Positions 1 through 64,000 of a stretch of DNA of 64,000 nt are shown here, one piece after another (position 1 is the first letter of the stretch; each line of letters starts with the position of its first letter). A model generated the notes under the pieces. The model did not search any database, was not told the DNA's origin, and saw only the letters and a list, made by a program, of their open reading frames with translations. Source of the DNA: Promethearchaeia archaeon (GTDB lineage Archaea; Asgardarchaeota; Lokiarchaeia; Sigyniarchaeales; SOKP01). Location of the stretch: positions 1-64,000 of the forward strand of contig JAHQWL010000103.1 in assembly GCA_029856155.1 (NCBI GenBank), read 5' to 3'. A program made the translations under genes and the position numbers.

Positions 1-1754
1 GTTTAATACACTAATCGTTTCCATTATATCCATGTTTAAATCAAATTCAGTTATATTTTCAAACCCATAATCTGAACAATTAAACTGATATTCAAAATCA
101 ATATCAGGTTTATCAAAATAATAGTAGATATCAATATAATCAATATTTATCCAAGTGACATCATATAGTCCATTCTCTCCAGAATACATTGAAAGCTTCA
201 TTGATTTAATATATCCACCGGATTTCACATGGTTAAATATTGTTCCAGAAGTTAAACTGATATCACCTGAATAATAATGCTGGTTGACTGGAACAGATGC
301 TATTAATGTAGAGGAACTAGTACCGAAGTTATCGTAATAATATAATCTTAAATTAGATCCAGTATCTAATATATTAAGCCCCCATCCCGCTTCTGCCATC
401 ACCTCATAATAGATTCTAATTTCAGTAAGATATTGATGAATTGAGGAATCAAAGTTCTGATAATTACCCCACTGAATGAAAATTGTACCGGGAGTATATG
501 AATGAAGCCTATCAGCCTCAAGGAATAAATTAACGTTATCATTTTCTCTCAAAGCATTATTTACGTCGCCCTCCACTGTTCTTGGAGGGGATGTGCCCCA
601 AACTAGTCCCCGATAACCTAATATAGTATCCGCATGTTGTATATGGATTTGATTTCCATAACCTCCTCCAAAAATGGTTTCATCATATTTTCCATCATTT
701 CCCTTAATGTTATCCTTATCAAAAGATCCAGAAGAACCAATAGTTGTTTGTTTATCAATGTGACATTCTGGTATATCTATGGTGAAATATCTCAATTCTG
801 AAGAATAATTTGTTCCAAAAGTATCGTTTCCAAAAACTTGGATTGAATGAGTTCCATTATTAGGGAGATTTATCGCTGTATTTCCTTTTACTGTTTTATT
901 TGTTTGAAAATCAAGGGAATAGCCAATCCACTTTAAATTAGTAGAATTTTCAAAACTTAACAATAGTCCTTCATACAAGTTATCTCCAAGTTCATAATTG
1001 GAGTCCCATGAATATCCAACGGCATCAATATAGCAGTAATAATTTGATGGATCATAATTCATTCCAACATAGAAGCGGTCCATACTCTGTGGTGTGCCTT
1101 GATAATTATATGGGCCATACTGAGCTCCATTAATCCACAAATACCATTGCCCTGCTACATCAAATTGAACTTTCATATGATACCAAGTATCTGGTAAATA
1201 TTGAGCTATGTTATGTGCAGTACTATCATTGTATTGAATCCAAGTGCTAGATGTATAACTAGTAAGAATGTTGATATGTGCGCTATTATCTGCATCAGTT
1301 ATTAAAAACTGAACCACCTCGGTGTTGCTGTCTGAGCACCACCACCATTCAACTGTACCAGTTGTTTTATTATTATCAAAATAATTTAACACGTATGGAA
1401 AATCAGAATCACTTGTATCATAAAGCTCGATTACTTTAGTGTGTCCATCTAGTTCAGAAACTACATTTACCGTCCCTCCATCTTCACTTACAACCCAATT
1501 ATTAGGATTTTCTCCTACATTATCTTCATCAAAGGAATATGTAGCTGAATAATAACCACTCATAGCTGAAGTGTATGTCTTATTTTCAGGAGTAATAATT
1601 ATGATTTCACCCGCACTGGGTTGTAAAGGGGTTTTTTCTTGATTATTTATATCAGAGGAATAATTCTCAGAAGGTATAAAATCTGTGATGCTCACTAAAC
1701 AAAGGCTAAGAAAAATACCTAGCACTATATATATAATATTTTTATTTCTCATTA
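1..1754 (-). CDS. Secreted surface protein with LamG-like jelly-roll domain (C-terminus cut by window edge)
   Basis: An open minus-strand frame of about 584 codons starts at ATG 1754 and runs off the left edge without a stop. Residues 4-24 are a hydrophobic signal peptide or anchor (core IIYIVLGIFLSLCLVSI). Residues about 65-230 look like a concanavalin/LamG jelly-roll: a DTWYHMKVQFD strand, then a WYLWINGAQYG strand, as in LamG folds. Residues about 240-310 form an Ig-like segment of a kind common in archaeal surface proteins (GTHSIQVFGND). The rest is beta-rich with many N-x-S/T sites, in keeping with an extracellular glycoprotein. Its ligand is unknown. The frame and signal peptide are clear; the domain name is inferred from pattern only. 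Confidence 0.8.
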
Positions 1755-1921
1755 GATTCACCAAAAATTTTTATTAGAAACATATATTTAATTGACAATA
1801 TCGTTAAGATAAAATTCTTTTTTTTCCTAATATAAAATAATAAGGACCAAATTTCTACAAAAGAATAAAATAATTCACTTAATCGAAAAAGAGAATAATC
1901 GATTACGAATGATGAAACTGG

Positions 1922-3244
1922 TTAAATTTTTTTATCAGAATCTATACCATCATTTAAATATCGGGTTTTTTCTTCAGATATTCGCTTAGTTTCATCCATT
2001 AAATTATTATAAAGAGCAAAAAACTCCGAGCAAATACCAAGAGGTGAATTTAGCAGTTCAGTTTTTACAGCTTCATACTCTTTTTCATCTGGAAAAATAC
2101 TTTTCAGTTTATTCTCTATCTCTAATGGTATTTGTGCAAATTTCCCAGTTAATAATAGTGGTTGTTTTTTACTTTTAATAATTTTATAAGGAAAATTAGA
2201 AAAATATTTTTCAATCAATTCGAATGCCCCCACGTATTGAGATATATCCTTAACCGATTTTTTCAACTCTCGTTCGAATTTTTGCTCAAAATCTTGAGTA
2301 AATTGTACAACACATTCCCGTAATAATTTAGAGGTTTTAGATGCGACTAAACCAACTGTAATCAGTTTAGATTCATTTAAAATTAAAATTCCCTTTTCCA
2401 AATTAATGTCTAATAATCCCCCAACATTCATCACTTCTTCACTCATGAGTTGTACGGCATTTACAAAGCCTGTAAATATCTTTTCATCAATATGTAATTC
2501 AGTCCAATCATGATCAAATAGAGGAAAACCACTTCTATCTTTTACAGCAATTCTATAAATGGTGAATGGTAAAATATAAAGCAATTTTGGCTCTTTTAAA
2601 ATTATAATGATAAAAATTAGATTTCCAAAACCCATCATTAAATTTGAATAGATGATAAATATTGGATCCCAATAAAAAAACAAATAAATAATAAGAGAAC
2701 CTGGACCTGTAATTAAAATCCCAATAAAGAAGATCAATGCTTCTCTTTTAATTAAAAAAGGTGCACCTAACCAAGTTCTTAAACCCCAAATAAATAGAAT
2801 AATTACTCCCATAGTTTGAACCAAAACACCCATTATCTCTAATATTCCGACCCAATTAATATTTAGAGATCCCATTTGAATGTTTTTTTCTACTGTTCCT
2901 GGTTGAAATGCTAAATAACATATTATTGCCCCTAAACAACAAATTATAATCAAACTTATAGAATTAAAAGATTCTGTTGATATGTAATTTACACCTATTA
3001 TGAGAGACGTAATAGAAATGAATAGAATAATAGCATTGACTCTTGATAAAATTGTATTCAGAAAAAGAATTGTCATACCATCAACATAAAAAAATATAGC
3101 CATAATAAAAATTCCCAATCGTATAAAAAATAATGATTTAATTTTTTTTGTTTTAGGCTCAAGATATGATAATATTGATGCTATTAAAAGAATCGTCGCA
3201 ACAGCTAAATCTACTATACCTTCAAATGTCCAATTTAAATCCAT
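1922..3244 (-). CDS. 7-TM membrane protein with C-terminal longin-like sensor/regulatory domain
   Basis: This 440-residue protein has seven predicted membrane helices between residues about 10 and 220 and then a soluble domain of about 215 residues. The soluble part starts with the pattern of the longin/roadblock-like alpha-beta domains common in Asgard archaea: a strand with KDRSGFPLF, a helix with FVNAVQLMSEEV, then strands and a helix ending QKFERELKK. The same pattern recurs at 8585-9958 and 38145-38990. It is probably a membrane-anchored regulator or scaffold with its C-terminus in the cytosol; no catalytic motif is visible. Residues about 396-425 (SPLGICSEFFALYNN) resemble the C-terminus of the 122-residue protein at 4051-4419, which suggests that a winged-helix-like tail is shared. 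The family name is inferred. Confidence 0.7.
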   Translation of the reverse strand: MDLNWTFEGIVDLAVATILLIASILSYLEPKTKKIKSLFFIRLGIFIMAIFFYVDGMTILFLNTILSRVNAIILFISITSLIIGVNYISTESFNSISLIIICCLGAIICYLAFQPGTVEKNIQMGSLNINWVGILEIMGVLVQTMGVIILFIWGLRTWLGAPFLIKREALIFFIGILITGPGSLIIYLFFYWDPIFIIYSNLMMGFGNLIFIIIILKEPKLLYILPFTIYRIAVKDRSGFPLFDHDWTELHIDEKIFTGFVNAVQLMSEEVMNVGGLLDINLEKGILILNESKLITVGLVASKTSKLLRECVVQFTQDFEQKFERELKKSVKDISQYVGAFELIEKYFSNFPYKIIKSKKQPLLLTGKFAQIPLEIENKLKSIFPDEKEYEAVKTELLNSPLGICSEFFALYNNLMDETKRISEEKTRYLNDGIDSDKKI

Positions 3245-3292
3245 CTTTCTTTTAACCTCCCTGATCTAAATTTATTTCACATAATTAAAACT

Positions 3293-4015
3293 TCAATTTT
3301 TTGAATTAAAATCTATTCTTTTTGATATCTGAATAATCTTGTTTTTTTGATTTGGATTTAAATATACAAAATTATCAAATTCTTCTTTTACTATTATTAA
3401 TTTATGTTCAATTAGATTGTTAATTCGATAATATACGTTTTCTCTTTTTTCATTAATTTGTTTATAAATTTCCGACTGTTTAATTGATTCTTTTTCAATC
3501 AAAGTATTTAATATTTTTCTATTAATTTTATCCTTTTGTAAGAAATTTATTTTACCCAATTCTTCATCCATTTCAAACGGTAAGAAGACAGAAAAATTTC
3601 CAATTTTTACTTTTTTTATATATCTGAATTTTAATAACATCTCTAAATGCCAAATTAATTGACCGGAACTCCCTGAATTATCAGGATGATCGGCTATTAC
3701 ATTTTTTCTTATCATTGAAAAATGAGATCCACCAGTTCTTTTAATAAATCGAAAAATGTTATACCTTAGTCTATTTGAAAATAAAGTTTCCTTAGAAAAT
3801 TTAGAACCTTCAATTAATATCTTTTTATTCAGTAAAAAATGGATAATTGATAATAATCCTCTTTTAGGTATCTTTAAACGCTTTTTTGCTAAATTATATA
3901 AATTCTCAACATTAAGCACTTTATTTTTATTCAGGATTTCTTCAGCTATCTCTAAAACTTTCTTTACACTGGGATGTTCTAACCCGAGTGTTTTAGTTAT
4001 AACCTTAGGTTTCAT
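3293..4015 (-). CDS. Winged-helix transcriptional regulator with two or three wHTH units
   Basis: A 240-residue, Lys/Ile-rich protein. Residues about 90-150 (RFIKRTGGSHFSMIRKN, then GQLIWHLEMLLKFRYIKKVK) form an archaeal winged helix of the type found in membrane-linked regulators. Residues about 165-230 contain a second one: NTLIEKESIKQSEIYKQI, then VYYRINNLIEHKLIIVKEE. A third, degenerate unit may lie at residues 15-70. No ligand-binding domain or membrane helix is visible, so it probably binds DNA directly. It lies between the 7-TM longin-like gene and a small gene on the same strand, with gaps of about 35-50 nt, and could be co-transcribed with them. Target genes are unknown. Confidence 0.7.
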   Translation of the reverse strand: MKPKVITKTLGLEHPSVKKVLEIAEEILNKNKVLNVENLYNLAKKRLKIPKRGLLSIIHFLLNKKILIEGSKFSKETLFSNRLRYNIFRFIKRTGGSHFSMIRKNVIADHPDNSGSSGQLIWHLEMLLKFRYIKKVKIGNFSVFLPFEMDEELGKINFLQKDKINRKILNTLIEKESIKQSEIYKQINEKRENVYYRINNLIEHKLIIVKEEFDNFVYLNPNQKNKIIQISKRIDFNSKN

Positions 4016-4050
4016 ATTAGAGATACCCTAATTGAGTTTATGAAATAATT

Positions 4051-4419
4051 TTAAGTGTCGTTCTGCATAAGGGATTTTTTACATAATTCTTTTATTATAT
4101 CGTTAAAAAGGTTCAAAAATTCTGAAAATGTTCCTTTAGGGGCTTTTAGAATTTCATTTTTTATTAATTTCTTAAAATTGGCTTCTTTAATACTTCTATC
4201 AAGAATTCTATAAAGATTCTTTCTTAATAAATATAGGTATAAATAATCTCTAAAAAGGTATGGTTTAGATAGAATATATAATTTTTTAGAAAGCGTAAAT
4301 AAGGTGAACTTTTTTTTGTTTATAATTTCAATCCTTTTTTTATACTTTAAGATTAAATATTCTATTATTTCTTTAGTTTTACCTTGTTTTTCAATGTCTT
4401 TTTTTATTTCTAAAGGCAT
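4051..4419 (-). CDS. Small basic helical protein, possible paralogous fragment of the 7-TM longin-like protein's tail
   Basis: A 122-residue protein of unknown function, rich in Lys, Leu and Ile and predicted mostly helical. Its C-terminus (LKAPKGTFSEFLNLFNDI) aligns by eye with the tail of the longin-like protein at 1922-3244 (LNSPLGICSEFFALYNNL). This suggests a common C-terminal module, with this gene a truncated or stand-alone relative. It lies on the same strand just upstream of the winged-helix gene, with a gap of about 35 nt. There is no signal peptide or metal-binding motif. The composition is simple enough that the gene call itself is not certain. Confidence 0.5.
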   Translation of the reverse strand: MPLEIKKDIEKQGKTKEIIEYLILKYKKRIEIINKKKFTLFTLSKKLYILSKPYLFRDYLYLYLLRKNLYRILDRSIKEANFKKLIKNEILKAPKGTFSEFLNLFNDIIKELCKKSLMQNDT

Positions 4420-4512
4420 TTTAAAGAGAATTCAATTAGAAAAAATACTTAGAAGAAATTAATTAAGTTATCCCTATAAAATCATATAGACCAAAATTCT
4501 ACAAAAAGCAAA

Positions 4513-5418
4513 TTATTTTATACTTTTTATAAGACAAAAGTAAAATCCAATGGTATCATGAATATAAGGGTATAACCGTTGAGAGAACTTCAAATCCTCT
4601 CTTAAGTATGTTCCAAAGACCTCAGTTAATCCATTAACACCATATTTTTCAGAAATTTCAATTATAGCGAAATTATTCAACTCATTTAAGACATCATTAA
4701 TAACTAGCTCATTTTCTTCAGGAGCAATTGAACATGTACAATACAATAATTTTCCTCCTGTTTTGAGAGCAATTAATCCTGATTTTAATAATTTTTTTTG
4801 GATTAAAGCCAATTTTTCAATATCTCTCATCTTCTTACTTCTTTTTCTATCTGGATCTTGTCTTATCAATCCTTCACCTGTACATGGAGCATCTAACAAA
4901 ATTTTCTCAACTTTAATATTTAATTCTGATAAATTAACAGCATCCATATTAAGAACAAATGAATTAATAATTCCCATTCTTCTTAAATTGACTTCTAAAG
5001 CGGGAATTCGATTTTGATTTTTATCAATTAAAATAAGTGTGCCTTCATTTCCCATTAGTTGAGCTAAGTGTGTTGATTTACTTCCTGGAGCTGCACACAT
5101 GTCAATTATAGTATCATTTGGTTTAGGATCGAGAATAATAGCTGAAAGCATTGAAGCAACATTTTGTAAATAATAATAACCTTGTAGAAATTCATGAGAG
5201 GATCCCAAATTGGACCCTTCTTTGACGACATTAAACCCGTAAGGAACCCATTCAATTGGTTCTAACTCATTTCCTTTCTTTTCAAGTCGTTTTCTTAAAT
5301 CTGAAGCCGATATTTTAAGAGTATTGACTCGAATTGAAGGTAATAATGGACGTTCATTTGTTTCTAATAATCTTAATGTTTCATCTAATCCTAAGAATTG
5401 TATATACCTTTCTATCAT
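4513..5418 (-). CDS. NOL1/NOP2/NSUN-family RNA m5C methyltransferase
   Basis: An S-adenosylmethionine-dependent enzyme that methylates cytosine-5 in tRNA or rRNA. The 301-residue frame from ATG 5418 has the SAM motif IDMCAAPGSKSTHLA (residues 105-119), the acidic IDKNQNR motif after strand 2, the nucleophile-side motif DAPCTG (Cys179) and the second family cysteine in YCTCS (Cys229). Known members of the family use this cysteine pair. The family-typical N-terminal helix lies upstream of this ATG: codons from 5496 to 5419 read like RKLAEKYRYLPYM in frame, but no ATG, GTG or TTG opens them. An ATG-GAT-TGA triplet run sits at 5505-5497 (see findings). So the true start is either a rare codon or the gene has lost its start. 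It is divergent from the CYTH gene. Confidence 0.88.
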   Translation of the reverse strand: MIERYIQFLGLDETLRLLETNERPLLPSIRVNTLKISASDLRKRLEKKGNELEPIEWVPYGFNVVKEGSNLGSSHEFLQGYYYLQNVASMLSAIILDPKPNDTIIDMCAAPGSKSTHLAQLMGNEGTLILIDKNQNRIPALEVNLRRMGIINSFVLNMDAVNLSELNIKVEKILLDAPCTGEGLIRQDPDRKRSKKMRDIEKLALIQKKLLKSGLIALKTGGKLLYCTCSIAPEENELVINDVLNELNNFAIIEISEKYGVNGLTEVFGTYLREDLKFSQRLYPYIHDTIGFYFCLIKSIK

Positions 5419-5560
5419 ATAAGGGAGATATCTATATTTTTCAGCGAGTTTTCTAACAGTATTAAGTGATTCCGAAATAATTAGATCAACTCTTGTTCAA
5501 TCCATTAATACTAATAAAAAATAGTGAATTATAATTGTTATCAGAAAGGAAATAATTGGT

Positions 5561-6172
5561 ATGATTGAAGTAGAAATAAAAGTTAGAATCTTAGATCCAA
5601 AAATAATAAAAAACAAATTTGAAGAAAATAAGGGTGTATACAAGTTATCTTTACTGCATGAAGATACCTATTTTAATATGCCAAAAGGATTACGAGATTT
5701 TAAAAAAACAGATGAAGCCTTAAGATTAAGAAGAAGTATAGAATTTAATAAAAAAGAACTGACAAGTGAGCAAAGAATCAATCATTATATTACTTATAAA
5801 GGCAAAAAATTAGATGGTTCTACAAAAACTCGTGAAGAGATAGATATTAAGATTGAAGATATTAATAGAATGAAGAATTTATTAAGAGAATTAGGCTTCC
5901 AAGAGGTTCTTACTATTAAAAAGGAAAGAGATTTGTATGAATTTGAATTTAAATCTTTGCATATAGAAGCATTAATTGACTATTTACCAATATTAGATCA
6001 ACATTTTATAGAAGTTGAGTGTTTATTAAAAACTTCTGAAAATATTGAAGCCTCTAAAGAAGTTTTATTCGACTTCTTAAGTTTATTTGGAATTAAGAAG
6101 GAAGATTCTATACGGCAATCATACTTAGAACTAATTGCTGATAAGCTTAAAAACAATTTAAAGAAAAAATGA
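5561..6172 (+). CDS. CYTH-domain triphosphate tunnel enzyme (class IV adenylate cyclase CyaB / ThTPase-like)
   Basis: A 203-residue protein opening with the CYTH signature ExExK (EVEIK, residues 3-7). Alternating charged beta-strands follow that build the eight-stranded tunnel: LRLRRS, HYITYKGKKLD, EEIDIKIED, KERDLYEF, IEALIDYLP and HFIEVECLL. Members bind triphosphate with Mg2+ and act as adenylate cyclase, thiamine triphosphatase or inorganic triphosphatase. Archaeal CyaB-like proteins often have unproven substrates, so no specific reaction is assigned. It is a single-domain protein of typical length. It is transcribed divergently from the NSUN gene, with about 140 nt between them. Confidence 0.88.
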   Translation: MIEVEIKVRILDPKIIKNKFEENKGVYKLSLLHEDTYFNMPKGLRDFKKTDEALRLRRSIEFNKKELTSEQRINHYITYKGKKLDGSTKTREEIDIKIEDINRMKNLLRELGFQEVLTIKKERDLYEFEFKSLHIEALIDYLPILDQHFIEVECLLKTSENIEASKEVLFDFLSLFGIKKEDSIRQSYLELIADKLKNNLKKK

Positions 6173-6234
6173 GTATATTCAAAAGAATATACTCATTTAG
6201 GAAATGGAAAAGATATAATCTTGATTTTTAGTTT

Positions 6235-6423
6235 TTATTTAGTTAGTAATTTATCTAGAAATGCTATTTTTTTATCTATTTCGTGCTTAACCTTGTAAAT
6301 ATCATAATTCTCATATATAGTTTTTATAAGATTTTTCTGAATAGATTCTGAATTTTTGGATATGTCTTGAACTAAATCCAAAAATTCATAATAGTTTGTA
6401 TCTATTCTTATTTTAGCTTCCAT
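6235..6423 (-). CDS. Small helical protein of unknown function
   Basis: A 62-residue acidic/basic helical protein. The sequence GTGAGAT about 7 nt before ATG 6423 is an acceptable archaeal Shine-Dalgarno, which supports the call. No domain is recognisable. It lies downstream of the 6565-8333 pair on the same strand, about 140 nt from it, and could be part of the same transcript. Homologues would be needed to confirm that it is a real gene. Confidence 0.4.
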   Translation of the reverse strand: MEAKIRIDTNYYEFLDLVQDISKNSESIQKNLIKTIYENYDIYKVKHEIDKKIAFLDKLLTK

Positions 6424-6564
6424 AATATCTCACTGTTTTACCACTAAATAGAATAAGAATAAAAAAGAATAAAAATAAAATGGGGTCCAATTTTTAAAAT
6501 TAAATTCTTAGTTCAAATCTATTGAAGAAATTACTCCTCAATAAATAGATGCAATTTCTTTTAA

Positions 6565-6843
6565 TTATTTCTTTAAATCTTTATACTGCCCATCTAATAT
6601 TTGTGCGACATAGCGTCGCCCTTTTATAATCCACATAATCTTATGACCCTCTCTTGCTTTTTTACCCCATTCTGATTTTTTATTGCGATTTTGTTCTATA
6701 TATCGATATCCAAAAAGATCCACATATTTTATACCACTTGCAAATTTTTTAATTGGGTATTCAATGTCATCAATTTCAATACTTTTTTTCTGTTCAAATA
6801 TAGCATTAAAAATTTTCAATCCATTTTCTTTTATATTTTCCAT
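6565..6843 (-). CDS. Conserved-looking small protein translationally coupled to the HD-domain gene
   Basis: A 92-residue protein that overlaps the end of the HD-domain gene by 13 nt. It has an excellent Shine-Dalgarno (GGGTGATTC) ending about 7 nt before ATG 6843, so the two are almost certainly translated together. The C-terminal half looks like a compact beta domain (GHKIMWIIKGRRYVAQI). No family is recognised. Its placement suggests that it works with, or modulates, the HD phosphohydrolase-like protein. It lacks a signal peptide and membrane helices and is predicted to be cytoplasmic. Confidence 0.6.
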   Translation of the reverse strand: MENIKENGLKIFNAIFEQKKSIEIDDIEYPIKKFASGIKYVDLFGYRYIEQNRNKKSEWGKKAREGHKIMWIIKGRRYVAQILDGQYKDLKK

Positions 6844-8333
6844 ATTTTTGAATCACCCTTAATAATTATAGTATCTTGCGCTATAATTTTTTCCTTCTGT
6901 TGTTTTTTGTCTTTCAAAATTTCAACATCTTGAAGATTAATCGTAGTCTTAGGAAACATTTCTCCACTATCTAACCTACCAAATGTTTTTTTCTTATCGT
7001 TTGAAAATAAATTGAAATTAAATTCCATGAGAGCTTTAGCTTGTTGATTTTTAAATTTCATTAACCAAGAAAATTCATCTAAACTTAGTAAAAGTTCATC
7101 TAATAGCGTAACTTTTTTCAATTCGGTTGTAAAATATGTATCACGAACTTGTATAGGAATTGGTCTGCCCCACTCCTGCAATTCATCTATTAGCATTAAA
7201 AAAAAAGCTAATGGTTGTTCTTCAAAAACATAATCTTTAAGCTGGGCTTTAAAATTATGTAATGCGATTGCCCTCGCTGCTAAAATATATCCAATATAAT
7301 CATCATTATTTTTAATTTCTTGCGGAGTTCCAAGCCCCTTTAAAAGAGAAAGAGCAGAAATAACGCCATGATCTAATTCAACCGGATCTTTATATTGATA
7401 TTCGGGATGACCATTTGGTTGAGTTAAGAAAATTTGAGTATCTTGAGCAGATAATTTCTGATACTTAAATCCTGCACCTTTTCTTATTAAAGTCCGTGCT
7501 TCTTTAGAAAGTCCTTCTTCTAAAATCTTAAGGTATTCTTCTTGTTGACCGTTCCAAGCTAAACTAATTTCAAAAGGAATAAATTCTAAATCAATAGTAG
7601 GATAGCATTTTAAAAGTTGGTTAACAAGGGAATAGTTTACTGCTGTTGTCATTTTTCCTAAAGGATAACCAATATCATGGATGAGTCCTGTGATCCACCA
7701 AAATTTATCCTTTAACAAATTTTTGTCTAGCTCTGTTAATTCAGAAATCAATCCTTCTAAAGATCCTTGTCCTAAATCTTGTTCTAAGAGAAAATCACCT
7801 AATACAGCTACACGAAGAGCATGTTCAGTATGATCTCGATAATATTTTCTCACGCTAGTACTATAAAGAAATGCCTCAAGGTCTGGTAAAGCCCGTATTA
7901 GATATAATAACCCTTCAGATTCAATTCCCCTTTCTTTAGATACGTCAAAAAGAGCAGTAGATAGATCTTTTTTCTTACCCGTTATAAAGTCCAAATCAAG
8001 ATCTATACCCCCAATATCCTTTAACGATTTTTTAATATGTTTCTCAATTGGTTTTTTAATCCCACTAAGAATTTTCGTTGTAAAACTTGAAATACCTTTT
8101 CCTAAAAATCCTAACTTATCCAATTCTTTTTGTGCTTCGCTTAAATCTTTATCGATATCTTTGAACGATACCATATTTTTATCTTTTTTGAACTCTTCAA
8201 GAGCTTCAGGATTTACTTCCTCTAAAGTTTTTTCTATGGAATTCATTAAATTAGAAAGCCATTGACTAAAACTTTTACTTTGACCCGAAATGCGATTTAA
8301 TATCCAATCATCATCAATCCGATAATCTTTCAA
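6831..8333 (-). CDS. HD-domain (metal-dependent phosphohydrolase-like) protein
   Basis: A 500-residue cytoplasmic protein. The HD signature is visible: YRDHTEHALRV (His168, His171) and GLIHDIGYP (His219-Asp220). More distant helices are rich in His/Asp (LDHGVISALSLL at about 325-337, where the third histidine is expected). HD enzymes hydrolyse nucleotides, cyclic dinucleotides or other phosphoesters; no partner domain tells which here. Residues 1-135 form a charged helical extension with no recognised family. The start is TTG 8333, supported by GAGGATTTGA directly upstream. The gene overlaps the 92-residue gene at its 3' end, implying an operon of at least two genes. Confidence 0.78.
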   Translation of the reverse strand: MKDYRIDDDWILNRISGQSKSFSQWLSNLMNSIEKTLEEVNPEALEEFKKDKNMVSFKDIDKDLSEAQKELDKLGFLGKGISSFTTKILSGIKKPIEKHIKKSLKDIGGIDLDLDFITGKKKDLSTALFDVSKERGIESEGLLYLIRALPDLEAFLYSTSVRKYYRDHTEHALRVAVLGDFLLEQDLGQGSLEGLISELTELDKNLLKDKFWWITGLIHDIGYPLGKMTTAVNYSLVNQLLKCYPTIDLEFIPFEISLAWNGQQEEYLKILEEGLSKEARTLIRKGAGFKYQKLSAQDTQIFLTQPNGHPEYQYKDPVELDHGVISALSLLKGLGTPQEIKNNDDYIGYILAARAIALHNFKAQLKDYVFEEQPLAFFLMLIDELQEWGRPIPIQVRDTYFTTELKKVTLLDELLLSLDEFSWLMKFKNQQAKALMEFNFNLFSNDKKKTFGRLDSGEMFPKTTINLQDVEILKDKKQQKEKIIAQDTIIIKGDSKIWKI

Positions 8334-8584
8334 TTCAAATCCTCTTAATTTTGTTTAACTTACATAATAGGTACTTACGATTTTTAAATGTAATAATATT
8401 TGTTGATTCACAATATTAAATAATTTTTATTATTATCTTTTAAATCCTATTTAGTCTAAAAATTTAAATGTATGTTAAGCTATTTTAAACCAAATAAAGA
8501 AAACAAAGAAATTAATTTCTTAAAAGGGTTTGTTTAAGTACATCTAATTTTACATAATAAAACATCTTAAAACTGAAGTGCCCT

Positions 8585-9958
8585 ATGGTTTATTTTGAAA
8601 TTAATAGATTAGGATTTAATTGCGGGAAAATTAAGGAAAAGTGTTCTAAATACCCCAAATTCTGTATGACTTGTATAAAAAATAAATTAAAACAACTTGG
8701 TTTTGAGATAGATTCGAATTTAAAAGTATTTGAAGTTGAATCTGATGAACGTCGTATTAAGATGGAACAGGAATTAATCTTGCGAAAATTTTCAGATGTC
8801 CTCAATATAAGACATGTGATAATTATCGATAAAGAATCAGGGTTAACTCTACTTAACTATCCTGTTTCAGGGGAAGAAATTAATGCAGATTTGTTGAGTG
8901 GATTCATTCAAGCAAATATTACATTTTCTGAGTCCCATGAAGTTTCATATAAGTCTTCACAATCGACAAGAAATCATAAGTATTATGAATTTCAATATAA
9001 AAACTTCAATATCCTCTTAAGAGATGGAGAATTTATTAGACTCTGCTTAATGCTTGATAATAAAGCTTCTGAAAATATGAGAACTCAAGTTTTCCACTTT
9101 ATTCCCGATTTTGAAGAAAATTTCCAACAAGAATTAATTAATTTTAGAACTGCTGGGATGTTTTATTTTAAAAATATGGTTGATTACATCATTGATTCAT
9201 TTGAAATTAAGTTAGTTTTTCCCATGACTTTGACTCAATCGATCGCTCCAAATATTTTGGAAGGTATCAATCAAAATCAAATTCAAAATGCTATTTTTAA
9301 TATTGCTAAGGAATTACTTGTTTCAAAATCCTTCTTTTTTATTAACAATTTACTAAATCGAGTAAAGAGAATCGTTAATTTAGATGCGAATGTTATTTTA
9401 TATGAGATATATCAATTAGTAGAAAATAAAATCATAATTCCTACAAAACTAGAAGCAGCTGTGAGTAATTTAGAAATGCTTCAAGAAGCTCAAGAAGAGA
9501 AGGTTGCAAAATATAAGCCCATTTCGTCTATAATTATTACAGATTCAGATTTTGGAGAACTACAAGAGCAAATAGAAGAAATGGATGAAAATTCTGCAAT
9601 TAATATGATTAGATACCTAATCAAAAAAGGTAAAGCGGCTGAGAAGGTTCTAGCTTATCAAATAGGAGAAAAAGAATATCAGAAAGCTCTATTTCTAGCA
9701 AAAGAATTTAATTTTAAAAATGAAATTGATCGGATCTCAGACATCTTGTTAGAATTAGATAAACAAGTTAAACAAATAGAACTGGACTTTAATATTAAAG
9801 CAGGAGAAAATGCTGAAAAAAGCGGTGATTACATTAGTAGCATTCAGCACTATCAAAAAGCGTTAAAAATTCTCGAAGGTTTTTTAATATATAATATCTC
9901 TGATTCTCGAATTAAAAAATTGAAAAAGAAGATTATTAAACTCCGTGAAGAAGTATAA
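8585..9958 (+). CDS. Zinc-knuckle plus longin-like domain protein with C-terminal TPR-like helices
   Basis: A 457-residue protein. Cys13, Cys20, Cys27 and Cys30 form a putative zinc site. Residues about 55-205 follow the Asgard longin/roadblock-like pattern: IRHVIIIDKESGLTLLNY, then LLSGFIQANITFSES, and a final helix EENFQQELINF. Residues about 225-300 look like a winged-helix or helical linker. Residues about 330-440 are helical with a TPR-like repeat near the end (GDYISSIQHYQKALKIL). It is the second of three longin-like proteins in the window. The architecture suggests a cytoplasmic scaffold or GTPase-associated regulator. No catalytic residues are seen. It converges on the nucleotidyltransferase gene, 9 nt away. 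Confidence 0.68.
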   Translation: MVYFEINRLGFNCGKIKEKCSKYPKFCMTCIKNKLKQLGFEIDSNLKVFEVESDERRIKMEQELILRKFSDVLNIRHVIIIDKESGLTLLNYPVSGEEINADLLSGFIQANITFSESHEVSYKSSQSTRNHKYYEFQYKNFNILLRDGEFIRLCLMLDNKASENMRTQVFHFIPDFEENFQQELINFRTAGMFYFKNMVDYIIDSFEIKLVFPMTLTQSIAPNILEGINQNQIQNAIFNIAKELLVSKSFFFINNLLNRVKRIVNLDANVILYEIYQLVENKIIIPTKLEAAVSNLEMLQEAQEEKVAKYKPISSIIITDSDFGELQEQIEEMDENSAINMIRYLIKKGKAAEKVLAYQIGEKEYQKALFLAKEFNFKNEIDRISDILLELDKQVKQIELDFNIKAGENAEKSGDYISSIQHYQKALKILEGFLIYNISDSRIKKLKKKIIKLREEV

Positions 9959-9967
9959 ATAATTAGA

Positions 9968-11104
9968 TTAATCTACATCCAATCTCACGACATCATGATG
10001 ACATACTGATAATGAAGATTTAGGGGGAGCAATTAGACTCACATTATCTAAAACCTCCACAAAAGAAGAAAGAATCACTAAGTTCTCATTATTTCCAACT
10101 AGCTGGACTCCATCATGAAGTAGACAATTATCAGCTATTATAGCCTTTTCACATTTAACATTCTCGGAAAGATAAGCTTCATTATAAATCAATGTATCTT
10201 TAATTTCTGTATATGCTCCGATATATACATTATCTCCAATTATTACATTTGGTCCGATTTGACAATTTTTTCTGATAATAACGTTTTCTCCAATAGCAAC
10301 GGGAGGTTTTAATAAAACTTTACCCTCAACATCTAAATTCCCACCAATTAGATTTTCATTATTTGATTTTTGGTTTTTTAATATATCATTCATTAATTGA
10401 ACATTCCCTTCCAATAATTCTTCTGGTTTGCCAATATCCTTCCAAATGCCCGGTATTGAATAATGATATAATTTATTTTCTCTCGCGAGATGTGGAAAAA
10501 CATTCCTTTCAATTGATACTTTCTTTTGAGGTTTAATATATTGAAAAACTTCGGGTTCTAAAAGATACACACCCGCATTGATAGGCATCGGGATATGCTT
10601 TCCCTCGGAGGGCTTATATTCTTCTTTTTCAAGAAATTTTAATATTTTATTTGTCTCTTTTTCTACAATTAAAACACCATATCTTGATGGATCAGTAATT
10701 ATCTTACTTCCAATTAAGCCTACTCCTTTATGCTTTTCATGAGCTTTGATCATTTCTTTAAAATCAAAATTTATTATGATATCCCCATTCAACATAAAAA
10801 AGTTTTCATCTTTTAGGTAATCTTCAGCTAGCTTTATTGCTCCAGCAGTTCCTAAGGGATTTTTTTCATCGCTATATTTTATATTTACTCCAAGTTTCTC
10901 TCCCTTCCCAAAATAATTTTTAAGTACATTAGACATTACACTAACAGCTAAGATTATTTCATTAATCCCCGCAGTTTTTAATAACAAGATTTGCCTTTCT
11001 ATCACTGGTTTATTAACCACAGGAATCAAACTCTTAGGGATTGTACAAGTTAAAGGACGTAAACGGGTTCCCCAGCCTCCAGATACAATTATTCCTTTTG
11101 TCAT
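9968..11104 (-). CDS. Sugar-1-phosphate nucleotidyltransferase with left-handed beta-helix tail (GDP-mannose pyrophosphorylase-like)
   Basis: A 378-residue enzyme making an activated sugar from a sugar-1-phosphate and NTP. The N-terminal Rossmann-like domain has the signature SGGWGTRLRPLT...PK (residues 8-24). NGDIIINFD carries the metal-binding aspartate, and GIWKDIGKPEEL is the sugar-binding loop. Residues about 262-370 form hexapeptide repeats of a left-handed beta-helix (IGENVIIRKNCQIGPNVIIG). Substrate choice (mannose or glucose, GTP or dTTP) cannot be decided from motifs; the GGWGTRLRP form is common in archaeal GDP-mannose-type enzymes. It probably feeds protein glycosylation or polysaccharide synthesis. 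It stands alone, convergent with the previous gene. Confidence 0.85.
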   Translation of the reverse strand: MTKGIIVSGGWGTRLRPLTCTIPKSLIPVVNKPVIERQILLLKTAGINEIILAVSVMSNVLKNYFGKGEKLGVNIKYSDEKNPLGTAGAIKLAEDYLKDENFFMLNGDIIINFDFKEMIKAHEKHKGVGLIGSKIITDPSRYGVLIVEKETNKILKFLEKEEYKPSEGKHIPMPINAGVYLLEPEVFQYIKPQKKVSIERNVFPHLARENKLYHYSIPGIWKDIGKPEELLEGNVQLMNDILKNQKSNNENLIGGNLDVEGKVLLKPPVAIGENVIIRKNCQIGPNVIIGDNVYIGAYTEIKDTLIYNEAYLSENVKCEKAIIADNCLLHDGVQLVGNNENLVILSSFVEVLDNVSLIAPPKSSLSVCHHDVVRLDVD

Positions 11105-11212
11105 TTTAATAATTTAGTGAATTTATAGAAATATTGTTTTCTAAGATATTTTTAAGGAATTAACACAGAAATTAAAATTTATTTAATACTCACCTAAAGG
11201 AATAAAAGAAGT

Positions 11213-12505
11213 TTAGAATTCAATCTGTTCAGGTCTTAGTCTTATTTCTTCTTGTTTTTCTATCATTTCTTTTTTTGATTCTTCATGAATAATTTGTTTA
11301 ATATCAGTAAAATACCATGTTATAACAATGCTTACAACTTGCAAATACAGAACAATAACAAATAGTAAACGAATTCCAAAAAACACTGCTAATGGTCCAG
11401 ATATTATCATTCCAAGTGGAGTAATAGCCGCAGCAATGCTAGTAACAATTGAAAATACTCTACCTTGAGTCTCTGGAGGTACTTTCGTTTGGAGTATTGT
11501 AAGAAACATGGTATTCGCTATAGGGATCATAGACGCATGAATCAATGCTCCAATACCCATCAATAGAAAAAAGCTTTTTGGTGCTAGGGTTGTAATTGAA
11601 TACCCCCCAACGCCTATAAATACAGAATATAATATTATTAATTCCTTATGTTTCCAATGTTTTTTAGTTGAAGCTATTATTGCGCCTATAACTATCCCAA
11701 TCTGCAAAAATGCGCTAACAAGCGCAAAATCTAGTTCTCCTCCAGAGTGATCCAAAAGGACAAATAATGACATCTGGGTAGTAAAGGGCATATTTAAAAG
11801 GTTAATAACTGAAATAAATATAATTAAAATTAGAAAACTCCTCACAGATTTTAAAATATTTAAACCATCCTTAAATTCCTTAAAATATGAAACTTTTTTA
11901 GTTTCTTCCGATTTTGATAAGATCGAGGGAATTTTAATTAATAATAATGGAATAATGGCTATAAAAAAAGTGAAAATGTCAACCCAAAGTATTTGTTCAA
12001 TTTCAAAGAAAGCTAGTAAAAATGCTGCTACTATGGGCCCGATTACTTGAATAACACCTGTGAATAAATAGTTGATTGCATTCATTCTACTCAGATTTTT
12101 CTTAGGAATCATTATTGGAATAATAGCATTCACAGTAGGAAAGTGAATTGCTTGACAAATTCCCCGGAAAATATTTATAGTGATTACAAGCCAAATATTT
12201 GCAATACCAGTAAAAAAGAACAATATTATTAAAAAAGTTAGAAACGCTTGAAGGGAATCTGCTAAGGCAATAACAATTTTTCTATTCCATCTATCGATAA
12301 ACACTCCTATTATAGGTGGAATGATGACCATTGGAAGTGAACCTAAAAAAAATGCAATAGATACAGTTATCGGATTTAGGGTTTCTTCTGCAATCCACCA
12401 GACTATAACAAACCGAATAATAGAGGAGCCTAATATCGAAAATAATTGACCTCCCCAAAAAAATAAATAGCTTTTAAATGTTTGTTCAGAAGTGGTTGCA
12501 TTCAT
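11213..12505 (-). CDS. MFS transporter, MFS_3/EntS-like exporter type
   Basis: A 430-residue integral membrane protein with about 12 transmembrane helices. The loop between helices 2 and 3 carries GVFIDRWNRKIVI, a version of the G-x-x-x-D-R-x-x-R/K-R/K motif A of the major facilitator superfamily. It is followed by helices with RGICQAIHFPTVNAIIP, which is typical of the MFS_3 group (enterobactin exporter and macrolide efflux relatives). It is expected to export small molecules using the proton gradient; the substrate is unknown. The last 30 residues are charged and cytosolic. It is a single gene between the nucleotidyltransferase and the acyl-CoA synthetase, both on the same strand but more than 90 nt away. 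Confidence 0.85.
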   Translation of the reverse strand: MNATTSEQTFKSYLFFWGGQLFSILGSSIIRFVIVWWIAEETLNPITVSIAFFLGSLPMVIIPPIIGVFIDRWNRKIVIALADSLQAFLTFLIILFFFTGIANIWLVITINIFRGICQAIHFPTVNAIIPIMIPKKNLSRMNAINYLFTGVIQVIGPIVAAFLLAFFEIEQILWVDIFTFFIAIIPLLLIKIPSILSKSEETKKVSYFKEFKDGLNILKSVRSFLILIIFISVINLLNMPFTTQMSLFVLLDHSGGELDFALVSAFLQIGIVIGAIIASTKKHWKHKELIILYSVFIGVGGYSITTLAPKSFFLLMGIGALIHASMIPIANTMFLTILQTKVPPETQGRVFSIVTSIAAAITPLGMIISGPLAVFFGIRLLFVIVLYLQVVSIVITWYFTDIKQIIHEESKKEMIEKQEEIRLRPEQIEF

Positions 12506-12600
12506 GAAAAGTAAAATTAATCATTATTTCAAAAGGTTAGGAAATCAATAAAATAATTTTGGAGATTCAAGACTTCTAAAAAAAGGAAAAAAAAGAAATT

Positions 12601-14367
12601 TTATTTTTTAAATAGTGGATCTGCTTCTTGAAGAGTACGTCTCTCGACTTTTCCCATGATACTTTTAGGAATTTCGTCAATTATATCAATCATAGCAGGA
12701 CATTTCCATTTTGTCATATTCTTTTCTGTCCATGCTATTAACTCCTCTCCCGTGATTTTTCCTTGGTATTCGGGTCTCAAGGCTACCCATGCTTTTGTGA
12801 TTTCTCCAACCTTTCCCGCTGGATCAGGTAGACCTGCAACAGCTGCTTCAGAAACAGCCTCATGACTCATAAGTAAACTTTCAACTTCAGCTGGAAAGAC
12901 TGAATGACCCGCAACTTTAATTAATTGTTTCTTTCTATCTCTTATCGCTATTGTTCCATCTTCATTCATAAATCCGATATCACCTGTAAGTAACCATGTT
13001 CGGCCATCCCATTTTTTCAATGTATCTACTGTTTCCGCTGGTTGGTTTAAATATCCTTTCATAACTTGAGGACCACAAACGCATATTTCTCCAGTATTTT
13101 CTTCTCCATATTTTGATCCAGATGAGCCATTTGCTAGTAGTCCTTTCTCAAATTCGTCTGCATCAAAAATTCCCCAATCCGTGCCTGTCATTGGCATCCC
13201 AATGGTTCCAACCGGGCTCTCACCGAATAGATTCCCGGCACTTACTACAGGACTAGCTTCTGAAAGCCCATATCCCTCCACAATTCTTCCTTGAGTATTT
13301 TCTTGAAATGATTTTTGCACAGGAGCATGCAAAGGTCCAGCACCTGAAATACAAAGTCTTAACCTACCCATTAAATTCGGAAACTTTTCTAAATTTGGAA
13401 AATCCGCAATCCTCTTGAATAATATTTCAGCACCCGCATAAAATAGACCTTTTGGAGCATCAATATGCGTTATTTCTTTTAAAAATTCATCTGTTGGTGG
13501 AGGTCTTGGAAAAAGCATCATCCAACCCCCTAAAGCTATGGCTACATTCATAACTGCTGTCATTGCAAATGAATGATACAAAGGAATTGCCCCAATATCA
13601 CCTACTCCAGGATCTTCACCACCTACCCATAAAACACATTGAATTGCATTAGAAAATAAGTTGAAATGTGTTAAAACTGTGGCTTTAGGAATCCCAGTGG
13701 TTCCACCAGTCATAATAAACGTAGCTGTTTGCTCGGTTGGATCAAAATCCACCTTTGGTAGATCAACTTCAGTATTAAGAAGATCCATAAAATTTATTGC
13801 ACTAGGAAAATCAACTTTTCCTGTGGGTATCTTTCCAACCATTTTCCCTAATTTTTTCTTCATTCCTGATAAACCTGAAGCTAAATCTACGATGTTTGTA
13901 TAAATCACCATCTCAACATTAGTCCTACTAATAATTGGACGCGCTAATTCTCCATATAATGCATCCAAGGTAATTAAAACCTTCGAATTAGTCATTTTAA
14001 GTTGATGCAATACTTCTAAAGGCTTATAAGTGGGATTTATACCAGTTGCAATTGCTCCTAATTTTACAGTTGCATAAAAACAAATAACATATTGAAAACA
14101 ATTTGGCATTAAAAATGCAACAACATCTCCTTTTTTCACTCCTAATTTATCTAAAGCTGTTGCTAAAGAATCAATGGCTTGTCCTGCTTCTTCATAGGTC
14201 ATCCATGATTCTATAAACCACATCATCCTTTCATTAGCATATTTTTTTCTTTGCCTCTCGAAAAACTCTCCTAATGAAATTTTTTCAAACTTGTGATTCT
14301 TTGGTGTTTCCTTTGGCCACCACTTCTTAAACCATGCTTTATCTTCTTTAATTTGCCATTCTGACAT
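12601..14367 (-). CDS. AMP-forming acyl-CoA synthetase (long-chain fatty acid-CoA ligase-like)
   Basis: A 588-residue member of the ANL adenylating superfamily, which activates a carboxylic acid with ATP and then CoA. Visible motifs are the P-loop MTGGTTGIPKATVL (residues about 216-229), VEGYGLSEASPV, the adenylate-binding LTGDIGFMNEDG, the hinge RDRKKQLIKVAGHSV and the catalytic lysine region PKSIMGKVERR near the C-terminus. Length and layout match FadD-type ligases. Medium- or long-chain fatty acids are likely, but the pocket cannot be read reliably. Asgard genomes often carry such enzymes for beta-oxidation. No beta-oxidation gene lies next to it here. It is cytoplasmic and probably monocistronic. 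Confidence 0.88.
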   Translation of the reverse strand: MSEWQIKEDKAWFKKWWPKETPKNHKFEKISLGEFFERQRKKYANERMMWFIESWMTYEEAGQAIDSLATALDKLGVKKGDVVAFLMPNCFQYVICFYATVKLGAIATGINPTYKPLEVLHQLKMTNSKVLITLDALYGELARPIISRTNVEMVIYTNIVDLASGLSGMKKKLGKMVGKIPTGKVDFPSAINFMDLLNTEVDLPKVDFDPTEQTATFIMTGGTTGIPKATVLTHFNLFSNAIQCVLWVGGEDPGVGDIGAIPLYHSFAMTAVMNVAIALGGWMMLFPRPPPTDEFLKEITHIDAPKGLFYAGAEILFKRIADFPNLEKFPNLMGRLRLCISGAGPLHAPVQKSFQENTQGRIVEGYGLSEASPVVSAGNLFGESPVGTIGMPMTGTDWGIFDADEFEKGLLANGSSGSKYGEENTGEICVCGPQVMKGYLNQPAETVDTLKKWDGRTWLLTGDIGFMNEDGTIAIRDRKKQLIKVAGHSVFPAEVESLLMSHEAVSEAAVAGLPDPAGKVGEITKAWVALRPEYQGKITGEELIAWTEKNMTKWKCPAMIDIIDEIPKSIMGKVERRTLQEADPLFKK

Positions 14368-14502
14368 CTTTTTTCCCTTATAATTATTCTTATTTGATAA
14401 AAGTATAACTTTTTATGTTTGAATATTAAGTAAAATTAGCTTAAATTTATAAAGTTTATAAAAAATAACATTCATCAAGTTATATAGACATATTCTATTG
14501 AA

Positions 14503-15285
14503 CTAAGAAGTCGATTGTAAATTGAGTATTTGATTTAAATCTCTTAAACGTGAAATAGTCTTAAAAGGTATTATATTTGAATTAAAGCTGAATTTTTTTT
14601 TTTCTTTACCTTTTTTTTTAGAGAAATAATCATTTCCTATCATTCTCTTCTTTAAGTTTTGACGTTGAATTAATATAGGTTTAATACCAGAATTTAGAGC
14701 ACCCTCAACATCTTCTTTACTATCTCCAATAAATACAACTTCTTGAGGTTTTAATTCAAGCTTTTCAAGAGTAATATTAAAGATCTGTGGATCAGGTTTT
14801 TTATAACCAATTTCTCCTGATACAGCTATAAATTCAAAATATTTAATGAGCTTATATTTGGATAAAATTGAATAGATAAAAGGAGGATGATCAAAATTAG
14901 TTATTAAGGCAAGATCTTTCTCGTTTCTTAAAATTCTTAATAATGGAATCGCTTCTGAATCAAGTTTTACATAGCTATGCCAAGAATTAACACATTCATT
15001 AGCAATTCTTTTAATCTCATGTGTTTGAAGCTCCAATTTTAAATTTAATGCAAATTCCTTAATTCTACGCTCATAAATTGTTAGGTTTTTATCCTTCTCT
15101 AGGGGTTCTTCTCTTGTAAAAAAACCACTACATAGATTTGCAAAATCTCGTTTAGATAGGGTTAAACCATTCGTTTTCATGAGTCTATAAAATTTTGATA
15201 ACCAGCTATTCCATGCTTTCTTGTTATTTTCAGGTATTAATATTGTACCATATAGATCAAAAAAAACTCCTTTTACTAACATCAT
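14503..15285 (-). CDS. HAD-superfamily hydrolase
   Basis: A 260-residue protein with the HAD motifs. Motif I is FFDLYGT near residues 8-14; its first Asp is the nucleophile position, while the second Asp is replaced by Tyr, as is common in some HAD subgroups. Motif II is ALITNFDHP. The motif III lysine lies in GEIGYKKPDPQIF, and motif IV is VFIGDSKEDVEGA. A helical cap lies between residues 20 and 105. The layout resembles haloacid dehalogenase or phosphoglycolate phosphatase-like members. The substrate cannot be inferred. The last 50 residues are basic and lie outside the core. It is divergent from the small Cys-motif gene at 15424. Confidence 0.82.
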   Translation of the reverse strand: MMLVKGVFFDLYGTILIPENNKKAWNSWLSKFYRLMKTNGLTLSKRDFANLCSGFFTREEPLEKDKNLTIYERRIKEFALNLKLELQTHEIKRIANECVNSWHSYVKLDSEAIPLLRILRNEKDLALITNFDHPPFIYSILSKYKLIKYFEFIAVSGEIGYKKPDPQIFNITLEKLELKPQEVVFIGDSKEDVEGALNSGIKPILIQRQNLKKRMIGNDYFSKKKGKEKKKFSFNSNIIPFKTISRLRDLNQILNLQSTS

Positions 15286-15423
15286 TATTAACTTTAGTAA
15301 TTCTTTTTAATTCATTTAAGAAGTCTGTTTTTTAAAAGTATATTAAAATTATAATAATAAAAAATAAATGATATTATTAATTCGAAATACTTAGATTTAG
15401 ATAAAATAATAATTATTAAAAAA

Positions 15424-15783
15424 ATGCTATGTATTCACGGTTTAGACGAAACTAATTGTCCAACTTGTCGAATTTTAAAATCCACTGTACCATTAAAGGG
15501 TATTAGTTTTAAAAAAACAAATTTTCTTAATATAAATGATTTGATTACTAAAAAAAATATAAATCTTGAAAAAAAATTAATTGAAGAAATAACATCTAAA
15601 AAAGGTACTTCCCCTCCTAATCTTATTCCAAAACCTTTAGTAATTAATCAAATCCCTAATTTTAATAATGAATTTTTTAGAGAAAGATTTAAAGATCTCG
15701 ATATATCCAAAGAAGATAAATATGGAATTACTAAGAAAATACATCTCGAAAACCCAGAATGGGAATTTGAGGAAGAAGAGTAA
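15424..15783 (+). CDS. Small protein with N-terminal Cys/His zinc-binding-like motif
   Basis: A 119-residue protein starting MLCIHGLDETNCPTC, a compact C-x-H-x8-C-x2-C cluster likely to bind zinc. The rest is charged and lacks hydrophobic core runs, so it may be largely disordered. A promoter-like AT-rich region with a potential TATA element precedes ATG 15424. I do not recognise the family. The motif and the acidic tail suggest an adaptor or nucleic-acid-linked protein, but that is only a guess. It is divergent from the HAD gene and convergent with the 16015-17301 gene. Confidence 0.5.
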   Translation: MLCIHGLDETNCPTCRILKSTVPLKGISFKKTNFLNINDLITKKNINLEKKLIEEITSKKGTSPPNLIPKPLVINQIPNFNNEFFRERFKDLDISKEDKYGITKKIHLENPEWEFEEEE

Positions 15784-16014
15784 ACTCCAGATCATAATCA
15801 ATATTAATTGAATTTAATAGCTCCGAAATATGTTCCCTTGAAAAAAAAGTTTTGGTGCAAAACCAATTCAATTCTTCTAATATATTTAAATTCATCTTTA
15901 GAAAAATTGAGTTTGATTATCTTTAATTTTGATATGGGGACTATAATATAAAAATCTATCAATTACATACTGTAATCTGATAAATTTAAAGGCTCAATAA
16001 AATTCATCTAATCT

Positions 16015-17301
16015 TTAAAATAGAATCTTTTTTATCTCACTTAATCGCTTAATCAAAATATTCAAAATATCTCTATTATCCTCAACAATGTTGTGATGAG
16101 GAATGCTGAATAGTGAGTGTCCGTGAATATTTCCAGTTTCCTTAAATTTATCTAATACATCAATAAAATATTGTTCTACTGTTCCTACTTTTTGTATAAA
16201 ATCAGCTTCGTCTTTCATTGAATTAAAATTCTTCTTTAATTTCTCAAACACTAAAAAACGCTTATTATTTTCATCAAAATACTTTTCTATATTTCTTCCT
16301 TTATAATAATTTCTTAAGCAATCAATCATGAGATTTTCTAACAACTTTCTAATTAAAATATACATCGAAGTAAAATATTTTTTCCGATATGTACCATTGA
16401 TTTCACTTCTTATTTCATTATAAGCATCTTCTTCAAAATGATAATTGATATCAACAATACGATCAAATTTAAGAGAAACATCAGTTGATTGAGAGGATTC
16501 AATAACTTCTACAATTTTCTCAGGGAGAGCGGACTTTACAACGTAAATAGATTGGTTAAGGTTGATAATTTGCAAATTAGGTTCATCTAAAAATTCTCCT
16601 AAAAACTGTGATATCTTATTGATTGAGGCTTCAGATACATCATCCCATAATTTTCGACCCTTTCCAATCCCCCAAAAATAAATATAAATATTGTTATGAG
16701 GATGATATTCAGGATCATTTAAATTAAAATATATCACAATTGTGACCTCATTTTTAATTGAGGGTTCAAGAGTATGGATATCATGATATTCGACACCTAA
16801 TCCTCCACGCTTAGCACCTATACCTCCACCTATCTTACCAGTGTATTTTTCTAAGATATATGTAGTATTTTCTATTAATTCTTTTAAAGAGCCTTTCTTT
16901 TGATAGATTTTAAGAGTATAAAAATTATAGTGATTTGCATAATATTCAAGTGATAAATCGTTTAGAGAATTGATAAATTCTGATGTTAAATCTCCTTTAT
17001 TTCTAATAATATATTGAGAAATATGATGTAAGTTCCGTGTAAATGCAAATATTGGAAAATGATTATCTTCAGGACATATAGAATATAGATATTCCTTAAG
17101 GTCTTTCTTAAACTTTAAATTTAATAAATTAGATATACCATTCTTTAAGATCTGTATAGCCTCATCCAATTTATTGTTCAAGATATCCTCTAATATGTTC
17201 TTCCTTAAAGTATCTTTTGAATCTGAATAAGGATCAATATCAAAGATAGGAGAAATAAAAAAATTTTTAAAATCATTAAAAATTGGATTCAATTCTACCA
17301 T
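16015..17301 (-). CDS. Protein of unknown function with a possible C-terminal HEPN-like helical domain
   Basis: A frame of 428 codons from ATG 17301. An extended start at 17451 would add about 50 very hydrophobic residues encoded by an AT-only stretch; I think those are non-coding. The middle (residues about 175-320) alternates beta-strands. Residues about 330-425 are helical with a YILIRKLLENLMIDCLRN segment like that of DUF4145/HEPN proteins, and end in GNIHGHSLFSIPHHN and a coiled helix. The R-x4-H HEPN nuclease motif is not clearly present. No ATPase, protease or DNA-binding motif is visible. It is divergent from the UlaG-like gene. Confidence 0.6.
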   Translation of the reverse strand: MVELNPIFNDFKNFFISPIFDIDPYSDSKDTLRKNILEDILNNKLDEAIQILKNGISNLLNLKFKKDLKEYLYSICPEDNHFPIFAFTRNLHHISQYIIRNKGDLTSEFINSLNDLSLEYYANHYNFYTLKIYQKKGSLKELIENTTYILEKYTGKIGGGIGAKRGGLGVEYHDIHTLEPSIKNEVTIVIYFNLNDPEYHPHNNIYIYFWGIGKGRKLWDDVSEASINKISQFLGEFLDEPNLQIINLNQSIYVVKSALPEKIVEVIESSQSTDVSLKFDRIVDINYHFEEDAYNEIRSEINGTYRKKYFTSMYILIRKLLENLMIDCLRNYYKGRNIEKYFDENNKRFLVFEKLKKNFNSMKDEADFIQKVGTVEQYFIDVLDKFKETGNIHGHSLFSIPHHNIVEDNRDILNILIKRLSEIKKILF

Positions 17302-17539
17302 GATATTAATATATGAAATAAATATTATTAAAATAACATATTTGTATAATAAATAAAATTGTCTTCTGAGAAATTTCAAAAAATAATAAATAATATAACT
17401 TAGTATTATATTGGAAAAGGAGAGAAAAATTAATTTTTTTTTTGGATTCAATTCTTACTTAATACATTATTATTTTAAGCGATTATTTCATAATTATAAA
17501 TTATAACTTTATCTACGAAATAATTAAGTAGTGAAATAA

Positions 17540-18190
17540 ATGGCTCAAATGGAAATTACATGGCTTGGTCATGCAGCCTTCAAAATTAAAACTCATAGCG
17601 GAAGAATTATTTATCTTGATCCTTACCAGATTAAAGAAGGAGAGGAAAAAGCAGACATAATTGTTTCTACCCATTCTCACGGAGATCATTTTGATTCGAG
17701 TAGTATAATAAAACTTAAGAAGGATGATACGGTTCTCATAGGACCCGAGAGTATTGCTAGTAGCTTGCAAAAATTTGATGGTACACCATTGAAATTAGGA
17801 CAATCCTTTGACTATAAAGACCTTTCAATCGAGTTAGTTCCAGCATATAATATTAAGAAGCCTAACCATCCTAAACGTAATGAATGGGCGGGGATAATAG
17901 TAACATCAGAAGATAAAAGTGTATATCATGCTGGAGATACCGAACGAATCCCTGAAATGAAAGATTTAGCAAGTCGAAACATAACTGTGGCATTAATGCC
18001 CTGTGGTGGAACTTACACTATGGACTTTGATGAAGCTACTGATTCTGTCGTCGATGTAAAACCAGAGATTGCAATCCCAATGCATAATTGGGGTAAAGAC
18101 CTAAGCAAATTTAGAGAATTACTGGAGAAAAAGGATCCAAGCATTAAAGTAGAAATACTAGAAGAAGGCGGCGAACCCCTAAAAATCTAA
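17540..18190 (+). CDS. Metallo-beta-lactamase-fold metal-dependent hydrolase (UPF0173/UlaG-like)
   Basis: A 216-residue single-domain MBL-fold enzyme. The metal-binding motif HxHxDH reads THSHGDHFD (His45, His47, Asp49, His50). It is preceded by WLGHAAFKI, typical of the UPF0173/UlaG group. Further ligands are expected in YHAGDTERI and near the C-terminal MHNW. Relatives hydrolyse lactones, phosphodiesters or unknown substrates. It is cytoplasmic, without a signal peptide. The length matches the family. It is followed by a T-rich stretch that probably ends transcription before the convergent small-gene cluster. Confidence 0.88.
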   Translation: MAQMEITWLGHAAFKIKTHSGRIIYLDPYQIKEGEEKADIIVSTHSHGDHFDSSSIIKLKKDDTVLIGPESIASSLQKFDGTPLKLGQSFDYKDLSIELVPAYNIKKPNHPKRNEWAGIIVTSEDKSVYHAGDTERIPEMKDLASRNITVALMPCGGTYTMDFDEATDSVVDVKPEIAIPMHNWGKDLSKFRELLEKKDPSIKVEILEEGGEPLKI

Positions 18191-18208
18191 ATTTTTTTTC
18201 TTTTTAGA
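18191..18208 (+). terminator. Poly-T transcription end after the MBL-fold gene
   Basis: Directly after the stop codon the plus strand has eight T residues, a C and five more T residues. Archaeal RNA polymerase ends transcription on such U-rich tracts without needing a hairpin. The position between two convergent transcription units supports the role. Confidence 0.5.
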
Positions 18209-18263
18209 TTAATTGATTTTTCTAAAATGAATACTTATATTAAAAAAATGTAAATTTAAAGAT

Positions 18264-18605
18264 TTATTTTTCTTCTTCTTTTTTCTTTTCAGATCTTTTC
18301 TCTTTTATTTTCTTTACTCCTTTTAATATTGCATCTCCAGGAGAACCCCCTATAGGACTACCACTATCATAAGTACTTTTTTGAAGCACCTTTTCTGCTT
18401 GAATTCCTCCCCATGTTTTTTGTGTAGTTGATCCTATAGACCGTACAGCTTTAAAATCTTGAACTGTACTTGATACACTAGATTCAAACTGAGCCCCAGC
18501 ACTGGAAATTTGTGAACCATATGCTGTAACTACCGACAATGCTTTTGTAGTTTTTTTCATTGCAGCAGGTAGTAATACATATCTAGCGAAAATTTTAGGA
18601 ACCAA
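18264..18605 (-). CDS. Small Ser/Ala/Lys-rich protein downstream of the broken GPP34 gene
   Basis: A 113-residue frame whose TTG start (18605) follows the TGA of the GPP34 C-terminal frame without a gap. An internal ATG (M15, MKKTTKALS) is an alternative start. The middle is low in complexity, with many Ser, Gly and Ala, and the tail is strongly basic/acidic (KKIKEKRSEKKKEEEK). It has a short hydrophobic stretch but no clear membrane helix. Function is unknown. Its position suggests translational coupling to the GPP34-derived reading frame. Confidence 0.5.
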   Translation of the reverse strand: MVPKIFARYVLLPAAMKKTTKALSVVTAYGSQISSAGAQFESSVSSTVQDFKAVRSIGSTTQKTWGGIQAEKVLQKSTYDSGSPIGGSPGDAILKGVKKIKEKRSEKKKEEEK

Positions 18606-18866
18606 TCAATCTTCAGTAATAATTTTAACCCATTGTTTATCACGACCAATTTCTTTCGAAATAAATCGTAATTGGCGAGTATGTTTAAAAAATCCTATTA
18701 TGGCTTTTAGGCGCGCACTAGGTTCTTTTTTATTTCCTAATATTTCCTTAATTTCCTTTTCAAGTTCTTCCTTCACTTTGGATTCAGTTAAAAAATGTTT
18801 CCCCTTTTTGTCTTGAATAATTCCTTTATTTTCTAAGTCCAACCATAGTTGTTCTTGCCACTTCAT
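18606..18866 (-). CDS. C-terminal half of a GPP34 (GOLPH3-like) domain as a separate ORF
   Basis: An 86-residue frame starting at ATG 18866. It reads like the last third of the GPP34 fold: WLDLENKGIIQDKKGKHFL (the 'rLvekGil' element), then EPSARLKAIIGFFKHTRQL (the 'dpRtaaLlaLl' element). Its start codon lies inside a 16-nt stretch bounded by two AAGTGG copies; removing one repeat unit fuses it in frame to the preceding ORF. So it is probably part of an originally longer protein. See the enclosing pseudogene. Confidence 0.55.
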   Translation of the reverse strand: MKWQEQLWLDLENKGIIQDKKGKHFLTESKVKEELEKEIKEILGNKKEPSARLKAIIGFFKHTRQLRFISKEIGRDKQWVKIITED

Positions 18867-18870
18867 ATTT

Positions 18871-19077
18871 TTACCACTTAAACCCCTTCAAAAATTCTAC
18901 TAATTTTAGCGTTTTACCAGCTTTCTGAATATTAATAATTTCAAACATTATACCATCCAAAATAGGATTACCCGTAGGTGTATCATCAGATAACGCAATG
19001 CTTACTTTCTTTCCTTCAGATTCAATTTTTAATCTTTCCAAAATCCATAATTCCTCAATAATCGAAGCAGGTATCAC
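18871..19077 (-). CDS. Middle part of the GPP34 domain as a separate GTG-start ORF
   Basis: A 68-residue frame from GTG 19077. It carries the central GPP34 elements ASIIEELWILERLKIES and TGNPILDGIMFEIINIQ. The in-frame sequence continues upstream beyond one TAA (19092-19090) into segment 1, so the GTG start may be fortuitous. Its stop is 4 nt from the next frame's ATG, so re-initiation between the two is possible. It is best read as part of the broken gene spanning 18606-19164. Confidence 0.45.
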   Translation of the reverse strand: MIPASIIEELWILERLKIESEGKKVSIALSDDTPTGNPILDGIMFEIINIQKAGKTLKLVEFLKGFKW

Positions 19078-19390
19078 CGTTTTTATAAATTATTTTAATT
19101 TACTCGGTGTTTTTCCTTTTTTTTCATCCAAAATGAGTAATAATATTTCTTCTCCAATTAGCATTATTAATTTCACCCATTATTGTTGAATATTTTTAAT
19201 TTAATAATTTATTAGGTAAAATGATATAAAAAAATTCAAGCAGATCATCATTAATTATATTTTTAAGATGGATTTCCGATCTTAAGAAATATCTTAAAAA
19301 AGATTTTATACTATAGGATTTTAAATGTAATATATAAAATTCTTAATTTTCAATAAAATTAGCAAGATATACCTAAAAATGTGATGATAA

Positions 19391-21106
19391 ATGGAAATTG
19401 ATGAAGAAATGAGGGATAATACTAATGTAGCGTATATTTCTATGGAGATTGCAATAGATAGCAACATTCCTACATACTCTGGCGGGTTAGGTGTATTGTC
19501 AGGAGATACTGTAAGGTCAGCTGCTGATTTAGAAATACCTATGGTAGGTATTTGTTTATGTTACAGTTCTGGATATTTTTATCAATTTTTTAATGAATTT
19601 GGAGAGCAAAAGGAAAAAGAAATTGCGTGGAACTTCTATTATGAATTTGATAAAGTTGAAAAACCAATTACGGTTAAAATTGAAAATAAAGACATTCTTG
19701 TAAGTGCATGGCTTTATCGCGTGATTGGTCAATCGGGTCACGTCCTTCCGATTTATCTTTTAACAACTGATGTTGAAGGTAATGAAGAATGGATGAAAAA
19801 AATGACTGGCTCTTTATATGATAGTACGAGTCGTTGGAATCGAATAGTACAAGAAATGATCCTCGGGATTGGAGGAGTTAAGCTTTTAAAATCTTTGGGA
19901 TATAATAACATTGAAACTTATCACCTTAATGAAGGCCACGGTTCGTTTTCAACTCTTGAATTGTATAAGGAATTAGGTAGTATTGAAAAAGTAAAAGAAA
20001 AATTTGCTTTTACGACCCACACCCCAGTTCCGGCAGGTCATGATCGATTTAAGAAGGATTTAGTTAAAAAAGTATTTGAAAATAGAATGCCTTCTGAAAT
20101 TCAAAAACTTGCTGATGACCATGGAGAATTCAATATGACTTTTCTTGGTATGGCTCTTTCTAGGTACAGAAATGCTGTTGCGAAAAAACATGGGGATATA
20201 TCAAGGAAGATGTTCCCTCAATATGAAATTGATTATATTACTAATGGCGTTCATTTACCCTTTTGGGTTTCTAAACCTTTTCGAAAAATATTTGGAAGAA
20301 AATGGCCCAATTGGCGGGCAAATCCTTCTTTGCTTGAGAATGCAATAGAACTGGATGACTTAGATCTTTTTGATGCTCATATTGAGAATAAATTCAATCT
20401 CATTAATTATCAAAAAGGTCATAGTTGGAACTTGCTTGATGAAGAATTAATCACAATTGGTTTTGCGAGACGCTTCGCAACTTACAAGAGAGCAACACTC
20501 ATATTTCATGATATTGATAGACTAGGCAAAATCTGTAAAAATAGTATTCAATTTATTTTCGCCGGAAAAGCTCATCCAAAAGATCAAATGGGAAAGGATT
20601 ACATTAAAGAGATACATGAGTCAGGAGAATACTTATATGATAATTATGGTGTAAAAGTTGTAATGATGGAAAATTATAATATGGATCTCTCTCATATGCT
20701 TGTATCTGGAGTAGATCTTTGGCTTAATACTCCTGATAGGTATCGTGAAGCTAGTGGCACCAGTGGGATGAAGGCTGCATTAAATGGTGTTCCAAATCTA
20801 AGTGTTTTAGATGGGTGGTGGTTAGAAGGATATAAGATGAATGCACTCTCTGGTTGGGCTATTGGTCCAGATGATTCAAATCCTAATGACCCTGGTGTTT
20901 CAAACGACTGGGATATTGATTCCAATGCGTTATATGAGATTCTCGAAAACCAAATAAAACCTATTTATATGGACCACGATGAGTGGATCTTTAAGCAAAA
21001 AAATGCGATATCTTTAGCTGCTTATTTTAATACACATAGGATGGTATTAGAATATGCTAAAAGAGCTTATCGCCTAATAAAACAAAAATCATGGAAATTT
21101 GTCTAA
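19391..21106 (+). CDS. glgP: Alpha-glucan (glycogen/starch) phosphorylase, GT35
   Basis: A 571-residue enzyme that releases glucose-1-phosphate from alpha-1,4-glucan with phosphate and PLP. The N-terminal ISMEIAIDSNIPTYSGGLGVL is the family opening of archaeal/thermophilic short-form phosphorylases. HLNEGHGSF and FTTHTPVPAGHDRF line the active site. SGTSGMKAALNGV near residue 460 carries the PLP-binding lysine. The length fits the archaeal short type rather than the 800-residue muscle or E. coli type. It suggests that this organism stores or degrades glucan. A 31-codon degenerate copy of its 3' end lies 190 nt downstream (21298-21390), evidence of past tandem duplication. Confidence 0.93.
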   Translation: MEIDEEMRDNTNVAYISMEIAIDSNIPTYSGGLGVLSGDTVRSAADLEIPMVGICLCYSSGYFYQFFNEFGEQKEKEIAWNFYYEFDKVEKPITVKIENKDILVSAWLYRVIGQSGHVLPIYLLTTDVEGNEEWMKKMTGSLYDSTSRWNRIVQEMILGIGGVKLLKSLGYNNIETYHLNEGHGSFSTLELYKELGSIEKVKEKFAFTTHTPVPAGHDRFKKDLVKKVFENRMPSEIQKLADDHGEFNMTFLGMALSRYRNAVAKKHGDISRKMFPQYEIDYITNGVHLPFWVSKPFRKIFGRKWPNWRANPSLLENAIELDDLDLFDAHIENKFNLINYQKGHSWNLLDEELITIGFARRFATYKRATLIFHDIDRLGKICKNSIQFIFAGKAHPKDQMGKDYIKEIHESGEYLYDNYGVKVVMMENYNMDLSHMLVSGVDLWLNTPDRYREASGTSGMKAALNGVPNLSVLDGWWLEGYKMNALSGWAIGPDDSNPNDPGVSNDWDIDSNALYEILENQIKPIYMDHDEWIFKQKNAISLAAYFNTHRMVLEYAKRAYRLIKQKSWKFV

Positions 21107-21188
21107 ATTGAAAAGATTAGATTATTAAAAATCCTAAAGGTAAATATAATTTTTTTATTTTTACCTTAATGTTATAATTTTATTTAAT

Positions 21189-21297
21189 TTAACTTGGAGT
21201 TTTTATGCAATTCATTAGTTCAAATGGACGGATTTTAATGTAATCATCGAATTTTTTTTGATTAGTGTAATCTTCAAGGATTTGTTTTATATCATTA
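21189..21297 (-). pseudogene. 3'-terminal remnant of a second copy of the gene at 21431-21943
   Basis: The minus strand reads KQILEDYTNQKKFDDYIKI and then a stop at 21191-21189. This matches the C-terminus of the neighbouring 170-residue protein (KQILEDYTSQKQFDDYIKV) almost residue for residue. The similarity ends abruptly near 21297, where sequence matching the glgP 3' end begins on the opposite strand. It is a truncated duplicate and is unlikely to be expressed. Confidence 0.8.
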
Positions 21298-21390
21298 GCG
21301 GCTTTCTTCAATACGCATCATATGGTTATAGATTATGTTGAAAGGGCTTATTTACTTAAGAGACAACATCCTTGGAAATATATTGGTTAA
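21298..21390 (+). pseudogene. 3'-terminal remnant of a second glgP copy
   Basis: The plus strand reads AAFFNTHHMVIDYVERAYLL and ends with a TAA at 21388-21390. The intact glgP ends AAYFNTHRMVLEYAKRAYRL and then a similar tail. So this is the last 30 codons of a former second phosphorylase gene, joined directly to the remnant at 21189-21297. The divergence shows that the duplication is not recent. No start codon or upstream region survives. Confidence 0.82.
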
Positions 21391-21430
21391 TTTTTTTTAT
21401 TTTTACCTTTATAATTTAAAAATGGTATAT

Positions 21431-21943
21431 TTAAGTAAGAGAGTTTTTACAATTGAATAATTTAAATGAACAAACTTTAATATAGTCATCAAATTGTTTT
21501 TGACTTGTGTAATCTTCCAGAATTTGTTTTAAAATGGATTCTAAGGTATCTATGCCAAAAACTAATCCTTCCATATCACGTGAAAGGAGAAGCATAAAAT
21601 CTTTATTTGATTCAAGATAAAAACAACCGGGATTTAGTTCTATACTTAAATTAGGTTCTATAACTTCATTAGCTTTTTTCATTATATCAGATATAGTAAA
21701 TAGAATTATTAAATAATTTTCCGAAATGCTTTCTTTTAAATAGGTGTCTCTTATACCTGCAGCTTGTAAAGGTACATTAGTATAAGTTTTGACTAAATAT
21801 TGGAGTCGATTAAGTTCTTTTCTAAATTTACTTTTATTATGAAAAAAAATGAATTCATTATTCAGTTTTAACGGTTCTTCATCGATATATGTTATTTTTG
21901 AAGGTAATTTTTCAAATTTAAATTCTTTGAGGAAAGTGGACAT
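21431..21943 (-). CDS. Protein resembling the non-catalytic N-terminal domain of hexosaminidase-type glycosidases
   Basis: A 170-residue stand-alone protein. Residues about 100-150 (NPGCFYLESNKDFMLLLS, then MEGLVFGIDTLESIL) recall the alpha/beta domain preceding GH20-type catalytic barrels, where Y-x-L, a strand, G-x-x-y-G and TLxQLL occur in this order. The catalytic barrel is absent. It may be a truncated glycosidase or a sugar-binding module; the assignment is weak. It lies convergent to glgP, and a remnant of a second copy lies between them, so both genes were once duplicated together. No signal peptide is seen. Confidence 0.5.
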   Translation of the reverse strand: MSTFLKEFKFEKLPSKITYIDEEPLKLNNEFIFFHNKSKFRKELNRLQYLVKTYTNVPLQAAGIRDTYLKESISENYLIILFTISDIMKKANEVIEPNLSIELNPGCFYLESNKDFMLLLSRDMEGLVFGIDTLESILKQILEDYTSQKQFDDYIKVCSFKLFNCKNSLT

Positions 21944-22051
21944 TTTATCTCACAGGTTTAATAGATTTATTTAAGTATAGTAAATTTCATTTAATAAAAA
22001 ACTTCATCATTATAGCTTGTAAGTTAGTCTTGAGGAATAAAAATAAAAATT

Positions 22052-23041
22052 ATGAAAATAGGATCAATTAATTTAGAAAATAGATATATATTAGCGCCTA
22101 TGCTAAATGTTACAACCGCTCCTTATCGGAGATTTTGCAGAAAACTTCAAAAAATTGGTTTAGTCTATATTCCTATGCTATATACAAAAAAAATTGAAAA
22201 AAATCCTAAATCTGTAGAAATAGATTTGCTCAAAATTGAAGAGGAAACCCCTATTGGTGTTCAATTAATTGGTTCAGATCCTAAAGCATTGAAAAGGAGT
22301 ATAGATTATCTTAATAGCTATAAGTTTGAAATATTAGATTTAAATGCTGGATGTCCCTCAAAAAGAGCTATTAAAGCTCAAGAAGGGGGATTTTTAATGA
22401 AGGATTTAGAAAAGTTGAGTATTTTAATTAAAACTGCTGTAAAATATTCTTCTAGACCAGTATCGCTAAAAATTAGAACTGGTTTCGAAAAACCCGTCAA
22501 AATTGAAAAATTGGCTCAATTAATAAATGATTCTGGAATATCTTTGTTAACAATTCATGCTCGCACTGTTTTAAGTAAGTTTTATGGTGATACATTGGAT
22601 TTAGATATAGTAAAAGGCTTAAAGGAAAGATTGAAAATACCTGTAGTTGGAAATGGTGATATTATCAACCCAGTTAGTGCTAAGCATTTTATAGAATATA
22701 CTAATGTTGATGCGTTCATGATTGGAAGAGAATCCATGGGAAATCCTGAAATCTTTAACCAGATTCATGAGTATTTAGTAAATAATAAGAAGGTTTCTTT
22801 CATAAATAACAGAAATATGATGGAAAAAAAGTTGGAAATTTATGAGAATACAATTGACGAGTTCCTTAATGGAATAACACATCCATTAGGTAATCAAGAA
22901 ATAAAGTTTATTGAATTAAAAAGAAATGCTATATGGTTATCCAAAAATATTGATAATTCGACAAAAATTAGATATCAATTAAGTAAATCCAAAACTCTTA
23001 TTCAACTTAAAGAGACTTTAAGTAACTTTTTTAGTCCTTAA
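22052..23041 (+). CDS. tRNA-dihydrouridine synthase family protein
   Basis: A 329-residue FMN-dependent TIM-barrel enzyme that reduces uridine to dihydrouridine in tRNA. Motifs are ILAPMLNVTTAPYRRFCR at the N-terminus, LDLNAGCPSKRA with the catalytic Cys101, VSLKIRTGF, LLTIHARTV, the FMN phosphate-binding VVGNGDI and DAFMIGRESMGNPEIF. All are in the Dus order. Residues 240-329 form the helical tRNA-binding domain. The exact position modified cannot be read from the sequence. It is a single gene divergent from the GH20-like gene. Confidence 0.92.
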   Translation: MKIGSINLENRYILAPMLNVTTAPYRRFCRKLQKIGLVYIPMLYTKKIEKNPKSVEIDLLKIEEETPIGVQLIGSDPKALKRSIDYLNSYKFEILDLNAGCPSKRAIKAQEGGFLMKDLEKLSILIKTAVKYSSRPVSLKIRTGFEKPVKIEKLAQLINDSGISLLTIHARTVLSKFYGDTLDLDIVKGLKERLKIPVVGNGDIINPVSAKHFIEYTNVDAFMIGRESMGNPEIFNQIHEYLVNNKKVSFINNRNMMEKKLEIYENTIDEFLNGITHPLGNQEIKFIELKRNAIWLSKNIDNSTKIRYQLSKSKTLIQLKETLSNFFSP

Positions 23042-23072
23042 TCTTAAAAAAATTAAAGTTTTCAAAAATGTT

Positions 23073-23300
23073 TTAGATTTTTTTAATGAAATATAAAGAA
23101 ATCAACAAGCATGCCAACACTCCACCAAAAATAGAAGAAACTATTAAAATCAAACTAATAATTTCAATAGCAGATAGAAAAAGTGGACTTCCAGAATAAT
23201 ATGCATTTGCCACTACTGAAACAATGATAAATATTAATAGACATAATATCGTTAATACGATACAAAGTAAACCTATTTGAAGATATTTCTTTCTTTCCAT
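23073..23300 (-). CDS. Small two-TM membrane protein
   Basis: A 75-residue protein with two hydrophobic helices (residues about 9-32 and 44-70) and a short basic N-terminus (MERKKYL). No family is recognised. It lies 44 nt downstream of mtnA on the same strand and may share its transcript. Convergent with dus. Confidence 0.5.
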   Translation of the reverse strand: MERKKYLQIGLLCIVLTILCLLIFIIVSVVANAYYSGSPLFLSAIEIISLILIVSSIFGGVLACLLISLYFIKKI

Positions 23301-23344
23301 TAGATAAACCTTAGAAAATCTGTAAAGAAAATAATTTTGTATGA

Positions 23345-24367
23345 TTATTTATACTTTTTCAAAAGTTCTTCCGGTGTATAAACGCCATCCTCAGTAATTA
23401 TTCCCGAAACAAGTCTGAAAGGTGTTATATCAAATGCATAATTCAAGCACTCTACACCATCAGGAACGATTTGAACCTTTCCTAAAACATTACTAACTTC
23501 TGAGCTGTCTCTTTCTTCAATGGTTACATCTTTAACAGTTTCATGAAGGGATAAAGTCGATGTTGGTGCTGCAACATAAAAAGGAATGTCATTATCTTTC
23601 GCAGCTAAAGCAACCAAATACGTACCTATCTTATTGAACACTGCATCTGAAGTTACTCTATCTGTCCCAACAATTACTTTGTTTATTTTTCCAAGTCTCA
23701 TAATTAATCCTGAAGACGTATCTGAAATAACTTTTACGGGGATTTTATCATATTGTAATTCATAAGCAGTCAATCTCGCTCCTTGTAACCGGGGTCTAGT
23801 CTCATCAGCAATAACTTGTATTTCCTTTCCTTCCTCTATTGCAGCTCTTATTGGCGCTAAGGCAGTACCATATTGAACAGTTGCTAGAGAACCTGCATTA
23901 CAATGAGTCAAAACAGTATCACCATCTTCGAGTAATGCAGCACCATTCTTACCAATTCTTTTATTTACGTTAATGTCCTCTTGAGCCATAAGTTGTGCTT
24001 CTTCAACAACTAAGTCAGAAAGCATTGGCGGTTCATCTGGGTATGTTGAAAGTATATCCCAAATCCTATTAACCGCCCAAAATAGATTTGAAGCAGTGGG
24101 TCTAGTACTTCTAATAAGGTTTGCGGCTTCCTCCATTTTTTCTAAAAACTTTTCTTTAGGAAGTTCCTTATATTCTATGGTAGCTAACGCCATGCCCATT
24201 GCAGCAGCAACACCTATCGCAGGAGCTCCTCGTATATTCATCACTTTAATCGAAGTAGCAACATCTCTATAATTCTCAAACTCTAAGAATTTTAATTCAT
24301 GGGGCAATATAGTTTGATCAATCATTTTAACTCTATTTTCCACTGTCCATTCTATCGACGGAATCAT
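23345..24367 (-). CDS. mtnA: S-methyl-5-thioribose-1-phosphate isomerase / related aldose-phosphate isomerase
   Basis: A 340-residue member of the eIF2B-like isomerase family. It has the family landmarks: IRGAPAIGVAAA (residues 45-56), THCNAGSLATVQYGTAL with catalytic Cys156, ADETRPRLQGARLTAYEL and VGTDRV with catalytic Asp236. MtnA converts methylthioribose-1-phosphate to methylthioribulose-1-phosphate in methionine salvage. In archaea close relatives act on ribose-1,5-bisphosphate in the AMP pathway. The GAPAIG-to-NAGSLAT pattern and length favour the MtnA type. No other methionine-salvage gene lies in the window. Confidence 0.88.
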   Translation of the reverse strand: MIPSIEWTVENRVKMIDQTILPHELKFLEFENYRDVATSIKVMNIRGAPAIGVAAAMGMALATIEYKELPKEKFLEKMEEAANLIRSTRPTASNLFWAVNRIWDILSTYPDEPPMLSDLVVEEAQLMAQEDINVNKRIGKNGAALLEDGDTVLTHCNAGSLATVQYGTALAPIRAAIEEGKEIQVIADETRPRLQGARLTAYELQYDKIPVKVISDTSSGLIMRLGKINKVIVGTDRVTSDAVFNKIGTYLVALAAKDNDIPFYVAAPTSTLSLHETVKDVTIEERDSSEVSNVLGKVQIVPDGVECLNYAFDITPFRLVSGIITEDGVYTPEELLKKYK

Positions 24368-24519
24368 AATAATTTAAAATATTGCAAGCTTTAAAAAAGT
24401 AAATTAGATTTTAGGTTACTTCGAAAACAATATTATTCTAAACCTTGGTGTTTTAAATATCTGAAATTGTACTAGAAAGAGAAAATTTAAGGATTAGAGT
24501 AGCAGAACAAGATAACTTA

Positions 24520-26853
24520 ATGAGAGAATTTATTGAGATTAAGGATGGAAATAAGTGGCTTCCTATTCTCAGCAATTTGGAAGGATATAGTACATTAACA
24601 TTTTGGCGAAGGAATGAAATTTTTTCAAAAAAAGTTCTTTTTGACAAAAGAAAAAAGAAAAAATTATATTATCAATTATTAGATGAATTTATTTCGCTCA
24701 ACTTAGACTATTGTCTTGAAGAAAATAATATTCTCCATATTAGGTATAAAATGTCTACGAATAGGGATTTAAAGTTATCAAAAATTGCTGTTTATTATAA
24801 GATCTTATTAGGAAAAGATCCTGACTTTACATGGGTTCCACATATCCGACCTAAAAGTAATTTAGTAATAGGAGATCACATCTTTCGATCTCCTGTAATC
24901 ATTTATAAAAAGAATAATATCGCATTTGCTTTTATACCAGATTTAAAAACAATTGGGCAGAATAGACCGTTCCAAACGTATTTAGATTTTAATCTAAATC
25001 AAACCAATTCTAGTCAAGATCCTTATATTGCTTTTGGCTTTGGAAATTATAAACCTTATAAGCACATATATTTCAAACACTTTCCAAATAAAGAATGGAA
25101 CATTAAACCAGATACTGATTTAACATTTAGATTCTATATTATTTCTTTTGTAAATAAAACTATTTCAGAGATTTTAGCTTTTATTAATGATTTCTTCTGG
25201 AAGAAATATATTAGGAAAAATTTATATCATAACCTTGAACCACAAATATTACCTTATGACATTAATGTTAAAGAGAGTTTTAATGCTATTTTTGAACGTC
25301 ATAAATACTGGGGTAATTTAAAAATCAATAACATTGAATGTGGAGGATTTTGGGGGCCTTCATGGTTAGGAAAGGAAAAACTTCCTCTTAAATTTATTAG
25401 TAAAACAGAGATTAATGAATATCTTCAAACTAATTCTAAAAGACATAGAATAGCAGTAATCTTTAATACTGCTTGGTTTTTAAATATCAGATCTGCATAT
25501 GGTTTACGTTATTTTGGTGAAATTTGGAAAGATTCAGAGCTGGTGGAAAAAAGTAATAAAATGCTAAACTTAGTACTAGAATTGCCAAGAACTAAAGGAG
25601 TGTTTCCAAGTTTAGTTTTACCAAAATCACCAAACACCAGTGAATTTTCAACCGCTAAGGGTGTAAAAGCTTGGTGGCATATTAATTATTATAATCTAGT
25701 TGATACATCATTAGCATTATATTGGGCTTTAAAATTTTCAAGAGATTTTAGTATAAAATTGGATTTAGTAGAAGAAAAGAGCAAAGAATTCGTAGATTTG
25801 TTAGAAGAAATTCAATTAGATAATGGTTCAATACCTATTTTTATAGACTTCAATAAAGACGATCAACTAGAAATAGATAATGATTTAATAAACTCTGCTA
25901 GTTCTGGTGCGTACTTAATGCTTTTAACAGAATATTATGAAATTTCGAAAGATACACGTATAATTCAAATTTGTGAAAAAATTTCTGATTTTATCAAAAA
26001 GGAAATAATTCCAGAGGATAAATGGCACGATTTCGAAGCTTTTTACTCATGTACTTATTATAGTTTAGTAGATTATGATAATTTTACGAAAAGCAATATT
26101 ATGAACAATTTATGCATTTATTGGTGTGCAGAAGGATTCTTAGGACTCTATAGGATAACGAAGATAAAAAAATATCTAAATATAGGGGAGAGAATTCTCG
26201 CGATTTTATCATTATTTCAACAAGTTTGGGACATGCCTTATATTAGCTATAACACGTTTGGAGGTTTTGGTTCACAAAATGATGATGCCGAATTAGGCGA
26301 TGCCAGACAAGCATTATTTGTTAAAACATATTTACAATATTATTTAGAAACTGGAAATGAAGAATATATGGAAAGAGGAATTTCTGCGCTAAGGGCAAGT
26401 TGGGCACTCCAGCTTTTGAGCGAATATAAAGAAGTTAGTCCCGGAAACCTAAAGGGTGTTGAAACGATTGATGATATTGATAGGGGCTGTATAAGCGAAA
26501 ATTATGGTCATTCAGGTAGAGACGAAAGGATTCATAATTTTATTCTATTTGATTGGGGAAATGGAACTGCTGGCACTATAACCGCATATGTAAAAAAGCA
26601 TTTTGGAGATTTATATATAGATTTTAAAGAGCAATTTGTTTTTGGAATTGATGGACTTAATATAAAATCATTCTCTTTTCAAGAGGAAGAAGTTAATATT
26701 GAATTAGAAAAAATTGAAGGAAAGGATAATATTTTAATCAAGTGTCGAGAGACCCCTTCATACGGTTCTCATATTATTATTAACAGCATTAATTTAGGTA
26801 AAAAACAGAAGTTTGAGTTAGATAATGGATTTAAATATGAAATAATAATCTAA
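24520..26853 (+). CDS. Large alpha/alpha-barrel (six-hairpin glycosidase-like) protein
   Basis: A 777-residue protein from ATG 24520. Residues about 1-240 are beta-rich, and residues about 260-650 are helical pairs as in six-hairpin glycosidases (AWWHINYYNLVDTSLALYW, SGAYLMLLTEYYEIS, ALFVKTYLQYYLETGNEEY). A final beta-rich domain follows. No signal peptide is seen, so it may act on an intracellular glycan. The GH family is not recognised. Coding-like sequence continues in frame 21 codons upstream of this ATG (to 24457) after a GGTG Shine-Dalgarno at 24447-24450, but has no ATG, GTG or TTG; ATA 24457 is a possible start. The next gene follows after 9 nt. Confidence 0.78.
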   Translation: MREFIEIKDGNKWLPILSNLEGYSTLTFWRRNEIFSKKVLFDKRKKKKLYYQLLDEFISLNLDYCLEENNILHIRYKMSTNRDLKLSKIAVYYKILLGKDPDFTWVPHIRPKSNLVIGDHIFRSPVIIYKKNNIAFAFIPDLKTIGQNRPFQTYLDFNLNQTNSSQDPYIAFGFGNYKPYKHIYFKHFPNKEWNIKPDTDLTFRFYIISFVNKTISEILAFINDFFWKKYIRKNLYHNLEPQILPYDINVKESFNAIFERHKYWGNLKINNIECGGFWGPSWLGKEKLPLKFISKTEINEYLQTNSKRHRIAVIFNTAWFLNIRSAYGLRYFGEIWKDSELVEKSNKMLNLVLELPRTKGVFPSLVLPKSPNTSEFSTAKGVKAWWHINYYNLVDTSLALYWALKFSRDFSIKLDLVEEKSKEFVDLLEEIQLDNGSIPIFIDFNKDDQLEIDNDLINSASSGAYLMLLTEYYEISKDTRIIQICEKISDFIKKEIIPEDKWHDFEAFYSCTYYSLVDYDNFTKSNIMNNLCIYWCAEGFLGLYRITKIKKYLNIGERILAILSLFQQVWDMPYISYNTFGGFGSQNDDAELGDARQALFVKTYLQYYLETGNEEYMERGISALRASWALQLLSEYKEVSPGNLKGVETIDDIDRGCISENYGHSGRDERIHNFILFDWGNGTAGTITAYVKKHFGDLYIDFKEQFVFGIDGLNIKSFSFQEEEVNIELEKIEGKDNILIKCRETPSYGSHIIINSINLGKKQKFELDNGFKYEIII

Positions 26854-26862
26854 TATTTTAAT

Positions 26863-27753
26863 ATGCCTTTAGAGTTAAGTGAAAAGAGACCTATTATAAA
26901 ATCTCCAATAATCTCATGTTCTCGAAGAACGGATATTCCTGCTTTTTTAATGGGTTGGGTTATAAAAACCATTGAAATGGGATATGTAGACGTGACCAAT
27001 CCATTTAATCGAAAACAAATTTCAAGAATATCATTAAAACCTGAAGATGTAAAATGTTGGGTTTGGTGGAGTAAAAATTTCGGAGAATGGATTAAGTCAT
27101 ATGAAAATAACACTAATCTTTTTAATTCATATAAAGGTCATTCATTCCAATTTACGATAAATTCTCCGTCTGAGTTAGAAAAAAATGTAAATATTTCCTT
27201 AGAAGATAGATTTAAGCAACTAGAATGGTTAATAAAAGAATTTGGTTTACTAGCAGTTAATTTTAGGTTTGACCCAATAATCTTGTATAAAAAACATAAT
27301 TCAAACAAAATTCTAAGTAATTTAGATAAATTTGAATACATCATCAAAAATGTTTCTGCATTTGGTTTGAAGGAAATGATTTTTTCTTTCGCGACAATCT
27401 ATTCAAAAGTAAAAACTCGAATGCATGCTCGAGGATATATACCAATTGATCCCTCATTTGAAAAAAAAAGAGAGATTCTCAATAATATAATGGAAATTTG
27501 TAATAAATATGATATTAACATGAAAGCTTGTTGTCAACCAGATTTACTTGAAATAGAGGGTATTGAACAAGCGCATTGTATTGACGCTTATAGAATCGAA
27601 AAGATTGTGGGGGAACAGATTCCTAAAATTAAGGATACTGGACAAAGAAATAATTGTGGCTGTTTTAAATCTAAAGATATTGGTGGATATTCAGGGATTT
27701 TCCGTTGTAGACATAACTGTGCTTATTGTTATGCCTCTCCAGCAAAGAGATAA
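26863..27753 (+). CDS. DUF1848 family protein
   Basis: A 296-residue protein with the hallmark opening IISCSRRTDIPAF (residues about 14-26), VTNPFNRKQISRISLKPEDV and WVWWSKN, and a Cys-rich end. The end holds CGCFKSKDIGGYSGIFRCRH and CAYCYAS, a C-x-C...C-x3-C-x2-C cluster that probably binds an Fe-S cluster as in radical SAM relatives. The biochemical role of DUF1848 is not established. It follows the six-hairpin protein by 9 nt on the same strand, suggesting an operon. Confidence 0.88.
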   Translation: MPLELSEKRPIIKSPIISCSRRTDIPAFLMGWVIKTIEMGYVDVTNPFNRKQISRISLKPEDVKCWVWWSKNFGEWIKSYENNTNLFNSYKGHSFQFTINSPSELEKNVNISLEDRFKQLEWLIKEFGLLAVNFRFDPIILYKKHNSNKILSNLDKFEYIIKNVSAFGLKEMIFSFATIYSKVKTRMHARGYIPIDPSFEKKREILNNIMEICNKYDINMKACCQPDLLEIEGIEQAHCIDAYRIEKIVGEQIPKIKDTGQRNNCGCFKSKDIGGYSGIFRCRHNCAYCYASPAKR

Positions 27754-27764
27754 TAGATTAGGTA

Positions 27765-28220
27765 CTACTTTTGTATATCAGAGAAATATTTATGTAATTC
27801 CCAGAAGGGAGGAACAACTCCGAGTTCAAAAAATATATCATAAAAGCAAAACATACCCCATTGATCGAAAATTTTACCTTCAGAGTTTATATATAATATT
27901 GTTGCGCCCTCAAATGTTATTTTTTTCTTAGTAGGTTCGAAACCCCATCCCTTCCCCAGGTGTGTACCATGTCCTTTGTAACGAACCCAGACTTTATCTT
28001 CTTCTCCTCTTATTTCAACTATTTCATAATATAAATCGGGAAACATAGTACGAAAATGTGTGATTTCATGCTTAATTTGAGCTGGACCTATCTTATCTAT
28101 CTGAATCCAACTCGGATTATATTTAGGATCAATAATTTCATCAGCAATAGCTAGATCTGGCTTACTCCACATCACTTCAAAAAATAATTTTGCGATTTTT
28201 TCAGTCTTTTCAATCTTCAT
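27765..28220 (-). CDS. SnoaL-like / ester-cyclase-fold protein
   Basis: A 151-residue protein of the NTF2-like cone fold. The pattern KLFFEVMWSKPDLAIADEII, then HFRTMFPDLYYEI, VWVRYKGHGTHLGKG and KITFEGATILYINSEGKI matches the SnoaL-like polyketide cyclase/ester cyclase group. Such proteins bind small hydrophobic ligands or isomerise them; the ligand here is unknown. It converges on the DUF1848 gene with only 11 nt between the stops. Confidence 0.8.
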   Translation of the reverse strand: MKIEKTEKIAKLFFEVMWSKPDLAIADEIIDPKYNPSWIQIDKIGPAQIKHEITHFRTMFPDLYYEIVEIRGEEDKVWVRYKGHGTHLGKGWGFEPTKKKITFEGATILYINSEGKIFDQWGMFCFYDIFFELGVVPPFWELHKYFSDIQK

Positions 28221-28394
28221 TTTATATCGTAATTAATTAACTTTTTAAATAAAAAATAGAGTTATAAATTTTAATAAAATCTAATATATTGAATATTAAA
28301 GAAAAACCAAAATAATTATTTAGTAAAAATTTTTCAATTCTGATATTATAGTTCATATTAATGTTGAGGTTTTAAAGAATATAGAGGTTATATT

Positions 28395-29279
28395 ATGCCA
28401 AAATGTAAATTTTACATCGTAGATGTGTTTGCTGAAAGGAAATTTGAAGGAAATCAGCTTGCTGTTTTCATTTGTGATGAAGTACTCTTCGAGGCGGAAA
28501 TGCAGAAAATTGCAAAAGAAATGAATTATTCTGAGACATCATTTATCACTTCAAAAGAAAATTATGATGTTCGTATTTTTACCCCAGAAGTTGAATTACC
28601 ATTTGCGGGACATCCAACAATAGGAACTGCTTATATTATTCAACAAGAATTAATAAAGGGGAGTGTTAAGACTATTCTTCTTAATCTTAAGATTGGTCCT
28701 ATCCCCGTATTATTTAAATATAAATCAGGAAAGCCTGATATCATATGGATGGAGCAAAATGCTCCTATATTCACTAGATTTTTTGACATTGAATTAATTT
28801 CACAAATATTAAATCTAAATGAAAGTGATATTGATGATAGATTTCCAATTCAAGAAGTTTCTACTGGGGGACCATTTATAATCGTACCATTAAAAACTTT
28901 AGATGCCTTGAAAAGAGCAAAAGTAGATGTTGATAAATGTTTTGATTTGATGGAGAACACTGAAGCAAAATCAATATTGATTTTTTGTCCTCAAGTACGT
29001 AATAAGGGAAATGATTTAAGTGTACGTGTTTTTGCTCATTATCATGGAATACCAGAAGATCCAGCAACAGGTTCAGGAAATGGATGTCTTGCCGCATATC
29101 TAGTAAATCATCAATATTTTATTAAAAATAGTATAAATATTAGAGTCGAGCAAGGATATGAAGTTGGACGCCCTTCATTGCTTTATTTAAAAGCAGAAAA
29201 AAGTGAGAGTGGAGCAATAAGTGTATCAGTGGGAGGAAAAGTTTTTCTCTCTGCCACAGGAGAATTATCAAATGACTGA
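28395..29279 (+). CDS. PhzF-family isomerase/epimerase
   Basis: A 294-residue protein with the two-lobed PhzF fold. The catalytic Glu47 lies in MNYSETSFI. The family motifs VRIFTPEVELPFAGHPTIGTA and HGIPEDPATGSGNGCLAAYL are plain. Known members isomerise dihydro-hydroxyanthranilate (PhzF) or epimerise amino acids; the substrate here is unknown and no phenazine genes are near. It is preceded by an AT-rich promoter region and ends 29 nt before the convergent radical SAM gene. Confidence 0.9.
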   Translation: MPKCKFYIVDVFAERKFEGNQLAVFICDEVLFEAEMQKIAKEMNYSETSFITSKENYDVRIFTPEVELPFAGHPTIGTAYIIQQELIKGSVKTILLNLKIGPIPVLFKYKSGKPDIIWMEQNAPIFTRFFDIELISQILNLNESDIDDRFPIQEVSTGGPFIIVPLKTLDALKRAKVDVDKCFDLMENTEAKSILIFCPQVRNKGNDLSVRVFAHYHGIPEDPATGSGNGCLAAYLVNHQYFIKNSINIRVEQGYEVGRPSLLYLKAEKSESGAISVSVGGKVFLSATGELSND

Positions 29280-29307
29280 AAATAGTTTATTTTCAAAATT
29301 TAAAAGT

Positions 29308-30426
29308 TTAAACTTTAGTTCTATATGCTTTAACCATTTTTACTAACGCATTTACCTCTTTAGAATGAGAAAATAAGGCACATGGAGACCCGTCAGTTTC
29401 CAATAAATGTTCACTTTCTCGGATAATTTTAAATAGTTGGCTGTCCAATCCTTCCCTTAATGTATTTTTAGTCAAATTGTGAGTTGCTATGTTAGAAACA
29501 GGACAAGGTGTTAAATCTCCTAAAGGTGTTATATGAGCAAATCCTCTACCTGCTGATACACACCCTCCCATATATTCTTCATCTCCGGGAGAATGGATAA
29601 GAAATAATTGTTTTGTTTCACGATATTGTAAAACTTTTTCTCTAAATTCTTTACTTTCTTCATTAGTAAGCATTAATTCTATATCATTATCTACGGGAAT
29701 ATATTCAAGAAGGAAACCAAGACGTACCCCTTTAGAGATCAAGTCATCTACATTTTTTGAGTCCATCCAAAATTTAACATTTTTTCGGTTTATTGTCACT
29801 GAAATTCCACTAATCACTCCCTTGCTATCTAATTCGTTAATGAGATTAATACTTTTTTCATAAACTCCTAAACCTCTTCGTTCATCAGTTAAATCTTGAT
29901 CTCCTTCAATACTTACCATTATTATCGTATTTCTTAATCGTTTAAGTTTTTCAACATCTTGACTTTCTAAGATTGTTCCATTTGTGAAGATCAAGAACAA
30001 TCTATCTTTGAAGTCCTCACAAATTTTCAATAAATTTGGCATTAAAAAAGGCTCTCCGCCTGCTATTATGAAAGCAAAGACGCCTAGTTCTTTTGCTTCT
30101 TGAATTATTTTTATCCATTTTTCCAAATCCAAAGTGTTTCTTGATTTTTCGTTACATAGTGTGCCTGTTGCGGCAGCATAACAACCAACACATTTAAGAT
30201 TACAATTTGAAGTTATACTTAATATCAAAAATGGAGGTACTTTTAAACCATTTAGCTGCTCTTCTGCTCTGATTTTGCGGGATTTTCTATATGCTTTTGC
30301 TAGTTTCACCATTTTATACATACTTTTTGGATGCTTTAAAATCCAAGGCATAAAGATTTTTGCCATAGTGGGATCTACTTTCTTTAAAGTACGGTTTATA
30401 TAATTTTTATTTTTTTCGTCTATCAT
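29308..30426 (-). CDS. Radical SAM/SPASM-domain protein
   Basis: A 372-residue protein. The radical SAM cluster motif CxxxCxxC is at Cys75, Cys79 and Cys82 (NCNLKCVGCYA). It is followed by the GGEPFL motif and the barrel strands LFLIFTNGT and IIMVSIEGD. The C-terminal SPASM-like region has further cysteines (GGCVSAGRGF, LTPCPVSN, GSPCALF) for an auxiliary cluster. Relatives modify peptides or synthesise cofactors (MoaA/PqqE/SkfB/heme-D1 group). No small precursor peptide gene is visible next to it. The first 60 residues are a basic helical extension. Confidence 0.88.
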   Translation of the reverse strand: MIDEKNKNYINRTLKKVDPTMAKIFMPWILKHPKSMYKMVKLAKAYRKSRKIRAEEQLNGLKVPPFLILSITSNCNLKCVGCYAAATGTLCNEKSRNTLDLEKWIKIIQEAKELGVFAFIIAGGEPFLMPNLLKICEDFKDRLFLIFTNGTILESQDVEKLKRLRNTIIMVSIEGDQDLTDERRGLGVYEKSINLINELDSKGVISGISVTINRKNVKFWMDSKNVDDLISKGVRLGFLLEYIPVDNDIELMLTNEESKEFREKVLQYRETKQLFLIHSPGDEEYMGGCVSAGRGFAHITPLGDLTPCPVSNIATHNLTKNTLREGLDSQLFKIIRESEHLLETDGSPCALFSHSKEVNALVKMVKAYRTKV

Positions 30427-30683
30427 TTATTCCATTTTCCTTTATCTTATTTGACTAAAATTTACTAATTCTGTTTTATGATTATTAAAAAAAAGATGCT
30501 TAACATATAATTTCAGTAGTCCATTTTTTACTTATCAAAGAAAAATCGTGCTGCTACATAAATGTCTAATCAGAAACTTAATTCTATTAATTATGATATC
30601 CAATGAATTTATTATATTACTTTACATTTCGATAATTATATAAACGCCAAAGATTTTCTTGAAAATTTTAAAATTAAATAAAA

Positions 30684-31190
30684 ATGAATCCTAAATTTGA
30701 AGAATCCTCAAAAGAAAAATTACCTTTAGTTGGAATTGGTCCAAAAATTCTAATAGCAATTTGTCCTTTTTTTATTATATTTGGGATTTTAAGTTCAATT
30801 TATTATCCACTTTTTCAAATTCCGATAAGCTATTATGTATTGATTATTATTGGATCTACTTTAATAACAATTGGGATTTACGTGTTTATTTATTCCGAAA
30901 GAATTTTAAGTAAAGCTTATGGATCATCAGAATTAATTACTATAAAAACCTATGCATATGTGAGACATCCAATGTACGCTTCTTGGGGTTTGGCAATACT
31001 GCCAGGTATTTTCTGCCTAATAAATAGTTGGATCCTCTTTTTTATTCTTGTTATATATTATATACTAGTTAGAATTTTTCTTAAAAAGGAAGAAAGATAT
31101 TTACTGGAAAAATATGGTGAAAATTATACTCATTATAAAAATAATGTAAATGCTTTCTTTCCAAAACTGAAAAAATATAAACCAGAATGA
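30684..31190 (+). CDS. Isoprenylcysteine carboxyl methyltransferase (ICMT)/PEMT-like membrane methyltransferase
   Basis: A 168-residue integral membrane protein with about four helices. The conserved SAM-binding region is AYVRHPMYASWGLAIL, followed by RIFLKKEERYLLEKYGENY, where the two glutamates and the EKYGExY motif are diagnostic of the ICMT/PEMT family. Substrates may be lipids or small molecules; eukaryotic ICMT methylates prenylated proteins. It precedes the CDF transporter by 16 nt and is probably co-transcribed with it. Confidence 0.85.
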   Translation: MNPKFEESSKEKLPLVGIGPKILIAICPFFIIFGILSSIYYPLFQIPISYYVLIIIGSTLITIGIYVFIYSERILSKAYGSSELITIKTYAYVRHPMYASWGLAILPGIFCLINSWILFFILVIYYILVRIFLKKEERYLLEKYGENYTHYKNNVNAFFPKLKKYKPE

Positions 31191-31206
31191 ATTTAATAAA
31201 TACTTA

Positions 31207-32646
31207 ATGAATATCAAAGTAAAGTATGCTATTTTCACACTGGGGATAATTTTATTCCAGTCAATTTTAAAGGTAATAGGGGTATTACTCACTGGAAGTT
31301 TAAGCTTTTTATCTGAAACCGCAGATACTCTAATAGATATTCTATTTGTCTCAATCACTTTATATTCATTATATTACAGTCAAAAACCGGCGGATTATGA
31401 ACATATGTATGGACATAGTAAAATTGATTCTATTTCTGGATTGATTCAAGGTATTATATTGATGAATGTGTATGTAATATTGATTTATAATGCGATCCAA
31501 GTATTTATATCAAGTAGATTTGATGTTACAAACCCTGAAATTGGTTTAGTTATTTTAGTATGTTCTTTTTTTGTTAACTTTATTTTCTCAAGACTACTTG
31601 TTTCGAAAGGAAAGCAACAAAAGAGTATAACCATGGAAATTCAGGGTCTAAATTTGTTTCAGGATTCTATGAGAGCTATTATAGTCCTGTTAAGTTTTAT
31701 CTTTGCTTACTTTAATGTTATTTTTCTTGATCCAATTCTTAGCATTGTTGTTTCAGTTTGGATAATAATAGGTGCACTTAAATTGACTAAAGAAGGTGTT
31801 AAAGAACTCACAGACACGAATCCTATAAGTACAATTATAATTGAAGATTTAAGACAAAAAATTTTTGTTTTAGATCATGTTATTGGGGTAGAAAATATCA
31901 AAATAAGAACCAGTGGAAAAACATTATTCTTAGAAGTTTATTTATCAGTTGAAGATCACATTTCCATTATCCATGCAAATGAAATCATAAAGTCAATAAG
32001 GAGTATGAGTGAGAAGTTATTTCCCTTATATGAAGTAGAGTGTATTGTAGAAATGAATCCTATGGCCGGAGAGAAATCAATAGGAGAAGGATTAATAAAT
32101 CTAATTTTTTCAATGAAAACTGAATACCCCGAAATTTTAGATTTTAAAGATCTGAATATTTTTAGAATTGAGACTGAATATTTTATTTCTTTAATTGTTA
32201 TGGTCAACGAGAATCTTTCTCTTGCCGAAGCGCATAATATTTGCTCTAATTTCGAAAATGAGATAAAAAAGGAAGCTCCTTTAATATCGAGAGTGATAAC
32301 TCATATTGAAAGTCGGCCTTATAGTGTAGTTCTTGTCCCTAATCAATTAAAATGTACAGATGTAGGACCAGAAATGATCCAACAAATAAGTGAAGAAGTA
32401 GAAGAAGTGTTAAGAAAACATCCCCAAGTTAAAGGATATCATGGATTAGAATTTTGGGCTACGTCTGACTACTGCATTTTGGAAATTCATGTATTTTTTG
32501 ATGGTTCTCTAAATATTTCAAAAACTCATGATTATATAACTCAATTAGAAATTAAAATTAGACAAAAATTAGGGATAGATAACTTAGAAACAATTTTCCT
32601 TCATTCTGAACCGGTCGAAGGAAGGAAGGAAGGGATTATTTTTTAA
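31207..32646 (+). CDS. Cation diffusion facilitator (CDF) family metal transporter with extended C-terminus
   Basis: A 479-residue protein. The membrane part has the CDF features SLSFLSETADTLIDILFVS (metal-site Asp in helix 2) and HMYGHSKIDSISGLIQG after it, with five to six helices by residue 200. Residues about 205-285 are the usual cytosolic ferredoxin-like domain (VIGVENIKIRTSGKTLFLEV). About 190 further residues follow, holding a second and probably third such domain (EVLRKHPQVKGYHGLEFWA). CDFs export Zn2+, Mn2+ or Fe2+ by proton antiport; the metal is not readable. The tandem cytosolic domains make it longer than typical 300-residue members. Confidence 0.88.
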   Translation: MNIKVKYAIFTLGIILFQSILKVIGVLLTGSLSFLSETADTLIDILFVSITLYSLYYSQKPADYEHMYGHSKIDSISGLIQGIILMNVYVILIYNAIQVFISSRFDVTNPEIGLVILVCSFFVNFIFSRLLVSKGKQQKSITMEIQGLNLFQDSMRAIIVLLSFIFAYFNVIFLDPILSIVVSVWIIIGALKLTKEGVKELTDTNPISTIIIEDLRQKIFVLDHVIGVENIKIRTSGKTLFLEVYLSVEDHISIIHANEIIKSIRSMSEKLFPLYEVECIVEMNPMAGEKSIGEGLINLIFSMKTEYPEILDFKDLNIFRIETEYFISLIVMVNENLSLAEAHNICSNFENEIKKEAPLISRVITHIESRPYSVVLVPNQLKCTDVGPEMIQQISEEVEEVLRKHPQVKGYHGLEFWATSDYCILEIHVFFDGSLNISKTHDYITQLEIKIRQKLGIDNLETIFLHSEPVEGRKEGIIF

Positions 32647-32659
32647 AAGTAAATTTTTT

Positions 32660-33799
32660 TCAAAAAGGAAAGTTGTAATGATCTAATCCAAGTTCTTTTT
32701 GCATTACTTTAATATCTTTTTGCAAACTTTTATTTAGTGGAATACCCATCTTTCTTCTTTCTAATTCAGAATAGTATTCTTTTTCCCCTGCTGTGTAGAT
32801 TTTTTCTTTCCCAGGTGCTTTTTTAGACCTTCTCAATTCTCGCATGATATTACCCGTTATTTCTTTAAAACGATCGATTGGTATGAAATTTTGAACGTTT
32901 ATTGCCAAAAAGAAATGCCCTACTTTTAATCTTTCTTGACCCTCTTCAATAACTCCCGCTGTATCTTTAAGATATACTCCATCTTGTAATGCAGAGCATA
33001 GTATTTCAGCAAAGGTTGCATAACCATATCCTTTATGACCCGAAGTAGCTTCTCCTTCACCTCCTAAAGGTAGTAAAGCCGCAGAACGGTTAACTAATTT
33101 GTTTAAAACCACACTAGGATCTGTTTTTGAATTACCATTATTAGAAATAATTAATCCCTCTGGTAAAGGCTTATGTAACCTATTATATACTTCTACTTTC
33201 CCTCTTTGAATAATAGAGGTTGCACAATCTAATAAAAATGGAAAACCTTCATCTGTAGGAGCACCATATGTTAGTGGATTTGTTCCTAGTATTGGCTCTG
33301 CTCCGAAGGTAGGTGGAACAGAAGGTCGTGTATTGGTAGTGACAAAACCTATCATTCCCTCTTTTATTGCCATGAGTGAATAATAACCAGCAACTCCAAA
33401 ATGAGAACTGTTACGTACTGCAACTGCTCCGAGACCATAATTTTTTGCTTTTTCAATTGCTAATCTCATAGCTAAATATGCTATAACATGTCCCATTCCA
33501 CAACCTCCATCTAAAACTGCTGTAGTAGCATCATCTCTGATAACTTGAATATTTGTTTTTGGATTATAAATACCCTGTTTAATTCTATCATAATACATTT
33601 TACATCTCTGAATTCCATGTGAATCAATACCTCTTAAATCGGATGTAATAAGAACATCAGCTATAATTTCTGCATGTCCTTCAGGAACTTCCAATTCAAT
33701 GAAAACATCTTTTATAAAATTCTTAAGAGTATCGACATCTACATAAACTATGTCTTCTGTGTGATTTAAGGGTGTTTCCTCTAGTAGTTTTTCTATCAT
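32660..33799 (-). CDS. Ldh-type (malate/L-lactate dehydrogenase-2 family) NAD(P)-dependent oxidoreductase
   Basis: A 379-residue enzyme of the malate/lactate/ureidoglycolate dehydrogenase family, distinct from classical LDH. Motifs are ITSDLRGIDSHGIQR (catalytic-site histidine), AVRNSSHFGVAGYYSL and FVTTNTRPSVPPTFG. GTNPLTYGAPT and the glycine-rich SGHKGYGYATFAEIL also match. Substrates in the family are 2-hydroxy acids, so the direction and substrate are open. An 87-bp part of its 3' region (32738-32824) is repeated with four differences at 38991-39077. It converges on the CDF gene with a 13-nt gap. Confidence 0.9.
   Translation of the reverse strand: MIEKLLEETPLNHTEDIVYVDVDTLKNFIKDVFIELEVPEGHAEIIADVLITSDLRGIDSHGIQRCKMYYDRIKQGIYNPKTNIQVIRDDATTAVLDGGCGMGHVIAYLAMRLAIEKAKNYGLGAVAVRNSSHFGVAGYYSLMAIKEGMIGFVTTNTRPSVPPTFGAEPILGTNPLTYGAPTDEGFPFLLDCATSIIQRGKVEVYNRLHKPLPEGLIISNNGNSKTDPSVVLNKLVNRSAALLPLGGEGEATSGHKGYGYATFAEILCSALQDGVYLKDTAGVIEEGQERLKVGHFFLAINVQNFIPIDRFKEITGNIMRELRRSKKAPGKEKIYTAGEKEYYSELERRKMGIPLNKSLQKDIKVMQKELGLDHYNFPF
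32738..32824. repeat. Source copy of an 87-bp segment duplicated at 38991-39077
   Basis: This part of the ldh gene encodes KKAPGKEKIYTAGEKEYYSE and the residues after it. It matches 38991-39077 in the same orientation at 83 of 87 positions by eye. The two copies lie 6.2 kb apart. Confidence 0.88.
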
Positions 33800-34206
33800 T
33801 TTCTTAAAGAATCAAAAAAAAGGTGATAGCATAGATTAGGAACCTTTCTATTTAATTAATATCCTATTTAATATAAGGTGAAAGTTAGTGAATAACAAAT
33901 AGTTCTCATTGAAAAGAAAAGACCTTTTTAATTAGAACCTTGAATACTTCTTAAAGGACTTAAAATAGCCTAATAGTCTAATTCTCTAGAATAAAGTAGT
34001 TTTTAACCTTCAATAGATTAATCTTTATCTTAAATTAAAAGTATAAAATTGAAACGATTAATAGGAATTTTTTAAAAATGGGATAAACTTTCTATAGTTA
34101 AAAGAAATTAATTTAATCGTGAAAGAAAACATTCATTTTATATTGGGAATGTTGTTCTGTCAAGGCTAAACAACTCAACTCGACCTTCGAATAGAGGCGA
34201 AAAAGC
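33800..34206. other. Non-coding 407-nt stretch upstream of ldh
   Basis: No gene-like frame is visible. It holds a copy of a roughly 47-bp repeat (33848-33894) also found at 37751-37797. Near 34150 a six-bp GTTGTT/AACAAC inverted repeat is present. The ldh promoter should lie in the first part on the minus strand and that of the 34207 gene at the right end. Confidence 0.6.
33848..33894. repeat. Copy 1 of a 47-bp direct repeat
   Basis: The core ATCCTATTTAATATAAGGTG is identical at 37764-37783, with flanks about 80 percent identical over 47 bp. At the other copy the same bases form the last codons of a membrane-protein remnant. Here they are non-coding, so this copy is likely derived. Confidence 0.7.
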
Positions 34207-34479
34207 TTGGAAATACGAAAAGCATTTGAAAAAGTTAAACGGTTTGTGGATTGGGAATATAAACAAAAGCGCCCCAAATCAATCCAAGCTTTACGAGTGA
34301 AAAGTCAAACCATATTTACAATAGGTACCCTTCCTGATTATCAAATTAAAAGTATTGGCCCTGTAATTTTTATTGTTGTCTCTGATTATGGAGATTCGTT
34401 AACTGTTTATTTCTTTAATAAGTTTGGGGATAAATTGGGAAGCAAGAAATATGAACCAACCCCTAAATTTATAAATTAA
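34207..34479 (+). CDS. Small beta-rich protein of unknown function (TTG start)
   Basis: A 90-residue protein. The TTG start is supported by GAGGCGA seven nt upstream; a TAG lies five codons further up, so a longer start is excluded. The body alternates strands (TIFTIGTLPDYQIKSIGPVI, SLTVYFFNKFG). No family is recognised. Its last 81 nt overlap the 3' end of the opposite-strand gene, which is unusual; one of the two ends may be non-native. Confidence 0.5.
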   Translation: MEIRKAFEKVKRFVDWEYKQKRPKSIQALRVKSQTIFTIGTLPDYQIKSIGPVIFIVVSDYGDSLTVYFFNKFGDKLGSKKYEPTPKFIN

Positions 34480-34914
34480 ATAATTTATTTCTTTACTTGT
34501 ATTAACAAACGCTTCAAAATTTTCTAATACACTTATATTAAAATCCTCCTGATTTCCTTGAATGACATCATAATAAGTTTTTCTTGGAGAAATTGGGCCA
34601 TAGTTCTCTACTTTTTTAAAGAAAGTTGCATTTTTTATCTTATTGCTATATTCTTCATAATATCTTAAATCAAGAGATAAGTTAATTCGGAATCTGTTTA
34701 ATTCAAAATACCCATTGTTCGATATACTAAAAGAAATTTTAACATCTGGACTTTCTGAGGAAGGATTTATGATGAAATAACTGTCAGGAATCTTGATACT
34801 TTCAATAGTTTGATATAGTGAAGCTAGCACTGAATAAAATAGAATTGTAAATGATAAACTATAGATTAGAATAGAAGAAATTAATAAATAGCTAATAAAT
34901 ATCTTCCTTTTCAT
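34399..34914 (-). CDS. Secreted or membrane-anchored small protein
   Basis: A frame of 171 codons from ATG 34914, chosen over ATG 34941 because AAGGTAAGG lies just upstream. Residues 4-34 form a signal anchor (IFISYLLISSILIYSLSFTI). The rest is an extracellular, beta-rich domain with several N-x-S/T sites. A second hydrophobic stretch near the C-terminus (FRGWFIFLASQFIPKL) may be a membrane tail, but it lies opposite the 34207 gene's end. It is divergent from the phospholipase-like gene, with a perfect palindrome between them. Function is unknown. Confidence 0.55.
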   Translation of the reverse strand: MKRKIFISYLLISSILIYSLSFTILFYSVLASLYQTIESIKIPDSYFIINPSSESPDVKISFSISNNGYFELNRFRINLSLDLRYYEEYSNKIKNATFFKKVENYGPISPRKTYYDVIQGNQEDFNISVLENFEAFVNTSKEINYLIYKFRGWFIFLASQFIPKLIKEINS

Positions 34915-35031
34915 TTTCCTTACCTTAATTAGTATATTCATAGATTTTTAATTAAATTGTTTGTCCTTATTGTAAAATTAAAGTATTGTTGATATATAAA
35001 TATTTTTTTCAAAAAAAATCATTTTATGCTT

Positions 35032-35053
35032 CGGTTTGGTATTTACCAAACCG
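35032..35053. promoter_or_regulatory. Perfect 10-bp palindrome between divergent genes, likely operator
   Basis: CGGTTTGGTA and TACCAAACCG form a perfect inverted repeat with a two-base centre. It lies midway between the divergent secreted-protein genes (starts at 34914 and 35139), about 28 bp upstream of a TATA box. A dimeric regulator site is the simplest reading, since neither gene ends here and it cannot be a terminator. Confidence 0.55.
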
Positions 35054-35080
35054 TTAGTTTGTATTTTTCTTAACCATAAT

Positions 35081-35090
35081 TTTAAATATA
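35081..35090 (+). promoter_or_regulatory. TATA box for the phospholipase-like gene
   Basis: TTTAAATATA lies about 50 bp upstream of ATG 35139, giving an expected RNA start near 35115 and a leader of about 25 nt. It follows the palindrome at 35032-35053. Confidence 0.5.
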
Positions 35091-35138
35091 AGAACATTAT
35101 AATTAATTATAACTTCGACTAATTAGAAAGACAAACTT

Positions 35139-36329
35139 ATGAATAAGAGAAATTATATTCTAGTTTCTTTTTTATATCTGGCATCATTAGCATCATTACT
35201 CTCAACATATTCAATTTATACTGTTGGTTGGGGAAATGGAGCTGCCGTTTCTGATTATAACCCTTATAGTTATTCTTTTAATTTTCACTATGCGACACAT
35301 GATTGGATCCCTGAATCAGCTCTAGAGATTTTATTTCAAAAACTTTCTGGAGGTGAAAAGGGTTATGCGTTCGTTCAAGATTTGCATAATAACATTGATA
35401 ATTATAAAAATTATTTTCTTTTAGGAACTGAAATCCCTGATCGAAGATACAATCATGGAGCTATTTTTTCTATAAAGACGAAATGTGGATTAATAAGGCA
35501 TGATGATGTTACACAAAATAAGCATCAATTAAGGTTTACAGGAAATATGCTACAATCTGATAGACCATCCCAGTTTTTATGTATAGAGGTTAAAAGAATG
35601 GGTGATTCTGTTGTAAAAGCATTTGGGGAAAGAGATTGTCAAAAAGCTGCCTTTTTCTTAGGTTGTATGTCTCATTATATAGCTGATGCAACATTTTATA
35701 CTCATCTAATTAATAATGAAAACTCTCATACTTCGTATTTAAATAAAGTCCAATCAATAACTAAGACTCGCTATTCTTATGCAGATATTAAAAGACAGCT
35801 TGAATTTTTTAATATCATAGAATCCTATGATTCATTTCATAGTAATATCAAAAAGAAACCTTATGATTCTGCATATTTAGCAGGTTTAGACACCAGATAT
35901 GGCAATTATTATTTACAATCTTTTATTTCTACTCAATATGAAAATGCTGAATGGCTAGATTTTTACGCTCCTTCAGGATCAGATCCAAAATTCTGGAACT
36001 TGCCCGGTTTCAATCCAATAAATAGACCCACTTCTGGAAATGCAAAGAAATATTTTGATACAGTAGAACACAATTTAAATACTGCAATTTATTATACTGC
36101 TGCTGCTATTAATTTTTTAATAGATAATTATAATGGTAAAAATTGTCAAGGAGATGGAGATCAATATAATCCAATGGATCCTTTTGGGGGAGTTGTTGGT
36201 GATAAAGTCGGTGTTAGAGTGAAAGAATATACGTTTTTATTCCTTTGGCAGTTTATGGGAATGATATCAATCATAACAGCAATGACCATAGTAAAGCAAC
36301 TTAAAGTTGTGGCTCCATTACTCTTTTAA
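35139..36329 (+). CDS. Secreted zinc-dependent phospholipase C/S1-P1-like protein with C-terminal anchor
   Basis: A 396-residue protein with a signal peptide (residues 6-26) and a C-terminal membrane helix (about 362-390). The zinc-dependent PLC pattern is present: ATHDWIPESALEIL (His54, Asp55, Trp56), FLLGTEIPDRRYNH at 93-106 and FFLGCMSHYIADATFYTHLI with His179, Asp183 and His189. These residues bind the zinc cluster in bacterial PLC and S1/P1 nucleases. It probably acts outside the cell on phosphodiesters, perhaps lipids. The C-terminal anchor suggests surface retention. It has its own promoter with a nearby palindrome. Confidence 0.75.
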   Translation: MNKRNYILVSFLYLASLASLLSTYSIYTVGWGNGAAVSDYNPYSYSFNFHYATHDWIPESALEILFQKLSGGEKGYAFVQDLHNNIDNYKNYFLLGTEIPDRRYNHGAIFSIKTKCGLIRHDDVTQNKHQLRFTGNMLQSDRPSQFLCIEVKRMGDSVVKAFGERDCQKAAFFLGCMSHYIADATFYTHLINNENSHTSYLNKVQSITKTRYSYADIKRQLEFFNIIESYDSFHSNIKKKPYDSAYLAGLDTRYGNYYLQSFISTQYENAEWLDFYAPSGSDPKFWNLPGFNPINRPTSGNAKKYFDTVEHNLNTAIYYTAAAINFLIDNYNGKNCQGDGDQYNPMDPFGGVVGDKVGVRVKEYTFLFLWQFMGMISIITAMTIVKQLKVVAPLLF

Positions 36330-36392
36330 TAGATTAAATTTTTGCTACAGTCTATATATTTATATTCAAAAGATTTCTAGTATTTATTGAAC

Positions 36393-37475
36393 ATGTGTAA
36401 AGAAAAATACGTTACATTAAAGGGCGGAGATAAAAAAGAAAAATGTTATATGAAACAAGGAAGACTCCCTAATGAATCATTGTCTGACCCATTAAACCGT
36501 AGCTTTAATTATCTTGATCTTTCTAATAAAATAATCAAAGATATATCATTTATTGAGAATCTTGAAAAACTGAGTGAATTAGAAGCGCTATATCTTGACC
36601 TCACATGTCTTAAGAATATTCAAAACCTTGATTCATTAACTAATCTGAAAATGTTAAGTCTTCTAGGAAATCCAATAACAGAAATTTCAGGTCTAGATAA
36701 ATTTCACAATCTAGAAGTTCTAAATCTAAATTACTGCGAAATCTCAGAAATAAAGAATCTTGAAAAGCTAACTAATTTAAAACAATTGCATCTCATGGGT
36801 AATCGACTTACTGAAATTAAAGGACTAGATAATCTTGGAAAGCTCGAGGTTTTAGAGCTCGGAAACAATCAGATCTCAGAAATCTCAGGGCTTGAAAATA
36901 ATAGAAATCTAAAATGTTTAAACTTTGTAGATTTTGAAGAAGGTAAAGGCAATTTAATTAAAGAGATTACAGGTTTAACAAATCTTAAAAATTTGGAGCA
37001 TTTATTTATTGCGTATAATAGACTTTCAAAAATTACTAATTTGGACTCTTTAGTGAAATTAATATATTTAGATTTGAGAAGCAATCAAATATCTGGAATT
37101 GAGGGTCTAGATAATTTAATTAATTTGCTGGAGTTAGATCTTTCAGATAATAAAATCGTCGAGATCAAAGGTTTAGATAAACTCACTAATTTGATAGTCT
37201 TAGATCTTTCAGATAATTTAATTACTGAGATTAAGGGCTTAGATGAACTCACTAATTTAAGGCATCTATATCTTAGCTCAAATTATATTAAAGAGATAAA
37301 AGGGGTTGCCAATTTGCCAAAATTAATAGAATTGGAGCTTTTAGGGAATGAAGTTTCAAAAATTCCAACTTTCGGGTATCCTCCTCATTTAGAGACGATT
37401 TACCTTTCTTCCAATATGATTTCTCAAGAAAAATTAGAGAATTTGAAAAGTAATAAAATGTTTCATATTTTGTAG
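36393..37475 (+). CDS. Leucine-rich repeat protein (SDS22/internalin-like)
   Basis: A protein of about 360 residues made almost wholly of 22-residue LRRs of the L-x-x-L-x-x-L-x-L-x-x-N-x-I-x-x-I-x-G-L type, about 13 units from residue 35 to 350. It resembles SDS22/internalin LRRs, which act as protein-binding solenoids. There is no signal peptide, so it is probably cytosolic. ATG 36393 was chosen over TTG 36387 two codons earlier; neither has a good Shine-Dalgarno. The first 45 residues are a charged, Cys-containing cap. The C-terminal capping residues are short. It follows the PLC-like gene by about 60 nt. Confidence 0.88.
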   Translation: MCKEKYVTLKGGDKKEKCYMKQGRLPNESLSDPLNRSFNYLDLSNKIIKDISFIENLEKLSELEALYLDLTCLKNIQNLDSLTNLKMLSLLGNPITEISGLDKFHNLEVLNLNYCEISEIKNLEKLTNLKQLHLMGNRLTEIKGLDNLGKLEVLELGNNQISEISGLENNRNLKCLNFVDFEEGKGNLIKEITGLTNLKNLEHLFIAYNRLSKITNLDSLVKLIYLDLRSNQISGIEGLDNLINLLELDLSDNKIVEIKGLDKLTNLIVLDLSDNLITEIKGLDELTNLRHLYLSSNYIKEIKGVANLPKLIELELLGNEVSKIPTFGYPPHLETIYLSSNMISQEKLENLKSNKMFHIL

Positions 37476-37669
37476 AAATTAATATTTTTAGAAATTCCGA
37501 CTCTAATGAATGTTGAAAAATGACGTATATATATCAAAAAAAGAACCTATTTAAAGGTTTGATTAACTATATAAAAATTATTTTTAATAATATAAAACTC
37601 AATAATAAGGCAATAAGGTAAGTTTCTCATATTTAATTTCTATTAATGTTCTTTTTATAGAAAAAATAA

Positions 37670-37774
37670 GGATTATTAGCTGTTTTGGTTGGAATATTCC
37701 TTGCTTATTACTTTGTTACAAGATTTTACGAAAAGAAAAAACAAAGAAAACTATTTAATCAAAATCCTATTTAA
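37670..37774 (+). pseudogene. C-terminal remnant of a single-pass membrane protein
   Basis: An in-frame stretch of 34 codons reads as one hydrophobic helix followed by a basic stop-transfer tail (LLAVLVGIFLAYYFVTRF, then EKKKQRKL) and a TAA. This matches the C-terminal anchors of the secreted proteins in this window. The frame is closed by a TAA directly upstream and has no start codon, so the extracellular part is gone. Its 3' end falls in the 47-bp repeat shared with 33848-33894. Confidence 0.5.
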
Positions 37775-37797
37775 TATAAGGTGAATAATAGTGATTC
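37751..37797. repeat. Copy 2 of the 47-bp direct repeat
   Basis: It matches 33848-33894 with an identical 20-bp core. Here it spans the last codons of the membrane-protein remnant and the following bases. Confidence 0.7.
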
Positions 37798-37947
37798 AGA
37801 TGTCTTTTTTAATATTTTATTTTGGTTTTTTTAATAATTTAATATGTTTGAAAAGAGCTAAAATTTTTATAGCAATTTATTAATTTATAATTTATAGGCA
37901 GAAATTTTCTTAAAATGAAATTAAAAAGTAGTCAATTTAATAAAAAA

Positions 37948-38069
37948 AAGGCTCCTGTCAACCCTGGATTTTTGTCTTTTGGTTGTGTAAGTAATTACAT
38001 AAAAAAATAACCTACTATACCTTTTTAAAATTTTTGCCTTGTATTGAGGCTTATTGGCAGGAGCCTCCT
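37948..38069. ncRNA. Structured inverted-repeat element, candidate non-coding RNA or MITE
   Basis: GGCTCCTGTCAA (37950-37961) pairs with TTGGCAGGAGCC (38054-38065) through 12 bp with one G-U wobble. Inside lie three smaller stems: CAACC/GGTTG (about 37959-37985), GTAA/TTAC (about 37987-37998) and GCCT/AGGC (about 38036-38050). The result is a four-way-junction-like fold of about 120 nt. It is in the 669-nt gene-free stretch between the LRR gene and the convergent longin-like gene, and is GC-richer than its surroundings. It matches no RNA family I can recognise. The strand is undetermined. Confidence 0.35.
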
Positions 38070-38144
38070 TTATTAATTTGTAATTTTGAACAATTTTTAA
38101 GTTAAAAGAAAAGATCTAAATCTCTATAGAGACTAATATTATCT

Positions 38145-38990
38145 CTATAATAAAAGAAAAGTTCCTAACAGATATGTATCTAAATTTAAATCTTTTAAGA
38201 GTTTCATATTGTTATAAAGATAAGTATAAATGTTTTCCTCGCTAAAATATTTAAAACACGAATTGTTCCCTTTTACTTCCCTTAAGATATTTACAATTTT
38301 AGTAAGTATCTTTTTTAGATTTTTAATAACCAAATCAGTATCACTTTTAATTAAATTAATGTCTCTAATATTAAACCATGATTCTTTGCTAAAAGAAATA
38401 TTCTTTAACTCAGGTTTATCCTGCATATCTTTGTGGTTTTTGAAATCAATACAAAAGTTTTCAATTTTCTCCAGAATCAAATTTTTTGATTTGGTATACA
38501 TTTTGTTTTCTACAACATTTCTTAGCATTATTAAAATTTTTTGGAAAATGCCTAAAATATCAAAAAAGTCAGCTACTTTTCCTAAATTTTCCACTTCTCC
38601 CCATTGGTCATAGTAATCTTCAATCTCATTAAGAAATGGCAGAAAAATATTGATATTTCCATCCCAATTATGTCCTTTTTTCTCCCAAACAGGATCAAAC
38701 TGTTTTACAAATGCGTTTCTAATAACATTTAATCTACCTAACAAGAGTTCAGTTTTTATGTGTTTTGTGTCTGCTGCAACGAAAAGCAACTTATACTTCT
38801 CTTCTAATATATAAACCCATCTTAACCCACCCATTTCTATAGAATCTAAGGATTCTTTAAATTCAACCATTGAGAAGTGGTGGAATGCTGTTAAAAAACC
38901 AGAAACTATATCTTCGTCGGCATCTGTTTTTAAAAAGGACTTATATAATAATTTAACTCCTGATTCAGCATCCATTATCCATATAATCAT
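38145..38990 (-). CDS. Longin-like domain protein with helical C-terminus
   Basis: A frame of 281 codons from ATG 38990. Residues 1-110 follow the Asgard longin/roadblock-like pattern (IWIMDAESGVKLLYKSF, DIVSGFLTAFHHFSMVEF, MGGLRWVYILEEKYKLLFV, NAFVKQFDPVW), the third such protein in the window. The remaining 170 residues are helical, with no motif. The frame is open for 53 codons further upstream. That extension is mostly a translated copy of ldh (38991-39077) and is rejected as native coding sequence. The ATG lies directly against the end of the duplicate. Confidence 0.65.
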   Translation of the reverse strand: MIIWIMDAESGVKLLYKSFLKTDADEDIVSGFLTAFHHFSMVEFKESLDSIEMGGLRWVYILEEKYKLLFVAADTKHIKTELLLGRLNVIRNAFVKQFDPVWEKKGHNWDGNINIFLPFLNEIEDYYDQWGEVENLGKVADFFDILGIFQKILIMLRNVVENKMYTKSKNLILEKIENFCIDFKNHKDMQDKPELKNISFSKESWFNIRDINLIKSDTDLVIKNLKKILTKIVNILREVKGNNSCFKYFSEENIYTYLYNNMKLLKDLNLDTYLLGTFLLL

Positions 38991-39077
38991 TGGAATACCC
39001 GTCTTTCTTCTTTCTAATTCAGAATAGCATTCTTTTTCTCCTGCTGTGTAGATTTTTTCTTTCCCAGGTGCTTTTTT
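38991..39077. repeat. Duplicated 87-bp segment of ldh
   Basis: It matches 32738-32824 at 83 of 87 bases in the same orientation and keeps the same reading frame as ldh. It ends at the base before the start codon of the longin-like gene, so it now forms that gene's 5' leader. Confidence 0.88.
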
Positions 39078-39295
39078 AAAAATATAGGCTACTCTATATG
39101 AGGAGATAAATATGTTAATCTTATAAATTATTTTAAACTTGAGAATCAATATTAGATAGAGGAGGAAACTTTTAAACTTTGAATTTCTCCAATCTAATCT
39201 TTTTATAACAAAGTTTTTTAAATAGAAAATTTTACAGCACTGTCACTATTTTTATATACATGGTATTTTTATAATTATTTTCAAATTTGATATTC

Positions 39296-39550
39296 ATGAG
39301 AACTATTTTTAATATAGCTCCTAATTATTATTGCCCACGGTGTAAATCAACTGAAATCGTTGATCATGGGGAATATATCGAATGTCCAAAATGTTGTTTG
39401 GATTTTTTTAAGGAACACATTGGAGAAATCAATGTTGAGAATATTTTAGCAGAGCAAGAATTAAATGGGTTTATTAATTCATTTGAGGATCTAAAAGATA
39501 ATAAAATTCGTAAAAATTTTTTAAAATCTTTAAAAGATGATAATTTTTAG
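39296..39550 (+). CDS. Small zinc-ribbon protein (paralogue of the 48049-48273 gene)
   Basis: An 84-residue protein with two CxxC pairs, YYCPRCKS and IECPKCCLDFF. It is followed by an acidic helical tail (ILAEQELNGFINSFEDLKD). The gene at 48049-48273 has the same layout (YYCPECKS, ECTHCHLNFF, ILAEEDLSSFVDAFDELKD), so the two are clear paralogues. They may be small transcription or translation adaptors; the family is not recognised. ATG 39296 is chosen over TTG 39287. Confidence 0.65.
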   Translation: MRTIFNIAPNYYCPRCKSTEIVDHGEYIECPKCCLDFFKEHIGEINVENILAEQELNGFINSFEDLKDNKIRKNFLKSLKDDNF

Positions 39551-39592
39551 TTAAGAAGTAATTAATGATTTCTCAGATCGTTTAAGCTAATA

Positions 39593-41227
39593 TTACTTCT
39601 TTCCATTTTCCCGTATTATGAATTTTCCATTAACATATAAGCAGGTAAGACGATTTCTAAATATCCAATCACTACCAAATTCATCCCAATATTCCCTAAA
39701 TAGATCATTAGTAAGAAATTTAGACTTTTCTGCCTTTGCGACTTCTAAAACATATTCATCGGCTTTCGTGCCCGCGGGAGATTGTACTACAATTCCATCT
39801 TCAATTAGTCCTTCATAAAGACTTTTATCATCCATTTTATGTTTCGTAGAAGCATCTGCTATCATTGTGGGAGTATATCCCATTGAAAATACTGCTCTGT
39901 GGACTTTAATGATATTCTCAACCTTCAATTCCTGATTTTCATTCTTATCTTGGTACAAGATATTTGCTAAATCAACTATAATCATCTTATTGGGACTTTG
40001 AATAGATGTTTTTTCATCATGATTAAATTTTATGTCTACTACTTCTTTTTTATTAAGTAAATTGTCTAATTCTGAAATTTTTTCTAAGAAATAAGAGTAA
40101 TCTTCAGGAGATAAAGTGATTTTTGAAGTACTACATCGTTCTAAATCGTCTAAACAATTAAAAATCCATTGCTCAAATTTATTCCACTCAGTATTGAAGG
40201 ACGGTATTTCTTCTGATGCGATTTTCTTTGTAGTTTTCTTAATTTCAGATATATTGGGTTTTGATAATGATGGTTTCTGTTTTATATCTAACTTTTTTAA
40301 TATCATTTCAAAGTCTAGTTGGTCTGACTCAGTTAATTGATAATATGATATGTTCATTTGGTTCCATTCATTTATGAAATCCTCTGGAATACCATTTTGC
40401 CAATGATGATTTCGCAAATAGTTATAGAGTTTTTGAGGATTATATAACTCCTCTAATTCTAAATGGGCAGGATTCACTCTTTTGGAGCGAAAATTATGAA
40501 GAAGCTGGACAAACTCTTTTCCAATTTGTCTATTTGTAGTTATTATTATATCATATTCATCTGAAAAATCTTTTAATGCTTGTGGCGGTTTAAATTTTAT
40601 ATTTTTAATATCTGGAAGATTGATATCATAATAGCGACTTGTAAAATCCAAAATTGAATTCCAATATTTTTTATTATACTCACGTAATATATCAGGAAGG
40701 GTTTCCAAATTTCCACTTTGATTTAACTCCTTAAAAATTCTACTAGCAACAATTTTAATTTTCTGAATGTTTTCTTGTAAGAGAGTTTCATCTTGCGATG
40801 TTGAGATAAGATGATTTTCAAATTCTAAATCAGAATCATCAATATCATAATTTAGAAATTGATTATTTTTCTTATTAAAAAAAATAAATCTACTTCCGTT
40901 TGCTAAACTACTAATATTTTCATTTGAGTTAATAACACATCGAATCCCTTCTAAATTCATTAATTCCTTCACTTTATCTCGATCTACATTATATATAAAA
41001 TAGAGTGTGGGATTTTGAGAATAAGAATTGGTTGACTCAAACTCCAGTATTTCTTTAAGGTTATGTAGAGCTGTAGATTCAAGATCAACTATGTTATATC
41101 CTGCGGTAAAAATTTCAAGACCATGAAGATGCTTCATGTCAACATAGGGAAATATCACTAAATTTCTCTGTTGAAAAAAAAGGATATTTAAAAACTCTGG
41201 TCGAATGAAATCTGAGCTTGTATCCAT
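39593..41227 (-). CDS. Large protein with C-terminal Zc3h12a-like NYN (PIN-fold) RNase domain
   Basis: A 544-residue protein. The C-terminal domain (residues about 412-544) is a Zc3h12a/NYN-type nuclease. It has KMIIVDLANILY with the first acidic residue, GYTPTMIADASTKHK, the conserved GTKADEYVLEVA and KFLTNDLFREYWDEFG. Such domains cut RNA with Mg2+ through an acidic cluster, which looks intact. Residues 1-410 are unlike anything I know: an alpha/beta N-terminal part, helical segments and a possible regulatory region. It is the last gene of a three-gene operon with a MglA-like GTPase (22-nt gap) and a roadblock protein, so the GTPase may control the nuclease. Confidence 0.72.
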   Translation of the reverse strand: MDTSSDFIRPEFLNILFFQQRNLVIFPYVDMKHLHGLEIFTAGYNIVDLESTALHNLKEILEFESTNSYSQNPTLYFIYNVDRDKVKELMNLEGIRCVINSNENISSLANGSRFIFFNKKNNQFLNYDIDDSDLEFENHLISTSQDETLLQENIQKIKIVASRIFKELNQSGNLETLPDILREYNKKYWNSILDFTSRYYDINLPDIKNIKFKPPQALKDFSDEYDIIITTNRQIGKEFVQLLHNFRSKRVNPAHLELEELYNPQKLYNYLRNHHWQNGIPEDFINEWNQMNISYYQLTESDQLDFEMILKKLDIKQKPSLSKPNISEIKKTTKKIASEEIPSFNTEWNKFEQWIFNCLDDLERCSTSKITLSPEDYSYFLEKISELDNLLNKKEVVDIKFNHDEKTSIQSPNKMIIVDLANILYQDKNENQELKVENIIKVHRAVFSMGYTPTMIADASTKHKMDDKSLYEGLIEDGIVVQSPAGTKADEYVLEVAKAEKSKFLTNDLFREYWDEFGSDWIFRNRLTCLYVNGKFIIRENGKK

Positions 41228-41249
41228 TCCTTCACCATTAATCAGCTAA

Positions 41250-41912
41250 TTATTCTTTAAAATAGTTAAAAATAACTTGAAGTATTAAATCCTTAAAACA
41301 TTGTACAACATTTTTTCCTTGCAATGCCTCTGCGGGATAAACTATATATGATCCATCTGGATATCTCTCTTGAAGCGGAAGTCCTAAATGAAGTTTGAAA
41401 TCTTTCACTGTGATTGCATCTTTTAAGTCTCGTTTGTTTAACTGAATTAAGTATGGGATTTCTTTTGGTTTAGCAAAACTCACCAGCTCTCGAAAACTTC
41501 TTTTATTTTGTTCTATTTTTTCTGGATCTGAATCTCCAATAAACATAATCCCATCAGCCCCATCCAATACATACTCACGAGTCGAAAGGAATCGTTCTTG
41601 ACCAGTGCACGTGACTACATGGCATATTATATTAAATCTAACATCATGTAGACTGAATTTAAATAATAAATATAGAGAATCTTCCCATAGTGTTCTTCCT
41701 TCAGTAGTTTCAATAGAATACCCGCGAGTTAATTTGAGCAAATCGAACTTTTCACGTAATCGAAAAAAATTTGTTGTTTTTCCACTTTCTCCTGGACCCC
41801 AATATACTATCTTAAACTGAATCATATTCTCAGAATCGTTGAAGTCAAAATCTTCACTTACTTCAACTTTTATCTTATCAAACTTACCTGGATTTCTCTG
41901 TTCTAATTCCAT
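41250..41912 (-). CDS. Ras-like small GTPase, MglA-type
   Basis: A 220-residue GTPase. G1/Walker A is GPGESGKTT (residues 39-47), G3 is TGQERF (about 103-108, with Cys-Thr in place of the Asp-Pro/Ala of DxxGQ), and G4 is NKRD (159-162). The opening VYWGPGESGKTTN closely resembles bacterial MglA (YYGPGxxGKTTN). MglA-type switches work with roadblock proteins such as MglB as GAP/GEF. Here a roadblock gene lies 23 nt upstream. The Shine-Dalgarno CAGGTGATTAA is next to ATG 41912. The first 28 residues are an acidic extension. No prenylation signal is present. Confidence 0.85.
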   Translation of the reverse strand: MELEQRNPGKFDKIKVEVSEDFDFNDSENMIQFKIVYWGPGESGKTTNFFRLREKFDLLKLTRGYSIETTEGRTLWEDSLYLLFKFSLHDVRFNIICHVVTCTGQERFLSTREYVLDGADGIMFIGDSDPEKIEQNKRSFRELVSFAKPKEIPYLIQLNKRDLKDAITVKDFKLHLGLPLQERYPDGSYIVYPAEALQGKNVVQCFKDLILQVIFNYFKE

Positions 41913-41935
41913 TTAATCACCTGAGAGGAGGTAAT

Positions 41936-42484
41936 TTAAGAGATAGATCCAATTTTATCTGAGAATATTTGCTTTTTTAAATCTTTGATATGTTCTTTTA
42001 TTTCCTTCTCTGGCATTCTTAAGACATTCTTCATATGTTCATTTCTTTCAATTTCTTCTCTAATTTTCTGAGCGAATTTGCTCATTTGGAGGATCATCAC
42101 ACCTAAATTTACCTCGTTGTCCGTTAATAGAACAATTAGAATATCTCGTTTTCCCTTCTTTTGAAGTTCAATGTTTCCAATCGATTTTACAAACAATCGC
42201 ATATCGCTATAAATTATAGTCGCACGTTCTAAGGATTCTGTATCAAAAAAATCTTGACCCTGTCTTGCTACACCGTATAAGGCTGCCCCGATTGAACTTA
42301 AGTCCCAATAATTTAATTTTCGATCAAATCGAGAATCTATAGCAACAATTTTTGCATCTTGATCGATTGCAATTAGACCATAAATATATCCCTTCCTTGT
42401 TAGTTTTCCATACTGATATCTTATATCATCCAACACTTCAGTTATCTTGTTTTTATATAAAACTTTTGGTATATGAGTTATCAT
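41936..42484 (-). CDS. Roadblock/LC7-like protein, predicted partner of the MglA-like GTPase
   Basis: A 182-residue protein. Residues about 15-140 follow the roadblock/LC7 fold: YIYGLIAIDQDAKIVAID, SIGAALYGVARQGQDFF, ATIIYSDMRLFVKSIG, DILIVLLTDNEVNLGVMIL. The last 40 residues form a charged helix. Roadblock proteins dimerise and regulate Ras-like GTPases (MglB, Ragulator). It is the first gene of the operon with the GTPase and NYN-RNase genes. The promoter has T-rich sequence and CTTTATATA about 55 nt before the start. Confidence 0.78.
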   Translation of the reverse strand: MITHIPKVLYKNKITEVLDDIRYQYGKLTRKGYIYGLIAIDQDAKIVAIDSRFDRKLNYWDLSSIGAALYGVARQGQDFFDTESLERATIIYSDMRLFVKSIGNIELQKKGKRDILIVLLTDNEVNLGVMILQMSKFAQKIREEIERNEHMKNVLRMPEKEIKEHIKDLKKQIFSDKIGSIS

Positions 42485-42535
42485 CTTAGTTTTCCTATAT
42501 AATATATTTTTATTGTAATGATATATCGTGAGGAA

Positions 42536-42550
42536 TATATAAAGAAAAAA
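42536..42550 (-). promoter_or_regulatory. Promoter of the roadblock/GTPase/NYN operon
   Basis: On the minus strand TTTTTTCTTTATATATT reads towards the roadblock gene, about 52-60 nt before its ATG. It is one of a set of near-identical promoters in the 42-57 kb segment. Confidence 0.5.
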
Positions 42551-42773
42551 TTTGTGAACCCAAAAAACAAAAGCTAAAGCTCTCGATAGCTGAAGTTTTA
42601 AAGAATTATCTTCATAATTATAACCAGAAACAAGAAATATCTAAGGAGTCAAGTATTGTGAGATTAACTAAAAGGAATAGGAAACTTTCAATTAATGAGT
42701 AAAAGAAACAAGAATTAGGTGTCAATCAAATAATCTGACCTACACCTTCTCCTACTCTTAAATTTAAATCAAT

Positions 42774-43709
42774 TTAATAATTATACAACTCAGTTGACAA
42801 GTATCTTTCCCCAGTATCACATATAATAAATACAATGTTCTGTCCGGCTTCAAATTGTTTTGATACTAAATTTATTGCCGCCCAAGCTATTGCACCCGAG
42901 CTAATTCCTGAAAAAATTCCTTCTAATCTAGCTAAATCTCTTGCTGTTTTAATAGCATCTTCATATTCTACTTGAATAACTTGATCATAAATCTTTGTAT
43001 TAAGAACATCTGGTACAAAACCGGCACCGATTCCTTGAATTTTGTGTGATCCGGGATTTCCCCCTGATAAAACAGGAGAGTCTTTTGGTTCTATAGCGTA
43101 CACCTTCAATTTAGCACCAATTTTTTTTTTTAAAACTTCTCCAACTCCGGTAATAGTTCCTCCTGTACCGACCCCCGCGACAAAAGCATCTACATTCCCA
43201 TCTAGATCATTAATTATCTCAATCGCTGTTGTTTTGCGATGAATTTCTGGATTTGCTAAATTTTTAAACTGTTGGGGAATATATACTTTCCCTTTTTCTT
43301 TGGCGATGTCTTCAGCCTTGACTATTGCACCTTTCATTCCTTCTTCTTTTGGAGTTAAAATTATATCTGCTCCATAAGCTTTTAAAATTTTAACTCGTTC
43401 AATTGATACGCTCTCAGGCATGACAAGAATTAATTTATATCCTTTTGCAGCACAAACTAAAGCCAATCCAATACCAGTATTACCAGAGGTTGGTTCCACA
43501 ATAATTGTTTCGTTATTTATTATCCCCTTTTCCTCTGCTGCTTGAATCATAGCAATTCCAATCCTATCCTTTATACTTCCTCCGGGATTAAAATATTCTA
43601 ATTTAGCATAAAGGTTCGGTTTTGGATTTATATTCTCTACAATTCTATTCAACCTAACTAGAGGCGTTTTACCTATTGTCTCAAGTATGCTGTTATATAT
43701 ATTTGTCAT
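42774..43709 (-). CDS. cysK: Cysteine synthase (O-acetylserine sulfhydrylase)
   Basis: A 311-residue PLP enzyme making cysteine from O-acetylserine and sulfide. NPGGSIKDRIG holds the PLP lysine (Lys47). EPTSGNTGIGLA binds the substrate carboxylate. GVGTGGTITGVGEVLK binds the PLP phosphate. ATG 43709 is chosen over ATG 43727 because GGAGGGATTTAAA, a strong Shine-Dalgarno, precedes it; this start lies one base after the cysE stop. The pair cysE-cysK is a complete two-step pathway from serine to cysteine. Confidence 0.93.
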   Translation of the reverse strand: MTNIYNSILETIGKTPLVRLNRIVENINPKPNLYAKLEYFNPGGSIKDRIGIAMIQAAEEKGIINNETIIVEPTSGNTGIGLALVCAAKGYKLILVMPESVSIERVKILKAYGADIILTPKEEGMKGAIVKAEDIAKEKGKVYIPQQFKNLANPEIHRKTTAIEIINDLDGNVDAFVAGVGTGGTITGVGEVLKKKIGAKLKVYAIEPKDSPVLSGGNPGSHKIQGIGAGFVPDVLNTKIYDQVIQVEYEDAIKTARDLARLEGIFSGISSGAIAWAAINLVSKQFEAGQNIVFIICDTGERYLSTELYNY

Positions 43710-43710
43710 T

Positions 43711-44556
43711 TTAAATCCCTCCCCCATGTTTTCCGTAATAAATTTGTATTTCCTCTTGTTTTTTCTTAGTTTTATCTAAGACTCTCACTTCTAATTCTTT
43801 TATTCTTTTATCTAGACTAGAAACTGCAATTGCAATTGGATCTGGTAGATCTCCGTGTCTTAAGTCAATTTTTTCGATTTCTTCTCCTTTTTTAGAAATA
43901 ATTTTACCGGGTACTCCAACCACTACACAATGTGGGGGAACATCTTCTACAATAACTGAATTAGCTCCAACTCTAACATTATCTCCGATTTTGATAGGTC
44001 CTAAGATCTTTGCTCCCGCCCCTATTACCACATTATTACCAATAGTTGGATGTCTTTTCACTTTTTCTAAACTGGTTCCACCCAGCACTACTCCTGAATA
44101 TAAGGTGACATTATTACCGATTTCTGTTGTTTCGCCAATTACAACACCTGATCCATGATCGATAAAAAATTCTGCTCCAATATCAGCACCAGGATGTATT
44201 TCAATTGCAGTTAAATCTCTTGCTATATCCGAAATATATCTAGGGATAAAAGGCATCTTTAATTTCCAAAAGAAATGAGCTATTCTATATAAAAGGACTG
44301 CTTTTACTCCGGGATAACCAGCTAATACTTCAATTAAAGTATTTGCTGCGGGATCTTTATTGAAAGCAGCATTGACATCTGATATAAAAAAATCTAAAAT
44401 TTTTTGTAAATTTCGATCAATTTCTCTATTATCTAAATCTTCAGTCTTAAAATTCAAATTTAATAGACATTCAGTACATTGAGTTTGAATATGTTTAGAT
44501 TTAGGACCTAAGGTTTTACCACAGTTTAAACAACGAATAAATTCATCCATTTCCAT
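43711..44556 (-). CDS. cysE: Serine O-acetyltransferase with N-terminal zinc ribbon
   Basis: A 281-residue enzyme acetylating serine with acetyl-CoA. Its left-handed beta-helix carries the CysE motifs [37 protein letters not shown] and GVVLGGTS, then [18 protein letters not shown]. Residues about 8-32 form a four-cysteine zinc ribbon (CLNCG, then CTECLLNL), which standard CysE/EpsC proteins lack. The C-terminal 35 residues form a charged coil. It is co-transcribed with cysK directly downstream. The zinc ribbon may mediate protein contact or metal-dependent control. Confidence 0.92.
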
Positions 44557-44739
44557 AATTTCTCACATGAATTATTTTTAGAAATCTCAATTGGAATTAA
44601 TTAATTAAAAAGTTTTGAAATTTCATAAAATTTTTGGTTATAAATAATATATTGTACAGAATAAAGGTTTATGTTCAGTTTAGATTCTTGTTTATCTAAA
44701 TTACTTTTCTTCAAAACAAAAATTTGTTTGTTAAAAGTC

Positions 44740-45663
44740 TTAGATAACTTCTAATATTGTTCTTTTCGTAGAACTAAGCTCTTTTTCATTAGAATAAGTA
44801 AATTCTTTTATAATTACATTGGATAATTTGATACTATTACCATCTTCAATCTTTTTAACGCATTCCACAGCTTGCAACCCCCAAATATTAACTCTAATTG
44901 AGCTTGTATCATCACTTAAAATGAGCTTCAATAGAAAAGATTTCTCACCATTCTTTAATGTTAATTCTTTAAATTCTTGAACTTGAACAATACCCTTGAC
45001 AAAACGTATAAAGCCTTCCTTACTATATAATTCCTCTATTGTGAATTTAGAGGGGACTGGTTTAGAAACCCTTTTCTCAATAGACTTGGAGTGATCCACA
45101 TTCTTAACTTCGGGTAAAATTATTCCCTTTGGAGCCAATATTAGCTTTCCTTGCCTACTTAAATGCACTTCTAAATTATCCTTAATTCCTTTTTTAGAAT
45201 AAGCTCCAACAACTTGGATAATCTCTCCTGTCTGAAAAAATTGATTAGAAATAATCTCTGTTTGGTCATTCCACAACACAACCTTAACACAATCAGATTG
45301 ATCACAAATTTGAAATGAGCCAACTGTTCCTGGAGTCCCATCTTTCCTTAAAAATTCTTTTTTCCCCTGAATTTCAGTTATCCTTCCTGCTATGACAATA
45401 TTTCTCATATTTTCAGTAATATTAGAGATAGGTATTGCGAAGTCATTATAATCTATAATATCTTCTGTTATGCGATCTAAAATCTCATTATTTTCTGAAG
45501 AATCAACTTTGACTCCATTCTCTTTTGCGATTAAATATAAGATTGCTTGTTTGTTCATGAAACCTTGGAATTCAGTTTCTTTTTCCTTAACTTGTGCCGT
45601 AAGATCATCCTCACTCATTCCTGCATCCAACAACGCCTGGTAAATTTCTTCAGCTCGTTCCAC
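44740..45663 (-). CDS. RPA-like single-stranded DNA-binding protein with two OB folds
   Basis: A 307-residue protein. Residues about 75-170 form an OB fold of archaeal RPA type (MRNIVIAGRITEIQGKKEF, GSFQICDQSDCVKVVLWND, GEIIQVVGAYSK). A second OB fold spans about 205-300 (FIRFVKGIVQVQEFKEL, LILSDDTSSIRVNIWG). The first 50 residues are helical, probably for oligomer contacts. It should coat single-stranded DNA in replication or repair. The start is GTG 45663 with AAAGGTGTGA upstream and a TATA box about 35 nt before it. No zinc finger is visible. Confidence 0.82.
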   Translation of the reverse strand: MERAEEIYQALLDAGMSEDDLTAQVKEKETEFQGFMNKQAILYLIAKENGVKVDSSENNEILDRITEDIIDYNDFAIPISNITENMRNIVIAGRITEIQGKKEFLRKDGTPGTVGSFQICDQSDCVKVVLWNDQTEIISNQFFQTGEIIQVVGAYSKKGIKDNLEVHLSRQGKLILAPKGIILPEVKNVDHSKSIEKRVSKPVPSKFTIEELYSKEGFIRFVKGIVQVQEFKELTLKNGEKSFLLKLILSDDTSSIRVNIWGLQAVECVKKIEDGNSIKLSNVIIKEFTYSNEKELSSTKRTILEVI

Positions 45664-45687
45664 TGTATTATTTCACACCTTTCTATT

Positions 45688-45921
45688 TTATTCATATATA
45701 AAAGGAAAATTGCTTTGTCTATCATTCATATTAAATTTTGAAAGATTAACTTGTTCTGGAGTATTTAGAGGATATATTTCAGGATTTATGTTACAATTCC
45801 ATGAATACACGTGTCTATCATTATTAAATACTACACCAAACTCATTAGAGTGATGAATACAAACGGAAAATTTCCTTCTTCCATATGAATTTATACTTCT
45901 AAATTCATGTTCTAATGACAT
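45688..45921 (-). CDS. Small protein of unknown function
   Basis: A 77-residue protein. GTGATG lies 4-10 nt before ATG 45921, and a CTTTATATA promoter lies about 57 nt upstream. These two signals support a real gene. The sequence is rich in Asn, His and aromatic residues, with two cysteines and no recognisable domain. Its 3' end overlaps the promoter region of the RPA-like gene. Confidence 0.5.
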   Translation of the reverse strand: MSLEHEFRSINSYGRRKFSVCIHHSNEFGVVFNNDRHVYSWNCNINPEIYPLNTPEQVNLSKFNMNDRQSNFPFIYE

Positions 45922-45977
45922 TTTACATCACTTTCTTTTAATTTTAGAATTATTCTGGAAGAATATTACAAGGAGTC

Positions 45978-45993
45978 TATATAAAGAAAAAAT
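45978..45993 (-). promoter_or_regulatory. Promoter of the 77-residue gene
   Basis: On the minus strand ATTTTTTCTTTATATAG is almost the same as the promoter at 42536 and lies 57 nt before ATG 45921. Confidence 0.45.
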
Positions 45994-46010
45994 GCAAAGC
46001 CAAAAATCAA

Positions 46011-46619
46011 TTACTCTGATAAACTTTTGATAAATTTAGAAGTCAAACCAATTTTGTTACGAGTTCTGTGAAATGCATAAGCAGAGCAACTACATAATGC
46101 TCTTAAATTTGACTGAATTATTTTTTGAGGTTCACTTTTAGCAATCAAATCAGTTATAAATATAACAATTGTTAATTGAGTCATTAATTGCGGCCAAAAA
46201 AATAAGGTATCTAACTTGTCTTTTAATCTTCGAGCATTTTCTTTTGCTCGTTTGTAATCGAACACTGGAGCTAGCCGGTAAAATCTATGTAAAATAATGT
46301 TAATAATTTGGTTTTGGTCTCTAGCATGGAGCACCTTTGGATTGTTATTGATAAATTTTCTGAAATTTAGCAAACCAATTAAAAATTCACTGATAAACTT
46401 ATGAACAAGTTTAACTGGAATGTTTAAGGCTTCACTTATGCGCTTATTTTCGGAAGTTGTTATGACTCTTACCTTTTCTCTAATTGTTAAAAAAGAAATA
46501 TTTCGAAACAAGTAATTTAATATAATTGGTTTTAATTTATTCTGAGACTTATAAAAGTTATTATAATAATCATTTATACTGTCTAATTCGAAGCTTTCCT
46601 TTTTTAATGTCTGAGTCAT
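46011..46619 (-). CDS. Possible TFB-related protein lacking the zinc ribbon
   Basis: A 202-residue basic helical protein. The last 60 residues (TQLTIVIFITDLIAKSEPQK, then SAYAFHRTRNKIGL) have the rhythm of a TFIIB cyclin repeat ending in its HTH. The 57658 TFB has a comparable stretch (LISSISVLCSCKDKVSISS, then NRLGIRMSTIQSQVKKR). Residues 60-100 may be a weaker first repeat. It has no zinc ribbon or B-reader, so if it is a TFB relative it cannot recruit polymerase alone. Promoter GTTTAAATA lies 52 nt upstream. The assignment is tentative. Confidence 0.5.
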   Translation of the reverse strand: MTQTLKKESFELDSINDYYNNFYKSQNKLKPIILNYLFRNISFLTIREKVRVITTSENKRISEALNIPVKLVHKFISEFLIGLLNFRKFINNNPKVLHARDQNQIINIILHRFYRLAPVFDYKRAKENARRLKDKLDTLFFWPQLMTQLTIVIFITDLIAKSEPQKIIQSNLRALCSCSAYAFHRTRNKIGLTSKFIKSLSE

Positions 46620-46670
46620 GATTTCCTCAATGTTTCAATTAAATCTTAATAAATGTTTATAACAAGTGTA

Positions 46671-46685
46671 TTTAAACAAAAAATA
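46671..46685 (-). promoter_or_regulatory. Promoter of the TFB-related gene
   Basis: On the minus strand TTATTTTTTGTTTAAATACA is found 52 nt before ATG 46619, matching the local promoter pattern. Confidence 0.45.
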
Positions 46686-46725
46686 AGTAAAAGTGCTAAA
46701 GGTGTTTCATATTAAAAGAAAAAAT

Positions 46726-47820
46726 TTAGAGAAGATTATCTAATGTAATTTGGAATTTTCGCGGTTTTTGTCTCTGATGAATAAAAAATTCTCTAGAAGC
46801 AGTATAATTTTTTTCAAAGATATCCAGGTTTTTCTCAACACGTTCTTTATTGAGATAATGTTCTTCACATAATAAAGATAATACTCTTGTTTTATTTGCT
46901 GGATTCCAAAATATATTGTCAATTTGTTCATTTATATGAGGAAACAAAAATATTTTTCTCACTTTTTTTATTATATCAGGATTTAACTCACCAAAATCGT
47001 AATTATTATATTCTTTTAGAATAAGGGTCTCAATGGATTTGTATTTTCGAATAAGTTGTAATGCTTTTTTTGATCCAATACCATCAATCCCTGGAAAATA
47101 ATCTATACCAACTAATATCCCAATATCAATGAGTTGAAAAATTGAAATCCCTAAATTCTTTAAATTCTTCTGTAAATCAATTGAGACTGGTTGTATCTTT
47201 TTGTATCTCCATTTTCCCTGAATTTTCCTCTTTAACGATTTCGAGAGATTTTGAATAACATAAGGGCATCCAAATAAGAGTGAATCGAAATCTTGGGAAT
47301 TTGAGAAATTTGCGATTTTTTGTTTTACTAAGAATGCACATTGAGATTCTGCTGAAGCGGGAGAATCTATAAAAGGAATACCCAAAGCTCCCAGAAGTTG
47401 TTTTGATTCTTCTATTATATTCTGCCACATATATTCTTTACTTAAGGCAATTTTTCTTGCTAAATCTCTGTTGTGCTGACTTATAGCTTCCTTATACCAT
47501 TTTCGAATAAAAATGAAATCTTTTAACTGATCTTTTGTTATCACTTTTTTCAGTTCAGAAACTTTTCCATCAAAACAAAAAATAGGAAATATTCTCTTAC
47601 TATAATAAAAATTCACTCGATACAATAAACCATATAAGTGTGATATTGGTCTCTGCGTTCTGTCTAAAATCAATCCCGCGTCAGTTCCATCTGAGTCTTT
47701 GCGAGCAAAGGTGAATAGCCCCATTATAATATTCGGAGCATCAATCGCTATAATTTTACCCTTTAAGTCTTGATATTCAAGTTGCTTTCGAACTATAATG
47801 TTTTGAAGTTTAACTCCCAT
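46726..47820 (-). CDS. fen: Flap endonuclease FEN-1 (XPG family), with one altered active-site position
   Basis: A 364-residue structure-specific nuclease removing 5' flaps in replication and repair. It has the N-terminal MGVKL and IIAIDAPN (Asp27), CFDGK (Asp84), NSQDFDSLLFG (Asp177, Asp179) and the helix-hairpin-helix GIDYFPGIDGIGSKKALQLI. The C-terminal QITLDNLL resembles a weak PCNA-binding box. In canonical enzymes the internal motif is EGEAQ, with two metal-binding glutamates; here it is SAESQ (156-160), so the first glutamate is a serine. Activity may be reduced or shifted. The promoter is 26 nt upstream, so the leader is almost absent. Confidence 0.85.
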   Translation of the reverse strand: MGVKLQNIIVRKQLEYQDLKGKIIAIDAPNIIMGLFTFARKDSDGTDAGLILDRTQRPISHLYGLLYRVNFYYSKRIFPIFCFDGKVSELKKVITKDQLKDFIFIRKWYKEAISQHNRDLARKIALSKEYMWQNIIEESKQLLGALGIPFIDSPASAESQCAFLVKQKIANFSNSQDFDSLLFGCPYVIQNLSKSLKRKIQGKWRYKKIQPVSIDLQKNLKNLGISIFQLIDIGILVGIDYFPGIDGIGSKKALQLIRKYKSIETLILKEYNNYDFGELNPDIIKKVRKIFLFPHINEQIDNIFWNPANKTRVLSLLCEEHYLNKERVEKNLDIFEKNYTASREFFIHQRQKPRKFQITLDNLL

Positions 47821-47845
47821 GATTAAGAAGTGCTACATAGTGTAA

Positions 47846-47861
47846 ATATAAAAAGAAAAAA
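47846..47861 (-). promoter_or_regulatory. Promoter of fen, near-leaderless
   Basis: On the minus strand CATTTTTTCTTTTTATATTT has its TATA element 26-33 nt before ATG 47820. Transcription would begin at or just before the start codon. Confidence 0.45.
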
Positions 47862-47878
47862 TGAATTTTAAAATTAAA

Positions 47879-47947
47879 TTACCATCCTTTTATAAAATGG
47901 TAAAGTCGAAAAAAGACATTAAATATATTTAACTTATTATGCTTCAT
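47879..47947 (-). CDS. 22-codon small ORF (possible leader peptide) with strong Shine-Dalgarno
   Basis: ATG 47947 opens a frame of 22 basic/aromatic codons (MKHNKLNIFNVFFRLYHFIK, then GW) ending TAA 47881-47879. GAGGTGAAC, a near-perfect Shine-Dalgarno, lies just before it, and a TATA box lies 51 nt upstream at 47998-48005. This is the same spacing as at neighbouring real genes. It sits between the zinc-ribbon gene and fen. It may be a small membrane-active peptide or a regulatory leader. Confidence 0.4.
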   Translation of the reverse strand: MKHNKLNIFNVFFRLYHFIKGW

Positions 47948-47980
47948 AGTTCACCTCTAGAATATGGTTATAGGTGAACT
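47948..47980 (-). promoter_or_regulatory. Hairpin sequestering the small ORF's Shine-Dalgarno
   Basis: AGTTCACCT (47948-47956 on the plus strand) and AGGTGAACT (47972-47980) form a perfect 9-bp stem with a 15-nt loop. In the minus-strand RNA the GGTGA ribosome site of the 22-codon ORF lies inside the stem, so folding would block its translation. It also contains the archaeal anti-SD sequence on the other arm. Confidence 0.5.
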
Positions 47981-47997
47981 TATGATCATATGAGGGT

Positions 47998-48013
47998 ATA
48001 TAAATAAAAAAAT
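47998..48013 (-). promoter_or_regulatory. Promoter of the small ORF/hairpin transcript
   Basis: On the minus strand ATTTTTTTATTTATATA reads towards the 22-codon ORF and has the local promoter form. No other start codon lies within 150 nt downstream. Confidence 0.4.
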
Positions 48014-48048
48014 GAGATTATAAAATTAGTTGTTAATGAATATCGTCT

Positions 48049-48273
48049 TTAAGTTTTTTTAAAAAGTTTTTTTCGTGTTTCTTCGTCTTTAAGCTCATCA
48101 AATGCATCAACAAAACTACTTAAATCTTCTTCTGCTAGAATATTTTCATCCTCGATGTCACTCTCAAGATCTTCAATAAAAAAGTTCAAATGGCAATGAG
48201 TACATTCAATATGATCTTCATATACAATGACATCTTCCGACTTGCACTCTGGACAGTAATATTCTGAAGGCAT
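48049..48273 (-). CDS. Small zinc-ribbon protein (paralogue of the 39296-39550 gene)
   Basis: A 74-residue protein with CxxC pairs YYCPECKS and ECTHCHLNFF. An acidic helical tail follows (ILAEEDLSSFVDAFDELKD). It shares its layout with the 39296 gene. The acidic tail and ribbon suggest an RNA-polymerase or ribosome adaptor, but that is inference. Convergent with no gene; the fen unit follows downstream. Confidence 0.68.
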   Translation of the reverse strand: MPSEYYCPECKSEDVIVYEDHIECTHCHLNFFIEDLESDIEDENILAEEDLSSFVDAFDELKDEETRKKLFKKT

Positions 48274-48602
48274 TCTAGGGATAAAAATTAGACATAACTG
48301 GATAGTTACTAATATTATTATAACTGAGAATTTAAAATTATCATTGCTGATAATTATAAAAACAAAAAAAGGGAATTTGATGGGAATTTTTTCTCACCTT
48401 CTAATACTGATTAACTTTTAGTTTTATTTCATCTTTTTAAATAAAAATCGAGTTTTGACAGTACGGCTTTTTTCTTTAAAAGTGTATGAAAAAATTATCA
48501 CACAAAATTATTAGGTAAAAATGGTGAAACACCATCTCTAAAAAAAGATATTATAATTCAATTGAAGTATTATATGACCAAAAGGCAACCTCGCGAACAT
48601 TG
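48274..48602. other. Gene-free stretch between divergent genes
   Basis: No coding frame is convincing. It holds the promoter for the zinc-ribbon gene on the minus strand and a TATA-like GTATTATATGA near 48565 for the membrane protein at 48603. A six-bp inverted repeat ATGGTG/CACCAT occurs at 48521-48535. Nothing else is seen. Confidence 0.5.
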
Positions 48603-48920
48603 ATGATGGTTATTTTTGGAATTGCTTTATTTGTACTTATTTTTTTTCCATTCTATGGCATAAGTTTAAGATTTCATCTAGGATATATATTGAAAAAACT
48701 TTTTGATACGATAGGGAGATTTTCTTTGATTGGGGGCGCATTTTTAATAATTTTGTGTTTGATAAGTGTTTTTCTTGGAAGAAAAATAAGAGTAGGATGG
48801 TTTATAGTGGCAATAGTGTTGCTATGGGTCGGTAGTTGGTCTACAGGAATTATTATTGATATCTGGGGTTTTATTATTGGTACTTCTGAGAATACCGGAG
48901 GAGGAAGTGGATACTTCTAA
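48603..48920 (+). CDS. Small membrane protein with three TM helices
   Basis: A 105-residue protein with hydrophobic helices at about 3-22, 36-56 and 64-100 and a Gly/Ser-rich C-terminus (ENTGGGSGYF). ATG 48603 replaces the TTG one codon earlier. No family is recognised. It converges on another small membrane protein gene at 48964. Confidence 0.5.
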   Translation: MMVIFGIALFVLIFFPFYGISLRFHLGYILKKLFDTIGRFSLIGGAFLIILCLISVFLGRKIRVGWFIVAIVLLWVGSWSTGIIIDIWGFIIGTSENTGGGSGYF

Positions 48921-48963
48921 TTAATTTTTGAGAATACTTTTCACTTAATTTGATAAAGCAATA

Positions 48964-49182
48964 TCAATAAATTCGAAAATATCTTAATCCTGTATTAATC
49001 CCGCAGACTGTTAATAGAATAATTGAAACAACAACAACTCCTATCATTTTATGACGCTGAAATTGTCCTAAAAATAGCCATCCAAGAATCCCTATAATCA
49101 ATCCAAGCAGTCCGATTATTGAACCTAATGCCAATAGAAATTTAATTGCTTCTCCTATCTGATCAAAATAATCAAACATCAT
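48964..49182 (-). CDS. Small membrane protein with two TM helices
   Basis: A 72-residue protein with helices at about 12-35 and 45-65. A TATA box (TTTATAAATA on the minus strand, 49206-49215) lies 24-33 nt before ATG 49182, supporting expression. It is Gly/Leu-rich with no recognised domain. Confidence 0.5.
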   Translation of the reverse strand: MMFDYFDQIGEAIKFLLALGSIIGLLGLIIGILGWLFLGQFQRHKMIGVVVVSIILLTVCGINTGLRYFRIY

Positions 49183-49205
49183 TATACTACTTAATAGGAT
49201 GCTAT

Positions 49206-49221
49206 ATTTATAAATAAAAAA
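49206..49221 (-). promoter_or_regulatory. Promoter of the two-TM protein gene
   Basis: The minus strand reads TTTTTTTTATTTATAAATAT, with the TATA element 24-33 nt from ATG 49182. Confidence 0.4.
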
Positions 49222-49300
49222 AACAAATAGCCGATTATTTTTCTTTAAATATTTGAGATTTACTTAAGCTGTAATCAATCAAATATCTTGTATATCTAAT

Positions 49301-49618
49301 ATGAGAAAACTAGAAGAAATTGGTATTTGCCCTAATTGTGATTGTACAATTTCAAGTTTTAAGACCCAAAATTACAAGCGATTTGCTAAATGTGAAATCT
49401 GTGGACTTTCATATGCTTTACCAAAGAAAGGTTCAATAAGTAATTCAGCTTTAATTTGTTCAAAAAATAAATTTCCTTTATTAATTATTGAAAGACAAAA
49501 TCAACCTGCATACTTTTGGACAGATGGTCCATGTTTTAGCTGTGTAAAATATGATAAATGTGAAAATGTGAAAGAATTAATTAATGAATTTAAAGAATTA
49601 CAGGTGTATGGCTATTAA
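49301..49618 (+). CDS. Small protein with topoisomerase-type zinc ribbons
   Basis: A 105-residue protein. Two four-cysteine fingers resemble those at the C-terminus of type IA topoisomerases. The first is GICPNCDCTI then RFAKCEICGLSYALPKKG. The second is ALICSKNKFPLLI then PCFSCVKYDKC. Stand-alone versions may bind nucleic acid. Its stop codon falls inside the next gene's possible 5' region, so the two are probably an operon. Confidence 0.7.
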   Translation: MRKLEEIGICPNCDCTISSFKTQNYKRFAKCEICGLSYALPKKGSISNSALICSKNKFPLLIIERQNQPAYFWTDGPCFSCVKYDKCENVKELINEFKELQVYGY

Positions 49619-49625
49619 GAAGGTC

Positions 49626-50675
49626 ATGTCTATAAAAAATTCTAAGATTCTAATAATACTATTTATAATTATATCTTTCATCTCGCTAACAATTCTCACT
49701 AATTCTATTGGAAACTTTAGTCTTAAAAACAGAGAATCTGTTGAGAAACTACAACCACGTATGAGCGACGGTGAAAAATTAGTGGATAAAGTTTTTAACT
49801 TTACAACTGACAGAGATTATGTGACTTTCTCTAATAATATCTATTTCATTAAACCATATATCTATTATATCTCATTTCAAATCGTAACACCTCATGAATG
49901 TGATATAAATATCTCTTTATGGGATCCTGAAGGTGATAAATATGATATTTATGATAGTCGTCCGAATACAACTCTGTTAACACAATTCGAATATCAAGAG
50001 ATTCCATTCGGAGTATCGCTAACAGGAAATTATACTATAAAATTCCAAGCTCATCTAACAGAAAATCTTAATATTCATATCAAAATTATAAATAGTGGCT
50101 TGCAATGTCTTCAAGATGTTATTGAACCATCAGCTTTTAACAATAAAATTTTTTATCAAGCAAATAAGTTTAAAAATGGAGGGAATAACCCACTACATAA
50201 TGTAACTCTTAAATCAGATACACTATATAGATTCTACTTTGGAAGATATTCCCCTATAGCAGATCTATGTCAGAGTGAGACTAGAATTTTTTTTAATATA
50301 ACATCCTCTAATAATATTGAATACAAAATTTATGTTAATAAAACATTACCAGGTGTTTGTCAAGTAGAATTCTTTGATTTCGGAACTGCCGTGGAAGGGG
50401 GTTATATTATAAATATGACAATTAATTGTATGGTACCTTATGTAAATATTGCATATGCAATTGTAGAGGAAAGTAAAATTGCAGATGGCACTAATCCAAA
50501 TGATCCAGATCCTCCACCTGATGATCCCGTGAATAATACTAAAAGTGGAATCGAAGTTAGTATTCCCGTTCAATTCACTGTCGGAACATTAGCATTCATA
50601 GGATGTATTGTAAGCATACCAATTATAATTGTAGTGTATCAAAAACGAAAAAATCTATCAGGATTGAGTAATTAA
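49626..50675 (+). CDS. Cell-surface protein with signal peptide, Asp/Pro linker and C-terminal TM anchor
   Basis: A protein of about 349 residues. Its signal peptide covers residues about 8-28 (ILIILFIIISFISLTILT). Residues 40-270 are beta-rich with many N-x-S/T sites, resembling pre-peptidase C-terminal (PPC-like) domains (YISFQIVTPHECDINISLWD and later repeats). It ends with the linker NPNDPDPPPDDP, a membrane helix and a short basic tail. The layout matches the 992-residue protein at 59972. ATG 49608 and ATG 49584 are alternative starts; 49626 gives the best signal peptide. Confidence 0.72.
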   Translation: MSIKNSKILIILFIIISFISLTILTNSIGNFSLKNRESVEKLQPRMSDGEKLVDKVFNFTTDRDYVTFSNNIYFIKPYIYYISFQIVTPHECDINISLWDPEGDKYDIYDSRPNTTLLTQFEYQEIPFGVSLTGNYTIKFQAHLTENLNIHIKIINSGLQCLQDVIEPSAFNNKIFYQANKFKNGGNNPLHNVTLKSDTLYRFYFGRYSPIADLCQSETRIFFNITSSNNIEYKIYVNKTLPGVCQVEFFDFGTAVEGGYIINMTINCMVPYVNIAYAIVEESKIADGTNPNDPDPPPDDPVNNTKSGIEVSIPVQFTVGTLAFIGCIVSIPIIIVVYQKRKNLSGLSN

Positions 50676-50719
50676 ATATAAGTTAAAAAAATAAATTTCT
50701 TTTTCTTATCATTTTACAT

Positions 50720-51115
50720 ATGGAAAATCTTGAAATTATTTTTTTAGAGTTAACAAAAATCTTAGAAAATAACTCGAGGACCTTTCTAATAAAAGATTAA
50801 TATATTGGTTCTCAAGCTAAGCAAAAAAAGCCCGCATATCATTTGTATGGGAGTAAAGAAGTTAGCTTATTTGGAAAGAAACCGCAACCCACATATATTG
50901 CAGGTGTAATACAACAAAAAAACTATGTAAGCTTTTATTTCTCGCCTATTTATTCGCACCCAGATTCATTCACAGACATCAGTACAGATCTTAAAAAAGT
51001 TTTGAAGGGAAAGTCCTGCTTTAATATGATTAAAATTACGCGTCCTCTTCTCAAGGAAATTGAAGACATCCTAAAGAGGGGAATAGATAAATACAAAGAA
51101 ATTGAGTGGATATGA
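50720..51115 (+). pseudogene. DUF1801/YdhG-like protein gene interrupted by one in-frame TAA
   Basis: From ATG 50720 the frame encodes 26 residues (MENLEIIFLELTKILENN and on), meets a TAA at 50798-50800, and goes on in the same frame to TGA 51115. The second part reads KQKKPAYHLYGSKEVSLFGK, then YVSFYFSPIYSHPD and GKSCFNMIKI, the pattern of the small DUF1801/YdhG-like domain. Reading through the stop gives one protein of 131 residues, the usual length. If translated as is, only a TTG start at 50843 (90 residues) could serve. It is either decaying or carries a sequencing error. Confidence 0.65.
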
Positions 51116-51125
51116 ACTTAGATAA

Positions 51126-51506
51126 TTAAACTTTCCCATTCAATTTCAAGGCTGTATTCTGGATATTGGATAAAGAATTGTGGGGATCTGCTTTAGGCAT
51201 GATATAACACACCAGTATCCCTCCCTTAAATGGGACTAACACGACATGCCCATTTCCAGCTTTATCTGTTCCTATTATAGCTTCAGGAGTATTATAGACA
51301 ACCGCAAAATCCACTCCCATTAAATTGAGGGAGTTACTACCCTTGAGTGTATCCAGAATAGTCTTTGATTCTTTGGTTAAATCCCAATTAGCACCTTTTT
51401 GATAAATAATTTTCCCTTTACTCGACATAACGGAAACAGCAGCTACTTTATACCACTCGAGTTCCACTAATTCATCAATGATCTTTTCAACGTCAGTAAT
51501 TACCAT
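51126..51506 (-). CDS. Profilin-like actin-binding protein (Asgard type)
   Basis: A 126-residue protein that lines up with profilin along its whole length. It has helix VEKIIDELVELEWYKV, strands AAVSVMSSKGKIIYQKG, the aromatic WDLTKESKTILDTL helix, and MGVDFAVVYNTPEAIIG. Then come KAGNGHVVLVPFKGGILVCY and a final helix. Eukaryotic profilin reads AAIVGHDGAVWAQ, then KYMVIQGEPGAVIRGKKG, in the same order. Asgard profilins are known to bind actin. Roadblock proteins share a similar alpha/beta fold and are the main alternative. No actin gene lies in the window. The gene starts with ATG 51506. Confidence 0.62.
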   Translation of the reverse strand: MVITDVEKIIDELVELEWYKVAAVSVMSSKGKIIYQKGANWDLTKESKTILDTLKGSNSLNLMGVDFAVVYNTPEAIIGTDKAGNGHVVLVPFKGGILVCYIMPKADPHNSLSNIQNTALKLNGKV

Positions 51507-51607
51507 TTGTAATTACCTCAAGTTATTCATTGTTTTTAAACCTAACATAAATAAAATGTAAAGAAAATGATTAGAGAAATTGATAACTAATATTAAAAAA
51601 ATAAGAT

Positions 51608-52837
51608 TTAAGAATTCATTAATGCTTTTGCATTATTTTGCCATTCATTTACTGTCTTTACCGAAGCTCCTGAGATACTAGCTGAAAGTTCTTCTGGATT
51701 TGCTGCTAACAAGTCTGAAACTGTCATAATCCCTTGAGCATTTAAATTCTCTACAGTTCCTTTGCCAATTCCTTTTACTTGAATTAGATTAACTTCCTCT
51801 TGTTCAACAACCTCTTGATCTTGGTTTGTATCATCATCTTCATACAATGTTTCAACTTTAAAATCTAACCCAGATGCCTCTGGAAGCTCACATTTATCTG
51901 TATCTGCGACTCCAGTACCTGTTATGAAAAACTCACATTCTTCAGGGGGTAAGTCGGGAGCATCCACTATAACTGCTCTACGCTTGAGGGAATTATTCGA
52001 AGAGAAACCCTTTGTCTTGAACATGACTCGAAAATGACATCCATGCGCAACAATATTGCCACCAATAGCATCATCTCCGGAAAACATTCCCATCATTCTG
52101 GTAGCTACTTGATTCGTAAGCAAGACCGCACAATTATACGTTTCAGCAACTCGTGATAATCCATGAATCATATTGTTAAGAACTGCTTGACGCGGGGCTA
52201 GCTTTCCAATACCGATGTATTCTGCCCTCAATAATGCCATTAAGCTATCAATTATTATTAAACGAACTCCACGAGTTTTACAAAGAGATTCAGCTTTTTG
52301 GATCATTTGGGCTTGATGATCGGATGAGTAAATCCTTGCATGAAATATTTTTGAAAGTACATCTTTTGGATTTAGTTCAAATCGCTTAGCAATTCGTTTA
52401 ATCTTTTCTTTTGAGAATGTATTTTCAGTGTCAACGTAAGCAACCGCGCCATTTATTCCTCCTTTTTTTTCTGGTAATTGAACCGTTACTGATATTGTGT
52501 GTGCTAAGGCAGTCTTTCCAGACTTAAATGGTCCGTACACTTCCGTTAGTTTTCCAGTTTGAAAACCTCCTCCTAAGATGCGATTTAATTCCGCTGAACC
52601 GGTTGTAAAATATTCTACATTGTCATCAATCTTAGCCGCAGGAGTAAAATCAGTCATACCTAGTGCGTTTCTTGCATTCCATATGAGTTTTTTAGCAGTC
52701 TTATCACCTAATCCATCAATTGTAGCAACAGTTGAATGAGGACTCATCGCTAAAGCTTCCGCTGTGCTTATTCCATTCTCTTGCAATAATTTTATTTGGC
52801 GTGAATTAATTCCTTTCACTTGATCTAAATCTGCCAT
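51608..52837 (-). CDS. radA: RadA recombinase with an additional C-terminal HhH domain
   Basis: A 409-residue archaeal Rad51/RecA homologue. Residues 1-60 are the N-terminal HhH domain (VKGINSRQIKLLQENGIS, IDGLGDKTAKKLI). Walker A is GPFKSGKTA (102-110; most RadAs have GEFGSGKT), and Walker B is RLIIIDSLMALL. The L2-loop region has GDDAIGGNIVAHG. Unusually, residues about 345-409 form a second HhH-like unit (QVKGIGKGTVENLNAQGI, ASISGASVKTVNEW) after an acidic linker. RadA drives strand exchange; extra HhH units bind DNA. The promoter CTTTAAATA lies about 59 nt upstream. Confidence 0.92.
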   Translation of the reverse strand: MADLDQVKGINSRQIKLLQENGISTAEALAMSPHSTVATIDGLGDKTAKKLIWNARNALGMTDFTPAAKIDDNVEYFTTGSAELNRILGGGFQTGKLTEVYGPFKSGKTALAHTISVTVQLPEKKGGINGAVAYVDTENTFSKEKIKRIAKRFELNPKDVLSKIFHARIYSSDHQAQMIQKAESLCKTRGVRLIIIDSLMALLRAEYIGIGKLAPRQAVLNNMIHGLSRVAETYNCAVLLTNQVATRMMGMFSGDDAIGGNIVAHGCHFRVMFKTKGFSSNNSLKRRAVIVDAPDLPPEECEFFITGTGVADTDKCELPEASGLDFKVETLYEDDDTNQDQEVVEQEEVNLIQVKGIGKGTVENLNAQGIMTVSDLLAANPEELSASISGASVKTVNEWQNNAKALMNS

Positions 52838-52895
52838 TCCTTTTTACTATCAACTCCTTAAAAATAATTTCATTAAGAAGTGTTTCACGCTAGTT

Positions 52896-52911
52896 TATTT
52901 AAAGAAAAAAA
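52896..52911 (-). promoter_or_regulatory. radA promoter
   Basis: The minus strand reads TTTTTTTCTTTAAATAAAC, with the TATA element about 59 nt before ATG 52837. Confidence 0.5.
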
Positions 52912-52936
52912 TGATGAAAAGAAAAAAAATTAGATT

Positions 52937-53248
52937 TTATGCTTTAGCAATTATTCCTAAGACTCCACCAATTATGGCTAAAATACCTCCAATATGGGCA
53001 GAACTGATAATAACCATTAGGATCCCTAAGATAAGTATTACGACGGGATTATAAGGTAAAGGTTGTCCCGGTTTATACACTGTTAATATTAATAATATAG
53101 TTAAGATGAGTCCAAATATCGCCCACACAATATAATATCCCCAAAAACCATAACCAAAAAATCCAGCAATAGATTCGATTAATCCCACAATACCACCGAG
53201 AATCACAAGAATTTTCATATAATTTTTTAATTCGGCATCAGTTACCAT
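52937..53248 (-). CDS. Small membrane protein with four TM helices
   Basis: A 103-residue hydrophobic protein with helices at about 10-31, 35-57, 67-84 and 86-102. The start region has an acidic-basic hydrophilic N-terminus (TDAELKNY). The family is unknown; comparable 4-TM proteins are common and uncharacterised in Asgard genomes. It lies upstream of radA on the same strand but radA has its own promoter. Confidence 0.5.
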   Translation of the reverse strand: MVTDAELKNYMKILVILGGIVGLIESIAGFFGYGFWGYYIVWAIFGLILTILLILTVYKPGQPLPYNPVVILILGILMVIISSAHIGGILAIIGGVLGIIAKA

Positions 53249-53338
53249 AATTCATCAGCTTTTTGGATAATAAGAAGAATTAGAATTTGTATTATTTAAG
53301 AGTAGCTTTTATTGATCATAAATTTTTCAGGTTTTTTA

Positions 53339-53557
53339 TTAATCTTTTATCAAAAAATATGAGATTCCTCCCTGCTCTGAGTCTATACTGAATATTTTAA
53401 AACCGGATTTATCTACATACTTTTCAATATATTGTAACGCTTCTTGAAAGAAATTCTTTTTATCTATTTTTGTTATCTTTGTCTCACTTGAACTGTGGTG
53501 TATTAATTGTTGAGCCATTCTGGCTAAAAAAATTATTTCAATTTTTATTTTTATCAC
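53339..53557 (-). CDS. Small protein of unknown function, start uncertain
   Basis: A 72-residue frame from GTG 53557, or 59 residues from ATG 53518. GGATGTGAT, an excellent Shine-Dalgarno, overlaps the GTG itself, so it cannot serve that start; the true initiation codon may be ATA or ATT a few codons later. The body is helical then beta-rich (EALQYIEKYVDKSGFKIFS). No family is recognised. A TATA-like TTTATATTA lies just upstream. Confidence 0.4.
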   Translation of the reverse strand: MIKIKIEIIFLARMAQQLIHHSSSETKITKIDKKNFFQEALQYIEKYVDKSGFKIFSIDSEQGGISYFLIKD

Positions 53558-53690
53558 ATCCTTTTAATATAAATAATTCAATTTGATTTTTTTAACATCA
53601 ATAAGAGAAAGTTAGATATATATTTTTATCCTAAATTTCTCTAAACACAAATAATGTCAATGAAGAGAAACAAATTATAATTTTAACTGT

Positions 53691-54377
53691 TTATTGAAAC
53701 TGATTTAATATATCAAAAAGTTTATCTATTTGTTCTTTATTAGCAGTCAGAGTCGTCTTCCCATCAACTAAATCATAACTTATTTTTCGCCCACTCCTTC
53801 TTAAATTAGAGAGTTGTTTTACTGGAAACATATATCCAAAACATTTTTCTGAAGTGTCATATAAAAATTCTTTTTCTTTTTTATTTTCTTCATGTATATC
53901 GCGTCCAGTTAGAAGTAAACCATCATCGGAAACATCTACAAGTGTTTTGGTTTGTATAAGTTCGTTAATAGTAAGTTTCCCCTGTACAATGATTCTTTGA
54001 TTGGTAATAAAAATTACTCCCAAACTTACTGAGATTTTAATGGACGGTGCTTTTAATGGTCTTTTTTTCTTAATCGACCCCTCACATTCATACAGGATTT
54101 GTTCTCCACCATGTAAGCAAAAATTTTCAACAATATATCGTTCTGCTCGAATTCTCCCTTCTTTTCCTAGCAGTTTGCCCATTTTTTTCCAAATATTTGA
54201 ATATAATTTATTCATAAAAAATAGAGGATTTAGTTTATATGTCTCACCTATGCTATTAAGAAATTCAAAATCATAAAGTTGTAATTTATATAAAAAATTG
54301 AGAATCTTTTTCTTTGAGGGATACGTCTTTTTAAGTTCTTTTTCAATTTTATTCATAGCTAGACTGACATCACTCAT
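53691..54377 (-). CDS. PH/GRAM-like domain protein
   Basis: A 228-residue cytoplasmic protein. Residues about 85-210 look like a GRAM/PH-like beta-barrel: EQILYECEGSIKKKRPLKAP, then VIFITNQRIIVQGKL and LVDVSDDGLLLTG, then a final helix EQIDKLFDILNQF. 'TNQRIIV' is the hallmark phrase of GRAM/bacterial PH domains. The N-terminal 80 residues are helical and basic. Such domains bind membranes or proteins. No membrane helix is seen. It is monocistronic. Confidence 0.65.
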   Translation of the reverse strand: MSDVSLAMNKIEKELKKTYPSKKKILNFLYKLQLYDFEFLNSIGETYKLNPLFFMNKLYSNIWKKMGKLLGKEGRIRAERYIVENFCLHGGEQILYECEGSIKKKRPLKAPSIKISVSLGVIFITNQRIIVQGKLTINELIQTKTLVDVSDDGLLLTGRDIHEENKKEKEFLYDTSEKCFGYMFPVKQLSNLRRSGRKISYDLVDGKTTLTANKEQIDKLFDILNQFQ

Positions 54378-54550
54378 TTTGATTCCCTACTAATTATTTC
54401 GCCAAACAATGCAAATTCCACTATATAAAATTATAAGATTATTTTTATACATTTTGGCTTTATTTGGACAATTTAAATCCGAATCCTGTGCAAGGATTAT
54501 CATCCAATAATTACCATTTTTTTATTGGAATCATTTTTTTGGGAAAATTT

Positions 54551-54778
54551 CTAAGATTTTTCACTATCTATCAATAAATAAATCACAAATAAACCAGCTA
54601 CTATGATAAAAAAAATTCCTGCCCAGATTGCACCCCACTCTACAGGCTTTACAACCGGTTCGCCTGGAAGGTAGATTCTTCAACTCACCGTGCCTAGAGT
54701 AATTAGCCCCCATAAACCTGCGATTATGAATATACCGATAAATAATAAAACTAAATTTTTAATGATTTTTCGAGACAT
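54551..54778 (-). pseudogene. Two-TM membrane protein gene interrupted by one in-frame TGA
   Basis: From ATG 54778 the frame gives a TM helix (IIKNLVLLFIGIFIIAGLWG), reaches TGA at 54682-54680, and continues in frame as RIYLPGEPVVKPVEWG and a second TM helix (IFFIIVAGLFVIYLLI) to TAG 54551. Both halves are plainly parts of one 75-residue protein with an outside loop. TGG or CGA changed to TGA by one base explains it. It is either decayed, mis-sequenced or recoded. Confidence 0.55.
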
Positions 54779-54860
54779 CTGAATTTATTGTTTTATATAT
54801 AAATTTGAATTAATTTATTGAAAGTTGAATAAAAATATAAATTCTGACATTAATGAGAAA

Positions 54861-54904
54861 AAGAAAAGAAAAAATCACCCCCCTTTTTCCCTGCAGAGGT
54901 GATT
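54861..54904 (-). terminator. Hairpin plus poly-U terminator on the minus strand
   Basis: On the minus strand AATCACCTCT and GGGGGGTGATT form a 10-bp stem (54873-54904) with two U-G wobbles that would not form on the plus strand. It is followed directly by TTTTTTCTTTTC. It could end the 54977 gene's transcript or the short RNA predicted here. Confidence 0.5.
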
Positions 54905-54926
54905 AAATGGGTTGGGAGGAAGTTAT
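54873..54926 (-). ncRNA. Candidate small RNA with anti-Shine-Dalgarno-like sequence
   Basis: A promoter of the local form (CTTTAAATACA on the minus strand at 54951-54962) has no start codon of a gene below it. The expected RNA begins near 54926 and ends at the hairpin terminator, about 50 nt. Its 5' part is pyrimidine-rich (CTTCCTCCCAACCC), and the stem's first arm holds AATCACCTC, identical to part of the 16S rRNA 3' end. It could pair with ribosome binding sites or bind a protein; function is inferred only. Confidence 0.33.
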
Positions 54927-54976
54927 ATTATAAATTAAATTACTATTAATTGTATTTAAAGAAAAAATAGGCTAAC

Positions 54977-55363
54977 TTATTCAAGTAAAATTCTCAGACC
55001 TTGAACAAACTGCTTAGGGGTAATACCATTTAATAAAGCTTGATGCATATATTTGATGTGTAGCTCTTCAACATTTTCTTTATTTTCAACTTTAGAAGCT
55101 ATTTGTTTTAGTAGATTATATAGTGAGAAATCTGAATTTTCTAACATACCAAAATACCCTCCATATGCCAGGAACATGTTAGCCATAAGCTCAAGATCCT
55201 CTTGTGAGTTTTTTTTATAGCATTGCTCACAGACAACTCCGAATGTAAGACCTTCTTGATATATTGACGCTCCTCGCTTAAGATTGTTTCTGCAAATCCC
55301 ACATCTTACTGCTTCTTGAGTAAGATGGGGTGTTGGTTCCGTACTTAGGGAATTTATTTCCAT
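54977..55363 (-). CDS. Small zinc-ribbon protein with helical C-terminus
   Basis: A 128-residue protein. VRCGICRNNLKRG and GVVCEQCYKKN give two CxxC pairs, a likely zinc ribbon, at residues 19-50. The last 75 residues are helical (LELMANMFLAYGGYFGMLEN, then a helix ending LRILLE). The family is not recognised. It has its own near-leaderless promoter, CTTTAAATA about 22-30 nt before ATG 55363. Confidence 0.6.
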   Translation of the reverse strand: MEINSLSTEPTPHLTQEAVRCGICRNNLKRGASIYQEGLTFGVVCEQCYKKNSQEDLELMANMFLAYGGYFGMLENSDFSLYNLLKQIASKVENKENVEELHIKYMHQALLNGITPKQFVQGLRILLE

Positions 55364-55384
55364 GAAGTATCTATATAACCAGAG

Positions 55385-55398
55385 TATTTAAAGAAAAA
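55385..55398 (-). promoter_or_regulatory. Promoter of the zinc-ribbon gene, near-leaderless
   Basis: The minus strand reads ATTTTTCTTTAAATACTC, with the TATA element 22-30 nt before ATG 55363. Confidence 0.45.
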
Positions 55399-55406
55399 TT
55401 AATGGA

Positions 55407-56114
55407 TCAACAGAGGGATAAGCCATTATTACCTATTAAGAATTGAAAATTCCACTTTAATCGATTGAATGAAATGAACATATTTTTTTTTTCACTATTA
55501 CAAACATTGCTTAAGACAACATCTATTGTTTCTAATCTATCGTATAATTTATAAAAGAAAGGCCTAACTCTTTCTTGGCTAGGACTATAAGTAACTTCAT
55601 GAATCAAAACCAATACAATATCATTTCGTTTACAAAACAATATTAATGGTAATAATTGTGTTTCATAAAAGCTATCTAGTAATACTAGGCAATTCAAATT
55701 AGTGAATTGAGTAATTTCAAATCGTAAATGGTGAGAGATATTATCAATAACGATACATTTTAAGTCTGGAGGAAGAACTGTAGAGGGTGATGTAATTTTT
55801 TGTAGTATTGAAGATTGTTCTAAATATGTAGGAATAGGATTATCTTGAGGGATAATAAACACATTCTCCGTAATATAATCCAATTTCTCAGGATAATCAG
55901 CTAAAATTTGTCTTAATCGCTTTACAGGGAAAGCTTCATTTGCTTGAACCCAGATACATGATTCTTTATAAGGTTCTTCTGATGTTAAAAGATTCCCAAC
56001 TAATTGAAGGGCAAGAGTAGTTTTACCAGTACCAGACTTTCCAGAGATAGATAGTATATTATTATGAGATAGTAATTCCTTAATCCCTATGAAAAATCTT
56101 ATTTCTGAGAGCAT
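55407..56114 (-). CDS. RecA-superfamily ATPase, RadB/KaiC-like
   Basis: A 235-residue ATPase. Walker A is SGKSGTGKTTLAL (residues about 23-35). Walker B is CIVIDNISHHL. VLLDSFYETQLLPLILFCK and IVLVLIHEVTYS correspond to the following strands. There is no N-terminal HhH, as in RadB, which regulates RadA. KaiC-like single-domain ATPases are the alternative. It ends a three-gene operon with two membrane proteins; the previous stop is 1 nt away. That context suggests a membrane-linked job and argues somewhat against a plain recombinase paralogue. Confidence 0.72.
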   Translation of the reverse strand: MLSEIRFFIGIKELLSHNNILSISGKSGTGKTTLALQLVGNLLTSEEPYKESCIWVQANEAFPVKRLRQILADYPEKLDYITENVFIIPQDNPIPTYLEQSSILQKITSPSTVLPPDLKCIVIDNISHHLRFEITQFTNLNCLVLLDSFYETQLLPLILFCKRNDIVLVLIHEVTYSPSQERVRPFFYKLYDRLETIDVVLSNVCNSEKKNMFISFNRLKWNFQFLIGNNGLSLC

Positions 56115-56115
56115 C

Positions 56116-56460
56116 TTAGTTTTCTTCTAGTAATTCAAGCACTTCTTGTTTTATCTTATCTATTTGCTTATCCTTTTCTGCTTTTTCATCATTTCTGTTT
56201 GTATTATCATTATTTTGAGAAGAATTATTCATTAATTGCTGGATTACCATCAAAGTAATTAAATCATCCATTCTACTGCCTTGCTGAGCATTTTTTCCAC
56301 TAAAGAATCCAAAAACTCCATTATTTGACCCTGAAGATCTGGATTTAAAAAATAAATATACTCCAATAAACAACACTATGAAGATAATAGAATAAACTGG
56401 ATTTTGCTGGTAAAAGATAAAAAATCCTAAAATCAATACGATATAACAGAATCCTTTCAC
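56116..56460 (-). CDS. Small membrane protein with cytosolic Gln/Asn-rich tail
   Basis: A 114-residue protein with two N-terminal TM helices (residues about 3-18 and 21-40, core IVLILGFFIFYQ and IFIVLFIGVYLFF) and a cytosolic tail. The tail has a DDLITLMVIQQLM helix, an Asn-rich linker and a charged coil (DKIKQEVLELLEEN). No family is recognised. It is the middle gene of the operon with the metalloprotease-like and ATPase genes (7 and 1-nt gaps). Confidence 0.6.
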   Translation of the reverse strand: MKGFCYIVLILGFFIFYQQNPVYSIIFIVLFIGVYLFFKSRSSGSNNGVFGFFSGKNAQQGSRMDDLITLMVIQQLMNNSSQNNDNTNRNDEKAEKDKQIDKIKQEVLELLEEN

Positions 56461-56467
56461 TTTTTAA

Positions 56468-57208
56468 TCACCATTCGGTATGTGGTTTTTTTGGTTTATA
56501 ATGTTTACGAGTAAAAGGTTTCATTCTGACCTTTGGGGGTTTTTTATAATCTCTCGAATGTAATATATCCAAAGTTTTGTGTATGCCAATAAAACTGAAT
56601 TTCAATAATAAGTAAAGTCCGGCAATTGCTAAATAATAAAAGACATCTAATAAGAAGTAAATCTGAAAGGTTGCTAAGATCAGCCATAAGATTATTGTTG
56701 AAAGGATAACAAGAAATATCTGATACCATGAATGTGTAGAGTCATCCCTGAATGCTCTCGAAATCATTCTAAAATCTCCTGAAGATGGTGCTGCCGTCAA
56801 AAGTAATGAAAAAGAAATAAATCCCGCAAAAACTCTAATAATTGGTAGAAATTGGGGATTGAATACCACTCCAAACCACAAATAAAAAATAAGCCATGTA
56901 CTTAAATATAGGGGAGCGAAACTTATTAGAAATGTCTGTAGAAAACTTAGAGGTTTTCCAGGTTTAACTAATCCACGCGGATTTCTAGATCCATCTTTTT
57001 CATTATGCCACTTGATCTCGATACGATCGGGAACATGTCCAACTACCAAGCTCATGAAATAATGACAGAATTCATGAAAAATAACTCCTATAAAAAATAA
57101 ACGTATAGTAATGGATTTAAATAGACCTGCGTTGTCACTCAATAAAAAACGTGATACAATAAGAGATATAATTAAGATGCCAAGGAATACTAAAGGTTCT
57201 TCAATCAT
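56468..57208 (-). CDS. Membrane metalloprotease-like protein (M50/site-2 protease type motif)
   Basis: A 246-residue protein from ATG 57208, with about six TM helices. HEFCHY (residues 45-50) within a helix is the zinc-binding HExxH of M50-like intramembrane proteases. A second part (FAPLYLSTWLIFYLW and later NxxP-like positions) would complete it, but a clear third ligand is not seen. The C-terminal tail is strongly basic (KKPPKVRMKPFTRKHYKPKK). ATG 57208 is preferred over TTG 57226 because the TATA box at 57229 leaves no room for the latter. It heads a three-gene operon. Confidence 0.65.
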   Translation of the reverse strand: MIEEPLVFLGILIISLIVSRFLLSDNAGLFKSITIRLFFIGVIFHEFCHYFMSLVVGHVPDRIEIKWHNEKDGSRNPRGLVKPGKPLSFLQTFLISFAPLYLSTWLIFYLWFGVVFNPQFLPIIRVFAGFISFSLLLTAAPSSGDFRMISRAFRDDSTHSWYQIFLVILSTIILWLILATFQIYFLLDVFYYLAIAGLYLLLKFSFIGIHKTLDILHSRDYKKPPKVRMKPFTRKHYKPKKPHTEW

Positions 57209-57657
57209 GCAATAATATAGTACCAAAGTAATTTAAAGGAAAAATCCAATCTTTTTGTTAAATTTTTGTTTTTTTTTGGGGTGATCTTGGATATTATATT
57301 TCTGAAGCGGGAGAATTCTAATAACAAGGGTTTCATATTTTAATGACAGTGTATGTAAAATGCAAAACGAATTAATGAGCTATATTAAGCTTGAATGGAG
57401 AATTGTCTATAGAGATTGTTCCCCCATGAAATCTGGTCAATTATTGGCGAGATAATTAAGAATCGCAACCTCTAGTTATATTGACAAAAATGTCAGTGAT
57501 CGATAAAATGCAAATTTTCTAGAAATTTTTGTGAACAGTTGAAAACCACCTCTCAAAATTTAAGAGAAGAAGCCTTCTTTTCACCGTTCAATTTTTGAGG
57601 AAAAGGTTTAAAATCAAAACTCCTACCTTATATTCTTTAGTAAAATAAAAAAAAATA
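57209..57657. other. 449-nt stretch between divergent transcription units
   Basis: It contains the minus-strand promoter of the 56468 operon (57229-57242) and the upstream region of the TFB gene. A 31-codon frame (57360-57455, opening MQNELMSYIKLEWRIV) looks coding-like but has no Shine-Dalgarno or promoter, so it is not called. The rest shows no structure that I can support. Confidence 0.5.
57229..57242 (-). promoter_or_regulatory. Promoter of the metalloprotease/ATPase operon
   Basis: The minus strand reads GATTTTTCCTTTAAATTAC, with the TATA element 21-29 nt before ATG 57208, so transcripts would be leaderless or nearly so. Confidence 0.45.
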
Positions 57658-58911
57658 GTGATCAAAACATTGGCAACGTATAAAACACTACAAGAAAGTA
57701 GACTTTCTCCTGATTTGGCACACTTATCTTGCGATATTTGTGGTTCTGCTGATATTTTAGAAACTAGAGAGGGGTATGTGTGTAAAAAATGTGGTGTAGT
57801 ATTAGAAATCCAGAAATTGCAATATGATAGACCTTATAATGAAGACATAATCCAATATGCAAAGGGCGTAGGCACAACTCAAATAGGAACAAGGCGAGAA
57901 AGGGCGATCTCGCCTCTTTCTATTAAATTGCAAAGAATAAACAAATACAATTCTATAACCACCACTGAACGAGCTGTAATTGAGAAAGCTCGGATTGAAA
58001 TTGCGAGAATCTTTAATTATTTAGGTTTAGATGGTGGATATGATGCTATAAAAGAAATGGTATTATCCAAGTTCAAAAGCCTTAGAGCTCACATTAGGTC
58101 AGGTTCAAAATATAGAAGTGTAGAGAAGTTAGTTTCAATCACAATTTATTTCTGTCTTAAACTTAGGAATGTTTCTATTAATCCATATGAGTTGATTGAA
58201 ATATCGAAAATTACAAAAAAGGAGTTCAATGATTTCAACTTACAACTTCAAAGATTTTTACCCCATTATGCCGAACGTAATAGGCAGAAATATATTCTAC
58301 AGAGGATTTTTGAACTTTCTGAACATTTTGATTTAGGAATGCCTTTTTATTATCTTTCTAAAAAGATTTTATATAGATTGTGGCATGGAATCAAAAATAC
58401 GACAGATAATGTAGTAGCAGGATTAATCAGTTCTATTTCAGTTTTATGTTCATGCAAAGATAAGGTAAGTATAAGTTCTATTTGTAATCGTTTAGGAATC
58501 AGAATGAGTACAATTCAATCTCAGGTCAAGAAAAGGATCTTTGAAAGGTTTCAAGGTGAAGGATTTATCAGTCTAATAAAATCGTCTGATATTTTAGTAC
58601 GATTAATGAAAAGGTTAGGACTTTTGGGAGAACAAGCAATCGAAACTCAAGAAGAGACTTGCATATCTGATAAGGAAGAGATTATAATGGGTAATGCTGC
58701 CAATATATTTAACGGTCATGATAATTTTGACTATTATTATTACGCGATGAGGGGAGAAAACAAAAAACCCTTAATCGTCACTTTAAAAATTAATGAATTT
58801 CCTTTGATGTTTAAATCTGAAAAAAAGTCGAAAATGAAACCCGATTATTTACTTAATTTTGAAATATTTCATTATTATTGTTCAAAAGATCCTCCTAAAA
58901 TAGGTACTTGA
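57658..58911 (+). CDS. Transcription initiation factor TFB (TFIIB homologue), divergent
   Basis: A 417-residue protein from GTG 57658. The zinc ribbon uses Cys25, Cys28, Cys42 and Cys45 (CDICGSADILETREGYVCKK and on). GVGTTQIGTRRERAISPLS is in the B-reader/linker position. Cyclin repeats follow at about 105-200 and 205-320 (the second: DNVVAGLISSISVLCSC, IRMSTIQSQVKKR). TFB binds TBP-TATA and polymerase. The C-terminal 85 residues go beyond the usual 300-residue TFB, and the cyclin repeats are divergent, so it may serve special promoters. Confidence 0.85.
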   Translation: MIKTLATYKTLQESRLSPDLAHLSCDICGSADILETREGYVCKKCGVVLEIQKLQYDRPYNEDIIQYAKGVGTTQIGTRRERAISPLSIKLQRINKYNSITTTERAVIEKARIEIARIFNYLGLDGGYDAIKEMVLSKFKSLRAHIRSGSKYRSVEKLVSITIYFCLKLRNVSINPYELIEISKITKKEFNDFNLQLQRFLPHYAERNRQKYILQRIFELSEHFDLGMPFYYLSKKILYRLWHGIKNTTDNVVAGLISSISVLCSCKDKVSISSICNRLGIRMSTIQSQVKKRIFERFQGEGFISLIKSSDILVRLMKRLGLLGEQAIETQEETCISDKEEIIMGNAANIFNGHDNFDYYYYAMRGENKKPLIVTLKINEFPLMFKSEKKSKMKPDYLLNFEIFHYYCSKDPPKIGT

Positions 58912-59032
58912 CAGTCAGTATAGATAAGAACTAATTTTTAAAATTTTTTTTATTTTCTTTGATTCCTACTAAAATTCTGATTTAATTTTTTAAGTTGGAG
59001 GGATCTACCTTTATATCTTTATATAAAATAAA

Positions 59033-59389
59033 TTACTTATCCTGGTGTTTCTTTTTACTTTCTACTAAAATTTCTTCTATCATGGTTTTTAAATTAGGAA
59101 TACTATTTTTGATTGTTGTCCAAACTAACTTATAATCAATACCAAAATATGAATGAATTAATCTATCTCTCATTCCTGCCATTTCTTTCCAAGGAATTTT
59201 GGGATATTTTGTCCTTGTATCATCAGTAATATTTTTTGTAGCTTCTCCAAGTATTTCAAACTTCCTAATAACTGCACTTGAAGTTTTATCATCTTCTTGA
59301 AATTCTTCGAATGTCATGTTTTCAACGAACTCTATAATTTTATTAATAGATTCAATGATATCTTTTAAATATATATTTTGATTTCTCAT
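59033..59389 (-). CDS. hepT: HepT-like HEPN toxin (DUF86)
   Basis: A 118-residue HEPN protein with the RNase motif R-x4-H-x-Y (Arg74, His79, Tyr81) in MRDRLIHSYFG. The conserved EILGEATKNI precedes it. HepT proteins act as toxins that are AMPylated by MntA. It overlaps the nucleotidyltransferase gene by 4 nt (ATGA), the classic arrangement. It is the second gene of the pair. Confidence 0.9.
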   Translation of the reverse strand: MRNQNIYLKDIIESINKIIEFVENMTFEEFQEDDKTSSAVIRKFEILGEATKNITDDTRTKYPKIPWKEMAGMRDRLIHSYFGIDYKLVWTTIKNSIPNLKTMIEEILVESKKKHQDK

Positions 59390-59688
59390 GAATAGATTAC
59401 CGTTTTTAAAATCGAATCTTTTAATTCTTCCCTTAATGCATTTATTGGTACAACATCCACTTTACATCTAAATTTTTCCTCAAGAAATAGAGAAAGCCCA
59501 ATGAAATCAAATAGATCTGCATCTTCTCCAAATTCAACAAGTAAATCGATATCACTAATATCCTTATGTGTTTCACTCGCATAGGATCCAAATAAACCTA
59601 ATTCTTTGACTTTATACTTATCTTTTAATATTTTTTTCAGATTAGTAAGTGTCTTAAGAATCTCTTTTTTGCTTAGCATCTTTAACAA
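59386..59688 (-). CDS. mntA: MntA-like minimal nucleotidyltransferase antitoxin
   Basis: A 100-residue protein with the nucleotidyltransferase signature GSYASETHKDISDIDLLVEF (Gly34-Ser35, Asp46, Asp48; the GSx10DxD motif). It has a third acidic site in CKVDVVPINAL. In studied systems MntA transfers AMP to the HepT tyrosine and neutralises it. It is first in a two-gene unit with HepT, and ATG-TGA overlap couples translation. Confidence 0.9.
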   Translation of the reverse strand: MLKMLSKKEILKTLTNLKKILKDKYKVKELGLFGSYASETHKDISDIDLLVEFGEDADLFDFIGLSLFLEEKFRCKVDVVPINALREELKDSILKTVIYS

Positions 59689-59971
59689 ATCATTTTATAC
59701 TCTGTTATTATAAATATACAATTTTTAATATTTTAATGATACATGTTTAGATTGTAATGCTAATGTTATATATTATCCTTTTTAATTTCATAATTAAATC
59801 TATAGAAAGAATTATTGTATAGATAGTTTGGATTAGATATTGGATTTCTTTTGTTATCTCTCTTTAATTTTTTTATTTTCTATGAATGTTGTAGCGTATT
59901 GATTTTTTGTTTAAATAAGTTCGCTATAATTCTAACAGTAACCTCTTATAACTTATGTAGAATCGAAGAAA

Positions 59972-62950
59972 ATGAATAATAAAAAAGTCCTTTTTGTGAG
60001 TATTATAGTTGTTTTGATGTTAAGCATTAGTATATTTCACTCCGATATTTCTAAGAGTTTCACTCTAGCAAGTGAAAATTTTGCATATGGCGAAATAGAG
60101 TATCCAGAATTAGCTTCTTCAAGCAATAATGAAATCATCAATTCTATTTTTGATGCAAGAGTATCTGACTATTCTGATTTGGGGTATTTCCCTCAGATCT
60201 ATGAACCTTCAATACAAGCAACCTATTATGCCCTCTTCATTTTTGATGCGATTGGAAAACTGAACCACATAAATCAATCTGAAATAATCAATTACATTAT
60301 GTCTCAATATGATGGAAGTTCAAACAGATTTATGGATACATTAGCATATCGATATTTAGATACTGACTTCTCCAAAACGTATTTTCCCTTAAATTCTATT
60401 TTAGAAGTTAATTGTTATGCTATTCTTTCTTTAAATATATTAAATCGCACAGACTTATTTAATACGCAAGGAATGATCGATTTCATTTGGGATTGTTATA
60501 ATCCAGAAACAAGTGGCTTTATTGGACAGCCTTACAGTGCAGAATTAGAGGAGGGATTTAGAGTTTCAACAGCAGATAATACATTTTTTGCGGTATTTAC
60601 ACTCAACTTATTGATGGATAATTGGGTGGGGTACTCCTCTAAAATACAAGATATAATTCAATATATAAATAATTTACAATATCCTGGAGGATTAGGTTGG
60701 ATGGGAGGGGGATTTCGAAATGATGATAATACTTTTGTTGATACTTTGAATCCCTTTTTTGAGCCCAATCTAATTTCTTCTTATTACTGCATAAAAGCAT
60801 TAGAGATATTTGGTATGGAAGAATCTATAAATATTGTTGATTTTCACCAATTTCTTGATTATCTGTATGATTCAAATTCTAACTATTTTCGAATATCTGA
60901 GTGGGATTACGGTGTGAATTATACTAACGTAGTTGCAACCGCTCTTGGATTAGAACTTTCAGATATCACTAGCTATGGAAATATCGATAGAGATGATGCA
61001 ATTGCGTTTATTATGGGGAATCGGAATTCTTTTGGAAATTGGGATGAGTCCACCATAGTTAAAATTCATGAATTAATTGATACCTTTCAAATTATCCGAT
61101 CTCTGAGAAATAGTAATGAAACCTCTCAGTTCTCATTGGAAGCAAAAAATCAAATAGGAAACTCAACCTTAAGTTACTCTTCTTATGAAGTGTATTCTCT
61201 GCTTTCAGATGATTACACTTCTATGAGTTATTTGCACACGATAATTTCTTCATTTTCATTATTTGATCGTATTTCAGATTTAGAGATTCAAGAGCTTTAT
61301 ACGCGTATTAAAAATTCTTATATTGATTTTGCTGATTTTGGGATAAGTCGATATTTTTATGGTTATCTCTTAGATGAAACTGAGATACTTTGGTTCCGAT
61401 CTCATCCAATTGAATATTATACTTCAGGCCATAAAAATTACCTTAAAGATATTTCTCAGCTGAATTCTCATAAATCCACATATTTCGCACTAGAGTCTTT
61501 GCAAAAGCTCTTTAAGTTGGATGATTTTGCTACAGAATTTGATCTTATGAGTTTAGTAAACGATATCGTTGATACTCAATTTTTAAATGATACGTATTAC
61601 GAAAATTATGGGGGTTTTTCACCGATTTTAAAGTATGATGTTGACCGATCAGAGTACCTCAATACGATGATTTATTGCGAATATACTTATTATGCTTTAA
61701 GATGTTTAGAGATCCTTTCTAATTATCTGACTCTTAATATTACCGATTTAGGATTCGATATTACAGCATTATATACATATCTTAATAGAAATACTATCGA
61801 GAATACTGAAACTCTTTACTTCAATCCAAGTTATACATCAGATGTTGAGACTATCTTACAAAATACCTATTACATGATCTATATTATGAAAATGTTGAAT
61901 TTATATGACAAAAATACTGAAAAAATCGAAAATTACGTAGAAAATAACCTCAACTACAATAATATTAAGAATATTTATTATAGCTATAAGATCTCAGAAA
62001 TATTAGGCTTGGATATTAGTTTTGATATTAGCTTAACTCAAGATTTAATACAAAGCATCTATTCTGAAGAAAGAGAAGAATTTTACTTAACACCTGATAA
62101 AATAAAAATAGAATTAGACACTTTTTTATGGATCTCTGAGATGGCGAGGAATAGTCAAATTGGAATTAATGCTCAATATTGTAGTCAAGTTCCATTAGGG
62201 GGAGTTAACCACATGGAAGTCTCGCTGTCTAATCTTATTGTGAGAGATTTTGGTTCATATATTTCCTTTAAATTTGAAAGTGACCAAATAGGGACTATTA
62301 ATTTTAATAAACTAGAAAATAATATTTATGTAGCAGATGTACCAATTCCAATGAATTCTGAAAATTATCCTATAGTTGCAGGAGTATTGTATGCCTATGA
62401 AGGAGCACGGGTAAAAGCCGAGTATAACGTCATTTTTAATACCATATATTCTTTAGCCTATAATCTTAATATATCAAAAACTGCGTCTAAAGTAAAATTT
62501 GAAGTAAATGGTTCAATATTAGCCAATGAAAATGAATACGCCTTAATTAATGGAAGTGTTTATACTGTGATCTACAAAGATGACATAATAATTGCCACAC
62601 AAAATTTCGGGCATATTAATCTCAATGAATCGAGTATATTTATTCTTGAATATATACCAATAGAAAATGGTTCTTACTATTTTGAGATTTACCTTGAAGA
62701 TGGATTTCAAGAATCGGAAGTCGAAATCGGAAACACATTATTCATCAAAAACGTCGATAACCCCCATGATCCCGATGACCCTGATGATCCCGACGATCCT
62801 ATTAATTCACACCAAAATTATGAAGAGAGCATTAAAACAGCAATCCCTCTCATGATTGCTTTTATAGGAGTACCTGGATGTGTTATCGCGATATCCTCTA
62901 AACAACTTGGTAAGGTTAAAAAACGACCAGAATACAACAATTCAAAGTAA
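59972..62950 (+). CDS. Giant cell-surface protein with prenyltransferase-like alpha/alpha toroid repeats
   Basis: A 992-residue protein. A signal peptide covers residues 5-25 (VLFVSIIVVLMLSISIF). Residues about 70-745 are helical-pair repeats in which QATYYALFIFDAIGK-like and YYCIKALEIFG-like helices alternate with Gly/Trp loops (PGGLGWMGGGF). This is the form of prenyltransferase/squalene-cyclase or alpha-macroglobulin toroids. Residues 750-920 are beta-rich Ig-like domains. Then come the linker DPDDPDDPDDP, a TM helix (about 957-978) and a basic tail. No catalytic Asp-rich motif is seen. It may bind ligands on the surface. It has its own upstream region of 280 nt. Confidence 0.75.
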   Translation: MNNKKVLFVSIIVVLMLSISIFHSDISKSFTLASENFAYGEIEYPELASSSNNEIINSIFDARVSDYSDLGYFPQIYEPSIQATYYALFIFDAIGKLNHINQSEIINYIMSQYDGSSNRFMDTLAYRYLDTDFSKTYFPLNSILEVNCYAILSLNILNRTDLFNTQGMIDFIWDCYNPETSGFIGQPYSAELEEGFRVSTADNTFFAVFTLNLLMDNWVGYSSKIQDIIQYINNLQYPGGLGWMGGGFRNDDNTFVDTLNPFFEPNLISSYYCIKALEIFGMEESINIVDFHQFLDYLYDSNSNYFRISEWDYGVNYTNVVATALGLELSDITSYGNIDRDDAIAFIMGNRNSFGNWDESTIVKIHELIDTFQIIRSLRNSNETSQFSLEAKNQIGNSTLSYSSYEVYSLLSDDYTSMSYLHTIISSFSLFDRISDLEIQELYTRIKNSYIDFADFGISRYFYGYLLDETEILWFRSHPIEYYTSGHKNYLKDISQLNSHKSTYFALESLQKLFKLDDFATEFDLMSLVNDIVDTQFLNDTYYENYGGFSPILKYDVDRSEYLNTMIYCEYTYYALRCLEILSNYLTLNITDLGFDITALYTYLNRNTIENTETLYFNPSYTSDVETILQNTYYMIYIMKMLNLYDKNTEKIENYVENNLNYNNIKNIYYSYKISEILGLDISFDISLTQDLIQSIYSEEREEFYLTPDKIKIELDTFLWISEMARNSQIGINAQYCSQVPLGGVNHMEVSLSNLIVRDFGSYISFKFESDQIGTINFNKLENNIYVADVPIPMNSENYPIVAGVLYAYEGARVKAEYNVIFNTIYSLAYNLNISKTASKVKFEVNGSILANENEYALINGSVYTVIYKDDIIIATQNFGHINLNESSIFILEYIPIENGSYYFEIYLEDGFQESEVEIGNTLFIKNVDNPHDPDDPDDPDDPINSHQNYEESIKTAIPLMIAFIGVPGCVIAISSKQLGKVKKRPEYNNSK

Positions 62951-63004
62951 GAATAACAAATTCTAAATTTTTTCTTTTTATTTTATCATTTTATTCTTCT
63001 GTTA

Positions 63005-63607
63005 ATGACTTCAGATATGGATTCCTACGACAATAAAATATCACATCGGAATACAATTCACTTAATCACCCAAATTTTGGATATTTTGGGAAAATATAGT
63101 GATAATTATGAGAAAAAGTTAAATTTTACTAGATTAATGCAACACCTAAAAATCCCAACTTCTGAGATTGACGAATTTGTTTCTTTAATATTACATTTTC
63201 AAGAAACATTCGAACATGTCTTTAAGGAATATCGAATAAAGAAAAAAAGACAAAATAGCCAAGTATTTCTAACCGTAGAAAACAAAATCAAAGATAAAAC
63301 ACCAAGAATAATTAAGATTTTGTCTTCTCATTTAAATCTTTTTAATGACATTGTCTATACATTCAAATTTGTAAAGAGGGGAAAAGGTTTTGATACTTCT
63401 AAGAACGATTCAGAATTATTGACAAATCTAAAAGAGTTAAAAATTAAACATCCTTATCTTTTTGATCCACATGAAAATGGAGTTATTTATCCATCAGAAT
63501 TAGGGCTCAAGTTTGGGGAACTCATCATTTCATATAACAAAAGTAATAGAAAAATTAAAAATATGCAAATCGAAAATTATACGTTTATTGTGGAGGATGA
63601 TGGGTGA
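63005..63607 (+). CDS. Basic helical protein coupled to the Hef-like helicase gene
   Basis: A 200-residue protein, Lys/Asn/Ile-rich, predicted helical in its first half (LITQILDILGKYSDNYEKKL) and mixed in the second. Its last codons overlap the helicase start by 8 nt, so the two are translated from one mRNA. No known domain is recognised. A partner or regulator of the helicase is a reasonable guess. The first ATG (63005) is used; M5 is an alternative. Confidence 0.6.
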   Translation: MTSDMDSYDNKISHRNTIHLITQILDILGKYSDNYEKKLNFTRLMQHLKIPTSEIDEFVSLILHFQETFEHVFKEYRIKKKRQNSQVFLTVENKIKDKTPRIIKILSSHLNLFNDIVYTFKFVKRGKGFDTSKNDSELLTNLKELKIKHPYLFDPHENGVIYPSELGLKFGELIISYNKSNRKIKNMQIENYTFIVEDDG

Positions 63608-64000
63608 AATAAAAGAAGTAACAAATGAGACATCAAATCTTAATTCTAATGAACTTCAAATACGAGATTATCAAATAAATATCGCAGATAATTGTGTGAA
63701 AAAAAATTCGTTAGTAGTATTGCCAACTGGACTTGGAAAAACTATAATTGCAGTGTTAGTGGCAAATAAAATATTGAACATTTTTCCTCCTCATAGCAAA
63801 ATAATAGTGCTCGCTCCTACACGGCCTTTAATAAATCAACATTATGAGACATTTTTGCGATTCTTAAATATCCCGAAAGAAAAATTTGCAATTTTAACAG
63901 GGAAGATTCTTCCTGAAAAGAGAATAGCTAGTTTTAATGACCATGAGATTCTATTTTATACTCCTCAGACATTACGAAATGATTTAGTTCAAAAAAAATA
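63600..64000 (+). CDS. Hef/FANCM-type DEAD-like helicase, N-terminus (cut by window edge)
   Basis: An open frame from ATG 63600 to the right edge, 133 codons. It contains the Q-motif-like LQIRDYQINIADN, Walker A LPTGLGKTIIA, motif Ia IIVLAPTRPLINQH and motif Ib ILFYTPQTLRND. PTxxLxxQH and YTPQTxxND are typical of Hef/FANCM/MPH1 enzymes, which remodel stalled forks. The archaeal protein often has a C-terminal XPF nuclease; that part is outside the window. It overlaps the upstream 200-residue gene. Confidence 0.82.
   Translation, partial: MGEIKEVTNETSNLNSNELQIRDYQINIADNCVKKNSLVVLPTGLGKTIIAVLVANKILNIFPPHSKIIVLAPTRPLINQHYETFLRFLNIPKEKFAILTGKILPEKRIASFNDHEILFYTPQTLRNDLVQKK

Follow-up and report, generated by a model that had tools for sequence, protein, structure and literature searches.

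MglA and MglB, a small GTPase and its roadblock partner, form the polarity switch of Myxococcus and Thermus. The hallmark of the MglA family is replacement of the conserved Asp in the G3 motif by Thr (PMC3000849), and coupling of MglA to roadblock proteins is common in prokaryotes (404 of 488 MglA members; PMC4316618). Asgard genomes encode many small GTPases and roadblock proteins (PMC10933270). In MK-D1, small GTPase genes generally do not share an operon with a roadblock gene (Tran et al. 2024, PMC10933270), so the partners of Asgard GTPases are hard to match and a unit in which the two are consistently paired is useful. Bacterial conflict systems combine inactive STAND modules with variable effectors, HEPN domains included (PMC8195603, building on Kaur et al. 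2020), and offer the closest analogy to the unit described here.

The locus lies in a 64,000-nt stretch of lokiarchaeal DNA (the window; positions 1 to 64,000 of contig JAHQWL010000103.1, assembly GCA_029856155.1, 4.1 Mb). Lokiarchaea are close archaeal relatives of eukaryotes, and the unit suggests that they possess a switch that can be connected to different predicted nucleases. Three ORFs occupy positions 39593-42484 on the minus strand (Table 1), and the intergenic gaps of 23 and 22 nt confirm the spacing given in an initial annotation made from the sequence alone. From their conserved linkage and co-loss, the three genes were identified as what appears to be one signalling unit, consisting of a GTPase, its probable regulator, and a probable effector. 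One shared promoter for the trio is plausible; sigma-70 promoter scans are uninformative for archaea.

Table 1. Positions in the window of the three genes, the parts of the third protein, and candidate expression signals
Feature	Position	Strand	Details
Roadblock/LC7 protein, divergent	41936..42484	-	182 aa; helical C-terminal extension; first gene
MglA-type small GTPase	41250..41912	-	220 aa; phmmer to MglA structures, invariant columns in relatives
Third gene (core, linker, and NYN)	39593..41227	-	544 aa
Core of third protein, residues 1-312	40292..41227	-	Conserved with the trio; AF2, Foldseek
Linker with C-terminal amphipathic helix, residues 313-409	40001..40291	-	dN/dS, pLDDT, tail boundaries
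NYN (Zc3h12a-type) tail, residues 410-544	39593..40000	-	Pfam PF11977, Foldseek, profile search, alignment
TATA-like element (putative), 5' of roadblock gene	42534..42543	-	Read from sequence; AT-rich region
Shine-Dalgarno-like AGGTGAT, 5' of GTPase start	41916..41922	-	Read from sequence
Shine-Dalgarno-like GGTGA, 5' of third gene	41232..41236	-	Read from sequence

The genes around the trio were also inspected. A block comprising a second FEN1/XPG nuclease, a 202-aa unknown protein, and an OB-fold RPA-like protein (44740-47820) recurs upstream of the trio in relatives; a further FEN1/XPG nuclease is encoded on contig C1 of the same genome. Between the OB-fold gene and the trio are cysteine synthase-like and serine acetyltransferase-like genes (42774-44556), an arrangement shared with G015 and absent from the other neighborhoods examined. 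An uncharacterized protein with a marginal match to the FUZ/MON1 longin domain (E 0.013), strongly conserved among relatives, is encoded at 38145-39149. No known defense genes were recognized adjoining the window trio. A type II toxin-antitoxin interpretation was rejected, as the small antitoxin-like partner is absent.

Single-sequence searches with the first protein returned no significant match in Pfam or the PDB. It was assigned as a divergent roadblock protein from a profile-profile comparison with the roadblock proteins that Pfam recognizes in the same genome, for which hhalign gave 91.8% over 119 columns; control profiles gave 0.2%. The second protein matched MglA structures directly (phmmer, 3.9e-22). 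Its P-loop reads GPGESGKTT, its G3 motif is TCTGQ, with Thr for Asp, and an NKRD motif is present. In the alignment, the switch I sequence GRTLWxD falls opposite ERTLFFD of MglA and TCTGQ opposite TVPGQ, placing Arg73 and Gln105 at the positions of the MglA catalytic Arg and Gln; R73, the Arg finger, and T101, T103, G104, and Q105 are invariant in 23 relatives. Both identities proposed in the initial annotation, a roadblock protein and an MglA-like GTPase, were thus borne out, and a GTPase-roadblock pair of the MglA/MglB kind is supported by these alignments. The roadblock protein shows a mean column identity of 77% over 24 relatives, and dN/dS for the pair is about 0.05, indicating very slow evolution.

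Conservation of the neighborhood had been set beforehand as the test of the proposed operon, and the three genes are indeed neighbors in many related genomes, of which the named ones are Lokiarchaeota/Lokiarchaeia metagenome-assembled genomes. Within the GTDB family of the window, 47 distinct roadblock genes were compared. The GTPase gene follows 46 of them in the same orientation, and a contig end truncates the other locus; at 41 of the 47 loci the third gene is also present downstream. This contiguity persists while the flanking genes (the FEN1 paralog, the OB-fold protein, and others) vary. Among 37 family genomes sampled in both searches, 26 have the roadblock gene, and the core of the third protein is intact in 25 of these; of the 11 that lack a full roadblock gene, none has an intact core (one-sided Fisher test, ~1e-8, relatedness ignored). 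As judged from these genomes, the roadblock and third proteins are lost together. In a larger set of 65 genomes, the full core was present in 42, fragments or an NYN match alone in 7, and nothing in 16; duplicates are frequent. The core is confined to the window's family, and the roadblock-GTPase pair, coreless and tail-free, reaches other families of the order; no third gene was found adjoining the pair outside the family. In L169, a 719-aa neighbor considered as a third component was rejected since it has no core match; it looks, by eye, like an unrelated DUF4838-type glycoside hydrolase-like protein. One trio-bearing lokiarchaeal contig, L074 (JANBVM010000009.1), is filed under a Patescibacteria genome and is probably mis-binned.

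The initial annotation had suggested GTP-controlled RNA cleavage, and RNA cleavage was not sustained as the defining output of the unit. Residues 1-365 are the part of the third protein that is conserved, and in most relatives the core stands with no nuclease domain behind it; the NYN domain was therefore rejected as the defining third component. The N-terminal 410 residues, described at first as unknown, do lack a useful database match, but they contain the core of the system, with the NYN domain as a replaceable tail. Searches of the core against Pfam, NCBIfam, PADLOC, and the PDB gave no match of value, and its alignments contain neither a Walker A (GxxxxGK[ST]) nor a Walker B motif. Structure prediction had been suggested as a check on the N-terminal region. 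Two AlphaFold2 models (pLDDT 77 and 84, the latter for the core, with low values at 319-338) display an alpha/beta domain and, after it, two helical domains over residues 1-312, in an AAA+-like order of elements. AAA+ proteins lead the Foldseek matches; most of these are subunits of clamp loaders, and CED-4/APAF-1 is present as well. The E values are about 5e-4 and the probabilities 0.9-0.97, yet the TM scores are about 0.3 or lower and the rmsd values mostly 16-20 A. Given the low TM scores, the large rmsd, and the missing Walker motifs, the core is only tentatively called AAA+-like, with a weak resemblance to inactive AAA+ proteins in the models. The linker that follows is fast-evolving and includes the C-terminal amphipathic helix, which in relatives reads IPSxxxFxxFKxWxLxxLxxIE. 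Comparison of the window with G015 gave dN/dS values of 0.15 in the core, 0.46 in linker residues 331-409, and 0.155 in the NYN domain. The linker, residues 313-409, appears from the tail boundaries to be the site of tail exchange.

The assignment of the tail itself as a Zc3h12a-type NYN domain held up, with a score above the Pfam cut-off and a matching predicted fold. PF11977 was matched over residues 414-536 at 39.9 bits (cut-off, 23; E 4.7e-10). Foldseek retrieved MCPIP1, ZC3H12C, KHNYN, and PRORP2, with TM scores of 0.6-0.7 to MCPIP1/ZC3H12C, and a profile search retrieved PRORP2 (1.2e-7) and ZC3H12C (7e-7). The positions of D419, D490, D508, and E512 are acidic in all seven tails of the genus, and the dN/dS of 0.155 indicates that the domain is under purifying selection. 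NYN tails of this kind occur in seven genomes of the window's genus and, as a degenerate copy that has lost two of the four acidic positions, in G031 (L044), only. NYN domains also occur in other contexts. In another Asgard family, a conserved protein of ~580 aa (L181:3844-5595, L182:4600-6345) has an N-terminal region predicted to be secreted, a membrane segment, and NYN at its C-terminus, a layout that suggests membrane-linked RNA cleavage. In G005, a 1294-aa protein with no Pfam match (L059:2215-6099) is encoded by a gene ending one base before that of an NYN protein and is a possible partner.

Several other members of the genus carry different domains behind the core. The second copy in G002 and the protein of G003 have a helical tail with RNEITH (L033) or RNKLTH (L041); a zinc-ribbon protein that is widespread in the family has a related C-terminal part. 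This protein of about 290 aa (L191:1153-2025 and relatives), with an HEPN-like C-terminal part, is encoded in most family genomes. Rx4-6H is the motif of HEPN RNases (PMC3710099); Rx4H is mostly degenerate in the zinc-ribbon proteins and retained in the copies fused to the core. The tails of L055 and L074 belong to a different type, akin to the C-terminal domain of TPR proteins; relatives of this type keep RNSKSH or RNPSSH, L055 itself lacks the motif, and it matches the PADLOC TPR model at 1.8e-13. From the motif and the context, the replacement tails are predicted to be HEPN domains. This stays a prediction since no HEPN-like tail matched Pfam and the single HEPN match in PADLOC, to RTasHEPN, was weak (0.0068, in 2 of 14). 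The occurrence of HEPN-like domains at the position of the NYN tail nevertheless makes an RNase effector more credible than the NYN domain would alone.

Exchange of the tails can be followed within one genus, where the third protein ends in NYN in seven genomes, in a predicted HEPN domain in others, and in one genome in remnants of both. Mapped on the core tree, the distribution of NYN requires at least five changes on well-supported branches. Tails differ within the sister pairs G006/L074 and G008/G014 and between the paralogs G002a and G002b. The core of G014 is 93% identical to that of NYN-bearing G008, but its reading frame ends early. Downstream are a 26-residue relic resembling the G003 tail, not equaled in any of 2,000 shuffles, and a 38-nt remnant of the end of NYN, beyond which the sequence is again 93% identical to that of G008; to judge from the sequence, these relics are the scar of a replacement. 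In this genus the C-terminus of the scaffold is a hotspot of repeated domain gain, loss, and exchange, with the switch kept. The alternation extends beyond the core: another N-terminal module, which is not related to the core, carries NYN in L059/L244 and the L055-type HEPN-like domain in L211/L221 (1e-13 to 1e-4 by blastp; 96.7% by hhalign), and TPR proteins too bear either NYN or an HEPN-like domain. In these archaea, NYN and HEPN-like domains therefore act like modules that can replace one another. Such behavior is the pattern expected of effectors and provides the strongest support for the RNase reading.

The unit, its co-loss, the exchange of tails, and the retention of NYN residues under purifying selection are evident from comparison among relatives. 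The explanation that we judge best, and to which we give about an even chance, is that the GTPase controls a scaffold whose RNase effector is optional and interchangeable, with a possible role in defense. The roadblock protein, by analogy with MglB probably a dimer, would set the nucleotide state of the GTPase; the GTP-bound GTPase would bind the core, a catalytically inactive scaffold, and alter its assembly or placement. The tail, where present, would be an endoribonuclease (NYN here, HEPN in relatives) activated or positioned by this change. Loss and exchange of tails with retention of the switch would fit a conflict or stress response, for example, RNA-targeting antiviral dormancy. What we infer in this scheme is that the GTPase physically binds the core, that GTP governs the nuclease, and that RNA is its substrate, together with the biological trigger. 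Most family members are tail-less, which implies an ancestral output other than RNA cleavage. A bolder version holds that the genes form a new archaeal immunity system, in which an MglA/roadblock switch is combined with an inactive AAA+/STAND-like scaffold and polymorphic NYN/HEPN RNases, so that the GTP state would license destruction of RNA upon infection; we consider this doubtful.

A housekeeping role was weighed against the RNase scaffold. The unit could be a switch for polarity or membrane placement, with the core as a structural adaptor and the tails as localized cargo, with no nucleotide-dependent activation, that could serve, for example, in mRNA turnover at one site. The polarity role of MglA/MglB (PMC2907295, PMC6876712), the prevalence of the core alone, the slow evolution of the switch proteins, and the existence, in other families of the order, of the pair without a tail all agree with this. 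However, about a third of the family genomes, nearly complete ones included, lack the unit or have it in decayed form, unlike what a housekeeping function would show, and repeated swaps among predicted RNases would be unusual for passive cargo; we regard the role as rather unlikely. The clamp loader matches raise the prospect of a DNA replication or repair unit, in which the core would be a degenerate AAA+ subunit resembling those of clamp loaders and the tails would work on nucleic acids at forks or flaps. The second FEN1/XPG nuclease and the OB-fold RPA-like protein are frequent neighbors, and in another family (L179) FEN1 likewise lies ahead of the roadblock-GTPase pair. The fold matches are weak by TM score and rmsd and come with no Walker motifs, the trio is intact away from FEN1/RPA in L033, L034, and L050, and HEPN domains are RNases and not DNases, which leaves this proposal distinctly improbable. 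Finally, the rank of PRORP2 as the top Foldseek and profile match would suit an RNA-processing enzyme (PRORP- or HARP-like) sharing an operon with the GTPase switch by chance. An essential tRNA-processing enzyme would not tolerate the absence of NYN from most relatives and its replacement by unrelated domains, and PPR repeats were not recognized in the core; such an enzyme is very improbable.

No description of the unit was found in the open-license literature searched. Its linkage and co-loss yield a testable three-protein Asgard system, and exchange of NYN and HEPN on one scaffold would indicate an Asgard GTPase switch acting on RNA or in defense and not in trafficking. With the MglA/MglB switch it shares a G3-Thr GTPase, the catalytic Arg and Gln, and an adjoining roadblock gene; it differs in being Asgard, in the C-terminal extension of the roadblock protein, and in having a third conserved core protein and nuclease tails. 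The protein classes are those described for Asgard GTPases and roadblock proteins (PMC10933270), here consistently paired. The NYN fold and acidic residues are those of Zc3h12a/Regnase-type RNases, but the domain is fused to a scaffold, lies in a GTPase operon, and has no CCCH finger. No vWA, MoxR, or EAD components were seen among the neighbors of the trio in the window, the region scanned for them. The conflict systems with NTPase switches (PMC8195603) share with the unit a nucleotide switch, an apparently inactive NTPase-like module, and a variable C-terminal effector, whereas here the system is archaeal, the switch is of the MglA/roadblock type, and the relationship of the core to AAA+/STAND proteins is tentative.
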